A DNA stretch of 64,000 bases from Chrysoporthe austroafricana (Eukaryota > Ascomycota > Sordariomycetes > Diaporthales > Cryphonectriaceae), in NCBI GenBank assembly GCA_001051155.2, contig JYIP02000001.1, positions 6,014,001-6,078,000 on the forward strand, written 5' to 3'. Shown piece by piece: positions 1 to 64,000 of the stretch (positions are counted from its first letter, which is position 1; every line of letters begins with the position of its first letter). A program made the position numbers and the translations under genes. Below the pieces are notes generated by a model, which was not told the origin of the DNA, ran no database searches, and saw only the letters and a list, made by a program, of their open reading frames with translations.

Positions 1-735
1 CGCCCGCCAAACTTTGTCGTCCACACGCACACGCACACCTGCGCGCGCGCGCTCGCTGCTCACGATCGATCGCGCTGACAGTCCGTCCTTGGGCTCGGCC
101 CTGCCCCGTTCTGGTAACCCGGCCCATCCCAACCTGCGCCCGCCGCGCCCCTCGTCTCTCTTTATCCGACGGAGATTGACTGAAATACGGCCTCCCCTTC
201 TGCCCTCGAGCCGAGGCAGACTCCCTCGATCATGCCACCACCTCCTCTCTGCTCAGTCTTTTCCAGCACGCTCACGCTCACGCTCGCCCCCCTCAGGACC
301 ACCAGGCCAGGCCACCCCTCCAGACTCCTGTGGACAACCGCCAGGCGACACCACCACCATCGCCATCTCCACCACCATTACCACCGCCACTACCGCCCCG
401 TCGGCGCCTCTTCTTCTCCTCCTCCTCCTCCTCCACCTCCAGGACGAGGACCGCCAGGGCTCCCAAGGCTTCCAAGACTTCCAAGGCCGCGGCCCTGTCC
501 TGCCCCCCCGTCCACCTGCTAGGATCAAGGGCTGCTTGCCGCATTCGACGTCGCCCCGGACGGCCACCCCCACGCAAGCCGCCCTGCCACCGTCGACCGC
601 CGTCGAGTAGCTCGTCGTCCGGTCCCTGCACTAGCGCGCCCAGCCCTGTGCCGCTATCTCCTTTCTCCCTCCAGCCGCTCCCGCCGCCGTTGTCCTTATC
701 ACGCCGCGCCGCGCCCCTGCGGGAAGCCGCCCACC
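1..735 (+). promoter_or_regulatory. Upstream region and 5' leader of the glycerol kinase gene
   Basis: No gene is recognised here. The stretch is very rich in C and T, with CT and CTC runs around 415-445 and 655-700. Both strands give proline-, arginine- or histidine-rich open frames that look like composition artefacts. Pyrimidine-rich leaders are common in front of highly expressed fungal genes, so promoter plus 5' UTR is the likely reading. No clear TATA box was seen. Confidence 0.4.
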
Positions 736-2652
736 ATGATCACAACCACCACCAACTCCAGGCCCAGGCCAGCCACCGCCATGGCCGACATCCGGGACGC
801 AAAGAGGCTCCGCCTCGACGAGGAGATCGGCACCATCAGCCTGATCACGCCTGTCGAGGAGAAGCCCGAGGCCATCGCCGTCGAGTTCGTCGAGAACCGC
901 GACCAGCCCGTCGCAGCCCCCCTCACCCCCGAGCCCGAGGCCGAGGTGCACGACGAGTTCCTCCCGGAGGGCATCAGGGAGACCGAGGACGAGGTGCGCG
1001 AGCACTGGTTCGTCGGCAGCATCGACCAGGGCACCACCTCCTCCCGCTTCCTCATCTTCAACGGCGAGGGCGAGCCCGTTGCGAGCCACCAGATCGAGTT
1101 CGAGAACCACTACCCCGAGTCAGGGTAAGCCTCATCCCCCCTTCCCTCACCCCCTTCCCTCACCCCCTTCCCTCCATCCTGCCCCCGCTCCCTGTACTAC
1201 AGGCCTGGCTGACGCCGTCGTCGCAGGTGGCACGAGCATGACCCGCTTGAGCTGCTCAGCTCCGTCGAGGAGTGCATCGAGGGTGCCATGGCCCAGTTCA
1301 CCGACAAGGGCTTCTCCGCCAAGGACATCCGCTCGATAGGCATCACAAACCAGCGGGAGACGACCGTCGTGTGGGACCGGACTACCGGCGAGCCCCTCTA
1401 CAACGCCGTCGTGTGGCCCGACACCCGCACCACCGCCCTCGTCCGCGAGCTCAAGGGCCGCCCCGGCGCTGCCGACCTTGCCCAGGTCTGCGGCCTGCCC
1501 CTGAGCACCTACCCCAGCAGCGTCAAGCTGATGTGGCTCATCGACAACGTCCCCGCCGTCAGGGAGGCCTACGACGAGAGCCGCTTGGCTTTCGGCACCG
1601 TCGACTCCTGGCTCATCTTCAGGCTGAACGGCGGCGTCGACGCCGAGAACCCGGTCCATGTCACCGACAGCACCAACGCCAGCCGCACCATGTTCATGGA
1701 CCTGCGGTCCATGCAGTACGACGAGAAGCTGCTGTCCTTCTTCGGCATCGACCCCGCCAGGTGCGCGCTGCCCCGCATCGTGCCGTCCTCCGACGCCACC
1801 GCCTTCGGCAAGCTCGCCCGGGGCCCGCTGGCGGGCACCCCCATCGCCGGCTGCCTGGGCGACCAGTCCAGCGCCCTCGTCGGCCAGTGCGGCTTCCAGC
1901 CCGGCCAGGCCAAGAACACCTACGGCACTGGGTCCTTCATCCTGTACAACGTCGGCACCGAGCCCGTCATCTCCAAGTCCGGCCTGCTGGCGACCGTGGC
2001 CTACGACTTCGGGGCCGGCCGCAAGCCCGTGTACGCCCTCGAGGGCAGCATCGCCGTCGCGGGCGCCGGCGTCAAGTTCCTCATCAACAACCTGGGCTTC
2101 TTCGACACGTCCGACAAGATTGAGGAGGTCGCCAAGAGCGTCCCCGACAGCGGCGGCGTCATCTTCGTTACCGCCTTCTCGGGCCTCTTCGCGCCCTACT
2201 GGATCGACTCCGCCAAGGGGACCATTTTCGGCATCACCCAGCACACCAAGAAGGGCCACATCGCCCGCGCCACCCTCGAGGCTACCTGCTTCCAGACCAA
2301 GGCCATCCTCGACGCCATGGAGCAGGACTCGGGCAAGAAGCTACAGGTCATGGCCGTCGACGGCGGCCTGTCCAACTCGGACCTGTGCATGCAGACCCAG
2401 GCCGACATTAGCGGGATCCCCGTCGACCGGCCCGCCATGCGCGAAACCACGGCGCTGGGCGCGGCCATCGCCGCCGGCCTCGCCACCGGCGTGTGGGCTG
2501 AGCTGGACGACCTGTCCCAGGTGAACCGCAGGAACAGGATGGTCTTCGAGCCGCAGATCTCCAGGGAGCAGGGCGAGAAGATGTTCAAGAAGTGGAACCA
2601 GGCGGTCGAGATGAGCGCGGGCTGGATACGGGACAACTCCGGCGACGAGTAG
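736..2652 (+). CDS. gut1: Glycerol kinase (FGGY carbohydrate kinase family)
   Basis: Phosphorylates glycerol to glycerol-3-phosphate with ATP, the entry step of glycerol catabolism in the cytosol. Exons are 736-1124 and 1227-2652 (604 aa). The GTAAGC donor at 1125 and CAG acceptor at 1226 join the frame as SG/WHEHDPLELL. The FGGY kinase core starts with SIDQGTTSSR (about residues 95-104) and continues with GITNQRETTVVWDRTTG, a GDQSSALVGQ segment and the C-terminal MAVDGGLSNSD and ETTALGAAIAAG ATPase motifs. About 90 residues precede the kinase core. A second in-frame ATG at 781 has a better context (GCCATGG) and would remove 15 residues. Third codon positions are almost all G or C. Full length; the family assignment is secure and only the exact start is open. 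Confidence 0.96.
1136..1175 (+). repeat. Three-copy 13-nt tandem repeat in the gut1 intron
   Basis: The 102-nt intron of the glycerol kinase gene contains about three direct copies of a pyrimidine-only 13-mer (CCCCCTTCCCTCA). It lies just after the donor site. Confidence 0.75.
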
Positions 2653-3991
2653 GTCGAGGCCCCAAGAGCCTCATGATGCGCATGATTATTTTTTTGCTTG
2701 TTCCAACTATCGCTGATACTATAATCTGGGAGGACGAGGACCGGAAATGGAGCGGGCGGGCGTTATACCATGGGATGCGCTGGAGTTTTGGGGGGTTACA
2801 AAGGGAGGAAATACCAACTGGGCTGGCGGGCATCTGGGCCCCTTTGTGCATATATCAACCTCCGTAGAGGCTCAATAAGACCTGGGATAAATTTCCACGA
2901 ACGAGATTCCGGGGGCGTGCTGCAGTATGACCATGGGTGTGAGCCCCGGCGTCGTATGACGGATGCCCGAGTGGTATGCTAGTTTCATTAGGTTGGGGTC
3001 GTAGTGGTGTGACGCAAGAACACCTGGCCTCCTTTGGGGGAGGGGGGAGCCTAGGGTCACGGGCGAGTAAGTGAGTGGTTGGAAGATTGAGCCATCTCTG
3101 GGAAGCGAGGCCCTCGACCATGGGTAAGAGGGAGGGGGGTAGGAGGTGTAGTTGTGAAACTCGGCAAAGCTGAATGAGATGCATAAATGGATGAAACCAA
3201 CGTAATACTGCTACTTAAGGGTAGATAATAGACACTGGCCGACACCCCCTTCCCGGCGGCGAGAATTTGCCTTGGGCTTCTGTTGTTCCAGTCCAGATAG
3301 CTTTTCCCCTTCCAACTGAAAAGGCCATGCGTCAAGAGTATCTTGTATTTCAACAGTGTAGGTCGCTTGTCTGTGGTCTTCTAGAGAGCTAAGACAACTG
3401 CCTAGGTAATCGCTCATGGAGCGCACGGATGCATTCGCACACCTGTTAGAGCGTATAAGCCCCAACCACCTACCTACACACGTCTATATATGTGTACATT
3501 TATTTATTTTTTTTTTTTTAAAAAAAAATCTTTCTTACTTATTAATACGTATTTGGTATTAATGTATACAGACTTTTGAAAACTGACTGTAATATTAGAG
3601 TGGCGTACAAAAGGGGGTGGCGCACAAGTCGGTCTTTTGACTTATGTCGTGTTTGGACTTAATTGGCCAAGAAGCTTTCCTTTTCAGCTTTTCTACTGGT
3701 AGATAAGTTAAGTATGACGACGAGACTGCCATAAAGTGAGGCTGTAAAGTGAGGCGCGCTGTGCACTTTCTGACTATAGGTTACAAATCCAATGCACACC
3801 CCGTATTACAATCGAGTTTTTTTATAAAATGCCTTTCATCCCTAATAAGTTCTCCGACAGCTGTTTCATCTCTTGTAAGTCGACTAAATTGTTCTATCTA
3901 CGCTGCATTATTACTTTAAGATTATAATGTGAGATACTACACACTTTGAATCTCATACGTATTCTAGATCTTTTAGTAATTTCAACTATCA
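2653..3991. other. Intergenic region with sharp drop into an AT-rich island
   Basis: The first 800 bases are the glycerol kinase 3' flank and have no supportable gene. From about 3480 (T run then A run at 3506-3528) the sequence becomes clearly AT-rich. Short ORFs here show no family signature, and no terminal repeats were recognised. Confidence 0.5.
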
Positions 3992-4600
3992 ATGATGCTG
4001 CAGCTTACATACCACGAAGTAGTATCTTGGTTCAGGAATTATGAAGATACATTCAAACTCCCACAAGACCAATCACCTGGATTGTTCGCAACAAAAGATC
4101 CAAGTATCCTAGAGCCACTCGTGAACCGGATCAGCCATCTCTACCTACGCGTCTACGAGCAATACTGCACAGCCTGCGCGATTTCCAGGGTTAAACCGGA
4201 CCGTTCTAAGTTTGGTTTTCAATATTATGATCAAGCTTCGACATCGAACATTCGCTTTGCCTCTGTATACGATATGGGAAGTGCACCTATCGAATGGCCT
4301 ACAGAGAATCCCGTATGGCTTGCTACATACCTTCGCAATTCGATTGCCCACGCCACAACACGGGTCGTATTTGACCCGGCAAAAGACTCCTTGGTTGTCG
4401 AAATTCAGAACTCACGAGATCGAACGAACCCCAACTTCAAAATCAGTTTAACAGTCAAGGCTTATGTAAGGCTGATAACGAATTCTTTGAAAAGGTTTCT
4501 TGATAGCATTCTGGATACCAGTAGGAAATGTCCTTCTGAATATTGTGAACTTATCCGTTTCTTTAAACAGCTTCAAAGAAAGACTATTCCCAATGCTTAA
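3992..4600 (+). CDS. Small protein with a HEPN-like RNxxxH motif
   Basis: Intronless ORF of 202 aa with no close family I can name. Residues 115-120 read RNSIAH, the R-(polar)-x3-H pattern of HEPN ribonucleases. It sits at the start of a predicted helix after WLATYL. It is followed by alternating beta-like segments (VVFDPAKDSLVVEIQ) and a last helical region with an LITNSLKRFLDSIL pattern. This order resembles bacterial HEPN proteins of toxin-antitoxin and defence systems, although the match is by eye only. The gene stands alone in an AT-rich island with much lower GC than its neighbours. Codon use is mixed, unlike gut1. It could be a transferred gene, a domesticated mobile-element gene, or a lineage-specific ORF. 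Expression is not shown. Confidence 0.5.
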   Translation: MMLQLTYHEVVSWFRNYEDTFKLPQDQSPGLFATKDPSILEPLVNRISHLYLRVYEQYCTACAISRVKPDRSKFGFQYYDQASTSNIRFASVYDMGSAPIEWPTENPVWLATYLRNSIAHATTRVVFDPAKDSLVVEIQNSRDRTNPNFKISLTVKAYVRLITNSLKRFLDSILDTSRKCPSEYCELIRFFKQLQRKTIPNA

Positions 4601-5645
4601 GAGATACTAGGATTGCAAGTTTCTATTTAATTTATATTTTACCATTTTTCTTTTCTATATAGCATGCCTATACAATATGCAAAATCATTGCTGACACATT
4701 GCATTCGAATGTATAATGAAGAGAAAGACTAGCATTTTGATATTGTTGTAATGGGAAGTACAAGGACCTAGTGTCGGCGCCCCCCCCCCAAAAAGAACCT
4801 ATAAGCAGACTGACCTTCGACTCCAGCCCCTTCTACATTCGAGGGAAGGGATACACAACGCGTCCTCTTTTCAATATACCTCTAACTAGATGCGAAGCAT
4901 CGTCGAAATATCGAATTTCCGTCTGCAAGCCGTGAATTTGCTGTAATAGCGCATCTGCAATTAATACAAGCTATCACTATAATTGAAGGTTGATACTATC
5001 CTGATCTAATTAGCAGCTGAAAGCTGCCTTCGTAAACGACCAAGACTGAAAAAGGTTGCTCTACGCTACTTACCGCGGCACGTTCGCAGGCTAAAACATC
5101 ATAACTGTCTGCAACACAAGAAGTGATTCCTGAGAACCGCAAAGTACACAGGGCAGGCCGTAGATTATGATATCAGCGTGCCTAGCGAAGAAGCGGAAGA
5201 AAGAAAGAAAGAGCTGATCGACAAGGAAAAGCAGCCTATCTCAAGGGGATGTCAAGGGGATGAGAGGGCCACCAGATCATCCCTGGTGTAATCTGATATT
5301 TGGGTATTGAAAGCCTGATATATTACTATGCAAATCGGCCCTCCAGTTCAGATGCCTTCTATATGCTATCCAAGATGCCCGATCTAACAATGCAAGTCCG
5401 TCCCCTCGCAAGCGATGAGAGGGCGAATCCCGCCAGAAGCGATTCTCACGCGCCGAAATGATGCAGCAGATGCATACCCGCCATCGCAAATGTGGCAACG
5501 CAGATCCCGTCCAGATGTAGCCCCGTGAATATGCAACCCGTCTCGAAGCGCTATGAAGCAGAGTGCCGCCGGAGACGCGAGGACAGGTGTCCAGGGCGAG
5601 CGAGCTGGCGGGAGGCATCATCGAGCTGACGACCGCAGGCCTCAT
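4601..5645. other. AT-rich intergenic region, right half of the island
   Basis: No gene is recognised. There is a C run followed by an A run (4781-4795) and a purine-rich GAAAGAAAGAAAG stretch near 5200. GC rises again after about 5250, towards the 3' end of the GH81 gene. Confidence 0.5.
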
Positions 5646-8590
5646 CTAGAAACCAGCGAGCGCTGAACGTGCACGTTAGCAGAGGATATCCCTCAAAGAG
5701 GAGAGGGGAGGACGCGGGAGCGAGACTCACCAGCCGAATAGGCCAGATACCACGTGAGACTCGCGCCGCCATCGAGCCAGCTCGCGTCGAAGCCCGACTG
5801 GCTGAACCAGTCCCACGCTCGGGCCGGCCGTATGGTCGCCAGGTTCCCATACAGGATCCCCCTCCACCCGCCGACCACGCTGTCAACGGTGCCGTTCGAG
5901 AAGTACTGGTGCCACTCCTCGCGCACGAACTCCGGGCGTCTTATATACGTCGTGCTCGGCAGCAGCGGCAGCATGTGGATGCCCTGGATGTACTCGATGT
6001 TCGCCCCAAAGTACGTCGTGTGGTCGATCTTGTTCTCGAACAGGATCCCAGCGACCCGGTTGCCGATGAATTCGGCCGGCTGCACCGTGTTGTCGCCCGT
6101 GTAGAGGTAGTACATGGGCATGGCCCGCGCCTGCACGGCGAGCATCAGGTCGCCGCGCGCGGCCGTGTTCGCGTCGCCCGCGGCGACCCCCCACATCTTG
6201 AGCGCGTACGCCGCCATGACGTCTTCTGAGCTGGACTCCTGGTCGCGCCCGTCCGCGGACTCGAACAGGCCGTGCGCAAATGAGTGCCCGTGGTACCAGT
6301 CGAACATGCGGCTCACTGGGAAGTACGGGTCGGCGGCGCTGGGGTTGGCATAGTCACGGACGAGGGCCGTGACCCAAGCGCGGTTCTGGCCCTCGGTGAG
6401 CCAGGCGGGGTCGAGGTGCGCGATCACGGCGGCGGTGAGGACGTGGTAGCCGTAGTGGAAGTCTGGAGGCGGTGTGCGGTGAGTAGATACGATCGGTGGC
6501 GGGGCGAGATGCGCAGGTCAGACTTACGATGGTCGTTGTAGAATGTATTTCCGAAATCTGCCCCCGAGTCCCCCGTTACGTAGGTGGCGCTGGATACGAC
6601 GCCGCCCCAGGCCGCTGAGCAGCAAGCGTGAGTAATCGTACGTAGGCAGGAAGGGATGTATTGCAGCGGGAAGTGTGTTGTTGGTGGGGACCTGGACACT
6701 TACACTCATATACCAGAGGATATATCTGGGTGTTGTTGGTGAACACCGAGAAAGCCTCTTTCAGCTGTTGCAGGCCGGCGGCGGCCAGGGCTGTCTCGCC
6801 GAGCATGTCGTAGACGACGACAAGTATCATGGCGAACTTGGCGAAGGCCTATGCATGCGTCAGCGGCCGTGTTTCTCGGATGGAACGCATGCCGTCCTGG
6901 AGACTCACCTTGCCGCTGTAGTACATCGAGTTCAGGTTCGTCTGCGCAGACATGTTCTGACTGAGCTCCGATCGGGCGACCTCGAGGATCTTCGCCTGCG
7001 CAGCAGGAGACAATGAGCTTCTGCTCCCCAGGTCCGGCGTCCACGGCAAGAACCTCATGTCCACCGGGAGCCCCGGCTCCACCATCGTCCACGAGTCCGC
7101 GGCGACTGCAGTGGCAACCCCCTTCGTCGTCGTTTTCAGCTGGAGCGCGCCCTGCAGCGAGGCACTCATTGCGCTAGCAAAGGACTGCACATGGTGCGGC
7201 AGCGCGAACATAAGCAGAGGATTGCCACTCAGGCCAGCCCTTGAGAACGTAAAGGTGTACGTCCCAACCGCCCCCGTCGCAGACCCCGAGACCGTCACAC
7301 CGGTCGCATAAGAGCCACACGCGGCATCATACAGCGCCTCTCCCGCGCCGTTCGGGTCCTTGGCCACCTGGATCGTGCCGCTGAATGTCGAGTTCGCGCG
7401 CATCAGGCCGTTGTTCACGACCTGCAGATCCAGGGACGAGCCGTCCGAGCTCGTGGCGTACAGGAACCAGGTCTTGCCGTCGTTGAGGGCGATCTTGTAT
7501 TTGGTCACGCCAGGCCGGGGCTGGGTGTTGATCTTGGTCACGTTGAGGAAGAACACGCCGGTCTGGATCACGGGGGTGACGCTGTGGTAGACGGCGGTCA
7601 CGAACCCTGCGCCCTGGGTGAGGGGGAATTCGATTGCCGGCGCGGCTGAGGCAGCAGGCCGGAGCTGGACGACCGCCGACATGTCTGTGAGGTTGGCACT
7701 GGTGAGGGCGGTGCTGCCACTGAGCTCCGCAGCAGATAGGATGAGCGACTGGATCCCGATGGGGTTTATGAAGTAGTTGATGGCCCCGTACGCGTTGACC
7801 GGTCCCATGGCGAGCTGGTTCGTGTCGATGTGCGAGACGGCCATGCCCCAGGACTGGGCCACCCCCTGTCCCTTGGCCCACGCGACGGAGTAGGGGTGGA
7901 GGAAGGTTGTTGAGGCCTGTGAGCCGAGGAAGAAGTTCTGGAAGAACTTGTTGGTGGATATGGGCAACGCCTGCGGGATGATTCCCTGGCGGGGGACCGG
8001 ATGGTCGGCCCTCTGGCCGATCTGGGACGGCGGAGCACCAGTCGCGACGGGCGCGAAGATGTCTGCGGAGGCCGCAGCCATGGTGCTGGATGAGTTCCTC
8101 AAGGTCATGGTCGAGGCCGGCGCGAGCAGGCTGGTGGGAGACGGGATGCAGCTGGTCAGCAGAGGGTTCTGCTTGCCCTGGCCCGCAGTCTCAAGCTTTG
8201 TGTGGATGTGGCCGACAGTGTCTGGACGGACCCTCGGTTCCGGCAGGATCTGGACAATCCCCGTGGGCACTGCTGCGGTGATCACCGGGACGGGCACCTC
8301 TAATATCGGATTCTGGACGGCGGGGGTGTTCTGCCGGCGGTAAGCTGCTGTCCCGCCTCTCCACCAGGGACGACTACACTCACCACGGTAGGATAAGGCA
8401 CTACCGGCACGAGCAGGTCTCTCTCCACGGCGGGGCCACCAGAGATGGGGCCGCCTCTCTCGTGCAGAGGGCTATGGATACCGGGCCTCCCCGGGCTGTG
8501 GGGGACCGGAGTGCCCCGACAGGAGAGCAGCTGCAGCGCCGTCAGCAGCAGACACCACCTCGTGTTGGCCCTGGTCCCGGTGAGAGCCAT
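5646..8590 (-). CDS. Secreted endo-1,3-beta-glucanase, glycoside hydrolase family 81
   Basis: Hydrolyses beta-1,3-glucan; fungal GH81 enzymes (Eng1/EngL type) act in cell separation, wall remodelling or wall degradation. Six exons on the minus strand: 8590-8384, 8330-6909, 6848-6704, 6614-6528, 6462-5731, 5662-5646 (869 aa). All joins keep phase; the last exon is only 17 nt and adds the end LAGF. A signal peptide (MALTGTRANTRWCLLLTALQ, cleavage near residue 25) is followed by a Pro/Val-rich linker. Family motifs are KFFQNFFLG, SWGMAVSHID, YNDHHFHYGYH (spanning a splice join) and ESSSEDVMAAYALKMWG (about residues 690-706), which holds the acidic active-site residues. Length suits the family. 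It shares a 1.5-kb upstream region with the divergent BRCT gene. Confidence 0.93.
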
Positions 8591-10091
8591 CGTAGGAGCA
8601 GGAGGTTTGCACTCGAAGGGGCAGACGAGGGAGGCGCCCCGTCGACGCGACCACCTCTGCCCCCCCTTATACTCCCACAGGACGAGAGCTCAGCCATGGC
8701 GAAGGGAGTCATGCGCAGGAAACAATCGTGAGGGAGGCTAGGACGTGGTAGCGCGGAGGAGCTAACGTGAAGACTCTCACGGGCTGACCACAAGTGCAGA
8801 GGGCAGCGTGCAGGGTGGAGGGAGGTCGTGGCTGGATGTAGATCATGTTCTACCTTGGCTGGAATGCCGACCGCGGCTCTTAGGGCAGCTTAACGTGGCC
8901 AACGGGGTCACAGGGGGCCCAAGAATGGAAGCCCAGCCGAGACGGGATGCAGGACAGAACCGGAGCAGGTATCACGATGCCAGTGACCAGCGCCCCGATG
9001 ATCAGTCGGGATGGCCGTGACGGGAGGCACGTGGGAGGTCAGCGTTGAGGAGAGGAGAGGTGCGGGACCTGGATCGCGGCCGAGGGTTTTATACGTGACT
9101 TGACATGCTTGGCCGCCCGGCTGGGCGAAGCAGCCAAGGACTGCGAGTGGCGCCGAGCACGACGAGGCCGGCAGATGCCACCCTCTCCCCCACAGATCAT
9201 GCGGGTAGGTCTGCCCGTAACCCTCCGCCAAGGTGAGCACGTCGATTTAAGATGGTGAGAAGTTGGAGGACGTGGTGGCCGCTTGGGAGACACGCTGGGA
9301 GCGCCTCGGGCTGTCGCGGCCAGATCGGGGCATGACTCGGCCGAGTCTCTCGGCTACCCGGTAGGTAGTCCGTCCTGGGTACCAGCTCCCCCTCTCCTGT
9401 CCAGGTGGCCGTCGATGCATCCCGGGCATGGACGTCATGCTGACCAGCTGCCCTAGGGACGAGAAATAGGAGGCTGGGTTGTTGTGACTGTAGAATAAAT
9501 TACTTGCCGTGTTGCCCCAGCCGCAGGGAGGTGTTCAGATTTACGAGAGGTACCAATGTACAGTACCTACTGCACCTAGCGGATACGATAGTGTCTACTA
9601 TAGTAAAGTAACGGTACAGTACCGGAGTACTTACTCACCTTGTTAGCACGTGCCTGGTCGCTACTGTACGTCAGTGTGTACCTGCCACAGCACGTCCGTA
9701 GATACGTAGCTACGTACTGTAAGTACGTCTGTCCACCCCTGCCACGCGCTGCTAGTGGCCTGCACACCCCACCTGTGCTATACCAAGTACCTCCGTACTG
9801 GATGCTTGCCTAAGACGCGCTTTGTTGAAGGTCAGGCGCGTACCTGGATTAATTGTACAACACCAACCGCCCACATCCTCACACTGCACCGCGATCTCCC
9901 TCCACAGACGACCCAACAGACTCTATCGCCCGTGACCGCTTCACATGGCGTCTTCCTCCGCTTGATTTTATCGATCAATCAATACCTTGGGTCCCCATTC
10001 ATACGCCCCCCCTCGTTTGCATGCTGCCTCCCCCACCTTCTCGACGCGTAGAAAGACTCTCCCAGAGCACCCCGTGACGACTTGGTCCACC
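8591..10091. promoter_or_regulatory. Divergent intergenic region between GH81 and Rtt107-like genes
   Basis: About 1.5 kb without a supportable gene, carrying the promoters of both flanking genes. From 9540 to 9740 it is dense in GTAC and TACGTA palindromes. The short ORFs have no family signature. Confidence 0.5.
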
Positions 10092-12902
10092 ATGGCCGCG
10101 CCAAACACCGGCAAGGCGCCGGAAGCGCGCCTCTTCGACCAGTGTTCCATGCACTTCGTCCGCAGCAGCAAGCTCTCCGAGTCTATGGTCAAGACGGTGG
10201 GTCCTCCCTCCCCAGCCTTCTTCTCGTGTTGTTGCTGAGGCCAGGGCCGCGCCGCAGTTGAAGGACACGGTCCGGAAGTATGGCGCCGAGATTGTCGAGA
10301 GGGACGACGACGGCTCCATACCTGTCCCTTACTGCACCCACATCATTGCCGACAGCATCGACTTCTCCGAGTACGACGAGGCCGTGGCCATGATGGTCCC
10401 CATCGTGAGACCCGCCTGGATCAACACCTCGCTGCGCAAGGGCCGACAGGCCCAGATACGCCCGTACTCCCCAGACCCGCGGCTGGTCTTCTCCGATGTC
10501 GTCATCACCTGCGATGAGCTTCCGATCACCGACAGGGAATCCATCGCCGGCGCCGTCCTGGCCCTAGGCGGCACCGAGTCCAAGGACCTCGGCCGCCTGA
10601 CTACCCACATCTGCGCCCTGTCGACCGACGGCCCCAAGGCGCGCATGGCACAGGACAGGAAGCTGAACTGCAAGATCGTCCTGCCACACTGGTATGTCGG
10701 CCCTCCCGTCGCTCGTGCTGCCCCTCCTGACCTGGTGTCACAGGTTCGATGACTGCTTCCGTCTCGGCAAGAGAATCGACGAGGGCCCTTACTTGCTCCC
10801 TGATCCCGAGATCCTTCACGCCCACCCCGACGACGCCGTCGAGATTCCCGAGAACAGACACCTCGAGGGCGCCACGTCTGCCCGGCCCGACCGCCCGCCG
10901 CACAGCCCGGCCGACACCAGACAGAAGCTGACCGTCTTCGAGAACAAGAAGGTCGCCCTGTCCTGGGACCTCCAGCTGAGCGAGAGCCTGCGCAGGACCC
11001 TCCAGGACCTCATCCGGGACGGAGGGGGAGGCGTTGTCACCACCGCAGAGGAGTGTGACTGGTTCGTGTGCCAGTACCGTGACGGGCCCGAATACATCAG
11101 AGCCGCTCAGCTTGGCAAGGACGTCGGTAGTCTTGCCTGGCTGTACCACGTTATCTTCAGGAACCAGTGGACAAACCCTCTGCACCGGCTGCTGCACTAC
11201 CCCGTGCCTCAGGGGGGCATGGAGGGGTTCAAGGGGCTCCGCATCACCGTGTCTAACTACGGTGGAGAGGCACGCACCTACTTGATGAACCTGCTCAGGG
11301 CTGCAGGTGCTGAGGCCACGGGGGCCATGAGACAGGATAACACGCACCTCATCACCGCGCGCAAGGCTGGCGACAAATGTGAGGCCGCTCAGGACTGGAA
11401 TATCCCCATGGTCAACCACCTCTGGGTTGAGGAGAGCTACGCCAAGTGCGAGGTGCAGGCGTTGACCGATCCTCGCTACACGCAGTTTCCTCCGCGGACG
11501 AACCTGAGCGAGGTCATAGGGCAGACCTGGTTTGACGAGTCGCGGCTGCAGGATATGTACTACCCCGGCGGGGAGGACAACCTAGATGCTGCGGCACGTC
11601 GCAAGCGGAAGGTCAAGAAGATGGCCCAGGACAATGCGCTCAAGCATGGCCCCGGAGCCGGTGTGGTCATCGGACGACAGAAGCATCCCGAGTTCGACAT
11701 CATGAAGGATGACGAAGCCGAGTATGCGGAGAAAACAGCCGAAAAGTTCGGTGTCCCAGCACCACCAAAGTCAAAGGCGCAACATACTTCCACCCCCATT
11801 CGAACGCGGCACCTGCGCACCGGCAAGGAGAACGACACCCCGTCTGTCTACTCTACGGGGAGCCGCAGCGCTAAGGCCTCGGCGCTCAGCAAGCTGCAGA
11901 CCCTGGCACCTGACATCGCGTTATACGAGAAGGAGCGAAAGAGGAAGTCGTCTGGCAATACACCATTCGGCGGCAAGCGAGCCGCGGACCGCATCGAGCA
12001 GGAGCGCGAGAAGGAGCGCGAGGCGAAGGCCCAGGAGAAGGGGCGGTCGAGGAGTCCCACTGACGAGCGTGCGGAAGATGACGCGGAAGATGATGCGGAA
12101 GAGCAGCGGCCAGTCAAGAGACACAAGCCGTCTCTGCCCCCAGTGGACCTGCGTATCGTCCTGACCGGCTACAAAGGGTGGACGGACAGTGCAAAGAAAG
12201 AGGACGCAGATAGGGTGAGTCTCAAAAAGTCCTGGTCTGATTCGGAGGAAACGAGCTAACGATGGGTGACAGCGGAAACTGCGCAGCATGGGCATCCAGA
12301 TCGTCCAGGAGGGCGCCCAGTGCGACTACCTCGCTGCACCGCAGTTACTCCGTACTATCAAGTTCCTCCAGACGCTCGCCAAGGGGCCACGGGTGATCAA
12401 CTCTAGCTTCATAGATGACTGTCTCGAGGAGGGCGAGCGTCTCGACCCGGAGAAGTATAGGCTCAAAGACAAGGAGAGGGAGAAGCTGTTCGGCGTCAAC
12501 CTGGAGAAGTCGATCACGCGGGCGCGCCAGAACAAGGGCCGGCTGTTGTGGGGTGTCCCGGTATACTGCACCACCCTGATCAAGAGCGGGCCTGACAGCT
12601 ACCGGCCCATCGCCGAAGCCAACGGTGCCATCTTTAAGACATACAACGGCCGTACGATAACCATTAAGGCCACCCGTTCGGAAGAGGACAGCCAAGGTCC
12701 GGAGCCGGTCTACCTGCTGACCTCTAACAGCAAGGCAGAGAGGAACCTGTGGCCCAGGTTCGAGAAAATGGCCAGGGACGGCAACATGTTGCCGAGGGTT
12801 GTGTCTTCCGACTGGCTGCTCAAGGTCACCATGAGCCAGGAGCTGACCTTTGAGGAGAAGTTCCTGGCCGAGAACTTTTTCAAGGGGAAGCCATCAGCAT
12901 GA
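10092..12902 (+). CDS. Multi-BRCT DNA-damage scaffold protein, Rtt107/Brc1-like
   Basis: Nuclear scaffold that in yeasts binds gamma-H2A and the Smc5/6 and Slx4 machinery at stalled or damaged replication forks. Exons are 10092-10196, 10258-10691, 10744-12214 and 12273-12902 (879 aa). Joins keep phase; the second restores HWFDDCFRLGKRI, a typical BRCT end. BRCT-like units lie near residues 12-115, 118-200, 247-340 and 344-430, then a charged linker with a basic RRKRKVKKM stretch (about 463, possible NLS) and Glu/Arg repeats. Two C-terminal units follow, at about 645-735 (IVLTGYKGW) and 758-870 (SSDWLLKV). The 4+2 arrangement is that of Brc1 and Rtt107. The Kozak context at 10092 (CACCATGG) is strong. 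The ortholog name is inferred from architecture. Confidence 0.87.
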
Positions 12903-13160
12903 TGCTGCGGGGCTGGTGTCCACTGTGTGCATCACGATTCGCGTTGCTTTTGCAGGTAGAAATTCCACGGAGGGCGTTTTGGAAGGATACGGCCGGCGCA
13001 TGAGAAGGTGTATCCCTTCGGCCTCTGGTAATGCCCGCCCCTCTTGTTGCGGTCCCAAGACCTGGGGTCCGTAGGTATCAGCACTATAGCTGTGGCAGTG
13101 AGCCAACCGTACAATTCACAAATCGGATTTTTGTGTCGCCATGAAGCCGGTCGAGGTGGC

Positions 13161-13945
13161 CTAGAAGAACTTGACACCCTGTGAATCCTCCTGTCCGAAG
13201 ATCTGCGCCTTCCCCCTCTTGACGAGAACGTTCAAGGCTTTCTGTAGGAGCTCTTGGTCGAGGCCGTGGAACTCTGTTTGGTCCGAAGTCAGTCAGTCAG
13301 AAGAACTCTCTGGTTGGGCTCGCACGACGGGCCGGGCAATAGAGAGAAGGGGGGGGGTGTGCGCTTACCAGTGCCCCTCGTCGCATCCCCCTCCGTCAGC
13401 TCGTAGAGCGTCAGCACAGTTCCCTTCTGTGCCGTCTCGTCCACCCAGCCCTCGACCAGCGCGGCCCACTCCTCGGGCGTCCGCCAGTAGATCCAGACGA
13501 CGTCCCCCTCCGCGCCGCCGCCGCCGGCCTTGCCCTCGGAGACGTACTCGGCCCGCCCGTCCCGCCGCATGAAGTCTATGACCTCGCGCACGTCGGCTAG
13601 CGCGAGGCGGCGGTCGAGGCGGCGGTTGTGGAAGAGCTCGTCGGTGTCGGGCGGCGACGGTGCTGCCGGTGCCGGTGCCGCACCGCCGGCGGCGGCGTTG
13701 GTGCTGGGAGGCAGGCCAGGGGGAGCAGCAGCAGAACCAGCACCGGCTGCGGGCGCGGAGGAGGAGGAGTGCGCCGGGGAGAGCGGGAGCTTGAAGATGC
13801 GGTAGTGCCGGCAGTAGGACAGGACCAGCGAGGACCACTTGACCAGCTGCGCGTGCAGGGTGTTGAGGTTCGTCTGGCGCGTGTAGAAGGCCGGGAAGTA
13901 GTACTCGCGGGGGAAGATGAAGGGCTGCGGGCCGGGTGTCGCCAT
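13161..13945 (-). CDS. vps25: ESCRT-II complex subunit VPS25
   Basis: Part of the ESCRT-II complex that sorts ubiquitinated membrane proteins into multivesicular bodies on endosomes. Exons are 13945-13369 and 13273-13161 (229 aa). The donor GTAAGC at 13368 and acceptor CAG at 13274 join GT/EFHGLDQELLQKAL. The N-terminus (FIFPREYYFPAFYTRQTN) and QLVKWSSLVLSYCRHY are the classic first winged helix with the PPXY-related region; the C-terminal second winged helix ends VKFF. Between the two, residues about 55-100 form an Ala/Pro/Gly/Ser-rich insert that makes the protein longer than the roughly 180-200 aa usual for the family. It lies head to tail with NDC80 on the same strand. Confidence 0.94.
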
Positions 13946-14564
13946 CGTATGTATATGCGCGCGCGCGCTGTTCTCTTGGGGGAGATCGCTCGGGGACGGG
14001 ATGCGCGGCAGGTTGGCTTTTGATGGGAGGAAGTATAGAAGAAGAAGGAGGATGAGAGGAGAGAGAGTATCAGAGGATGGATCAAGGGTCGGTGGGACCT
14101 GGAGGTGATGTTGGTGATGGTGGTGAAGGACGGGAAGCTTGTGACGAGCACCCCGCGCTCGTCATAACCCTCCCCCCCTTCGGTGGGGCTGCTAAGGCAG
14201 GGCGTCTGGCAGGGGGTGGTCAGCACTTTACCAACTGCTCGGGTCGCTCATCTCACAGCACAAGCAACGTCTCGTGGAGCAGATGTGCAGATGGATCAAA
14301 CATGTCTCGGAGCCCTCATAACCATCATCATTGAAGAATAATAAAAAAAGACAAAAAGTCCAGAGATATCCATACAGAAAGCCTCCCGTCGGAGGAGACG
14401 TGGTATTATCACCAACCGACGAATCAATCCAATGCTTCCCTCCCATTAGGCACGTTTTCGAGCCCTCCTCATACTCCGTGACCGCCCAACACCGTCTGCT
14501 CATGCTCTGGTATAGACAAAAATCAACAGAGGCAAAAAAAAGCTGGTAAGCTATGAAAAATGCA
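13946..14564. other. Intergenic region between VPS25 and NDC80
   Basis: Holds the VPS25 upstream region (purine-rich near 14030-14070) and the NDC80 3' flank. No gene is supportable. Confidence 0.5.
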
Positions 14565-17060
14565 TCATTCCTCGTCCATCGTGGCGTCACCGGCCGCCTC
14601 GTTGGTCGCGAGCTCCTTCTCCAGCTCATCTGTGACGAAGCCCTCGTAGTCCTCGAGACTCTTCTGGATGTGCATCTTGAACTTGATGGTGTCGTTTAGC
14701 ATGCGCATGATCTCGGTGTGCAGCTCCTCCCGAAGCGCATTCGCCCGGATCGTCAGCTGTTCATACCTGGTTCGCGGGGTTAGCAGTGCTGGACAGCAGT
14801 CAGTACGCTGGGCGGGCGGCGGGCGGCTCACTCGATGTTGACGTTCATCTCCCTCTGCTCCATCAGCTGTACGCTCTCGCTCAGGCTCGCCCGCATCTTG
14901 GCGAGCTCCTTTTCCATCTTCTCGATTTGCGCATCCGATGCCATGCGCTGCGCGTTCGTGACCTCCTTGGTCTTCTCGTGCTCCTCCTCGGCTGCGCGCA
15001 CCCGGTGCTCCAGGGTCTCGACGTCGTTGCGCTTGTCCTCCATGGCCTCCTTGATGTTGTCCAGCAGCTCGTAGTCCTTCATCATGGTGTCCATCGACGC
15101 GCTCCGGCGCTCCGAGATCTCCTTGCGCAGGGCCATGAAGGCGTTCTTAACCTGGCCCCGCAGGTCCAGGTTCAGGACGTGCGCCGGCTGGTAGCCGGTG
15201 TGTGGGTCGGCGAGGAGGCGCTCGTTCTCGAAGCCGTCGGCGAAGGAGCCCTTGAGCTGCGAGGCCGTGAAGTTGGGGCCCTCGTTGACCGTGACCCGCA
15301 GCTCGTAGTCCCTGCCCTTCGCGTTGGCGGCCGTCGTGGGCATTAGGCCGATCTGGTATGCTAGCGTGTTGTACCGGTCGACCATGCGCTCGAGGTCGTC
15401 GAGCTTCCTGCTGGCCTCGACCTCCTTGTCCGCGACCTTCCTCTTGAACTCGTCCAGCCGCTGGCCCGCGGACTCGATGCCCTTCTGCAGTCGCTCCCGT
15501 TCCGAAGTCATGCGGTCGATATCCGACATGCTTATCCCCTGGTCGTCGACTACCTTCTGCAGGCTCCTCCGCTCCTCCTCCGCCTCGCGCAGCTCCTGCG
15601 CCATCTTCTCGAGCTCCTCCAGCAGCACCTGTATCCTGCTCTCATACTTCTCGGACCTCTGCACGGCCAGGGTGTTGTACTCCTCGAACTTGATCCTGTC
15701 CTCCTCCATGATCTGGTGGTGGTTGTCGAGGACGGCGGGGTCCGGCGTCATCTTCTCCAGCTCGTCGATCTCCTGCAGGAGCCTCGCGTTCTCCGCCTCC
15801 AGCATCTGCAGCTCCTGGTGGTACTTGCCGTTTGACCTCTCGAACTGCTCCGTCATGTGCTCGACGTGGGGCGCCAGCGCCGTCTTCGCGTCCTCCTCGC
15901 TGGACTCCTCGGGCATGTTAAGCCAGTCGTCGTAGGCCCTGCCCAGGAAGTCGAAGACGATGTGATCCCCGACGACGTCGACGCCGGCCTCGAGGCAGGC
16001 GCCCTCGTAGCGGTTGAGGGAGTATGCCTCGAGCATCTGGGCCAGCTGCAGCATCCAGTGCAAGACGCCCAGGAACATGTACCAGTTCTGGCCGCCGACG
16101 GCGGCGATCTGGCTCTTGGTGATGCTCTTCTCGTACGGGTAGCGGAGCTGCTTCAGCAGCGGCGGGACCTCCTGGTCGATATTCTTGAGGAAGCGGTAGC
16201 TCGGGTCGATGCGGTGGTAGAGCCACTGGAACATGTAGTTGAAGTCCTTCTGGGTGGGCGACTTGATCACATTCTGCGAGAGCACGTGCTTCATCTCCAG
16301 CTCGAAGTTGTTCTGGGCCAGGTAGTCCAGCAGCTCCTGGCCTATCCTCGCCTGGTAGGCGCGGTCCTTGAGCGGGCGCGGGTCGCGGGGGACGCCGGCG
16401 GGCTGCGGGGCCTGCTGGAAGAAGCTCTGGTGGCCGCCCATGTGGGCATGGGTGGACGGTCGCGCGCGGTAGACACTGCTCCTGCGCTCGCCGTCGGTGG
16501 AGGCGCGGCCGGGTATGCTGGCCGGGGTATAGGCCTTGAGGGTAGAGGTGCTGTTGGGCTGGTAGGACATGCGCTTGACGGAGGAGGGGCCGCCTGCGTC
16601 GGCCAGGTTGCCGCCGAAGGAGGAGCGGGTGAACAAGGGCTGCGGCGGCCGCGACATCGCCAGGGACTGCCTAGATCCCGAGACGGAGCGGCCATGGCTC
16701 GAGGAGTACGGGGCGCCGCCGCCCATGGAGGTGGAGTGGGAGCGCTTCATGGCGGAGGCGGGCTGTGGGATGGCCGAGGAGTTGTAGCTGATGCCGCCGA
16801 GGGTCTGCGCGGTAATTATGACATCAGTATTTTGTATATAGTAAGACAGGGGAAGGATGGTATTGCGGTGTCGTGTGTGCTGACGGGTGCGCGCCGGCGT
16901 GGTTGAGGATGGTGGGTGGGAAGAGACGTTGGGCGCAGACGCGAGCAGGCGAGTCGCAGAGACTGGTGCAGAGGACGCAGGCGCTGCTCGCGGTACCGCC
17001 GCCGCCGTAACTTACCTCTCTCGGCCGCCGCACGCTCCACAGGCCCGTGTCTTGGGACAT
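14565..17060 (-). CDS. ndc80: Kinetochore protein NDC80 (HEC1)
   Basis: Microtubule-binding subunit of the Ndc80 complex at the outer kinetochore. Three exons: 17060-17016 (15 codons), 16804-14832 and 14766-14565 (739 aa). The short first exon ([15 protein letters not shown]) is joined over a 211-nt intron to [15 protein letters not shown], a start typical of fungal NDC80. Starting at the ATG at 16750 would lose the conserved N-terminus. A basic Ser-rich tail (to about residue 140) is the expected Aurora-B target. The calponin-homology domain spans about 145-270 ([20 protein letters not shown] helices), and a long coiled coil runs from about 330 to 735. The third exon completes the coiled coil ([15 protein letters not shown]) and ends in an acidic MDEE. 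The 5' end faces PEX14. Confidence 0.95.
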
Positions 17061-17670
17061 GGCTGCTGATCTGGTGACCCTCTGGGGGGCCAGGTAGTTG
17101 AGAGCAAGACGGGAAGCAGCTGGCAGCTTTTGCGACCGCGGTGACCAGCAAGATGGACGAGTTATCTCGAGGACAGCGCTGCGCGAAGGGTCGTGACGAA
17201 GGTGCTGCGCTGCCCAGGAAAAGTGGCCGTTGCCGTGGAGGGAGTAAACAAGGCCCAATGCAGCCAATCAGCGCCGGGTCGCAGAGCTGCCGCGGTGGGC
17301 TGAGGCGAGGTGGGGTCGGGGTACTATGCGTGCTACTGGGCGTGGTATGCTGTTGCAAGTACCATGTACCACGTACCGCGTACCACGAACCCCGTATCCA
17401 GTCGTGCCAGTCAGCTGCCAGTAGGTGTGATGGTCTGTGCGCTGAACAGCGGCCCCCCCCAGCACTGAACCTGGGCCAGCGGTCCAACTGCTAGAGCCGC
17501 TGAATGGACCTCGGCTCCAGAGCCCAGACCCCAGGCCTAGGCTCAAAGCAGCCCGTACGTACCCTGCAGAGCGTAAAGCACGGCTCGTCACAAGCAAGCA
17601 CGTTCGCCCGCACGCCCAGTCTTCCTGATCTCTACAACGCCATGCGGTACGCCTGAGAAGCCTGCCCAGC
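17061..17670. promoter_or_regulatory. Divergent promoter region between NDC80 and PEX14
   Basis: A 610-base spacer between two divergently transcribed genes. At 17359-17398 there is an imperfect direct repeat of GTACCAC/GTACCGC units. No gene is supportable. Confidence 0.5.
17359..17398. repeat. Imperfect GTACCRC tandem repeat
   Basis: About five degenerate copies of a 7-8-nt GTACC-containing unit in the NDC80/PEX14 spacer. Function unknown. Confidence 0.6.
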
Positions 17671-18961
17671 ATGCCCATTCGCGAGGAGCTTGTGGCCTCT
17701 GCGGTAAGTCCTTCTGTCCAACATCCCGAGTCTCTGTCGGGAGGAGTAACGGTCCGTGTTGCTGACGACGTCACGTAGGCCCAGTGTAAGTCCCCATCAC
17801 CAGGCCGCGACCAGCTTGTCCCGGCCGCCGCAGCTGACTCTCAACGCCCGCCCGCGCAGTCCTGCAGGACCCTAGTGTCGCAGCATCACCCGTCGAGAAC
17901 AGGATCGCATTCCTGAAGGCGAAGAACCTGACGGAGGAAGAGGTTCAGGCCTCCCTCGCCAGGGCTGCCGGCGACACGGCACCCGTCGCCTCGTACGCGG
18001 CGCCTCCAGCCGGCCCCATACCGGGGCAGCCGCCAGCATACTATGGAGGCTACCCGCCCTACGGATGGCAGCCCCCGCCTCCGGAGGTGCCCAGGAGGGA
18101 CTGGCGGGACTGGTTCATCATGGCCACCGTGGTCGGAGGCGTGGGGTACGGCTTGTATACGCTGGGAAAGGTACCGCCATCTCCTGTGCTGCTGCCGGGC
18201 GTCCTGCTGACCAACAACAGCGCTACGTCTACCCTCTGATCGCGCCGCCCACCCCCGAGCGGCTCGAGGCCGATAAGAAGTCCATCGACGACCAGTTCGA
18301 GAAGGCCTTCGCCCTCATAGAGCAGCTATCGAAAGACACAGAGGCTCTCAAGATCGCAGAGCAGCAGAGGACGGAGAAGCTGGACAGCGCGCTAGCAGAG
18401 CTGGAGACGGTCGTCGGCGATCTCAAGTCCTCTAACAGGAGGAGGGAGGATGAGGCGCAGCGGGTCCGGGACGATGTCTCGAACCTCAAGGACTCCATCC
18501 CGAGGGCCCTGGAGGCGCAGAAGAGCCTGGCCGACACCAGGCTGCAGGAGGTCAACGCCGAGCTGAAGAGCCTGAAGACCATCATCAGCCAGCGGATGGC
18601 CGGCGGGCCGCCAAGTGCGGTCAGCAGCTACGGGTCCCGAGGCGCCATGCCACCGGCGCCCACGCCCGGCCCGACGCCTGCGCCCGCGTCGACGCACGAG
18701 AGCGGCAGCAATGGGACCGCTGATGGCCACGCTGCCGCCGAGAAGACTCCGAAGCCGAACAGCGGGTCGTCGTCGTTCCAGGAGCCTGCCGCGAGCACTG
18801 GGCGCAGCTCGCCTTTCAGCAGCGGCATCTCGGCGGCTGCTGTCAAGATCCCGGAGTGGCAGAGGGCGATGGCGAGCAAGAGGAGCAACTCGTCATCGTT
18901 GAACAGTGCGGCGGATGCTAGCAGCAGTGCGCAGGCGGAGGCGGGCGGCAGTGGGTCATGA
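17671..18961 (+). CDS. pex14: Peroxisomal docking protein PEX14
   Basis: Docks the cargo receptors Pex5 and Pex7 at the peroxisomal membrane. Four exons: 17671-17703, 17779-17785, 17860-18170 and 18221-18961 (363 aa). Exon 2 is only 7 nt (GCCCAGT) between AG/GTAAGT signals, and it is needed to build the conserved N-terminal helix SA-AQ-FLQDPSVAASPVENRIAFL. The N-terminal Pex5/Pex19-binding domain covers about residues 1-55, followed by a Pro/Tyr-rich stretch. A hydrophobic segment lies at about 98-116 (FIMATVVGGVGYGLYTLG). A KRYVYPLIAPPTPERLE block precedes a coiled coil (about 128-225) and a disordered Ser/Pro/Ala-rich tail. Order and length match fungal PEX14. Confidence 0.93.
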
Positions 18962-19252
18962 GCCGCAAGACCTGTGACTAAGGGCCAGCATGAGATGTAT
19001 GATAGCCGATGCATCAACAACCAACAACCAAAATGGGACGTATCGAGGCGCCTGGGAATGGATCTGCATATATTCACTACGTTTACAAATCGGAATTTTC
19101 AATGATCCTGGCACAGTCGCCTGCTATATAATTCATGATCCAATATATACTGAATGAGACTTAAGTTATGCTGAGATTGTAAATTCTGTTTTTTTCCCTC
19201 TCTTTTTTTCTTCCCTCTGCTTTTCCTTCCCTGAGGGGCAGACACTGCGCTC

Positions 19253-20180
19253 TCAAGAGAGAGTGACGCTAGAGGTACCGGTGCTCTCGTATCCCTCAGT
19301 AGCCATAATCTGGTAGTTGTACGTGCCGAGGTTCTGCGACAACAAAATTCAACATTAGTCCATGTTCCCTTCTTCCCTCCGGGGCGGCCTCGTCAGGGCG
19401 CGGGGTGTGCTCACCATTCCATACTGCTTCCACGCAGCAATGTGGTTCGCGAACGTGATGGTACCGCTCGTCCTCTTGCTCTGGCGGATGCTCAGGTACT
19501 GGTTGAAAGTCTGGGTCCCCTGGATGGAGGGGGCGTTGCTGCGGACGACCTCGTAGATGTCGTAGGTCGCGCCGTCAGACGTGACGGTGCCCTTGTGGGT
19601 TCCTGCAGACCCGGGGTTGTACGTGCCGTAGGTCTCGATCACGTCTGGGAGGTGTTAGACCGACTGGCGCTGAGTGCTCTCCGCTCGAGATACCACAAGC
19701 ATGGAGGCGAGGGGAGGCTGGCGTCACTTACAGTATTCCACGAGCGGCGAGGTGGTCCAGCCATAGAGCGCGAGGAGGGAGTCCCCGCCAGCGTTGAGGC
19801 TACCGGTGTACGTGACGGTTCTGAAGGAGCAGCGTGTCAGTCTCTCAGCTCCCTACTGGCCCGATCGTCCTCGGCCTGCAGAGTTATGCCCTGCCGCCGT
19901 CCCCCCTTTCTTGGGCTTACCGCGCGCTTCCGGTCGACCAGCCGATGCCTGAGACGACGTCGGTATTGGATGACGACCACGAGAGCGAGTACGTCCCGGT
20001 GCCGAGCGTCAGGGTATCAGAGCCGGTCTCGACGTAGTTCGAGAAGTAGTAGCCGCCGTAGGTGCCGGTCGTCGAGGTGGTCACGACCTCGCTGCGCTCC
20101 TCGAGCTTCTGGCCCGCGGGCGCGGCGGACACGGTGGCCGCGCTGAGGGCAGCCGCGAGGAGAGTCTTGATGCCGACCAT
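19253..20180 (-). CDS. Secreted endo-1,4-beta-xylanase, glycoside hydrolase family 11
   Basis: Cleaves the beta-1,4-xylan backbone outside the cell. Four exons: 20180-19921, 19820-19732, 19644-19415 and 19333-19253 (219 aa). Signal peptide [19 protein letters not shown], then a short propeptide. The jelly-roll signature is complete: [20 protein letters not shown], the nucleophile Glu115 in PLVEYYVIE, and the acid/base Glu206 in [10 protein letters not shown]. The 91-residue spacing of the two Glu matches other GH11 enzymes. No carbohydrate-binding module follows. The T-run at 20203-20220 lies in the leader. The gene is divergent from the acetylxylan esterase gene, which suggests co-regulation. 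Confidence 0.97.
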
Positions 20181-20927
20181 GTTGGATGAGCGAGGCCTTG
20201 GAATTTTTTTTTTTTTTTTTATTCTTGTTGTAACGAATGGAAAAGTCTGGCTACAGGAACCTGCGAGGCCTCGTCTTCACAGCAGCGGGCTGGACACATG
20301 CTGCTGAACTTATATCTCTCGACACGGGAAAAATGCCACCGCTGTCACGTCTCCTATGATGCCTCCAGGCCAGGCGCGCGTCCTGACAGGCGGGATTTCG
20401 TCCAGGTCGAAAGATGTGACGCTATTTCCCCCCTAGAGCTTATTTACTTGTGGGCGAAGGGGGTGGCTCATCTGACAGCGAGCTCGGGTAAAGTGATGCT
20501 CGCTCGACCTGGGGGCCCTGGTCCCTGCCGTCCGCCCACTTTAATGCCTATTCGGTAAAATCTTGGCAACGAGGAGGGCCCAAGAGGGTTGCAGCCGAGG
20601 ACAAGCTTAATTCACCAGGACCAACGGCGGTCAGGTGTAAATCATCTGAATGACCCTTGCTGGGGCTCTGGGCGTCCGGCGCGAATCCGGGCGGTACGCC
20701 GGCAAGGCGTGTGTACTAGGTAGTGCACTATAATAGGTGCATATCGATAGACATATTGTCATGGGTACGGTACGGGTAAACACCTAGCGAGACCTACCTA
20801 GTATGGTAGTAACAACGAGCAAACGGGCGCCGCAAGTAGAATACGGTAGACACATGGCAGAGACGTGAGACTAGGATGCCATGTGCATGCGAGAGCGGTC
20901 TTGCCTATCGCATGAGGCGGGTAAAGA

Positions 20928-20933
20928 TTAGCC
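20928..20933 (-). promoter_or_regulatory. Candidate XlnR/Xyr1 site (GGCTAA)
   Basis: Minus-strand GGCTAA, matching the GGCTAR core bound by xylanase regulators in Aspergillus and Trichoderma. It lies about 750 bases from the xylanase start. Confidence 0.35.
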
Positions 20934-21038
20934 TATGCGCGGTCCCAAGGCGGACCGTCGCGAACCGCAAGTCTGGACCTGGGGGGTTGATGCGAGCAGG
21001 TCTTCTCGCAGAGACGAGAGTCCGTGAGTGATCGAGCC

Positions 21039-21045
21039 TTTAGCC
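21039..21045 (-). promoter_or_regulatory. Candidate XlnR/Xyr1 site (GGCTAAA)
   Basis: Minus-strand exact match to the GGCTAAA XlnR consensus, near the middle of the divergent region and about 840 bases from both start codons. Confidence 0.42.
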
Positions 21046-21884
21046 CGTTTCCCTTGACCCGGCCGGTTGGGTCAACATTGCCTGGTGCAGATCTGATCGT
21101 ATATGATAATGGAGTACCCAGGTCAGTAGGGTAATATAACACACCGGCACGTGAGCTTGGCACAGGTCACCCAGACGTTAAGCACACCGAGCCCAGTGCC
21201 GGTTGAAGACCGTTCGACGGACTCGTGCCATCTCGACTGGGCTGCGAAAACCTGTTGTTGCTTCTGGACCCTACCGGGCGGGCGGACGGACGCACGGCTG
21301 GGCCTCCGCGTCCTGGATTCGCCCCCCCCCCCCCGAGCCTGCGAGAAACCTGTATGCTTCGACCATACCAAGGATGACAAGGCGGCAGCGCCACCGCGGA
21401 TAGTTTCCAGATGAAAGCAATATGTGTGTTCCTTCTCGGAAGAAGAGACATTTGCCACGCAATAGACTACTATCGCACTGCTGTGAGATCCCTCCCGTCA
21501 AAGGAGGCGGCCGTGAATCGGACATCCCAAGTGGCCCCTGGATTGCGGCCACTGGGACCCCCTCCCCCACAGTCGCATTACGGCTGAATGCTGAAGTCTA
21601 TAGGCCCTGGACGTGACTGCTACCTGTTCCTGGCCCAAAATCAACTCCAAACAACCAACCCGCTCCCTGGTGTGGCCGGGCCAGCTCAACATCCCCTCCT
21701 CCGGGGCTGACAGCATGGCATGGCACGACGGCTTGGTGAGGTCCGGGCGATGCTGATATATCGGGGGTCTGCTCGTCGTCGCTGCTGCTCAAGGGGCCAC
21801 CCGATCTTCCTCCACCAGCACAGCCCATAGTCTCCCATCTCGTTCTTCGAACTAGCACGACCTTTCACCTCTGGACTTGTCAAT

Positions 21885-22645
21885 ATGTTCACCAAAGCCA
21901 CCACCGCCCTCGCCCTCCTCGCCGTCGGCGCCCTCGCCACCCCCGTCGACAATGCGGCGGTAGGGGCGCGGGCCAGCTGTCCCGGGGTGCACGTCTTCGG
22001 CGCGCGCGAGACGACGGCCAGCCCCGGGTACGGCACCGCGGGGTCCGTAGTCAGCGCCATCGTGGCGGCGCACTCGGGCGCGACGTCGGAGGCCATCTCG
22101 TACCCGGCGTGCGGCGGCCAGTCGTCGTGCGGCGGGGTCAGCTACGCCGACTCCGTGGCCCAGGGCACGAGCGCCGTCGTGGCCGCCGTAAGCAGCTTCG
22201 CGGCGCAGTGCCCGAGCACGGAGCTCGTGCTCGTCGGATACTCCCAGGTTCGTCGTCGTCCCGCTGCACACAAGGTCCCGAGGGGTCCGGACCGGGCTGA
22301 CATTCTGGCGCGTGTGCGCGCGCGCGACAGGGTGCCGAGATCTTCGACGCCGCGCTCTGCGGCGCGTCGGGCGGCGGCGGCTCCATCGACAGCTACAACA
22401 TCAAGGCGGCCATCTTCATGGGCGACCCGCGGTTCAAGGCGGGCGCGCCGTACAACGTCGGCACTTGCACGACGGGCGGCTTCGACCAGCGCTCCGGGTC
22501 CTGCGGCAGCTACAACAGCAGGATCCAGTCGTACTGCGACGCCGCGGACCCGTACTGCTGCAACGGCAACGACGCGGCCACGCACCAGGGCTACGCGAGT
22601 GAGTACGGCGCCCGGGCCGAGGCGTTTGTCAACAGCCAGCTGTGA
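21885..22645 (+). CDS. Secreted acetylxylan esterase / cutinase-fold esterase (CE5)
   Basis: Removes acetyl groups from xylan, or acts on related esters; the cutinase fold covers both activities. Exons are 21885-22247 and 22331-22645 (225 aa). The intron splits the nucleophile elbow, giving GYSQ/G with Ser120. The donor is an unusual GTTCGT. Signal peptide about residues 1-18 (MFTKATTALALLAVGALA). Further CE5 features are CPGVHVFGARET near the N-terminus, a GDPRF segment, the DPYCC motif with Asp194, and His206 in ATHQGYASEYG; the 12-residue Asp-His spacing fits acetylxylan esterases. Six or more Cys suggest disulfides. There is no binding module. The divergent GH11 neighbour supports a role in xylan breakdown. 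Confidence 0.93.
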
Positions 22646-22921
22646 GCGGGCGAGGAGGAGGAGGGCCGGGAGGGGGTGGCAGAAAAGACGGCGAGGGACC
22701 TAATGGGAGAGAGAGAGAGAGAGGAAGGGGAGAGGAACTAGGGATGGATCCATAGACGAGTGAGAGCTATTACCAAACCTGAAGTCCTCTCCGGACCGGT
22801 TCCGAGAAGCCAGGGGACCCATCGTCCCGCGCGCGTGTGTGTTGAGGTCGAGGCCAGGGCGCCGCCGGATGTGACACCACCCAGGAGGGCCACGCAGGGT
22901 TGAGGAAAAAGAGGAGAAAGG

Positions 22922-22952
<31 letters not shown>

Positions 22953-23063
22953 GGGGAGCGGGCCCCAAACAAAGCCCCCCGGGGGGGGGGACAAACGGAC
23001 GCGCCCCCGGGGGGGGGGGAGGGGGGANAGAAGAGAAAGCGAAAAAAAAAAAAAAAAAAAAAA
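22922..23063. repeat. Homopolymer A and G/C tracts flanking an ambiguous base
   Basis: A run at 22922-22951, G and C runs at about 22973-23027, an N at 23028, then an A run at 23042-23063. The pattern looks like poor-quality read ends or a forced contig join rather than native sequence. Confidence 0.7.
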
Positions 23064-23875
23064 GAGAATCGGACACGGGCCCGCAGACTGACGGCCTGTG
23101 TGTGGTTTCAAATCCCAGCGGCCCCGGTGGTCTGTGAGGCTGATGATGTCTTCGCCCGGCGGCGGCACCTGTGGCTGGGCCCACAGGCAAACCCCACCCG
23201 CAGCATCAGCCAGGATTTGACGCGGTAGAAGCGGTCGCGCGATGGATTGAGAATAATGGGACGCGGCCCCATAGGAGAGCGCTCCATGTTTCCAGTCCTG
23301 AGGCGAAGTAGCGCAGACGCGCGACCATAAATAAAAACACATGTGAAGAGCGGTGATGGGCCCCCCACATTGGGCCACCCACCCACCCGCCCACCCATCC
23401 ACCAGCCTGGATCCGGGCTGCTGCTGCGCGGTGGGGTGCTTTTCGGGTGGCTGGGAAAAAAAGTGTACGGCGGCAGCGTGTGGACAGCCCAACGGCGGGA
23501 TCGTCAACAGGACGCGTCAAGCCCGACGCCTCGGCTGGGCCTGCTGGAACGATGGACCCCTATGAGATCATATTTTCCAGAAGGATTCAGGGCAGAGGAC
23601 GCAAGGTGATCAGCGCGCTGGAGGGTGACGATGCTGTCGCGAGGCCGGCCGGCCCGGAGAAGGGCATCACCAGCAGCCAGCCAGCCAGACCGACGGACAG
23701 ACTCGCAGGCCGACAGTCAGCCGGACGGACAGAGGCAGGGGGCCTCAGGTGGCAGCGGAAGAGGAGCACGATGAGGTCAGGGCCAGGGAGGCTCGCAGCA
23801 GGCCGGGTCGGCGCCGCGAGGATCGAGGATCGAGGGGCAGATCAATCAATCAATTGCTGTAGCTAGCTAACGACC

Positions 23876-23904
23876 GCCAGCCAACCAGCCAGCCAGCCAG
23901 CCAG
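23876..23904. repeat. CCAG microsatellite
   Basis: About six GCCA/CCAG units in direct order, one of them imperfect (CCAACCAG). Confidence 0.75.
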
Positions 23905-24041
23905 TGGCCGCGGTATGGGTCCCCCCAACCGCAGGAACAGGACAGCGTGGGGTACTTACGTGCCTGCGTACATATCTGCTCAATACTGAGCAAGTAGGGA
24001 CAAGCCCATGGACATGGACTCGGGTGCTGGGCCCCACCTGG

Positions 24042-24074
24042 CTGGGCGTGCTGGGCGTGCTGGGCGTGCTGGGC
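24042..24074. repeat. CTGGGCGTG 9-nt tandem repeat
   Basis: Three full and one partial copy of CTGGGCGTG in direct tandem order. Confidence 0.8.
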
Positions 24075-25103
24075 ACTCGCACCCGCGGTCCCAGCATGTA
24101 CCATGTCATGTACGTCTGTACATTCTCAGGTAGCGTGGCACCCAGCAGGAGCCTCGCCGCGCTGTCGCTGGTGCTGGTTGGAGCTGGCGGGTGCTGGCGA
24201 TAGGGCGCTGATAACTGACCATCACCGGGGCAACGGGCGGCCACATGGCGGGTGAGATAACCTGCTTGCACCTCGCCCACCCGGGCATACTTAGTAATTA
24301 CACAGCTACCTAGTACTGGGTAGGCACCTCGGCTGCCTGAGCCGAGCTGCCCTTCAGGCCAGGGTCCCCCCCCAAGGCACCCACCCCCCCAGGGTGCTGG
24401 GTGCTGTACTGGGCCAGTACTGGCTGCTGGCCGGCGCAGGACCCACTGGCCACTGGGGCCCTCGCCTCGCCAGCCCGCTGCCCGCCCTGGCAGCCTGGTA
24501 CTGTACCATATTTCAGTAGTTGCAGCAGTGGTGGGTAGCGCCTGGGGGAGCCGAGCCTGGGACCTGGCGCGCCGTGAAGCTGATCAGTGCATCCGTGCCT
24601 GGGCTTCCTCCACATTTCGTCCTGTTGCGTCTGACCCAATCTGTATATCCCCGTCCCGCTGCATCCTCTGCATCCTCCCACTCACGCATACATCCATCGC
24701 CTCTATCCACCCTCACCACCACCGCCGGCTGCCCGCTGACGACAACGACAGCAGCAGCTCGTGCTCTCCCCCCCTCCGCCTGCCGGCCCTGCACCAGACA
24801 GACATCAGGCCTGCACCCTCACCTGCGCCCCCCTCACCACGACGGCGGCAATGGCATGACAGGACCACCCGGCAAGGCAAGGCAGCATTGGCACGAGGCG
24901 TTACCGACAGCACCGGCTTACTCATGAATTGCATCACATCCCGCTCTGTTTACTGTCGTTCCCACAGCAATTGACTGGCCACCCCCTCCCCTCACTAATA
25001 CTACCACTACTACTACCACCACCACCATTATCACCATTCCTCCTTCTCCTCCTCCTCCTCCCCTTCCCCCAGGGCTAGCCACCCAGCCAGCCAGCTAGCC
25101 AAC

Positions 25104-27871
25104 ATGGCGGCGATCCATAAGTCCCCCTTCAATTTCTCCGAGACCCGGCAGCAGTTCGAGCAGCAGAACAAGCCAACTGGTGGTCTGAGGTCCTTTATCC
25201 ACAGGAGGAACAACTCGGATGGCGGCAGCCTCCCCTCGTCCTTCTCCCCCCCAAGGCCAACCTCCACCACTGCTGTCGTCACCTCCACTACCACAACCAC
25301 TGCCACTACCACCACCACCACCATTCCTGCCTCCACCCCCTCCTCACCGCCCGCTGCCGCCGCCGCCGCCCAGACGGGACAGCAGTGCCAGCAGGAAGAC
25401 GAGGGCGCCGCCACCAGCCGTCGGCCCGTCAGCATGGCCTGCCCCAAGCTGCAGATCGAGACCCAGGCCCTGGGCCAGTGGCAGCAGACCGGTCCTGTCG
25501 CCATCGACAGCCCCCGCTCCCCGACCAAGGCCCTGCGCGACGATGCCGACACCCGCAGCGTCGACGGCCCCAGGGCCCCCCACAGGCACAGCCTGACCAC
25601 CTTCTCTGCCCGGTTCTCCAGGGACAGGCCCGCTGCCGAGAACCTGCCCGACAAGACGGCCAAGGCCAGGTCCTCGACCAACCTGAAGGGCCTGCTGCTC
25701 GCCCGTCCCAAGTCCGACAAGAGCCTGGACCTCGCCATCGAGAAGGACGGGAAGAACAAGGAGAACAGGAGGCCGTCCGACCCCAAGTCGCCCGCCATCA
25801 CCCCCATCTACGCACAGTTCTGCAGGGGCGCCCTGAGCGGCGCCGCCTCCGTCCCCAACTCGCCCTACGACATGCCTGCCGACCCCTTCACCCAGGCGAG
25901 CCTGCTCAACCTCAACGGCTCGTTCCGCCCGGCCGCGCCATCCGGCGGCGCCGGCGGCCCCAGGCAGAGGCCCAAGTCCTTCCAGCCGGGGCACGCCCCC
26001 AAGCCTGACACCGCCAGGGCGGACCAGCAGCAGAAGGACACCCGCGGGCGGCACCTCAAGGCCGACGAGCCTCCCGAGGGCCAGCGGTCGTCTACGTGGG
26101 CCAAGACCCGCTCCGGGTCGCGCGCCAGGGTCATGTCCGCCCTCTCCAACCTGGGTGGCGGCCAGAAGTCCAAGTCCGCCTCGCCCACCCCCGAGCCCGA
26201 GCCGAGCGAGCCCCAGATCGACCCCAAGGATGTCGACAAGCACCTGGAGGCCATGCTGGACCGGCGGAACATCCCGGAGAACCAGAGGTACAAGATGCGC
26301 AACCTGAACAGCACCATCAAGATGGAGTTCATCCGCCAGGACTGGGCCGAGGCCGACGCCAAGAGGCTGGGCCGCCGGCCCACCAACGACAGCGACGACT
26401 CCGCCGTGGTCATCGGCAAGGACTCGGTGCGCGACGCCGGCGAGAAGAAGCACACCCGCGGCAGGAGCTTCACCCTCTCGCGGAACAGCTGGAAGATCGG
26501 CGCCTCGCCCTCCAAGGGCAAGAAGAAGGAGACGTCGGCCAAGGGCCACAGCAGGAACAAGTCCACCGACAGCGTCGTCATGGACAGGCCCCACTCGGCC
26601 GGGTCGCACGCCGGCAGCGGCATCATAGCCAAGGTCACGGGCCAGCAGCCGTCGGACTTTGTCAACTACCTGCGCAAGGTCCAGAAGCCCGAGGCCGTCG
26701 AGGTCGGCAAGCTCCACAAGCTGCGGCTCCTGCTCCGCAACGAGCGCGTCGCGTGGACCGAGGATTTCATCAGGCAGGGCGGCATGAAGGAGATCGTCGG
26801 CCTCCTGCGGCGGATTATGGATGTGGAGTGGAGGTGAGTCTGTCCAGATGCACTACTGATAACCTGCCGAGCCTGACGCCTTGCTACAGGGAGGAGCACG
26901 AGGATGCGCTCCTGCACGAGGACCTGCTCTGCCTCAAGGCCCTGTGCACGACCGCCCTGGCCCTGCAGTACCTGCACGAGATCCAGGCGACGCTCCTCCC
27001 GGCTCTAATCCATCTGATTTTCGATCCCGAGAGGAAGGGCCCAAGCGAGTTCACGACACGGAACATCATCACCTCGGTGCTTCTCACCTATATCCAGAGC
27101 AGCACGGACGAGGAGCGCGTGACCAGGGCCCAGACTGTCCTCTCCTACCTCCGCGACCCGGCGCCGAAGGAGGAAGAGCGGCCGGTGGAATTCGTCCTGG
27201 AGATGAGGCGGGAGCGGCCCTACCGCGTCTGGAACAAGGAGGTGACCAGCGTCACCAAAGAGGTCTTCTGGATCTTCCTCCACCACCTCAATGTCATCGC
27301 CTTGCCTGCAGGGCGTGACAAGTCCTCCGAGGACATCCGGAAGACGGCGACCAACGACACGTCGACGTCACGCCTCAGCGACCGCGCGGCTGCCAGCCCA
27401 TCGGCCGACGACAAGTATGCGTACATGCACCGACACTTCCCGCAGGAGCGCCCTCCCGTCCCCGCCGCTCCATACGTCGGTGGCGTCGAGTGGGATGCGA
27501 CCAACTACCTCGCCTCGCACCTGGACCTGCTGAACGCCATCGTCGCCTGCACGCCCTCGCAGACTGAGCGGAACGCGCTCCGCGAACAGTTCCGCATCTC
27601 GGGCTGGGAACGCTGTCTGGGCGGCAGCCTGAGGCTCTGCAAGGAGAAGTTCTATCCGGGCGTGCACGACGCGCTGCGCACGTGGGTGGCTGCGGCTGTA
27701 GACGACGGTTGGAACGTCCGGGATGTGCGGTTTGGTCCGCCGCAGGAGTCTCGAAGCGCGTCGCCCAAGAAGCCGGTTCCCGGCGCGCCGGCGAAGAAGG
27801 AGCCGCCTCCGCGGCTGGAGATGCCCAAGTTGGATTTTGTCCTGGATGGGCCCCTGTCCGCTGCTCCGTAG
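25104..27871 (+). CDS. GBD/FH3 (diaphanous-type) domain protein, formin N-terminus-like
   Basis: Exons are 25104-26833 and 26890-27871 (903 aa to the first stop); the intron joins VEW-R-EEHEDALLHEDLL. The first 350 residues are low complexity (Thr, Pro and Ser runs) apart from the N-terminal block KSPFNFSETRQQFEQQNK. From about 370 (DVDKHLEAMLDRRNIPENQR) the protein reads as a Rho-GTPase-binding GBD followed by an Armadillo-like FH3 region (FIRQGGMKEIVGLLRRI, ALQYLHEIQATLLPALIHLI). There is no FH1 proline region or FH2 actin-nucleating domain, so this is a stand-alone GBD/FH3 protein, perhaps a Rho effector or regulator in polarity. The TAG at 27869-27871 seems premature; see the tail feature. 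Confidence 0.78.
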
Positions 27872-27999
27872 TGGGAGGACGAGAAGTGGACGAGGCTGTT
27901 TGACAGTCTGAGGAGGCAGATGGCGTTCAGGAACACGACGACGGCCTGGAGTTCCGCGAGACGCCGCTGCCAGTGACCCAGGGAGTCGGGCATGACTGA
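27872..27999 (+). pseudogene. Apparent disrupted C-terminal tail of the GBD/FH3 gene
   Basis: Directly after the TAG the same frame continues with protein-like sequence (WEDEKWTRLFDSLRRQMAF, 27872-27928). The other frame then takes over at 27931 (EHDDGLEFRETPLPVTQG) and runs to a TGA at 27997-27999. One base missing near 27929-27930 and one nonsense base would explain it. The sequence-quality problem 120 bases downstream makes sequencing error likely; a real truncated allele is the alternative. Confidence 0.55.
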
Positions 28000-28788
28000 C
28001 TCGTCGCTGGCAAGGATCATCAGCATGAGCCGAGATCAAGCCCGTACATACATGATCACTTTTGGCTCGAGGAGTTCGGAAAGGGGGAAAATAAGCGCGA
28101 CAAGACTTGCATAAAGCCTTTTTTTTTTTTTTTTTTTTTTANCCCGATAAAAACATGTTCTTTTTGGTCGCGAGGGTTGGGAAAGGGGGAAAAAAAAGGG
28201 CAAAAAATTTTCGAAAAGCCTTTTTTTTTTTTTTTTTTTTTTTAACTTTTATTATTTGTTTTATCTGATTTCCAGGGAGCCTGATGAACAGCTGGCGCAG
28301 GACATGGCAGGGGAAAGGACCGGGGTTTCGAGTATTTCTGCTTTCGGGTTCCTGTTCTGCGGCACCTTAACGGATACATATATGCTCACTTCTCCGGCTA
28401 CCATCATCATCAATCGCAGGAGTCATAGCACAATTGCATGGAAGTCGGTCATTTTTCACCTGCTTCTCGGCAGGTTCAGGGAAACGGCACTACGGCACTA
28501 CAAAGGACACATGGAGGGCTGGCTGCCGTTGTTAGCTTCAACGTCACGTTGGTGCCGAGGTAGATAGGCAGAGGAGGCTCTTGTGTTCACAGCAGCTGCT
28601 CATGACGATTATGTGTAACGAATAAATGAATGTTTCATACTTGCAATGTCTTCCCCCTCGCGCCTAGTGATGATACTGTATGTAGTCTGGGGCGGGCTCT
28701 GAAAACGACTCAAAGTAAGCCAAGGCAGCGCAACAACATCAAAGGCTCACGTCTCGCAATGATGCTTGCATCTCTACCACCCTCGTTC
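28000..28788. other. Convergent intergenic region with suspect homopolymers
   Basis: Lies between two convergent genes and has no supportable gene. It contains the T runs and N listed separately. A 103-codon open frame at 28256-28567 shows no family signature. Confidence 0.5.
28119..28243. repeat. Paired poly-T tracts around an ambiguous base
   Basis: T runs at 28119-28140 and 28221-28243, each preceded by AAGCC (AAAGCC/AAAAGCC), with an N at 28142. The near-duplication of the flank suggests an assembly join across a homopolymer. Confidence 0.65.
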
Positions 28789-30519
28789 TTACTCGATCCC
28801 ATCCAGCCTCGCCCACACCTGTCTATCGACCTCGTTCAGCTCCAGGTCCCAGAATTTTCTAACTCCTCCGCTCGCTGTCTTTCCTTTGTCTCTGGTCCGG
28901 TACACGGAATCGATGACCCTCACGTCTGGAGTGTTTCTCAGCAGCCGCGAAGGCCCGCCCATGCCGATAAATTCCGCATACCCCACGCCTTCAGCCATCT
29001 GCCCCCTCCCACCGTAGAAACGCCAGTAGTTTGCCTCCAGGGCCTTGCGGACACGCAGCGAACACTTGCCACCGCCTTCGGCGGTCCGGAACGCCTGGAA
29101 CCCGACAAGTGACGACAAGACGACAGCGTCCTGGACCCTCGCCAGGCCGCCCTGCGAGAGCGCCGTGAACCCCAGGTTCAGGAACCGCAGGGACGGGTTA
29201 ACGACCATCGCGCAGATGGTCCCGACCGCGGCGTCGTCTATGTAGTTGAACCGCTGGCCCAGGTCGATGGTGCTGGAGCGGGCCGCGAGATCCAGGTGGC
29301 GGATCTGCGGGTGGCGCGCCAGCGCGTGGCAGATGGCCGCCACGCCGCGGCCTGTCAGCCCGCACGAGGCGACGCTAACGACCTCGAGGGTGGTGTTCGG
29401 GCCCAGGCCGGCGGCGAGGGCCTCCGCGCCAGCGTCGCCCAGCGGATTACCAGACATCATAAGGTACTTAAGCATGCAGTGCGGGGAGGTGAGGAAGTTG
29501 GCGATCGCCGCGCACCCGGCCACGCCCGCCCCGTCGCTGTTAATGTAGATGGCCTCGAGGGTGTTGGGCGTGGCCGCGAGGCCGTCGAACAGCTCCGCGA
29601 TGCCGGCGTCGCCGAGCTCGCAGGTCTCGACGTCCAGCACGCGCAGGCCCGCGGCGGACCCGAGCACGCCGAGGAGGTCGCCGACGCAGGTCGGGCCCAG
29701 GGGGTTCCTCTTCAGCCAGAGACCCTCCAGGACCTCGCTCCCGCGCAGGGCCTGCGCCAGCTCATGGAACCCGGCGGGCTTGATGTGGTTGCCAGCAAGG
29801 TACCAGGTCCTCATCCGCTCGGGGTGGTCCCGCACGAACCGCGCGATGCGCCGCGCGCCGTGGTTGGTGATGACGTTGTTGCCCAGCAGGAAGTGCTGGA
29901 TGTGCGTGTTGCTCTCCAGCGAGTCCATGAGCGCGTCGATGTGGTCGGGCCCCACGACCATCTTGCAGAGGTCGAGGCGCCCGTCCTCGTACACGACGCC
30001 GCGCTTGAACTCCAGCAGCCGCGTCCCGTGGCCCGGCTCCTCGCCGAGGGTGACCCCCAGCGACGGCGGGATCGACGACGGGTCGGGCATGTTCAGGAGA
30101 GCCTCGACCTGCCCACCCTCGTCGCTCTTCAGGAACGCGAAGCAGTCCTCAAACTCCTCCCGCGCACCGACCGTCACCGGCATGGGCAACGACCTGGGGA
30201 GGTCGACGGGGTCACTAGAGGGGTCCCAGGGCCCGTAGTCCATGCCCTGCCGGCCCTTCCGCAGCTTCTCCTTCTCGAGCTCTTGGAGCTTTGCGGCCCG
30301 GTAGGCGGCCGAGGCGCGCTTGCGCTGCTCCTCGTAGTGGATGATGGCCTTCTCCGGGCTGTAGTCCGGGAACATGATGTTGGCAACCCGCTGGGCTTTT
30401 TCGCGCTGGGAGTGAGGGCGGCGCCTGGGTAGGTCGAGGATGGCGACGGGGACACTGCAGTAGTCGGACTCTCGGGCTTTTCGCAAGAGCGAGGCGCAAG
30501 TTTGGATGTTCATATTCAT
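28789..30519 (-). CDS. Leucine-rich repeat (ribonuclease-inhibitor-like) protein
   Basis: Intronless, 576 aa from the ATG at 30519; the frame stays open upstream, but the next upstream part lies in the likely promoter. An alternative ATG is six bases downstream. No signal peptide. A basic helical region (about 75-110, EKEKLRKGRQ) precedes RNI-type repeats of about 28 residues from about 190 to 450, e.g. LRVLDVETCELGDAGIAEL, LKYLMMSGNPLGDAGAEAL and LEVVSVASCGLTGRGVAAI. Such repeats form a curved protein-binding surface. The C-terminal 130 residues are non-repeat. Specific function unknown; no NACHT, F-box or RanGAP catalytic signature was seen. Codon use is GC-rich like the genes to the left. 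Confidence 0.8.
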   Translation of the reverse strand: MNMNIQTCASLLRKARESDYCSVPVAILDLPRRRPHSQREKAQRVANIMFPDYSPEKAIIHYEEQRKRASAAYRAAKLQELEKEKLRKGRQGMDYGPWDPSSDPVDLPRSLPMPVTVGAREEFEDCFAFLKSDEGGQVEALLNMPDPSSIPPSLGVTLGEEPGHGTRLLEFKRGVVYEDGRLDLCKMVVGPDHIDALMDSLESNTHIQHFLLGNNVITNHGARRIARFVRDHPERMRTWYLAGNHIKPAGFHELAQALRGSEVLEGLWLKRNPLGPTCVGDLLGVLGSAAGLRVLDVETCELGDAGIAELFDGLAATPNTLEAIYINSDGAGVAGCAAIANFLTSPHCMLKYLMMSGNPLGDAGAEALAAGLGPNTTLEVVSVASCGLTGRGVAAICHALARHPQIRHLDLAARSSTIDLGQRFNYIDDAAVGTICAMVVNPSLRFLNLGFTALSQGGLARVQDAVVLSSLVGFQAFRTAEGGGKCSLRVRKALEANYWRFYGGRGQMAEGVGYAEFIGMGGPSRLLRNTPDVRVIDSVYRTRDKGKTASGGVRKFWDLELNEVDRQVWARLDGIE

Positions 30520-31747
30520 GGTGGGTGAGACTAGTCTCGTTGTTCGTCGATGGGTACTGAAGAGATAATTACTGAGGCTTGAGTGCTTGTGTTGAGTGAT
30601 GCGGAGAGGAGAGGAAACACAGATGTAGCAGATATATGTGCCTATATATACGCGTGTGCGGAAGTGCAAACAGAGTCAAAGTATGTTTCAGGTTGTCTGT
30701 CTCTTTACAGTCCAGCTAGAACAAACGCTGGCTGTTTGTCGTTCGCCTGGCAGCAAGGAATTGCTAAGTAATAAAGCCACCGCGTCACGCATTTGTGACA
30801 CGTAATAATACCTCTTCACGCTGTCAGAGAATGGCTGTAATTACTCAGACCGTAGATGCGCACTCCAGTTTAGGCGCACTCGACTGTGGCTTGGCCTTAC
30901 ACCGTATTATCATATAACAGTGTGACTCAAATTGGGGGGCAGGGGTGCACGGCGCAGTTGCGCACAATACAATGGCACACAAAGGCAAGGTTCAATAGAC
31001 ACCTCCGAGTTGAGGAGGAGTTTCTGAAGATTTGCTCCGAGTGCGAATCGAGTTATGTTGCCGGAAATATTACCTAGGTAATGCTAAGGCCAGGTTGTTA
31101 CTAATTTGCTCACTTAATTAGTATTATATGAAGAGCTTCTCAAGTTTCTTGCAAACATAAAAGATGACCCCTGACTAGGACTGCTCTCAAGAGACGATTC
31201 TCTGAAAAAGCCTTTTCTCGTACGAAACTCGTGCTATTTTGTATCAAATTGTTGGATGCGACGATATTCACCACCGATACCTCAACCCCTCAACCCTCAG
31301 TACTTCCTTCGCTGCGCTCGAAGTCCTGCTCGCACTCTTCATAACAGGACTATTTGCCCCCCTCCCCCACCTTTCCCCCTTCTTTGTCCTTTGAACCTGG
31401 AATTCGTTACTGGGTGACCACGTTGCGCAATCGAAATGGAGAGAGAAGGGAAATCATGAGTGGAACTTCTAAGAAGGGTCCCTCCTGTACCTACTGCCCC
31501 TCAACTGCAGCGCTGAACAGGGTCTCTTCGTATGGAATGATGCATGTCGATATACCTTGGGGTGCGGTCCTTACTCTGGTTCAATTCGTCCGGCTTGATC
31601 CTTTCTCCGAAATGTCGCTACATAACTCAACCGTTGAGGCATAGACAAAGACTTGCTTGTCCTAGTCTAAGTATACGTGAGGTATGCTGTGCTAAATTAC
31701 TAGAAAGATGCAGGTCTCTATAGAAAAGTGGCTGCAGTCCTGCGGAA
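30520..31747. other. Intergenic region upstream of the LRR gene
   Basis: A TATATATA sequence at 30643-30650 lies about 125 bases before the LRR gene start and is a plausible TATA element. The rest (to 31747) is less GC-rich than sequence to the left and shows no supportable gene; this is where the accessory region begins. Confidence 0.5.
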
Positions 31748-32876
31748 CTATACATTTGCTTTGTCTCGTCCGCGCTCTATCTGCAACATCCTCGCATAAT
31801 CATCATCCTCGGTCTGCCCTTCGCCACCAACGATATTGTAGTAAGCCGGAATAAGCACAGCGTCGTCGAGCTCCTTGTACTTGCCCTTGGCCACATACAC
31901 AAGCTCGCCGTGTCGCCTCTCGTCGGCCATGAGCAAGGCGCAGGCCTTCGCAACGACCTCGGAAGATTGCGTCTCGATGCCTATGTCGTACATAGACTGC
32001 GGCGGCATTGCGGTACGCGTCCACGACGGTGCCAGGCCGTTGATCCGGACGGGAATACCATTGCGAATAAGTTGTTGGCGCATGGCGCGCATGAAGCCGA
32101 GGACTCCATGTTTTGAGGCACCTGAAGCATCTCCTTTTAGCACATCGGAGGCACCCAAAATAATCGACATCACAAGTGAAAGGTCCAGGCTTACAGTAAT
32201 CGATACCGCCGAAGCGCTGTATACTTGCGATCGAACAGGTAATCACCACGCTGCCCTTACTTCCTGTCCCCGCAGCCTCTTGATTCATCCGCATATAGTA
32301 GACTCCCAACGTGGCCGCATTGATTGCGCCCCGCAGATTGATATCGTACAGCCTCTGGCTTGGTTCCAGAGGATCGCCATTCTCGTCATGCTCGCCGTCG
32401 CTAGACTTCCCGTCTGGACTGGGAAAGTAGTTCGCCACGGTCCCGATCCCAGCGTTGGCGAATACGTGGTCGATGCGACCGTGGCGTTGCTTGGTGGTCT
32501 TGAAGAGGGACAAGAGTCCGGCCCAGGAGGCGACGTCAGTTTCCTGATGCGTGAAAGACGGGCTTGAGATAGGCTCCTTTGGCGGAGAGACGTCCGCCCC
32601 AACCACTCTGGCGCCGAGGGAGAGGAGGAGTTGCACTGTTGCTAGGCCGATGCCCGAGGAGCTACCTGTTGGATAAGTTTAGGCGGGAGATACTATTGTT
32701 GAGTCTGGAAGTAGGCCAAACGAGGAACGTCTGAAGCTGCTGGTGGCGCCAACAACCATTGCTTGAGCAAACGGCTGGGGTTTCAATGATTGTTTCCAGA
32801 GTAACTCACCCGTTACAATTACTACCTTGTCTTTGAGACCAACCAGGTCCTCATCCTGAATGAAAAACTCGCTCAT
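31748..32876 (-). CDS. Short-chain dehydrogenase/reductase
   Basis: NAD(P)-dependent oxidoreductase of the classical SDR type; substrate not predictable. Exons are 32876-32810, 32665-32195 and 32121-31748 (303 aa). The first join restores the TGxxxGIG cofactor motif (Thr22 to Gly29) and the second restores the catalytic Tyr179-x3-Lys183 (YCASK). The cofactor region also has an Asp after beta-2 (GADVS), typical of NAD preference. NAGIG and a Ser in the CSIAS stretch complete the active site. The 144-nt first intron is longer than most here. It belongs to the accessory region and might serve the peptide cluster 12 kb away, but nothing in the sequence ties it there. Confidence 0.9.
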
Positions 32877-34005
32877 GATGTTGGGCTTGAGATTTCTGCA
32901 GGAGAACTCGTATGTTATGCGTCACCGACTCTTCCCGACTCGAAGTTCAGCGTAGGCTAAGCCGTACGTGCATCCACTACAACACAGTGAAGCCGACCAC
33001 TTCTTTTCGAGGCCTCAAATAAATCGGTTGGTATTGTGTGTGTAACTTAAACTGCTGTAGTACCCAGCAAATGGATGATGAGACTTGTAGCTCTGTCATT
33101 TAGCCATATGGATATATGGTGAGGCTATTTCTAGAGTCGCTCTCCCAACAGCCCACGGACACGTGTTGATCAATTCTCGAAATCCTGAAGCCGATGATTG
33201 CGCAATCATACGGTTCCATTTTGTCGGTTGGCAAAGCGAAGCTGTTATACCCCCCCACTGTGGGACTATGAACAGGGCCGCGTATAAATGGGTACACACG
33301 GCAGGGCAGGGCGGACACTTTGACCGTCGAAATCACTGCCCATAGTGTGATAACGGCAGAGCATTTATCCACACTACCAGGGTATGATCATACCGTGGAC
33401 GGCTCCGTATCGCAGCTCAATATCATTGTGTCGCCTTAGGTTGAAAGTGGGAACGATTGATCGACATAACTCCCCACGTGCTCCCGTCAGTCATGTGCCC
33501 AGACTGGGGCGACTGATGCTTTCGGATATGTCTCAGTATTGTCGGTCTGTTTCGGGAAGTACTTAGGCTACGATCGGAAGGAGACCGAGATATGGCCGCG
33601 CTGTGACGATTCAAGGAAACAAGGACATTCAGTATCGATGAATTTCATGAAAGCGGAACTGCTTTTCTCTGACGGCTGCAGCGCAGCAGTTGTCCATACT
33701 GTTGCTTCATGCGATGCTCAGTTTGCAGCTACCAGTCACAGGAATGGGCAACGCAAGACACCCCTAGTAATTATATGCCTCTATCCCATCTAGTGGGTAG
33801 TCTTGATTGTTTAGATGATTCTAACGATTGTGGAGTCACGGCCTCGGTTGGAGAAGTCACCACAGATGCCACCTCCGTCCTGCGACCGAGAACAAGCTGA
33901 AGTACGCCTGATGCCGATGGTGATCAGCTAAGAGAGAGAGAGGCGGACAGGTATTTTCAAGGTGCAGCACACCAAAACTTCTACACACCCTCGTCGTCCA
34001 TCCTC
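32877..34005. other. Intergenic region between SDR and sugar transporter
   Basis: 1.1 kb with no supportable gene. Short ORFs on both strands lack domain features and splice-supported extensions. Confidence 0.5.
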
Positions 34006-36420
34006 TTATTCTTCGAGACTCGAGTCGGTCTTGCTTTCCTTCTCGATGATTGGCGGCGGCTTAGCGATCTTTCTTCTGAAAATGTGTCGCTTGATGAAGT
34101 AAGGCAACCACACTTTGATTTCATAGCCGATGAACTGTTTGGTTGGGACGGAGAAGACCTCTGCAAGTGATGTTAGCAGGAAGCCAGACAAAAGAGACTC
34201 GCACATATTTCGAGTCAGGGAGAGTTTGCACTTACGGTCTAACTCTTCCAAAGTCAGCTGCTTCGTCTCTCTCACAAAGCAGAATATCATGAACCAGGCG
34301 AGAAGGTTCAGGCCAGCATAGAATCCAACTAGGACTAAAGTCAGCTGCAAGTTGCTAACGTGGAGGAGTCCAGAAAGAGCTAAGCTTACAAGCTCCAGTT
34401 GGAGTCATGACGGTCCGCATTCGAGGGAAAGTCAGACTCAAGATGCCCGCTGCGAACGCCATGGTCAGCCAGGAGCTACTTGTTTTGAAGTATCAATGAA
34501 ACTCACCAAACGTGTTGTTAATGCAGACGGCCCAGGCCATTCCTTGTTCTCGCTGAATCGTTGGGAACACCTCTGCAGAGTACTGAAAAGCGACTGGTCC
34601 TTCGCCCAAAGAGTAGCAGATGGTAAAGAGATAGACGAATCTGGTTGCCAATCATCATTAGTCCTGATCTGAATTGTAGATGTCCATCATTGAACTTACA
34701 AAACGACTGGTCCCAGCTGTGAGCCGACACTGCCTGTAGTTTTCAGAAGAGAGAGACCGGCGGCCAAGAGGAAGATGCACATAAGGGGGAAAGTCTGCAC
34801 GAAAAGAATTGTCAGTCGTGTTCTTATGAACGTATGCGGGGCGTCTTACTATCAAGGTCAGAGTCCTTCGGCCTTTGGTGTCGATGAGGAACAGGGTAGG
34901 AATTGTAAACACGACCTGGACTGCACCGTAGCCCAGAGAAGCGTAAAGAGCCTCGGTCGCCGTGTAGCCAACATTTTCGAATATAGTCGAGCTATAAAAG
35001 GAGATGACTGTAGGGTATGAGCATCTTTAGCTGCTGGTTCTAGATGCGACAGGGACTTACTGTTGATGCCGCACATCTGCTGCGCAATCATGACGGTCGA
35101 GGCGCCATAGTTGGCCCGCCTGATCCTGGGCACAGTGAAGCAGTCGGCAAGACGAGAGAAGTAGCCGGCGCCACGGGCTTCCCTGAGTTCCTCCTCGTAG
35201 ATGATCCACGAGTAGTAGAAGTCCCTTGCGGCGATGATAGGATGAGCTCGCAGGCGCATCATCGACCTGAACCCTTTTGCGTGGTGGCCATGCTTCATGA
35301 GCCAACGGGGAGACTCCGGGCAGAAGAAGATACCGCACCCGAGGATGAAAGAGGGGATGAAGGCCGAACCGAGCTGAAGACGCCAGGCGATGCGGCCAGT
35401 GTCTTTGACAATGACGTTGGCACAGAAGCCCAGGAAAATGCCTGCGTGCGCACGACAGTCAGCGGGTGCCAGAGGGGTCACGCTGTATCTTGACGGCACA
35501 ACTTACCGACCACGACCCACAACTGCCAGAACATGACGAGGGCACCTCGAATACGGGCCGGAGCCATCTCGGCGGAGTAGATGGGGACGGTGGCATTTTT
35601 CGCACCAATACCGATTCCGAGGACGAACCGCGCAGCGAACAGTCCTTGCCACGACTTTGCAAAAGCGGAGCCAATCGGTGTCGCAGTAAGACAGAGAGCC
35701 GTGACGAAGATCTCACCCCTTCGACCCAGGTAATGGTTGAGCGGGTCGACGATGAAAGCACCTCTGCCAACAACACAGGTCAGTTAGGGAACCGCAAACA
35801 GGGGCAAGCCGTCAACGCCGGCGATGGGGGTAACGGACATGAGACCGGCTGTCAAGAAGATGATGGCATTGATGAGTCCCACGATCCACTCGTCTCTCCC
35901 TGTACCATTGATACCAAATTCTTCCGGGAACGACAGATTGGCGCCGTTGGATCCGGTCTGATCCCAGCCCTGCGTGGCAGCTCCGATGGCGCACAGGGAG
36001 ATGGAGTACCAGAGCATCTTGGGGCCGTGCCACTTGTGGGCTTTCTCGTACGAGAGCGCCGCGCGCTCTTCGTCGTCGAGATCGGGGATCGTCTCGAATT
36101 GATCCGGGTCGCGCGCAACGAGGGCGGCTCGACCAAACAAGGCGGCATGCTCGCTCATCCCGTGAGACTCGGCGAAAGCCCTAGCGTCGCTGGCGGCCTG
36201 CTCCGCGGTACTCCGCTGCGGACGTGGACTTAAATTAATCTCGACCTCCGGCACACGTCATGACGGGACAGGAAAGTGCAGGGCTCACCTTCAGCGGATT
36301 CTCGACGAGGTTGAGGGCGACCGCCCTGTGGCGGCCGGCCACCTCAGGGTCCGCGGTCCGGATAGCGGTCTTCTCATCGTGAGATACGTCGGCGACGTCG
36401 GCGGTTGACTTCTCAGCCAT
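34006..36420 (-). CDS. MFS sugar porter, myo-inositol-transporter-like
   Basis: Twelve-helix plasma-membrane transporter for a sugar or polyol. Ten exons: 36420-36289, 36215-35839, 35763-35507, 35441-35061, 35007-34850, 34794-34700, 34640-34507, 34449-34390, 34334-34236 and 34160-34006 (615 aa). All joins keep phase. One donor is GTCCGT (35838), the weakest of the set. Sugar-porter motifs are [11 protein letters not shown] after TM2, [11 protein letters not shown] after TM6, QQMCGIN in TM7, and [11 protein letters not shown] 90-residue cytosolic N-terminus and the tail [20 protein letters not shown] resemble fungal inositol-type porters. High intron number is unusual beside its neighbours. 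The substrate is a guess from resemblance. Confidence 0.9.
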
Positions 36421-39400
36421 GGTGTTCGAGGGCGTACTGGGGAATCACATGCATCTGGTGAGAAAGTGGGACGTTTCTGCGACTACATGTCGAAGCTGGG
36501 CGCGCGCGGCTTATAAACCCCCGAACGCAGCGAGGTCGACCGGATGCGAGTACCCGGCCCCATGTTCGCCTCTAGAGCCCAACGCTGGTAAGACCTAACC
36601 TTCTGCGTCCGTTGACCGCTCGTGACCGCTTTGCTAATCACCAACCATCAAAGGAGAGAGGACGAATAGAGCAGGGATCAACACAAGCCATGCTGCGTGC
36701 GCTGATCCACCCTCCTGGGGCCCCGCGGGGTCGAGATACGAGGGCCACATAAGGGGTCCCTAGCGTGACCAGAGTGGTGGAGAGAGCATAATGCAAAACA
36801 CGCTTTTTGCGGGCCCCGCAGCCCGTGGAGGCGTCGAGACGGCGTACGGATGCTGGGCAATTAGCACATAGTTAAATTCCCTAAGCCGTTGCAACGTCCA
36901 CACGGGTAGGCCAGCGGCCCTAGCTCCCATCCTCGGTACATAGCACCACGCGTGCAAGCGCCTCTTTTTTTTGCTATGGCGCCAGGCACTTACAGACTGG
37001 CACGGCCTGGGCGACGGAGCCAAGTCAACCAAGGCGGACCTGGCCGGCTTGGGCTGCTTGTTGCTTCGCGATTCCAAAACTTGGCCCGTCAGGCCATCCG
37101 CACGGGGATAAGAGGATGAGGATGTAACCATAGGCCCCACTTAAGCCAATCCTGCATATTATAACGCCTTCCTTCAGGCCAAGACACCAAGGATACGCGG
37201 TCTCGATAAAGCCGAAGGATCTGAGCTTGGTTTAGCCCGCGCCTTGGCCTCGACGGGTTGGCTGGTGGTTGGCAGCAGGCTGGCAACGCTCGGGTGTCGC
37301 CAGGTCCCTCCCATCAGCACTAGGATGTAAGCACACCATCGGCTATGCAGTGGCACCAGACGGCCGCTTGATTCCATCGCAGCATCGAGCTGATCAGGCT
37401 GATCAGTCCCGCCGAGCTCGGCGCTGCGGGTGCGATCGACGCATCATATAAATATCGGCCATGCATTAGATCAAGCCCAGCTGCTCCTGGATCATCAGGG
37501 CCGCCCAGGAGCATCTTGCCGAAGGCTTTCCGATTTCTCCCGCCTGCCTTCTTCCTCCAGCCTTGTGTGACGTCGGCTAGCGCAGATTGGAGGCTTGCGA
37601 GAAAAAACCTTCGGGGTGGCACGGGGTTGTGAATGAATCGCACCTCGACCAACGGGGCGCGGCATTGTTCCACTCGCCTCGGGCTGTCAGCAGCCAGGTT
37701 TATCCACTGCCGCATCCGAATCCCTGACACCGTCACCTCTGTGCTGCCATACCCAGTACGCTGGTCCCGGGTAAAAAATTCCAGTGCTTGTCCGCAAGTT
37801 GAAAATCTGCTCGTACGGATCCGTACAGGAGGGGTCAAGCCACCAATAGCAGCCGTCTCCCATACGTCTACTCCGCACCGCCTTCAGCCTTGTCCGTATC
37901 CCAGCCACGAATTACCAGAACCGTCAACGAAGTCAGCTGCGAGCGAATTCGACATTTGCTTTCGGATGAAGGGCCCCTACGGGCGTTATCTTCCTGTTTT
38001 TGGCTCATTGGGCCCTCGAGATGCATTGCCGACGAAGGGATATTCCGAAATCTTGAAGTAGTATGGTGCTTACTAATATGCACGTACTAGGTATTTATCA
38101 CGCATTCGGAAAGCGATTTGCCCCCGAAGACATGTCACATTCTTATCCTACATACTTAATAATCATCGAGCGCATGACCTGCATATATGAAAAAGCAGTA
38201 CAGCGTGGATTCACCTGCTGCAGAACTCCATCAACAGAAACTGTTCTTTGATGTTTCCAGTCTAGCTAGGCCATCATCTTATCGCAGACGATGAAAAGGC
38301 TAGTGATACTTTGATGACATTTTGTGTCACGGTAGTGCAAAGCATGGTCTATGATCGTTATAGAAGTCTGGTAGTAACGCAGAATGGAGAAGAGAATAGG
38401 TCTAGGATCCCAGAGACCCCTCTGCATATAGATACTTGGTAGACTTTGGATTATGACCGTGAGTCTTGCGGATAATTCCTGGCAGCGAAGTTCCTTCCTC
38501 AACATAGTACCCCGCGAAGGAGGATGAAGATGACTAGATTGTGTAAGAATGTAAAGTATTGAATATGAAGCGCTGTCTGAATGGTATGCCATAGTAGGGT
38601 GAGTCACTGTTTCTTATAATGCAGCCATGGATCAATAGACTCGATTGACTAGGGAACATATGAGAAGAGAAATCGTGCCCGAGTATGCATGGGAGACCAT
38701 CCAAATTTATAAATAAAAAGACGAAACGTATGAGACAAGTTCTCTCTTCGATCCTCCAGCGCCTTGGACGCATTCCAACGCTGTCAGCCTGGTGCAAATG
38801 GGCAACGTATCTCGAGGGCGATATATCGAACTATATCGAGATTCCTGCCTTATGTAACTGACTGTAGCAATGCTATCATGTGTCTGAGAAGCCGAGGCAT
38901 ATCATTTACATACCTGGCTGGTGTTTGACCATGGTGTTCACGGTGCATCCACTTTCTTATACTTGGGCACTTCTAGCGGCTAGTTTCTTCAAGCCTCGAG
39001 ATCAGCATATTTACCAGCCATACTGAGGACAAAAATATTAAAGGGGAGCGTTGAGCATCGCAACGTCTTAGACTATAGTATCTATATGCTTAGTAGCACC
39101 GGGATCTTAGCAGCAGAACCTAGGAGGACAAGAGATGGACGGCCCGGACCACGGTGCTGAGAGACGACCGTCACATGCGAAAGATACAGGCAGTCTGTAG
39201 CGAACTTGCGAAGTGGCCAATCTGCTGCAGACAAAATATACAAGGGTAATCACGTCGTCTTTGGATGGACGCTGACCAGTCGTGCTAAACGGGAGGGGAC
39301 GCCTAGGCGAGGCAGGCACTGGGCTGTTGCATTTTGTCTTGTCAAGATAAGACCGTCCACACCTATCATTTAATCTTGACCTTTCTATTTGGGGATGACA

Positions 39401-40464
39401 CTCTCAAAGGATGGATAGAGAAGGAGAGCTTGGTCACTTGTGGCGAGGCAGCGGGCAACTTCAACAACTGCACCACTCCTGAATTTCTCGACCACATCGA
39501 TTCGAAGAAAGCCATCACGACCGCAATTGGGCGTAGTAAGCTGCACACAAGATGTCAATTATCTCTGTGCACAAGGACGCATTCGGTAGGGACAGGTGCC
39601 GAAGACAGAAGACAGTTAAGTGCCTAAGCAAAGCTATCATAGATATTCGTAATTAAATGTACAGGTAGGCAGTGAGTGCAGAAAGAGTGGGAAACAGTGC
39701 AAATACTCCGATGAATAGAGAAGCAGAACAAGAAACAAAAATTGAAATGATTTCAATCTGTGTTCATATTCTGAGACTGTTCCTAACGCAATCCCCCTCC
39801 ACCGCCCTATTGTTGCGAATCTTAGTATAGTAGAAGTGTATGAATGAAGCTTAGTTTCTAAATCTACCCGTTGAACAGCTAATTGTCGGTCTATTTATAT
39901 AGAGCGCATTCGGAGCATGGGTGCCTGTCGTGGAACTCTCCTCTAAAGAAGAGACCATTGTCACAGCCGTTTCGCTATGGGTGTGTCTCAGCCGTACCTA
40001 AGACTTGCCAACAACACCTATTGGGGAAGAAGAGCTGCCCTTCGCTCTTTTGGCTACCCCAAACCGTATAGGCTGACAACGCTCTACAAGATTACTTTAA
40101 AGCCAGCCGTAGATGTTGAGCTCATGGCCATACGCTAACTGAGACGTGGGAGATTAAGGGCTAGTTGGAGGCCTAGACCCTGACCTACTTGTTCTCCTGG
40201 ATGGAATTCTCATCACAAGTGACAAGAGGTTTGATATGGCAAGCACTATTCAGAGAAGATCCTTCTACCATCCAAGGATGATTTCCGTCTGGGACTAAGG
40301 ACCCTAAGTGTATTTATATCGGATAAAAAAACATGTAGAAAAGCGTATCGCACATGAAGTGGTGTACGTTACGACGTATGATTGAACAGGGCTTCATATC
40401 CCAAGCTGCACTGCCATCTCTTAGTCGCGACTGGATCCTAACTCTGCAATCCCTATTTTGCCAA
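36421..40464. other. Gene-poor 4-kb region
   Basis: No confident gene. GC content falls to the right of about 38 kb. One orphan exon-like ORF (39334-39627) is listed separately. No terminal inverted repeats or transposase motifs were recognised. Confidence 0.5.
39334..39627 (+). CDS. Orphan exon-like ORF of unknown family
   Basis: A 97-codon open frame. Its middle (GDDTLKGWIEKESLV and FNNCTTPEFLDHIDSKKAI) looks like real protein rather than noise, and a GTAAGC donor-like site follows at about 39537. No start, partner exon or known domain could be fixed. It may be a fragment of a decayed gene or one exon of an unrecognised gene. Confidence 0.22.
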   Translation: MSCQDKTVHTYHLILTFLFGDDTLKGWIEKESLVTCGEAAGNFNNCTTPEFLDHIDSKKAITTAIGRSKLHTRCQLSLCTRTHSVGTGAEDRRQLSA

Positions 40465-41784
40465 TCAAACAAACTCTCCTGGTTCGCGCTTCACAGTGAT
40501 ACTATTTTTAACATGAATTTTGTTAACAGGTGTGGGCATCGGCTCCATGTCCACGTCGTAGTCGAAATCGGACTTGTTGGTCCTGGTGAGTCCGCCAACA
40601 CTGCGACCAGATCGTGTGCTCGGGGCCGAGGGGCCACGACCTGGTCCTGTAGACGGGTTGCTACCATACTTGAGGGGCGTGCGTCCGTACGAAGCGTCGA
40701 GCTTGTGTGTAATGAAGCGGTCCCAGAGCGGCTGCAAAGGTGGCATGCAACCGCAGAAGATGAGCATGAAGGCCTCAGCCCCACTCCACATCTCGACATC
40801 GTAGGCCGCCCCTTGAAGTTGCCATCGGTCAGCACGATAAGAAACTCACGATGAGGCATTGCGAGGCTTATTCTAGATAGCTGGAATTTACTCACAAGTG
40901 AAGTCCTGCCGAGCAGTAAGTTCGACGAGGTATATCATCTTGATTGCGCCGCAGACGGCAGCACTGTGAGGCATTAGCAGTGTGTAAAGCAAAGCCGACG
41001 CCAGTACGGGCTTGAGAGAGAGAGAGCTAGGTAGCGAGAAAAGTCGCTTACAATATTCCAAGACTGAGGAGCACACATATGGCAATCTTCTTTTCACGCG
41101 GCAGTTGGAGCTTGAATATGAACGTTGTCGGCAAGATGGCCAGCACGACGTCGATAGCGACGTTCCAAGCGTTGCAGAAATAATTGTAGTGCTCTTGTAC
41201 CGTAGCTGGCCAGCAGGTCGCTCCCTTGATCCCAGACGTCCAGAGCGCGCGTGCTGGTGTACATTGGGCGAAGGTCATGACGACAGCAACGAAGTTCAGG
41301 CTGAGTGCGGTTGCGATAATGAAGTAAAGTATGCGCTTACGCCAAACCGCATTCCGGCCGATGAGGCGTAATATGAGCAGAGCGACCGACGTCTTAGCCG
41401 TTCCGAAGAGAAGGATAAGTGGTGGTTGAGAGATCCAAGACCACTCCACGGCCTTGAGTATCTCCTGCTCGGTAAGGTAGTAAACGTGTCGCCCGCCACC
41501 AAAACTTTCCATGTAGGTCATGAAGCATGCGCCGATCACGAATAGCAGCTGCGGTGATTTGTAAGCCCCTGGGTATCTACGGCATTCGCCTGCGCACCGA
41601 ATTCACATACAAAAGTGACGAACATCATCCAGTCGTCGACACCAATCCCACGGATCTTGTAGCGAGCGTAAAACCGGAGGCTGACAAGCAAGCTCGCGAA
41701 ACCAGCCATGATCCAGAAAGTGGCTGTCAGTCGTGGACCACGGTCCACATCGGGAGGAAGCGACATTGGTGGTTGTGTGGACAT
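40465..41784 (-). CDS. Rhodopsin-domain integral membrane protein (PTH11/SAT4-like)
   Basis: Seven-helix fungal membrane protein of the large rhodopsin-domain family (Pfam PF20684 type); members are orphan receptors or lie in metabolite clusters. Exons are 41784-41611, 41548-41052, 40963-40896 and 40811-40465 (361 aa). The last join builds DFTWAAYDVEMWSGAEAF, the conserved segment before the last helix. Other family features are RFYARYKIRGIGVDDWMM after TM1, a conserved Cys in the FAQCTPARALW loop, and TCWPATVQ. There is no CFEM domain at the N-terminus. The C-terminal 80 residues are cytosolic, rich in Ser, Gly and Arg. It flanks the peptide cluster on the left, so membership is possible. 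Confidence 0.86.
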
Positions 41785-43797
41785 CTTGCAGTATATTGCT
41801 GTGAAGTAATACTGGCTTGAGTTGAAGGGCAAATGATGCTCTTGTCGAAAGTAGAGTCGTCCGGTGTGCTGTAGCACGAAAGCCTAGACACGCACGGAGC
41901 GCAGAACAAAAGAGACAGCCGTGCAGACGCGGCTCAGGACTACACAATTAAAGTATGAGGTTTGCGTAATATTTAAGCATACAGACCACCTACAAAAATA
42001 CTGTGAAGCATTCGGACGAGAATACACCCCAGTGCTGAAATCGGGGCTGCTGAAGGATCTTGTGGGCGTCACCGTGGGATTCTTGCACCCGAAAGAACCA
42101 TGCTGCTTGGGGACTGAGCTGGCCAGACCTGATCCACTTGTTGCATGGCTCGTTGATTGTACCCTACTATTTTCAGATCCACTAGAGGCGTAGGATCGGA
42201 GCGATGGTGGGCATGGAGCTCAATTCGGTATAAGAGACTACATACTCTAAATATATTCCGCTACCCTCATGGGTCTGTGCTTGATGTTGTGCCTTTAAGC
42301 GCTCGCTAGTTATCTTGTGTGATGTTGTGCCGTCTCGTCCCGTGAAGGGTGTTAGCGCTGGAAGGGGAGGGTGGCTGGAATAATTCCGCACATGGATAAA
42401 TATATACTGACAATGCTCTCACTGAATGGACGCTGCGGAAGCCGAAACGATCCATCACTCTTATCTTTAGAGAGTGGACGAACATACATACACATACACA
42501 CACGCGCGCGCCCCCCCCCTCCAAAAAAAAAAAATAGCAGTTAGGCCAATATTGCCGAGCTGACGACACTGTAAATTGTTTTTGGCCCTCGCGATTGCTG
42601 AGAGGCTTTTTATTAGGTCTGCTGACTAGCTATATCCGCAAATCCAGTAGTCTCACGGAGAACAGACTGCTTCTGGACCACCAGGGGATCACTCTGACGA
42701 TATTTCAGGAACCGTCCACTGTTAGAAGAGAGGCAAGGGGGGATCACGCCTAGGCGGTTGAGGGCGCATGCATGGAGTGCGAGATGCAGTGGCTGAAGAA
42801 TGTGGCACAAGATGCACCCAGATTCTGCCCAAGCACGTTTCCCCTTCTGAAATGACCCTTGTGTCGAGACATTCATCTTCGCAAGATACCCAGTATACGA
42901 GCCTTGGACGATACCTAGCTCAAAGCTCAACCTGTGCAGGGAAGAGCTTGTTCAAGATTAGAACAACAAACTCCAAAGTCGTCATCTGGGTAGGGTATCT
43001 TAACTCGCGATCTGCAATGCCACGTTGCTATCTCAGCCGCTCTGTTGTGCAACCTGAGCGAGACCCTGTAAACTGTCTTTGGCCATCCCTGGGACTAAAG
43101 CTCATATAACATCCGGCAAGTGGACCTAAAAAGGAAAGCCGACTGATTCTGACATGCATGTATTAGAAGCCCTGCTACTCAGGCTTGGGGGCGGCGGTTC
43201 AGCTGCACGCACGCTCCTACGGCGCTACCTAGATATCCGGGGATGTAAGCGACTTTGCATCCCTGCACGACATCCATAGTATTGATGCTTGCGGATGTAC
43301 CATGGAAAATGGTATATTTAAGGTTGGTTGTACAGTCTGCTCTTGTCAGCCTCGCAATGACCGAGTACGAGAGTGATACAGCACATCCAGGCTGTCTAAA
43401 GCGAGAAGGCAGGAGACCAAGACATATGGATATGATCCTATTAAGCTTGGCAGTGAGATTCTGAATTTATCTCTATGCTCTCGGTTCATGGAAATGCAGA
43501 ATGCATCAAGGTAACCGCGCCTAAGAGTACGAACGTGCAGTCGGTCTGATGAGCCACAAAGGGTTAAAGTGGGTCGGTGGGTGGGTGGCTGGGCGCATCG
43601 TATGGATGATGCCAAGCGCCTAAGGTATATCGTCATGTGCCTCGTTTGCCCTGCGAGCTAATTTCCAACACATTATTCAGGCACCTGGCTGCGGTGCTGC
43701 GGTGTAGCATGCCAAGCCACGTGTCAGCATGTTGGATGACTGCATCATGCATTGTACTTAGTGAACCAAACTTTCCACTCCAGCCCATCACTGCAGC
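41785..43797. other. Intergenic region at the left edge of the peptide cluster
   Basis: 2 kb with no supportable gene; contains one microsatellite (42483-42534). Confidence 0.5.
42483..42534. repeat. CA/CG microsatellite with C and A runs
   Basis: CATACA/CACACA units pass into CGCGCG, a C run and an A run. Confidence 0.7.
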
Positions 43798-44545
43798 TCA
43801 AGATCGTGCATCCTGCGGCTTCCATGCCTCCCAATGAGCTGTCCACTCCTTCAACCCTGCCCAGTCGACGCACTGATGAGTCTCCCCGAAACCATGCACG
43901 CCACCAGCATCGTCATCCTTCGTCTCCACCGTCAAGTCTGGATTGCATATGAGGCTTTGCCGTAGAAGATCAACACAATGCCGGATATGAGGTGGCGATA
44001 TCATCATGGGCAGATCGCTATCGTCAACGAGCTTCCTGCCCTCTACAGCCATGTCATGTACGGCCCAGTAGCCTTGACGGATACCATTCTATCAAGTATG
44101 ATATATCAGCCAACTAATTCTCGAACGATTTGAACGTGAAGGGAGACCGTACCAAGCAGTGCAGGTAGTGGTACACTGAGAAGGTAGATCGCTTAGGAGC
44201 AATGGTGGGGTGCATAAAATACCCGGCCTGGGCAGGGAATAGATCGTTCCAGGCCTTGTCTGCATCTGGCGTGTTCTCACCGAAGGTGCGATTGTAGACG
44301 AACACATGTGGAGATGCTTCGGTTGAAGGAGCGTCAGCAGTGCTCGCACTCGGGGTCTCGGAAGGTAAGCGAAGGCCGCTGGCCTGGGCTGATAGACGGC
44401 CAAGCACGAAGCTGGCAGTGACCACGAAGACACAGGTAAGAGGCCACAGAAACTTTGAACGCGTGGAGGCTCCGCTCAGTTTCGGTGAATGTGGTGAGTC
44501 GCCTCCGTCAAGGAGCGAGTAGGCCGGACGACTTGGCCAGCGCAT
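43798..44545 (-). CDS. UstYa-family (DUF3328) oxidase-like protein, copy A
   Basis: UstYa proteins are copper-dependent, membrane-anchored enzymes that oxidise and cyclise fungal ribosomal peptides (ustiloxin, cyclochlorotine and others). Exons are 44545-44153 and 44088-43798 (227 aa); the join gives HYLHCL/NGIRQGYW. Domain order: short cytosolic N-terminus, one membrane helix at about 33-50, a Ser/Thr/Pro linker, then the two family motifs, HxxHC at 126-130 (HYLHC) and 165-169 (HIRHC), the latter followed by DLLRQSLIC. The C-terminal HQCVDW element is typical as well. All proposed metal-binding His residues are present, so it looks active. Same strand as copy B, 514 bases apart. Confidence 0.92.
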
Positions 44546-45058
44546 TTTTACCACGTGGCAGTGCCTGATGCGTTCGTATTTTGAGGAAGAGAGAATGAGA
44601 GAAGCGCAAGAGCCGTGATGCCTAGTATCTAGAAAAACCAAGTTGTGTCCTGGGCACCGTGTCTCTTATGGTGCTGAAGGTCTTGGGAATAGAAAGTGGG
44701 TCACTCTTTTCACAGGATTTGGTCATGCTTACCGGAAGAGGCAAGTCTCTCCATCGAATTTACAATATTTTTGATTTGTGATACTGAGTTCACCCACCCG
44801 AATGTCCGTCAGTCTCATAGCTGTGTGTAATGATATGCTGGGAACACCGTAAACGCAGAATTTTCTTGATGTGCGCAGTATTCACCCATATCTTCACGTA
44901 GAAAAATAGGCTAATACCAGGCTCACAACGTCCTCCTATATTGCCATGCTATCCTAAAGTTCGCAGACTTACTCCAGCCGTCTGTCAATTTCCAGGCAGC
45001 GAATTCCTATTTCTCTAAAACTTCCGACTCATGCTCCATAAGTACACTGCTGGGGCTA
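44546..45058. other. Spacer between the two UstYa genes
   Basis: Half a kilobase with the promoter of copy A and the 3' flank of copy B. No gene seen. Confidence 0.55.
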
Positions 45059-45898
45059 TCAATCTCTGCCGTCTTGATCCATTAGTGGATTTACCATGCT
45101 GTCTATTTCTTCAACGGTGACGACGCGGTCTGTATGCGAGGTCATCATGTCATCCCAGTTGACACAACGATGATCCACGCGACGCGTGTCAAAGATTGGT
45201 CTTGGGCTACCCGCATTCCATTTGAAGACGGCAAGGGCTTCGGTATCGGCGCGACAGATAGCCTGACTGCGCAGAGTCTCGATGCAGTGATCAACATGGA
45301 TCATGTGGTGGTTCCTCTCCTGAGTCGTCATGTTGGCGAGATCTTCGTAATAATCGCGCCAGCTCCAGTGTCGGAGGATCTTGACACAATGCAGCTCGTG
45401 GAATACGCCCAACCACGCCATATATCCACCGTTGGGAAGCGCAACCGAGGTCTGATTGTGCACTGCCAGCTCTTCGGCTGTGACGCGCACGGCCATGTTG
45501 CTCATAAGCTTATGCCATGCCTCCTCGCTCTCCGGACGTGGTACTCCAGCGAATGTGCTGTTGGGAAAGAAATCGAATTTTCGATACTCGTAGTTGACTG
45601 CCAGTCCAGGGAAAGCTGTAGAGGATATCAGTGTCGGAAATAACGGGAGATGAGCGCGGTTTATCATAGAACATTGCTCACCGTTGACATCGGACTTCGC
45701 CTTTTCCGCTGTTACTGAGCGCACAAATAGGATAGATGCGCCCGTGTACAGCATGATCAGAACGACTTGTGCGAGAGCTGCAGAGATCCAAAGACGACGA
45801 CTTGAATTTCGCGGCCGGGGCAACTCGTCGCTGCTTCCATCGTCGCTATGATCGCTCTGCAAGAGAGGATCATAAAGGATCTTTTCCGACTCAGGCAT
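45059..45898 (-). CDS. UstYa-family (DUF3328) oxidase-like protein, copy B
   Basis: Second UstYa-type protein, about 257 aa. Exons are 45898-45682 and 45615-45059; the 66-nt intron is a multiple of three and stop-free, so it is easily missed, but GTGAGC, CTGAT and CTACAG signals and the restored NAFPGLAVNYEYRKF support removing it. One membrane helix at about 36-58. Motifs: HELHC at 145-149 and HVDHC at 179-183, followed by IETLRSQAIC; a C-terminal HRCVNWD element matches the family. It is clearly diverged from copy A, suggesting different roles in one pathway. Its 5' end faces the precursor-like gene across 522 bases. Confidence 0.93.
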   Translation of the reverse strand: MPESEKILYDPLLQSDHSDDGSSDELPRPRNSSRRLWISAALAQVVLIMLYTGASILFVRSVTAEKAKSDVNGEQCSMINRAHLPLFPTLISSTAFPGLAVNYEYRKFDFFPNSTFAGVPRPESEEAWHKLMSNMAVRVTAEELAVHNQTSVALPNGGYMAWLGVFHELHCVKILRHWSWRDYYEDLANMTTQERNHHMIHVDHCIETLRSQAICRADTEALAVFKWNAGSPRPIFDTRRVDHRCVNWDDMMTSHTDRVVTVEEIDSMVNPLMDQDGRD

Positions 45899-46420
45899 CT
45901 CGGCTTGTCTGAAGACTGATATGCCAGACCTCGCAGTGCAGATTCGAGAATTACAAAGAGCACAGATCACAAGTGCTGAGGGAAGCAGCAGAGACTCGGA
46001 ATCGTGGAAGACGAGCTCGCCTCCCTGCTAAACTATGAGTCTGCTTGATAAAAACTCCTTTTATGCTTTAACTAAACCAGGCAGGTAACTCCGGAGGCGC
46101 AGTACAGAGAATTGCTACACAAGATCCATCGTCGAGGCCCACCTTGTTTTGTAGGATCAGACTATTGTGTTGATAAGCTTGTAGCGCGTGGGGAGGGGGG
46201 GCTGGGCTGCAGGTAAGCGCCAGGCAAGTGCAACGGCTCGTCTCCCTGCTGTGAGTTGACTGAAGTCGACGTGGTGCAGATAGAGATCGCCGGTTCCTGG
46301 CTAATGTCTCAGTATAAGATGGGCCCTAGAAACTCTCTTTTAGCTCAGCCCGTCTTTTCGTCACGGGTTCTTTGCCTCTCATCATCTCAATAATCAGATC
46401 ATCGACCTCCACGAGCCACC
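45899..46420. promoter_or_regulatory. Divergent promoter region between UstYa copy B and the peptide gene
   Basis: 522 bases between divergent starts. A TATAAG box-like sequence lies at 46313-46318, about 105 bases before the peptide start, followed by a CT-rich leader. Confidence 0.55.
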
Positions 46421-46799
46421 ATGAAGACAGCCGTATTTCTCATTCTGGCCGCTGCCCTGGGCGCCATCGCTGCCCCTATTGCCGGTAGTGAGTAACAGGT
46501 TGTGGCCTACCCATTTGAGCATACAATAACAAGCAACTAGGCGACGTTGACGATAGCTTCGTTTACCCAGACGAAGCCATCACGTACCCCGATCCAGAGG
46601 ACAGTGATGCTGATGAATACGTCATCTACCCTGATATGTATGTTTCCCGGAAGAATTCTCTTCTTCGCTTGTCTTTATGCTTGGATATACTGTTCTGGAG
46701 GGGTTCCTAGCCTCGAGTCTTCCGAGGACTCTTCTTACGGCAGACACTTACTGATGGCGAGGCATTATTCTAACGGTTGATAGCTACAACGATGATTAA
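46421..46799 (+). CDS. Small secreted peptide, candidate RiPP precursor with Tyr-Pro-Asp repeats
   Basis: Three exons (46421-46487, 46541-46637, 46784-46799) give 59 aa. Donors GTGAGT and GTATGT, acceptors CTAG and GATAG, and a TCTAACGG branch region support both introns. Residues 1-18 or so form a signal peptide (MKTAVFLILAAALGAIAA). The rest is very acidic and contains three repeats, FVYPDEA, ITYPDPE and VIYPDIY, ending YNDD. There is no Lys or Arg after the signal peptide, hence no Kex2 KR sites as seen in known dikaritin precursors. A secreted repeat peptide with Tyr in each repeat next to two UstYa genes is the hallmark of a fungal RiPP precursor; processing and product are unknown. If intron 2 were retained the peptide would instead end after a basic tail. 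Confidence 0.72.
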
Positions 46800-47254
46800 A
46801 TTCCAAGTTACTCGGGTATATAGACTCTGGTGACCTGATAGTAGGAAGTTGAGGGATCAAGTAGCACTAAGAGAGTTCTTATAAGAACCCTAAGAGCTTT
46901 ACAATTTGCATGCCCAAATACAAACATATTGGCGGGCATTATGGTATATCCTGTGTTTCACCTTTGCGTATCTCGTGATAGTCTTCTTGATGAACAGTAT
47001 TCGGTATGTTAATACATACCAATAGATCCCACGCCATTGGATCCGTAGATACGCGTTGGCATTGCAATTTGTCGAAGAGCGCTTTTTGTTGGCTCCGAGG
47101 CTTTTTCTTCCTTTTCCCCTGTAGGTCCTCGCATGGTGTGTGGAGATGGTCAAGCTTGGTAGTCCGCACTATGTCCTTATTTTAACAAAATGTCAGAAAT
47201 TCAAGGTCGATCATCTATTCTAAAGATATCTAAATGTTCAACGGCCCTACGCGT
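46800..47254. other. Convergent spacer between the peptide gene and O-methyltransferase 1
   Basis: AT-rich 3' flanks of two convergent genes. No gene seen. Confidence 0.55.
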
Positions 47255-48658
47255 TCATTTCCATATCACTTCCATCACTGCTAGGGGTCCTGTTGGCGTT
47301 ACGGACTCTAGCGAGAAACGAGCGTCAGCTTTAGCAATAAGCTCTTTCCATTGAGCTGCAGACCGCTCTTTTCCGTTGAACACAGCCATCATGACAAGGT
47401 CCTGGCCTCTGGACTCATGTTAGTAAATCACTGGCTAATTTTCAGTATCGCCAATGTCTATGACACTCCTTACCTGAGATGCCATTCTTGGATTGGTGAG
47501 ATCTCGCCCGGCGGTGGTAAACATTGGTCATTGATTATAACACGTGCTCCTGGTTTCAATGCCGGCCTCAATTGCTGCAAAATCTTCACAGCGAATTCAT
47601 CCGACCAGTCGTGGAGGATCTTTCGTAGAAAGTAGACGTCTGCGCCGACGACAGGCTGAGGCTCGAAGAAGTCGTGCGGCTGCAGAGTAATTACGTCCCG
47701 CAGCTTCTCATCAAGCGATAGGCTGGTGCGAGTCTGCTCTATGACACCTGGTAGATCCTGTACCATTATTTGCTTGATGTTCGGATACTTTTTAGCGAGC
47801 GTTATCGCAAAGGTGCCATCCGATCCGCCAACATCGACAACCTGGGCATCAGCGCCCAGGGTGTTCCAATCAAAGACCGCCGGATCCAACGCGGCTGACG
47901 GCTCCCAGCCTGGCATGCTCTGCATCACCTTCATCGCTGAGGCGAAACGTCTCGCGCGGATTTGATCCGAGGACAAAGTCTCGAAGAGGCTGACAGAGGT
48001 GCCCTCGGCAAGATTGTGGCCTGTCTGGTTTGGCAGAGTTGACCCGGGCCACCTGGTCAGGGCATCGACAGCTCGTGAGGCTGCTGGCCAAAGTTCCTCG
48101 CATGTCATGCCAACCCAGTCCATTAGAGGAGGTGAGGAGGCGAGCATCGCCGAGAGGGCTGAGTGGGCGATATGCCCCGGCCGCGGCTGAGCTAGGAACT
48201 GTTTGGTTACGGCATGCTGTACAAGGCGAGATAACGCGTCCGCGTTTGCGTCCGCGGCACAGCGTTGAGTTAGGTCGGTAACCGATATCGTCTCACCCAC
48301 AGGGAACGCCGTTGGGATTCGAAATCGATACAAGGCATGCAGACTTGTCATATCATACTCCAATATAGTAAGCATTGGAAAACCGGACGAGTGGCTCGAT
48401 GAGACGTACAGAGTGGCCCATTTGAAAGCCTAGCCATCCCATAGGACCCAGCAACAGCGCACTCAGCTCTTGGATCGCGGACAGCGCCTCGTTGATAGAA
48501 GACTGGAACGACGGTGGCAGGCTGACTGGGGCGCCTGGCTCGAAGGAACGGCTCGGCAGTCCATTCTCCTCGAGGTACGCCTCGAGACTAGTGACGGTCT
48601 CTAGAATTGATGCTGCCAGCTTCACAGTTCTTCTCGAAGAGGGAGGTATCCCCGCCAT
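47255..48658 (-). CDS. Class-II (plant-type) O-methyltransferase 1
   Basis: SAM-dependent methylation of a hydroxyl, typical of fungal secondary metabolism. Exons are 48658-48410, 48357-47474 and 47408-47255 (428 aa). Joins give GHS/YDMTSLHALYRFRIP and WHLR/GQDLVMMAVFNGKER. An N-terminal helical dimerisation region and winged helix are followed by the SAM site VDVGGSDGTFAI, a DLPGVIEQ motif, and the catalytic base region FLRKILHDWSDE with its His. Length is normal. It is head to head with O-methyltransferase 2 over 1.4 kb but diverged from it, so the two are not a recent duplicate. Confidence 0.93.
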
Positions 48659-50101
48659 GTTAGTAGCTCTCGTTGGATGAGATGGGCGGTAGGATGCCTT
48701 ATGGCGATGGCGAAGCCCTCATCTAGCTTGGGTGGTATCGATGTGCTGGAATGCCTTTGGGACAGTCTCCAGCGACAAGATATCTGGGCCTGCCAAGCTA
48801 AGGAACAGCCAGCCGTGCCTTGCGTGATGCGCCAATTCGGCCAAATTATTGTGTGGCCTTTGCAACCTTGCTGCCGCCTCCGTCTGACCATGTATGGTGG
48901 ATCCTTCTCCAGCCGAGTCTCTTGAAGTAGATTAGCATTCTACATTCTGTTCATTATTATGCTCACCGTCCGCACGACCTCTCTTACTGGTCTCGGCTCC
49001 TTCTGCAGAGACCCTCGCAAACTTGTCACAATTTGTCACAGAGGCTGATAGGAGCCCTGTTGTAATTAGCACATCGTCAGCCGCAAGCGCGGTGCAACTT
49101 TCCACAACAGGATGGTCGCGGCTAGAATCACGGCGCTCCAAAAGGCCGGCGCGCTGCTGACAGCCCAGAAATGGCATGCCGAATAACACTGCTGCGAACG
49201 GGAGACATGGCTGTTTGAGGATCAAATATTTTCTACAGGGTCTTGTTCTTGCAATTCGCATAGCACGAAAGGCTATCTAGATCCTTCGCGGCAACTGGTG
49301 GGTCGGTCAGACTACATAGGTACCTTGCAGCAGCCTCCTGCAGCCGACAGCCACCGACTTAGGCCAAAAGCGTTAGGACTTATTGCTGCAGTAAGCCTAT
49401 AGTGAAATCGCTTTTGTCTGGGCAAGTGGAGCATTTCCACCCTGCTGAACACCTCCCAGCCACGGGAAAGCAGGGATGAAAATACAGGCGTGGTACGAAA
49501 TTCAGTTTCGCGAGGCCGACTATATGAACTTTATCTGCATGCTTACATAGCCTTCCGGGAGAGGAGAGCCCCATCTGCTCCGGCCTGGGGACAGTGAATG
49601 ATGGCTCTCGAAAGACAACCTATCTGGTAAGTGCTGACCTGGCTCGTATGCACATGGGATCCTTTGGCGATGCCTAGATGCATGTGACTGGCCCTGTTTT
49701 GCTTTGTGCTTGGCTCTGATGAATGTACCAAAGCAGGTACTTTTTGGCCCCCAAGATGGACAACGAAGTCGCTATGTTGTCTGTGTCCCATACATTCGGC
49801 AGCCCTACTACCCAAGTTGTCTCAGTGCTTAACCCCACTTGTGCAGTGAATCCTCGCAGCCATGTACTCCTCCTCACTTGCAATTTCCGTGGCTGTTGTT
49901 ACATTAGGCTGATAGTCTCGTGGGGCTGACGCAAGTATATTGGAGTTCTCAGTTTAGGCCTGGTTAAGCCGAGATATGAGACCTACGAGACCGTCATCGA
50001 CGCCCGACCATTCCGATTGCTTTGAGTATTACATAGGGACTCTGGGCACATCACTTCCCTTGTCTCCATCGAACTAAACTCCAAAGCCAACCACACCCAC
50101 A
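48659..50101. promoter_or_regulatory. Divergent region between the two O-methyltransferase genes
   Basis: 1.4 kb carrying both promoters. An open frame of 109 codons at 48932-49261 (-) begins with a hydrophobic Cys-containing stretch but has no family match and is not called. Confidence 0.5.
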
Positions 50102-51332
50102 ATGACCTCTTCCAAAGACATTGATGCTCTTCTGGAGCAGCTCCACACGGCAGCCTCCCAGAGCGATGAGACGCGCAGTCAGGTGCTCGACGGATTGCAA
50201 GCCCTTCAGTACAAGCTCGAGGCTTCACAAGACACTACCTTGCGCTTCACCAACCTACAACTTCAGACAGCTGCAGCCCAAATCGGCGAAGACATCAAGA
50301 TCTTCAAGATTCTATCAGAAAGCCCGCAGCCCGTCAATGTTACCGACTTGGCGGTCCAAACCGGCGCTGCACCGCTGCTGCTGAGTACGCCATTCCAAAA
50401 ATAACCCAACGAGGACCGTCGAATGGTCATGGATTCTAACGTTCTCTACAGGTCGTATTCTGCGCTATCTTGCTTCCGTGGGCCAGATCAAGGAAACGGA
50501 GCGGGACGTGTTCACTGCCAACAACATCACTAAGACATTGGCCCAGCCTGGCTTCCGCGGCCATATCTACCACACATTCCACACCGTTGGCACCATTTTG
50601 CAAGCATTCCCCGACTTCCTTGCAGAGACTAAGTACCATGATGTCGATAATGTGGCCAAGACAGCTGCACAGAAGGCCTTCGGGATCGACATGCCCGGAT
50701 TTGTTTGGCTCCCGACGCAACCCGAGCGCTTTGAGGCCTTCCAACAGGCGATGACGGTTCAGCCTCAGAACCGCATACCTTGGTTCTCGGTCTTCCCTCT
50801 CGAAACAGAACTCAAACTCGACACCTACTCAGGAACGCATGCACTTGTTGATGTTGGTGGCGGCTTCGGTCACCAATGCATGAGCCTAGCCGCCGCGTTT
50901 CCGGCTCTCCGCGGAAAGCTGGTGCTGCAGGAGCTCCCACAGACGGTTGCGATGCTCCCACCCCTTGAGGGCGTTGAGGTGATGGCCTACGACTTTTTCA
51001 CGCCGCAGCCCATCAAGGATGCGAAGTTCTACTACCTGCGCAATGTGATTCACGACTGGCAGGACGAACAGGCTGTCGCGATTCTGTCCCAGGTCCGGGC
51101 CGCATTAGGGCCCGAATCGCAGGTGCTGATCGACGATATCGTGCTCCCGACCTCTGGTGTCCATTGGCACGCAGCAGCCTACGATCTTATCATGATGTCG
51201 TCGTTCAGCTCGCGTGAGCGCACCATCGACGAGTGGCATGCCTTGCTGGATAAGGCCGGCCTGCGGATCCTCAAGGTCCACACTTACTTGCCTCGACGGC
51301 AGGACTCTATCATCCAGGCTGTGGCGAAGTGA
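50102..51332 (+). CDS. Class-II O-methyltransferase 2
   Basis: SAM-dependent O-methyltransferase resembling those of aromatic polyketide and peptide pathways. Exons are 50102-50384 and 50452-51332 (387 aa); the intron (branch TTCTAAC, acceptor CTACAG) joins LLLS/RILRYLASVGQI in the winged helix. SAM site VDVGGGFGHQ, acidic LQELPQTV, then the catalytic YYLRNVIHDWQDEQ with the base His. The C-terminal part (MMSSFSSRERTIDEWHALL) is typical. It precedes the FAD monooxygenase by 400 bases on the same strand, which suggests a shared pathway. Confidence 0.94.
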
Positions 51333-51732
51333 GCATTACGAGGATGATAGCAGCTGCGTCGTAACGTCGCACCACATATGCCGGAAACACGAGTCTGGGG
51401 AACGTCACTGGCAACTAGGTTTGTAGGGTACTAGAATGATATCGAATTGCACACCAGGCGACCTTGTCTTGTTTATGATTTTCTACGAGACAACGTGGAG
51501 ATGTGTACCCATGTAGACTAGCTCGCCACAAGTAACCATTCAATATGGGGAGGGTTTCCCTGGATTGCTATTCCCAGAGGCTCGTTGCTCCACAACCTTC
51601 TCCAACCACCATTGCAGGCTCCGGCCGAGACCGCAGAAATCCGGAATCAGAATCGTTACAAGGGGCAACAAGAAGTCCCTCGGCTGATCACGACCTAGAC
51701 GCTGTGAGATCATCGGTTATTGACATCGGAAC
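51333..51732. other. Spacer between O-methyltransferase 2 and the monooxygenase
   Basis: 400 bases of 3' flank and promoter. No gene seen. Confidence 0.5.
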
Positions 51733-53112
51733 ATGGGCAGTCTGCACGTTATAATCGTCGGTGCTGGCATTGGCGGCTTGCAGGTTGCTCTCGCTCTGGC
51801 TAAAGATCAGCATCGAGTCACGATCCTCGAAGGCACCAAGGAGTTTTTAGAGGTAAGTTGGGACCAGAACATGTGTTGTGGATCGAAAGGATCTGAAAGG
51901 AAGCAGGTTGGCGCTGGCATCCGAGTGCCACCAAACTCGTCACGCCTTTCGCAATCGTGGGGCGTGGACTTCGATTCGATCAAGACGGAGACGAGCTTGG
52001 GCAATCGCTTCGTAGACTGGCACGGGAAGCATCTTCTCGACTGCGACTTCACCGATGTCCGCGAGAGATATGGAGCTCCCTATTACTTTATTCACCGAGC
52101 TGACCTCATCAAGGCCCTCGTCGTTGCGGTCCAGAAGAGCAAGTATATCGAGTTGCGCATGAACTCCCGGGTGAGCGATTTTGACTTCGATACTCCGAAG
52201 GCTCGGTGTGCCGATGGCTGGGTCCAGGGGGATTTGCTCATCTGCGCGGATGGAATCAAGTCGGCGGCTCGCGACGAGATCAACAGACAACCTATCGAGC
52301 CTGTTGACACGGGAGACGTGGCCTATAGGATCCTCGTCCCAACGAAGCCCTTGCTCGAGGATCCTGAGATGCGGGAATATGTGACTAATCCATGGGCTGT
52401 GCACTGGATGGGACCAGAGGCTCATGCTGTTGGATATCCACTGAGAGGCGGCGAGCTCTACAACATCATCATCGACGTAACACACAAAACAGATCTCGGG
52501 CGTCCGATCGGAATCGATGAGTGGCGGTCTGAGGCAGACAATGCGCACCTCGTTAAGAGGTTCAAGGAGTGGTGCTCGCCCGTGAGGAAGCTGTGTGCTA
52601 TTACTGGGACCTATCTTAAGTGGAAACTGGCAGACTTCGATCAGCTACAGCGATGGGTCCACCCAAGTGGTAAAGCAGTGCTTCTGGGCGATGCGTGTCA
52701 TCCCATGATGCCCTACATGGCCCAAGGAGCTGCTCAGGCGACCGAAGATGCCGCCACTCTAGCGGCAGCCCTCCGCGAGTACCCTGGTGATATACGCAGA
52801 GCTCTCATTGCTTATCAAAGCCAACGTCTGCCCCGGGCTGCGTATGTGGCCAAAAACACCAGAGTCTTGCAAGAGTGGCTTCATCTGTACGATGGCCAGG
52901 AGACAGAGCGGCGAGAGGTTTTGTGTGCATCTCCTGACGGAGATAACCCCTTCTTTTGGGGGAGCATGCAGAGGAGAGACTGGCTCTTTGGTCATAACGC
53001 AAATATATTGGTGAATGAGTCGATTCCGGACCTGCCACCTCTGCCCAGCACCCAGGCTAGGGTTTATAGAGATGAAAATGGAGGGCTACGGTCGACGGAA
53101 AAGAGTCGATAA
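51733..53112 (+). CDS. FAD-dependent monooxygenase, salicylate-hydroxylase-like
   Basis: Group A flavin monooxygenase that hydroxylates or epoxidises with NAD(P)H. Exons are 51733-51852 and 51907-53112 (441 aa). The 54-nt intron is in frame and stop-free; GTAAGT and GCAG signals plus the family join KEFLE/VGAGIRVPPN support it. FAD motifs: GxGxxG at the N-terminus (VGAGIGGLQ), the DG motif (LLICADGIKSA), and the GD motif (LLGDACHPMMPYMAQGAAQA). No membrane anchor or signal peptide is seen. In the cluster it could oxidise the peptide or a co-substrate; the sequence alone does not decide. Confidence 0.94.
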   Translation: MGSLHVIIVGAGIGGLQVALALAKDQHRVTILEGTKEFLEVSWDQNMCCGSKGSERKQVGAGIRVPPNSSRLSQSWGVDFDSIKTETSLGNRFVDWHGKHLLDCDFTDVRERYGAPYYFIHRADLIKALVVAVQKSKYIELRMNSRVSDFDFDTPKARCADGWVQGDLLICADGIKSAARDEINRQPIEPVDTGDVAYRILVPTKPLLEDPEMREYVTNPWAVHWMGPEAHAVGYPLRGGELYNIIIDVTHKTDLGRPIGIDEWRSEADNAHLVKRFKEWCSPVRKLCAITGTYLKWKLADFDQLQRWVHPSGKAVLLGDACHPMMPYMAQGAAQATEDAATLAAALREYPGDIRRALIAYQSQRLPRAAYVAKNTRVLQEWLHLYDGQETERREVLCASPDGDNPFFWGSMQRRDWLFGHNANILVNESIPDLPPLPSTQARVYRDENGGLRSTEKSR

Positions 53113-53659
53113 CTGGCTACTACCTTCAAATTATATAGAGTATCAAGTGACTAAACGCTTATACTCATTATATCCTAGCCAATGAATGACATGAAGCAGA
53201 TGGTCTCCGGTAAGTCTTATAATTTGGCGTTAGAGCTTACTTCGTTGGGCAGTAACTAGGTCCTTTGCATTAGAGTTCTTACGCCTCATAAGGGTCATAA
53301 ACTCTGATAAGAGCCGTACGAGTGCTTTCGGACAACAGGTTAAATGTACTGCTGAACGTCACCCTCGGGACTTGTGTCAATCACTCATCCTCTCGCGTGT
53401 ACATTGCTAGCAGAGCCTAAACAGCCCCAGTGTCTGTTGAAGCATCAAAAAGGACCGCACCAGTCCATATTTCTTTTTTTTGTATTTGAAAAGGGGGAAG
53501 GGGGGTTTTCCGACTGAGCCGCGAACATGCCCTTCTATGTCTTATCTACCTAGGCAATGACACCGTACACTACCACTAGCCTTTCGTATAGCAAGTCCAG
53601 CTTTGCATTTTTGTGCGAGCAGCCAAGTCCAAATTATCCCCTTCAAGACAACCGTTGGA
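53113..53659. other. Convergent spacer
   Basis: 3' flanks of the monooxygenase and the exporter gene. No gene seen. Confidence 0.5.
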
Positions 53660-55769
53660 TTACAGCTTGAATTTTTCCATCTTTCGGAGCCGCTTTCCAA
53701 AACGGTGAAAGATGATTGGTAACGGTATCATAAGAATACATAAAAAGCCTAGCAGGGAATTGCCCCAGCCAAGACCGAGTGCGTCGTACATTGGTGTTCC
53801 GGCGAGGGGCAAAAGAGCACCAACTAGGCTGCGCAGCTCAGTATTTGCGGCAAGCGCTGAAGCTGCGTACATAGGGTAAGCGTCGACGAGATACCTGTTG
53901 ATTAATGAGTGTCCAATGTCTCATAGCTTTTCTTTGCGGGGAATTGGGGGCGATGTTAAGATGATAAAAAGCACTGGGCAGCTCACGTGTTGATGGGAAG
54001 AAATAGACCCATTATGCCAACGCCGAAAGGAATTAGGCTTATGATAGCCGACATCCATTGCACTTTATACTCGGTACACCAACCGTACCAGAAAAAGGTA
54101 ATGGGCAACAGCCAGGAGAACCAGATAGCCAGCCAGAGCCTCATCTCGGGCTCAAACTCGCCATCATTCTTCTTAGCAAGGCGAATGACCGTCTTGTCGG
54201 AGTACAGCGTAATGATGAGCCACCCGATGGTCGTACCGCTTCCAAGACCCAGGTAGACGAGGCCTGTTAGACCAGTGTTGAAGCCGTATGTATCCTCGAA
54301 GACAGTAGGAATTGTGGTGAAGAGCAGATAGAGCGTGCCGTATGTAAAGGACATGTAAAGAGTCAGAAGAAAGATGATAGGAGACAGGAATAGCATCTTG
54401 ATAGGCCGAACGAGACCATTAAACAAGATTCGGCTGCCGGATAACTTCTGCGCCTCGGAGTTCTCGTAGCAGCTTCTCAAGTCGTCTCGGCCGAGTTCCT
54501 TCTTCAGCCGGCTCACCTTCTTTTGGATGAGAAGACGGTGGCTGGTCTCTGTGTTGAATATTTCGATAAAGACGGATATCAGAACGGCGACTATCAACAC
54601 GATCCAGAAATCCCACCTCCACCCTAAGGTTTCGGCAATGAATCCCCCTATTAGCGGACCGATTGTAGGACCTGCGTTACTTCTTAGTACTAGCTATCCG
54701 AGATTATGGGCCTGTGGTTGAATCTGAGGCCTGATAAACAAAGGGCTGACTGACCGAAGAGTGGACCAATAACCCACATTCCCATGGCGAACCCTCTCTG
54801 TTCAGGACGAAATGTGTCTGCGATGACGCCACCGCCCAGAGTCAGACAGCCTGAGCCACCGACACCGGTGAAGAAGCGGAAGACGATGAGTGCGCTGATG
54901 TTTGGTGCGAGGGCGCACCCGATCTGCCAGCAACAGAAGAAGACATTCGCCGCGGTCAAGACGGGCCGTCTCCCATATATTTCGGACAATGGCGCCAAGA
55001 ACATCGGACCGACCACGTAGCCGAGCAGATAAATGCTGACCGTCATTGCCCCTATGATGGCATTGGACTCGCCGAATTCCACCATCAGACTCGAAATTCC
55101 CGGCGAGAGGATCGAGGAAGCGAAGGGCGTGACCAGAGTGATACCCGAGAGCAGGCCCACGAGCACCCACTTCTTGAACTCCGGAAAGTTGAGTGGCATC
55201 GCTGGATCATCCTGCCCGTCCCACCCGACGATACCGGCGTCGAGATCCATTTCGGGTATGAGATCACGTCTGATACCCTCGCTCTTGTCCCCCTTGCGAC
55301 TCCGTCGGGTGAAGACCCGTGAGACCTTGGAACGGAGCGTATGTTGGCTCTCGATCCTCCGGATGTTCTCAATGTCGCCTGCCTATGCACGGCCGTAGCG
55401 TCAGCTCGATCATTCCCAAGCTCTGCGAGAGCGTACGCTTCCTGGAGAACCCACTCTGCTCAGCTGGCGGTCGAGTTCGTGGCCAGCCACTACCTCCTCC
55501 GCTTCCTCATATTCGAGATCGGGCTCGCCATGGTCCGGCTTGTCCGTGATGTATCCGTCATTGTCCTGCTCCCCCCCGTCAGCATTCTTCTCAGGATCTC
55601 GAGCAATGTTTTGCTGCCGTGTGCTTCCTGGCGTGTCGATCTTGTCATCATCAACTTCTGTGCTTGTTGATCCGGTGGGCGATTGTCCGCGCAACCTCAT
55701 GCGCGGGATTTCTGCAGCCTGCTCCGTCCCGGGCGAGTCTGCCTGGGGAGCTATGTCTTTCTCATCCAT
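53660..55769 (-). CDS. MFS transporter of the DHA1 drug:H+ antiporter type
   Basis: Twelve-helix proton-driven exporter; this family commonly removes cluster products. Four exons: 55769-55437, 55382-54755, 54671-53987 and 53894-53660 (626 aa). The first donor (GTACGC) is one of two options; GTGGGT at 55455 is the other, and it removes a few residues. A long charged N-terminus of about 165 residues ends before PEFKKWVLVGLLSG (TM1). Motif A reads APLSEIYGRRPVL, and TM5 has GPLFGPTIGPLIGGFIAE, the antiporter motif C, restored by a splice join. The C-terminus is YLVDAYPMYAASALAANTE through to a short basic tail, as in fluconazole-resistance-type proteins. Confidence 0.92.
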
Positions 55770-57128
55770 CCTGACGTCGCTCCACTGCTAGTGGTATCAT
55801 GAATACCACCGAGTCTTGTCGAAGACTGGCTGGTGATAATAATTGAGAGATTCAAGGAGGAGAGGAGGCGGAAGATGGGTAAGAATGAATTTCTAAGGTT
55901 CTTAAGGGTAGATCGGACCCGGGATCTGCAAGCCTAGGAACAGCAGCCACATAATAGTGAGGCAGGAAGCCGCATAACGCAGTCAGCTCGAGAACTAAGA
56001 GTGCAGACGTTGTCCTATGGTACTACAGCTGCCAGCTGCAGCCGTATGAATACCCAGCTGCAAACAACAAGGACTATTACAAATACGGCATCCCCCGGAA
56101 ATAACGGTCTTAAAAGTATGCCAGCCGGGAGAATGAACTGCATATTGTGGCGCATCATGTCTTTTTCGCCCGCTCTGATTCATTCAGCAGATTTCAGCTA
56201 GCAGGGCCGGCTGGGAATTGCCTCCCACACCTCGCAAGCCGGCTTCGGCAGTCGATCCAAGCGCCGAACCGTGACAAGGGGGGGTTTCCGCAGGAAGGGC
56301 CTGGCTTGCCTGACAGTAGACAGAGAGGCGTCGAAGAGGCTAGGCGTTGTTAGGGAAGCCGGTGAACATTTGCTACTCTGGCTCTGGTGGCACACCGCCG
56401 GGCAGGCTTCATTCAGCTGTGCTCCGTCTGACCAAGGCGCGCCACGAGAAGGAGCTGCAGAGATCCAGGGCGCACGAGTTGCACCGCTTTCGCAAGGCTC
56501 CCGCGTATCCTGGCGGGTCCCATCGCGACGCCTAATCGCTCCTCGCCCGTCGCTAGTCAGCGTCCCCCCCCCCTCCGTCCTCTCAGTCTTATGCCGGGCG
56601 GCCCGGCTCATCCGCCCTCACGCCCGATTCGCATGTCTTCTCGGCCGTACATGTGCAGTAGAGGTACCTCCTCGGCTCCTCCGTGCCCATCTGCCTCGTC
56701 TCGGGTCCGAGGGCCAAGCACGAGACCCGGGGTGCACTCGCTAGCCAGACGGCCCCGGCTTTGTGCATGACCGTCCGCAGCCACGACATATTTGAACAGC
56801 GCTTCAGAACTCCCGAGCACGAGTCAACGCGTGAGCGACGCGGAACAACGCTAGCCCTTGCGAGGAAGAGGGGATAGGTGCGGCGTGCCGGGCTCGCGCT
56901 TTCTGGATCGCGAAACAATTTTGCTGCCGGTACTTGCTGCATCACCTCGCCGCACGGCGCACCTGCAGCCTGGATCAGCAAGGGGCCACGCCTCGCCAGG
57001 CTCAGATTGGCGCCCAGCTCTGCCAATAGCCACCCTGCCTCGCAAGGGGGGCCACCGCCGTGCAGCCCGGGGCCCAGTCCTGTACCCACCCGGGTCCTCA
57101 GGTGCGCACGTGTCCGAGGGGTATCGTC
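55770..57128. other. Intergenic region at the right edge of the peptide cluster
   Basis: 1.36 kb between divergent MFS and regulator genes. GC content rises from about 56.2 kb, marking return to GC-rich sequence. ORFs on both strands from 56.2 to 57.1 kb are composition artefacts; none has a domain signature. Confidence 0.5.
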
Positions 57129-59918
57129 ATGCTTGGAAACGCATCTTTGCCGTTGACTGCATACGAAGATCTCACGCCGTCCCTCACACTAGACAAGATG
57201 TCGCAGATATCGCCATCACATGCTCCCCTGGCGGCTATGCCAGGCAGGCCCAAAGCACCCTTCGCGCCCGGGCAGCGGTTCAACAAGGCGTGCGATTCCT
57301 GCCATGTCTCCAAGGTCCGATGCGTGCCCGACCCTCAGTCGCCCATCGGCACCTGCAAGCGCTGCACCAAGAACGCCACGCCGTGTGTCTTTTCGCCTGT
57401 GGGGCCGAGGAGGCGTCCCGTGAGGACCAAGAACGACCGGATCGCCGAGCTGGAGCGTCGGGTCAAGGACATGCAGCTGAAGTTAGAGAAAGAAGTCGAG
57501 AAGCGCTCTGGCTCGGATCCTCGTCGCGATCCCTCATCATCCAGCCCCGGGAAGGCCTCCGCGTCTCGGCTGAGGTCCGCCTCTGATCCTGATCCCGGGT
57601 CCAGCTCCGGGTCCACCACCACGACGGCCCCGTCTACCACAGGCCCGGATGCAAAGAGACCTGAAGTTTCTGGATCGCTCCAGACGACCGAGAGCGCTGC
57701 GGCAGAGTTGGCCTTAGCTGCACTGCGTATTTCCACCGCACCAGTCGATGCTGCTGCTGCTGCTGCTCTCAACCCCCGGCCATCTTCCAGACGAGAGGCT
57801 GATGTGGTCGAGCAGGGGCTCATAACGAATGCCCAGGCCGACAGGCTCGTGCGGGAGTTCCGGCTTCATATATCCGGGAAGTTCCTCGGGATATGCTTTC
57901 CGGACAAGATTAGTCCGGAACGAATCCGCCGCGAGAGACCGACCTTTTGGCTCAGCATCCTCAGTGCAGCCTCAGCCGGCAGTGCAGAGTCTCTGGGCCT
58001 GTCGCCCGTCTTGTTTGGAGAACTCAAGAGGATCTTAGACTTTCGCTTATCGCACGCAGCCGAGCCAGACCTTGACACCCTCCAGGCGCTCATTAATTAT
58101 ATTGGGTTTTACTACGATCCTGTTTCTTCCATGGGGCCTAAGGTGATGGCGATCAGCCACGCCGCTATAAGCATGGCTGTTCAGATGGCAGAGGCGTCCG
58201 CTGTCCATGGCCTTCCTGATGATTGTATTTTGACCGAAGGCGATGTTACCGATGAAGACGTGCGGCTCTCGCGCGAGCTGCTGCGCTGGTACTGGGTCAG
58301 CATCTCGCTCCTCGTCAAGAACCGTCAGGTCAAGAGCCATCGGCTCACTATACTGCGTCTGATACACTTCGTCAACCCGAGCGTCCGTGTCCTGCGCACT
58401 ACACAGAACCATGACGATATGCGCTTGCTCGAGTGGATCAGACTGGTGCAGATTACAACTGAGGCAATCTTTGCACTCCATCGAGGCCACACGAGCGGGA
58501 CCTGCGGGTTGAGCGACGCGGCTCGGGACGCTATCCTGGAGTCTTTCGACAGGAAGAGGAAACAGTGGCTTGTGGACTGTCCCTTCGATCTTGTGAATGG
58601 TACGCCCTTTTGCCGAGATATGCTCCCGCTCCCGGTTCGCACCACGACGCAGGCCCCTTGCTCACACATTGAACAGAGGTTCTGATGCTGGACTACCATT
58701 ACTACGTCTTGCTTGTGTAAGTGTCCCCAGAGGTCAGGCTCCAAATCTATGAGTTTACCACTGACCTGTCATTCTTCTCTCAGCTCGGAATTCGTCTACC
58801 CGGCGGGAGTTGCGGACTTCAAGAGTCGTAGCCATGGGCTTCCACCCTTGTCCACGGCGAAGATCAATACTGCCCCAAGTCCAGACCAGAACTTCTTTGC
58901 TCCGTACAAGGTCAGCTATACTCGGAAGTGCATCCGTGCTGCCCAGTCCTTGCTCGATGTAGTGACGATCCACACGGAGTCGAACGACTTCAACTCAATC
59001 ACCCCGCCGGACATTTTTCGCCGTCTCGGCGCGTTCCCATACGGCAGATTTTTTTATGCCCTCCGCTTCCTGCTCTTTGTTTCCCATGAGATATTTAGGA
59101 CGAAGAGGTACGATGTCGTCACCACCGAGTCGCTTAGGGTGGACTCGTACATCGCGTCCATCAAGAGGCGGCTGACAGCTGCCGCGTCCGGGGGAAGCTA
59201 CCGGTATCCCTCGCTCTGGCTCTACGCCCTCACGACACGGATCGAGCCCTGGTGGCGTGAGCTGCGGGCCCTCCTGGAGAGAGACAGACCTGCAAAAGAC
59301 GCGAGTCGGCCGCCGGACGAGACGTCGGAGTCGTGCGTCGTAGCCTCGCCAACCGAAAAGGGCGGTACACCTACAGGGCCTGAGGGCCCGCCGGTGCACG
59401 CTGACGATAGCTGGTTTAACGGACCCATGTCACCTCTGCTGCTCGAGCTCCCTTTTGAATTCTTCTCCTCACCGGACGTCTTCCCCATGCCGCCACCTCC
59501 TGCCCCCGAGCCCTCGGAGGACATCTCCAGGCCGAGCGTGTCTCGAAGTCACAGGACGTCCTCTGCTCTAACGAACCCCTCCTTAGGGGCTCTATATACG
59601 TACAGATCAGCCGACGCATCTTCGGTGCCACAAACGGACCCAATGGTGGACAGGTCACTGGGCCAACCCCCGGCCTACAATGAAATGCATGTGCTGGCTG
59701 GAATCGGCCAGGTAGATCCCGCCGGCGACCTTGACACTTGTCTTGAAAATATGGATCTGGATCCCTTTAATCTCGACTGGGGGGCTTTTGGTGAGATATT
59801 GCCTGGCCCGGACATGCTTTTCTCCCAATGCTCTCTAAATATGCCTGTGAGCACAGCACATCAAGCTGCACTAGGTGATCAGGAGCAAGGTGACGATCGT
59901 GGAGGTGATGGTGTTTAG
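57129..59918 (+). CDS. Zn2Cys6 fungal transcription factor
   Basis: Nuclear regulator with a Gal4-type zinc cluster. Exons are 57129-58599, 58677-58716 (40 nt) and 58784-59918 (881 aa); joins give LVN/EVLMLDYHYYVLL/VSEFVYPAG. The zinc cluster begins ACDSCHVSKVRC and continues with CKRCTKNATPC, six Cys in all. A basic linker and a coiled-coil-like RIAELERRVKDMQLKLE follow. The fungal-specific middle region covers about residues 220-590. The tail is disordered with acidic and hydrophobic patches near the end (ENMDLDPFNLDWGAF), a plausible activation domain. A later ATG at 57198 is an alternative start with A at -3. It may control the neighbouring cluster, but its high-GC codon use resembles core genes. 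Confidence 0.88.
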
Positions 59919-60254
59919 TAAAGCTGGAAGTAGAGAACAACGGATTCAAAAAGACTGGAAGCATGAGACAACATGTAGCGCGCTGCTAGATGTAGTGCTA
60001 CGGTGCCTTAAAATCTGGACGGATAATATCACTTGACTTGAAATGAGCCTGAGATTGAACACATCAATGGGGTATCATTGTATCATTGTATTCGCAACCT
60101 TTATTTTTTCTTTCTTTCTTTTTCTTGAGCCGGAAACCACCGGAATTGTCGTATGCCGTCTATATGCATCAAGGTCGCAAATAATCACTGTGGCCGGTGG
60201 AAATTGATATCGAGCAGGCCGATAGAGTAGCGGTAGAGTCATTCGTCCTGCCCC
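59919..60254. other. Convergent spacer between the regulator and DUG2 genes
   Basis: 3' flanks only, with a T/C run near 60105-60125. No gene seen. Confidence 0.55.
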
Positions 60255-63124
60255 TTAAAGGTTGCGAAATGCCTCGCCAAAGATTTCTCGGCTCCTGAGC
60301 AGATTCAATAGCCGTATGCGCTCGTTCTCCAAATGTGCCGAATCAGTCGCTTGTCCACAGGGCAGATGCGCGACGGGCGCTCCGAACTCCTTCTCGAGGA
60401 AGCGAATGGCTGGGATGGACCCACCCTCCCGGATATACAGTGGTCGTTTGCCCTTGATGGTAGGCTCTGCCGCGGTAGCAGTATCTTCCTCTGGGCTAGT
60501 TCCCTTGCCTTTGTCCTCTCCTCTGTCCACCCGTGAGCCATTTGCTGGAACCCCGTTCCGCAGCTTACCGTCAGGCGCTGCTCCTGACAGACCCCAGACC
60601 TTGATGATGGCCTCCTCCAGTGTTTTGAAGATCTGATTGTTTGGGTCTCCCAGCCACGGCTCAGCTTTGTTGTCAATCTTGATAGTCAGGGTGTTCTTGC
60701 TCTCCAATTCGGCAAACTTCGCCCTCAGAAACTCCTTCAGTGATGTAACGATTTCATCGACCTGCTGATCCGGCACAATGCGGAACGAGATGGTGGCGCT
60801 TGCATGACTACTCACGACACTTTCGTCCACGCCCGAGACCTTGGTTCCGTGAATCGTGAGATTGGGCTCCCGCCACCGTGCCATCAGACTAGTCTTGAGC
60901 TGCTCGACAGTGCCACTTTGAGGGTTGCGGCGGGTGAGAATCTTGACGATCTCCTCATATCGGGCCTCCTCGTCCGGCGTTAGAGGCAGAACCGCATCGT
61001 AGAAGTGTGGGACCATAATCTTGTTTCGTGGCCCTTTGAGCGAGGTTAGGACCTGCATCAGGTCCGCAAGCGGTTCATCGAGCATGTGGCTGCCGTCTAC
61101 TCCAGAGTGCAAGTCAGGGTAGGCACTGTCGACGCAGATGGTGGCATGCAGGACACCGCGCAAGCCGTATGTGAGGCAGGGCGTCTCGTCGTCGATCCAG
61201 TAGCTGTTTGCAAGAAGAATATAATCGACATTTCCAATCAAATCTTTGTTCTTCTTGATCGTCTCCTGGAAGTTGCGACTTGTGGATTCCTCTTCACCCT
61301 CGATGAGAAAGACGACATCGGAGTTGAGCTGCTGCGCCTGCAATAGGTCGGTCACAGCATAGAGCGCCGCCATGATAGGACCCTTGTTGTCACTCACGCC
61401 ACGGCCGTAAAGATAACCGTTGATGCCCTCCATCTGGAAAGGATCCGTGACCCATTTGCTCTTGCCGTCACGGTCTGCAGGGACGACGTCGTAGTGACCA
61501 TAGAAAAGAATACGCTTGCGCTTCTCGGCGGGCTCCAATTTGCCGCTGAAGACAGCGCAAACGACAGGATTATGCAGCTTCTCAGTAGAGAGCATGTTCA
61601 CCTGTGCGCCCAGCCGCTTGAAAAGGTTGCACAAGAAGCTCGCCCCTTGGCGACACTCCTCGGCGAACTCAGGGCGGGCGGAGACGGTCCGGTACGAGAC
61701 GAACTCCCGGAGCGATGATAGCATGGTACGCTCGGATTCGTCTGGGTTATCGTCGAGCTCTTCCTGGATCCCATCCACGCGCCACACGCTGAGGTTATTG
61801 TCATTAGCGCCGGTGATGTAGTAGTTGTGTCCCTTATAGGTGGTGCACGCGGATGATAGGATCTTGCCCTTATGCGCCTTCCAGCGAGAAAGGCACCGAT
61901 ACTTCTGGCTCACCTTCTCGGAAGCCTTGTTGGAGTGAACGGTACTGTGTCTCTGCTGATTGTCAGATGATCTGGTCGGATGCAAAGCAGAAGGCCAGAA
62001 GGTGCTAGGACAGTACTCACTGCGGCCGTCCCAGTCGTGGACGCGGACCAAAGGTAGCCCCAGGCCATCTGGAGGGACATGATGTCGCCGTGGCGACCAC
62101 TGTCGCCGCGGTGGTCCTTGATGACCCGCAGCTTCTGCTTGGTGTCGAGGTCCCACAGTTCGATGACACCCCTCTTCTTGCCGCTATAGAGGAAGGATCC
62201 GTCGATGGCGATATGGAAAACAGATTGAGCGTCTTGTTCCCCGAGACACATGATCTCGCGGTGCTCCCACGCCTCCCATTCCTCCATGCCATCGTACTTT
62301 TCGTCCTGTTTGATCTGCCATAGCTTGATGCGGCCCTCGCCGCCACCGGTGATCAAGACCTCCTCGTCAGGATCCACGAGGACGGTGGGACCCTTGGCGA
62401 TGAACATGCAGTAGATGAAGCCAGAATGAGAGCGGTTCCCAATGGAGGAGCGGTAGATTTCCAGCGTCTCGTCCGCGGGCGGGATCAAGACCTCCCTCTC
62501 GTCTTTCCTCCGAGGCGTGCTCTTCCCCCCAATGGCCTTCGAGTCGAAGAACGTGTCTATGCGCTGGTTCGGGTGGTTCGGGTTGTCATGAGGAACTCGG
62601 CGGTCGGGATCGCTTAGCTTGACCCACTGTATGGAGGTGTTCTGTGCGCCTATGTAGACGGTATCCTGTTGGGTGGAGTAGGCGCAAGAGAAGACATCTC
62701 CGATGTGGTCGGGCCAGTAGATCTCGTAGAGGCGCGCGAAGGTGTTGGGGCACCACACGGAGACGACGGCGTCCCCAGCACTGGAGACCAAGATGGACCT
62801 GGGGGCGGGCCCGGCGATCGGGGACGACGAAGAGTAGGAGGCGGCGGTCGGGGCGGACTGGGAGGTAGTGTCGGAGAGGTAGAGCCATAGGATGTGGCGC
62901 TTGTGGGCCTGGAAGCGCCTGACGAGCTCGAAGGTGGCAAGCGACCAGACAAAGATCTCCCCGGTGTGGGTGCCAGCGAAGATGTACCTGTCGCTGACGG
63001 CGAGCGTCAGGACGGTCTCGTCGTGCTTGAGCTCTTGTATGCGCTGGGGAGCGTTGAACTGGTCATCGTGGTAGTGCGAGGGGCTGTTGGTAGCAGCGGG
63101 GAGTGTCGACCTGAGCGAGGACAT
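60255..63124 (-). CDS. dug2: WD40 repeat - M20 metallopeptidase protein DUG2 (glutathione degradation)
   Basis: Subunit of the Dug2-Dug3 complex that removes gamma-glutamate from glutathione in the cytosol. Exons are 63124-62021 and 61952-60255 (933 aa); the join gives TGTAA/RHSTVHSNKASEKVSQKY. The frame is open upstream of 63124 but has no earlier ATG. The N-terminal half (to about 440) has WD40 blades, e.g. HTGEIFVWSL and GGGEGRIKLWQI. The C-terminal half is an M20 peptidase with metal ligands in GHYDVVP (His521), GRGVSDNKGP, IEGEEEST and the final His of QATDSAHLENE. A charged insert lies near residues 840-870. The WD40-M20 fusion is diagnostic. Confidence 0.95.
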
Positions 63125-64000
63125 GACGCTCGGAGACGTAGCCGTGACGATATCGAGGTCGGTGTCGGTGTCGGTGTCGGTGTGGGCGATGATATCAGGA
63201 GCTGGGGCTGGGGCTGGAGCTGGAGGACGAAACGAGTTAACGAATGTCTCGAGACTGGCGCGAGCGGATCGTAACTGAATGTGGCACCAAGATGTAGCAT
63301 ATATCACAGCCTCGAGGCGAGATGGGTTGTCGGGAGTCGGGTTGAGAGTTGAGTTGTGTTCTCCCGATGCTCGAAATGACGCCACCGCCAGCCAGGTCCC
63401 ACTAGGCCCTCTTACATAGCAGTAGAAGAAGGCGTGTCAGTGCGGACCGAGGAGGGGGAGGTCAAGGCTGTGGAAAAGCTGTCGACCACAGCCCACCATG
63501 GCTCCCAATGGACCTATGCGCATCCAGGTAGTACGGTAGAAGACCACGAGGCTGACAAGCCTTGTGGGAAGGATATGGGATTCGAGATCAATCGACTAGA
63601 TCTTCGTGGTATTGAGTGAGACAGGGACAGGGGGTTGTTAGAAGGCTTCTAGGGCTGAGACCCACTGGAGCGTACCATAGTACTGCCATACTATGCTATG
63701 GGATCGGGGCCTGGGTGACCCGCTAGGGCCCGCATGGGGGTGCTGCTATAGGGGGGGTGTTGAGGTGGTGCCAGGGGCTTCAGTGACGTGCGCCTGCCCA
63801 GCTTGACAGGAGGAAAGCGTCGGCAAGACTGACCATCCACAAGATTCTGCTGCCCATACCTCCTAGCTTCCGTCTCCTGGATCCTTCTGCACCCCAGGCA
63901 GTCTTCAGAGCCCCCAGCATCCCCGGTCTCCGAGGCTGGCGGCGTGGGGATGGGCGCCACGCCGTGTCTGTGAAACGAGGTCATCGTGGAGAGGGCGCCG
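63125..64000. other. DUG2 upstream region and right window edge
   Basis: Includes a TCGGTG hexamer repeat (63159-63182) followed by GGGGCT/GGAGCT units to about 63226 in the DUG2 leader. Farther right, a minus-strand open frame from the ATG at 63984 (MTSFHRHGVAPIPTPPASET start, EDCLGCRR nearby) could be a first exon with a donor at about 63862, but no second exon was found. Confidence 0.4.
63159..63226. repeat. TCGGTG hexamer repeat and G-rich repeat in the DUG2 leader
   Basis: Four direct TCGGTG copies at 63159-63182, then GGCTGG/GGCTGGAG units to 63226. Confidence 0.75.

What the first reader, a model, noticed from the sequence alone, without database searches (positions are those of the whole stretch)
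43798..55769. Candidate undescribed fungal RiPP gene cluster with two UstYa oxidases
Seen: two intact UstYa (DUF3328) genes, a small secreted Tyr-repeat peptide gene, two O-methyltransferases, an FAD monooxygenase and a DHA1 exporter within 12 kb, bounded by gene-poor DNA. Known: ustiloxin, asperipin, phomopsin-type and cyclochlorotine clusters pair UstYa proteins with methyltransferases or oxidases and MFS proteins. Inferred: this is a RiPP pathway of a new type, since the precursor lacks the usual dibasic cleavage sites and no peptidase of the ustiloxin type (S41) lies nearby.
Basis: partly seen in the sequence, partly recalled or inferred. Interest (0 to 1): 0.88.

Follow-up and report, generated by a model that had tools for sequence, protein, structure and literature searches.

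The report
Possible Kex2-free fungal peptide cluster
Near a contig end of a fungal genome, a tiny gene for a probably secreted peptide with three Tyr-Pro-Asp repeats sits beside two UstYa oxidase genes; it looks like a pathway for a modified peptide, but the peptide lacks the usual cutting sites and the link between the genes is unproven.

Summary
Within 12 kb lie two intact UstYa (PF11807) genes, a three-exon gene for a 59-residue, probably secreted peptide with three YPD repeats and no Lys/Arg in its mature part, two PF00891 genes, an FAD monooxygenase and an MFS gene. No PKS or NRPS condensation domain was found within 680 kb on the contig. The peptide gene is unlikely to be chance and is divergent from one UstYa gene across 522 bp. 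At 6 of 18 other UstYa loci read in this genome I found repeat precursors with basic sites, so a Kex2-less one is the unusual point. A missing S41 peptidase is no evidence: the genome gave one S41 match, far from the UstYa loci. The right half is doubtful as part of a peptide pathway: the two 'methyltransferases' are nearest, among solved structures, to LepI and HpiI-type enzymes, the monooxygenase to decarboxylative vanillate/4-hydroxybenzoate enzymes, and the listed monooxygenase relatives come from other species than those of UstYa-B. Most likely: a minimal UstYa-peptide module beside a possibly independent aromatic-tailoring set. No relative of the peptide was found, so whether it travels with the UstYa genes could not be tested.

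The parts
43798..44545 (-). UstYa-A (DUF3328/PF11807), 227 aa, exons 44545-44153 and 44088-43798, HxxHC twice, one hydrophobic N-terminal stretch (by eye)
45059..45898 (-). UstYa-B (DUF3328/PF11807), 257 aa, exons 45898-45682 (or 45683) and 45615 (or 45616)-45059, HxxHC twice; 32 relatives at 36-73% identity
45899..46420 (.). 522-bp divergent region between the start codons of UstYa-B and the peptide gene
46421..46799 (+). peptide gene (candidate precursor), 59 aa, three exons, three YPD repeats written with three different Pro codons, no Lys/Arg in the mature part
47255..48658 (-). OMT1 (PF00891), 428 aa, three exons; nearest solved relatives 7bqj and HpiI, but with an HDW motif
50102..51332 (+). 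OMT2 (PF00891), 387 aa, two exons; nearest solved relative LepI (278 bits); His at the place of LepI R295
51733..53112 (+). FAD monooxygenase (PF01494), 441 aa, two exons; nearest solved relatives are decarboxylative vanillate / 4-hydroxybenzoate enzymes
53660..55769 (-). MFS transporter (PF07690), several exons; gene model not completed, left end read by eye
57060..59918 (+). two frames of a likely Zn2Cys6 regulator gene (PF00172 in the first, 22.9 bits); membership of the locus unproven

Best explanation
The left part (UstYa-A, UstYa-B and the YPD peptide) is a minimal ribosomal-peptide pathway of the UstYa kind. Shown: the genes, their motifs, the divergent arrangement, the repeats, the lack of basic cleavage sites. 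Inferred: the peptide enters the secretory pathway; the two UstYa proteins, probably membrane-anchored copper enzymes, oxidise its Tyr-containing repeats (FVYPD, ITYPD, YVIYPD), most likely joining a Tyr ring to the side chain of a nearby Val, Thr or Ile, as ustiloxin and phomopsin join Tyr and Ile. The repeats are released, if at all, by a protease other than Kex2, or the whole peptide of about 40 residues is the product. OMT1, OMT2, FMO and the MFS may add to or export the product, but could equally be a separate aromatic-tailoring unit.
For: Gene structure with two consensus introns; the only hit of a (post hoc) rule-based finder in 13 kb. The three YPD units use different Pro and Asp codons (TACCCAGAC, TACCCCGAT, TACCCTGAT), so they are not a fresh DNA duplication; since the units were picked as identical in protein, this is compatible with selection but does not show it. 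Divergent 522-bp spacing from UstYa-B; in a survey of 1461 genomes the count of DUF3328 genes peaks next to Kex2-repeat precursor genes (PMC7329392, passages). The third repeat contains YVIY, which fits the YXIX core described there. No ketosynthase, condensation or DMATS domain near (adenylation domains only partly scored, 14 of 94 candidates). Both UstYa proteins have both HxxHC motifs, which in CctR form a binuclear copper centre (PMC12435403, part 1 of 3 read). At 6 of 18 other UstYa loci read in this genome a repeat precursor lies within the stretches read.
Against: No Kex2 site at all, unlike the 6 precursors at other UstYa loci. No relative of the peptide in a 5.8-billion-protein collection nor elsewhere in the genome, although UstYa-B has 32 relatives; that small spliced genes are seldom annotated is general knowledge, not tested. 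Repetition in so Tyr/Pro/Asp-rich a peptide is only mildly unusual. UstYa proteins also serve PKS and NRPS pathways (PMC12048977 section 22). No expression or product data.
Confidence: 0.5

Rival explanations
1. The UstYa pair, OMT1, OMT2, FMO and MFS tailor a non-ribosomal small molecule (for example a 2-pyridone, or a simple phenol) whose backbone enzyme, if any, lies elsewhere in the genome; the peptide gene is a bystander.
For: OMT2 is nearest among solved structures to LepI (278.5 bits over residues 7-373), OMT1 to 7bqj and HpiI (148 and 136 bits). FMO is nearest to decarboxylative vanillate 1-hydroxylase (258 bits) and an enzyme named 4-hydroxybenzoate decarboxylase (252 bits). DUF3328 proteins occur in polyketide pathways such as atpenin A4. 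The genome has ketosynthase and condensation domains close together at several other places.
Against: No PKS or NRPS near. OMT2 has His where LepI has Arg295, and OMT1 has HDW where 7bqj has HKE, so both look like ordinary methyltransferases rather than pericyclases. It does not explain the peptide gene divergent from UstYa-B.
Confidence: 0.27
2. Two independent neighbours: a UstYa-peptide module on the left, and on the right an aromatic-compound unit (FMO, OMTs, MFS, perhaps the Zn2Cys6 regulator) that oxidises, methylates and exports phenols. This overlaps with the best explanation and differs only in where the pathway ends.
For: None of the 14 species named among the 32 UstYa-B hits is named among the 120 listed FMO hits (the genus Xylaria is in both), and no longest-contig length is shared; no 10-mer common to five promoters; no OMT or FMO relative at the 18 other UstYa loci read (FMO represented by its relative P0035).
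Against: Only 120 of 419 FMO hits were listed and only 7999 candidates scored, so linkage could be missed. 24 nine-mers (<=1 mismatch, both strands) occur in all five promoters, slightly more than in any of 10 shuffled sets (6-20). Genes are tightly packed (455 bp between peptide gene and OMT1).
Confidence: 0.4
3. The peptide is a small secreted acidic protein that is not modified by UstYa.
For: Very acidic, no Kex2 sites, no relative found.
Against: Tyr-containing repeats next to a UstYa gene in divergent orientation.
Confidence: 0.15

Closest known systems
Dikaritins / ust-RiPS (ustiloxin, phomopsin, asperipin-2a)
   Same: UstYa genes next to a gene for a small, probably secreted peptide with Tyr-containing repeats; YVI as in the cores YVIG and YVIP
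   Different: No Kex2 site; no tyrosinase match in the window; repeats of about 5 residues, where the published repeat lengths are 13, 14 and 8
KEPs (Kex2-processed repeat proteins)
   Same: Putative signal peptide and repeats
   Different: KEPs were required to have >=3 repeats of >=8 residues between KR, KK, RK or RR (PMC7329392, passages); here there is no such pair
Lichen RiPP clans R1/R2
   Same: UstY homologues, in clan R1 with an O-methyltransferase; no precursor with conserved repeats was found there (PMC12048977, passages and section 22)
   Different: Clan R1 has tyrosinase and FGE-sulfatase and its OMT lies between the two UstY genes; here no tyrosinase was matched, FGE-sulfatase was not searched for, the OMTs lie outside the UstYa pair, and a repeat peptide is present
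LepI and HpiI-type O-methyltransferase-like enzymes of 2-pyridone pathways
   Same: Nearest relatives of OMT2 and OMT1 in the PDB
   Different: R295 of LepI is His in OMT2; OMT1 has HDW where 7bqj has HKE; no PKS-NRPS near. (That 7bqj is PdxI, and that HpiI and PdxI are pericyclases of 2-pyridone pathways, is recalled, not from a call.)
CctR of the cyclochlorotine pathway
   Same: Same family and the HxxHC(x)nHxxHC motif
   Different: Acts on a non-ribosomal peptide

Membership tests
UstYa/DUF3328 proteins | PF11807 match over cut-off | tested here: met
   both genes
UstYa/DUF3328 proteins | two HxxHC motifs | tested here: met
   both proteins
UstYa/DUF3328 proteins | copper-dependent oxidase activity | not testable with these tools
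   shown for CctR; the AlphaFold model of the homologue P0003 is only moderate (pLDDT 72, pTM 0.60) and matched no solved fold at E <= 0.001
Dikaritin cluster (2015 five-gene definition as quoted in PMC12048977) | precursor with leader and repeated core motifs | tested here: inconclusive
   putative signal peptide and three YPD repeats; core boundaries unknown
Dikaritin cluster (2015 five-gene definition as quoted in PMC12048977) | tyrosinase | tested here: not met
   no PF00264 match in the window; nearest on C1 at 5.22 Mb
Dikaritin cluster (2015 five-gene definition as quoted in PMC12048977) | methyltransferase, several DUF3328 genes, transporter or peptidase | tested here: met
   that the OMTs and the MFS belong to the same pathway is unproven
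Dikaritin (2021 definition: DUF3328 as class-defining enzyme) | DUF3328 enzyme acting on a ribosomal peptide | not testable with these tools
   enzymes present; action on the peptide unproven
KEP precursor | >=3 repeats of >=8 aa between dibasic Kex2 sites | tested here: not met
   0 Lys/Arg in the mature part
LepI-type pericyclase (OMT2) | residues H133, R197 and R295 | tested here: not met
   H133 aligns with His, R197 with Arg (weakly aligned stretch), R295 with His
PKS/NRPS cluster | ketosynthase or condensation domain nearby | tested here: not met
   nearest on the contig 2.4 Mb and 0.68 Mb away

The most novel reading that the evidence does not exclude
A new subclass of fungal UstYa RiPPs whose short precursor carries several tandem YPD cores and is matured without Kex2, either by another protease or as one multi-crosslinked mini-protein, with LepI-clade methyltransferases and a salicylate-hydroxylase-type flavoenzyme acting on the Tyr rings.
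Probability: 0.2. Interest if true: 0.75.

Novelty: new variant of a known kind. Interest (0 to 1): 0.47.

Why it matters
Published mining for these pathways looked for Kex2-separated repeats. A UstYa pathway with a tiny Kex2-free precursor would be missed by such searches and could help explain UstYa loci that seem to lack a precursor; in this genome 12 of the 18 other UstYa loci that I read showed none by my simple search, which looked mostly within 5 kb and can miss spliced genes.

Tried and rejected
A relative of the peptide: none in the protein collection, none in the genome but itself. UstYa-B relatives with DNA context: none confirmed in prokaryote genome contigs (15 pattern matches) or viral contigs (42 pattern matches); the session allowed no metagenome scan. 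FMO relatives as a linkage test: no overlap, but 120 of 419 rows visible. Solved relatives of UstYa-B: none. Fold search with the model of P0003 (made from 30 of the 32 hits): 5 hits, best E 2.7. Shared promoter motif: 24 nine-mers with <=1 mismatch in all 5 promoters against 6-20 in 10 shuffles, 0 ten-mers and 0 eleven-mers; the slight excess is not taken as evidence. S41 absence as a mark of novelty: rejected. DMATS as backbone: none on C1. UstYa-A's best match among the fetched loci is at a Kex2-repeat locus (L027:8757-9188, 59.9 bits, next 36.3), but not reciprocally, so not used. Synonymous codons in the repeats as proof of selection: withdrawn as circular.
Full report
What is there. The window is C1:6014001-6078000 of a 48-Mb fungal genome in 22 contigs; the contig is 6,134,125 bases long, so the locus lies 64-76 kb from a contig end. 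UstYa-A and UstYa-B match PF11807, have complete spliced frames and two HxxHC motifs each, and are 26% identical over 220 columns, so they are no recent duplicate. OMT1, OMT2, FMO and MFS were confirmed by Pfam and, except MFS, by full gene models.

The peptide gene. Exons 46421-46487, 46541-46637 and 46784-46799 give MKTAVFLILAAALGAIAAPIAGSDVDDSFVYPDEAITYPDPEDSDADEYVIYPDIYNDD. Donors are GTGAGT and GTATGT, acceptors CTAG and ATAG, and intron 2 holds CTAAC shortly before its end. Several other splicings listed give longer chains; I prefer this one because it uses the two best donors and keeps the repeats. A rule-based finder returned this model as the only hit among 15 signal-peptide-like starts in 13 kb and none among 55 starts in 91 kb of control DNA. 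At other UstYa loci the same rule gave 8 starts of 102; 4 belong to three likely precursors (L021, L027, L031 with two starts) and 4 are spurious by my reading (one membrane-protein-like frame in L018 and three low-complexity frames on the other strand of the L026 precursor), all four longer than 100 aa. Random sequences gave a hit in 2 of 1000, but they contain fewer suitable starts (3.95 on average). The rule was set after seeing the peptide. The three YPD units differ in Pro and Asp codons: no fresh duplication, but no proof of selection either. There is no Lys or Arg in the mature part.

Context in the same genome. PF11807 gives 50 exon-level matches, grouping within 15 kb into 29 loci including this one. 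I read 20 stretches of 10 kb that cover 18 of the other 28. Repeat precursors with basic residues between the repeats were found at 6 of 18: L021 (KRCSYN), L026 (14 KRHTYGV units), L031 (SYGKY/SYGTY with KR) and L032 (REPHHQGKGKK) by repeated 5- or 6-mers; L027 (DGFKR) by repeated tripeptides; L023 (RSYLIVSADEEPST, only two copies) in a looser search of 17 of the 20 stretches. By the published KEP rule L023 would fail and L027 is borderline. Other rows (frames without a plausible signal peptide, frames on the other strand of a precursor, or chance two-copy matches at L019, L020, L024, L027, L030, L034) were dropped by eye. At L026 a tyrosinase match lies at C16:43776, near the UstYa match at C16:42892. 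So this fungus has ordinary precursors elsewhere and the present peptide differs from them.

Backbone and peptidase. No ketosynthase or condensation domain lies near, no DMATS on C1; adenylation domains were only partly scored (14 of 94 candidates); terpene synthases and type III PKS were not searched. The genome gave one S41 match, C12:1397560, about 489 kb from the nearest UstYa match, so the missing S41 says nothing about novelty. An M20-peptidase frame and a WD40 frame follow to the right of the locus (60255-63385); together they resemble Dug2 (recalled), an ordinary glutathione-breakdown protein.

The right half. Among solved structures OMT2 is nearest to LepI (278.5 bits) and OMT1 to 7bqj and HpiI. 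LepI acts in leporin biosynthesis (abstract start); H133A, R197A and R295A greatly impaired it (PMC6533283, one passage). OMT2 has His, Arg (weakly aligned) and His there, so it probably transfers methyl groups. FMO is nearest to decarboxylative vanillate and 4-hydroxybenzoate enzymes; in NCBIfam its best model is 3-hydroxybenzoate 6-monooxygenase, 215.5 bits against a cut-off of 459. Its relatives, 120 of 419 listed, include many Mycena species, black yeasts and others; none of the 14 species named for UstYa-B relatives is among them and no contig length is shared. Five promoters share no 10-mer within one mismatch. No OMT or FMO relative turned up at the other UstYa loci read or in 40 kb of outer flanks. 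These results weaken the single-pathway reading without excluding it.

Mechanism. CctR shows DUF3328 proteins to be membrane-associated dimers with a binuclear copper site at HxxHC(x)nHxxHC, needing dioxygen and electrons (PMC12435403, part 1 of 3). In ustiloxin and phomopsin the cores are YAIG/YVIG and YVIP and the ring closes between Tyr and Ile side chains (PMC7329392, passages). The third repeat here, EYVIYPDIY, contains YVI; the other two have Val or Thr before Tyr. I infer oxidative Tyr cross-links in or between repeats. Release of cores is the open step.

Novelty. The literature searches cover only open-licence papers; one search was mostly irrelevant (40 of 508 listed) and one search listed 15 of 103. 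None of the listings showed a UstYa pathway with a Kex2-free repeat precursor. Of four papers opened, I saw passages of three (PMC12048977, PMC7329392, PMC6533283), one section of the first, and part 1 of 3 of the fourth (PMC12435403). The lichen paper discusses loci without repeat precursors and suggests a precursor elsewhere or a single core (section 22). I rate this a new variant of a known kind if the peptide is the substrate, at about even odds.

Noticed in passing
L026 (G000:C16:38000-47999), about C16:40.2-41.1 kb, minus strand: Ustiloxin-like locus: precursor frame with 14 KRHTYGV units and a signal-like N-terminus (by eye), a UstYa match and a tyrosinase match within 4 kb.
   Followed up: partly
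L031 (G000:C16:770500-780499), + strand from about 7310: Tyr/Gly-rich repeat precursor (SYGKY, SYGTY with KR sites) near a UstYa match.
   Followed up: no
L021 (G000:C16:262000-271999), + strand from about 829: 126-aa precursor with three KRCSYN(W/R)IKR units beside a group of three UstYa matches.
   Followed up: no
L032 (G000:C17:954800-964799), minus strand: Repeat precursor frame with REPHHQGKGKKAGAV units (di-histidine type) near a UstYa match.
   Followed up: no
L023 (G000:C4:570000-579999), minus strand about 4332: Short precursor-like frame with two RSYLIVSADEEPST repeats beside several UstYa matches.
   Followed up: no
L027 (G000:C18:168000-177999), minus strand about 6675: Precursor with DGFKR(S/D/G)EEDIDIA units between two UstYa matches.
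   Followed up: partly
window 51733-53112: The FMO is 67-72% identical to proteins of about 20 named Mycena mushrooms, as close as or closer than to most named ascomycete proteins listed.
   Followed up: partly
window 60255-63385: Minus-strand frames with an M20 peptidase domain and WD40 repeats, resembling Dug2 (recalled); looks like a housekeeping gene bounding the locus.
   Followed up: partly
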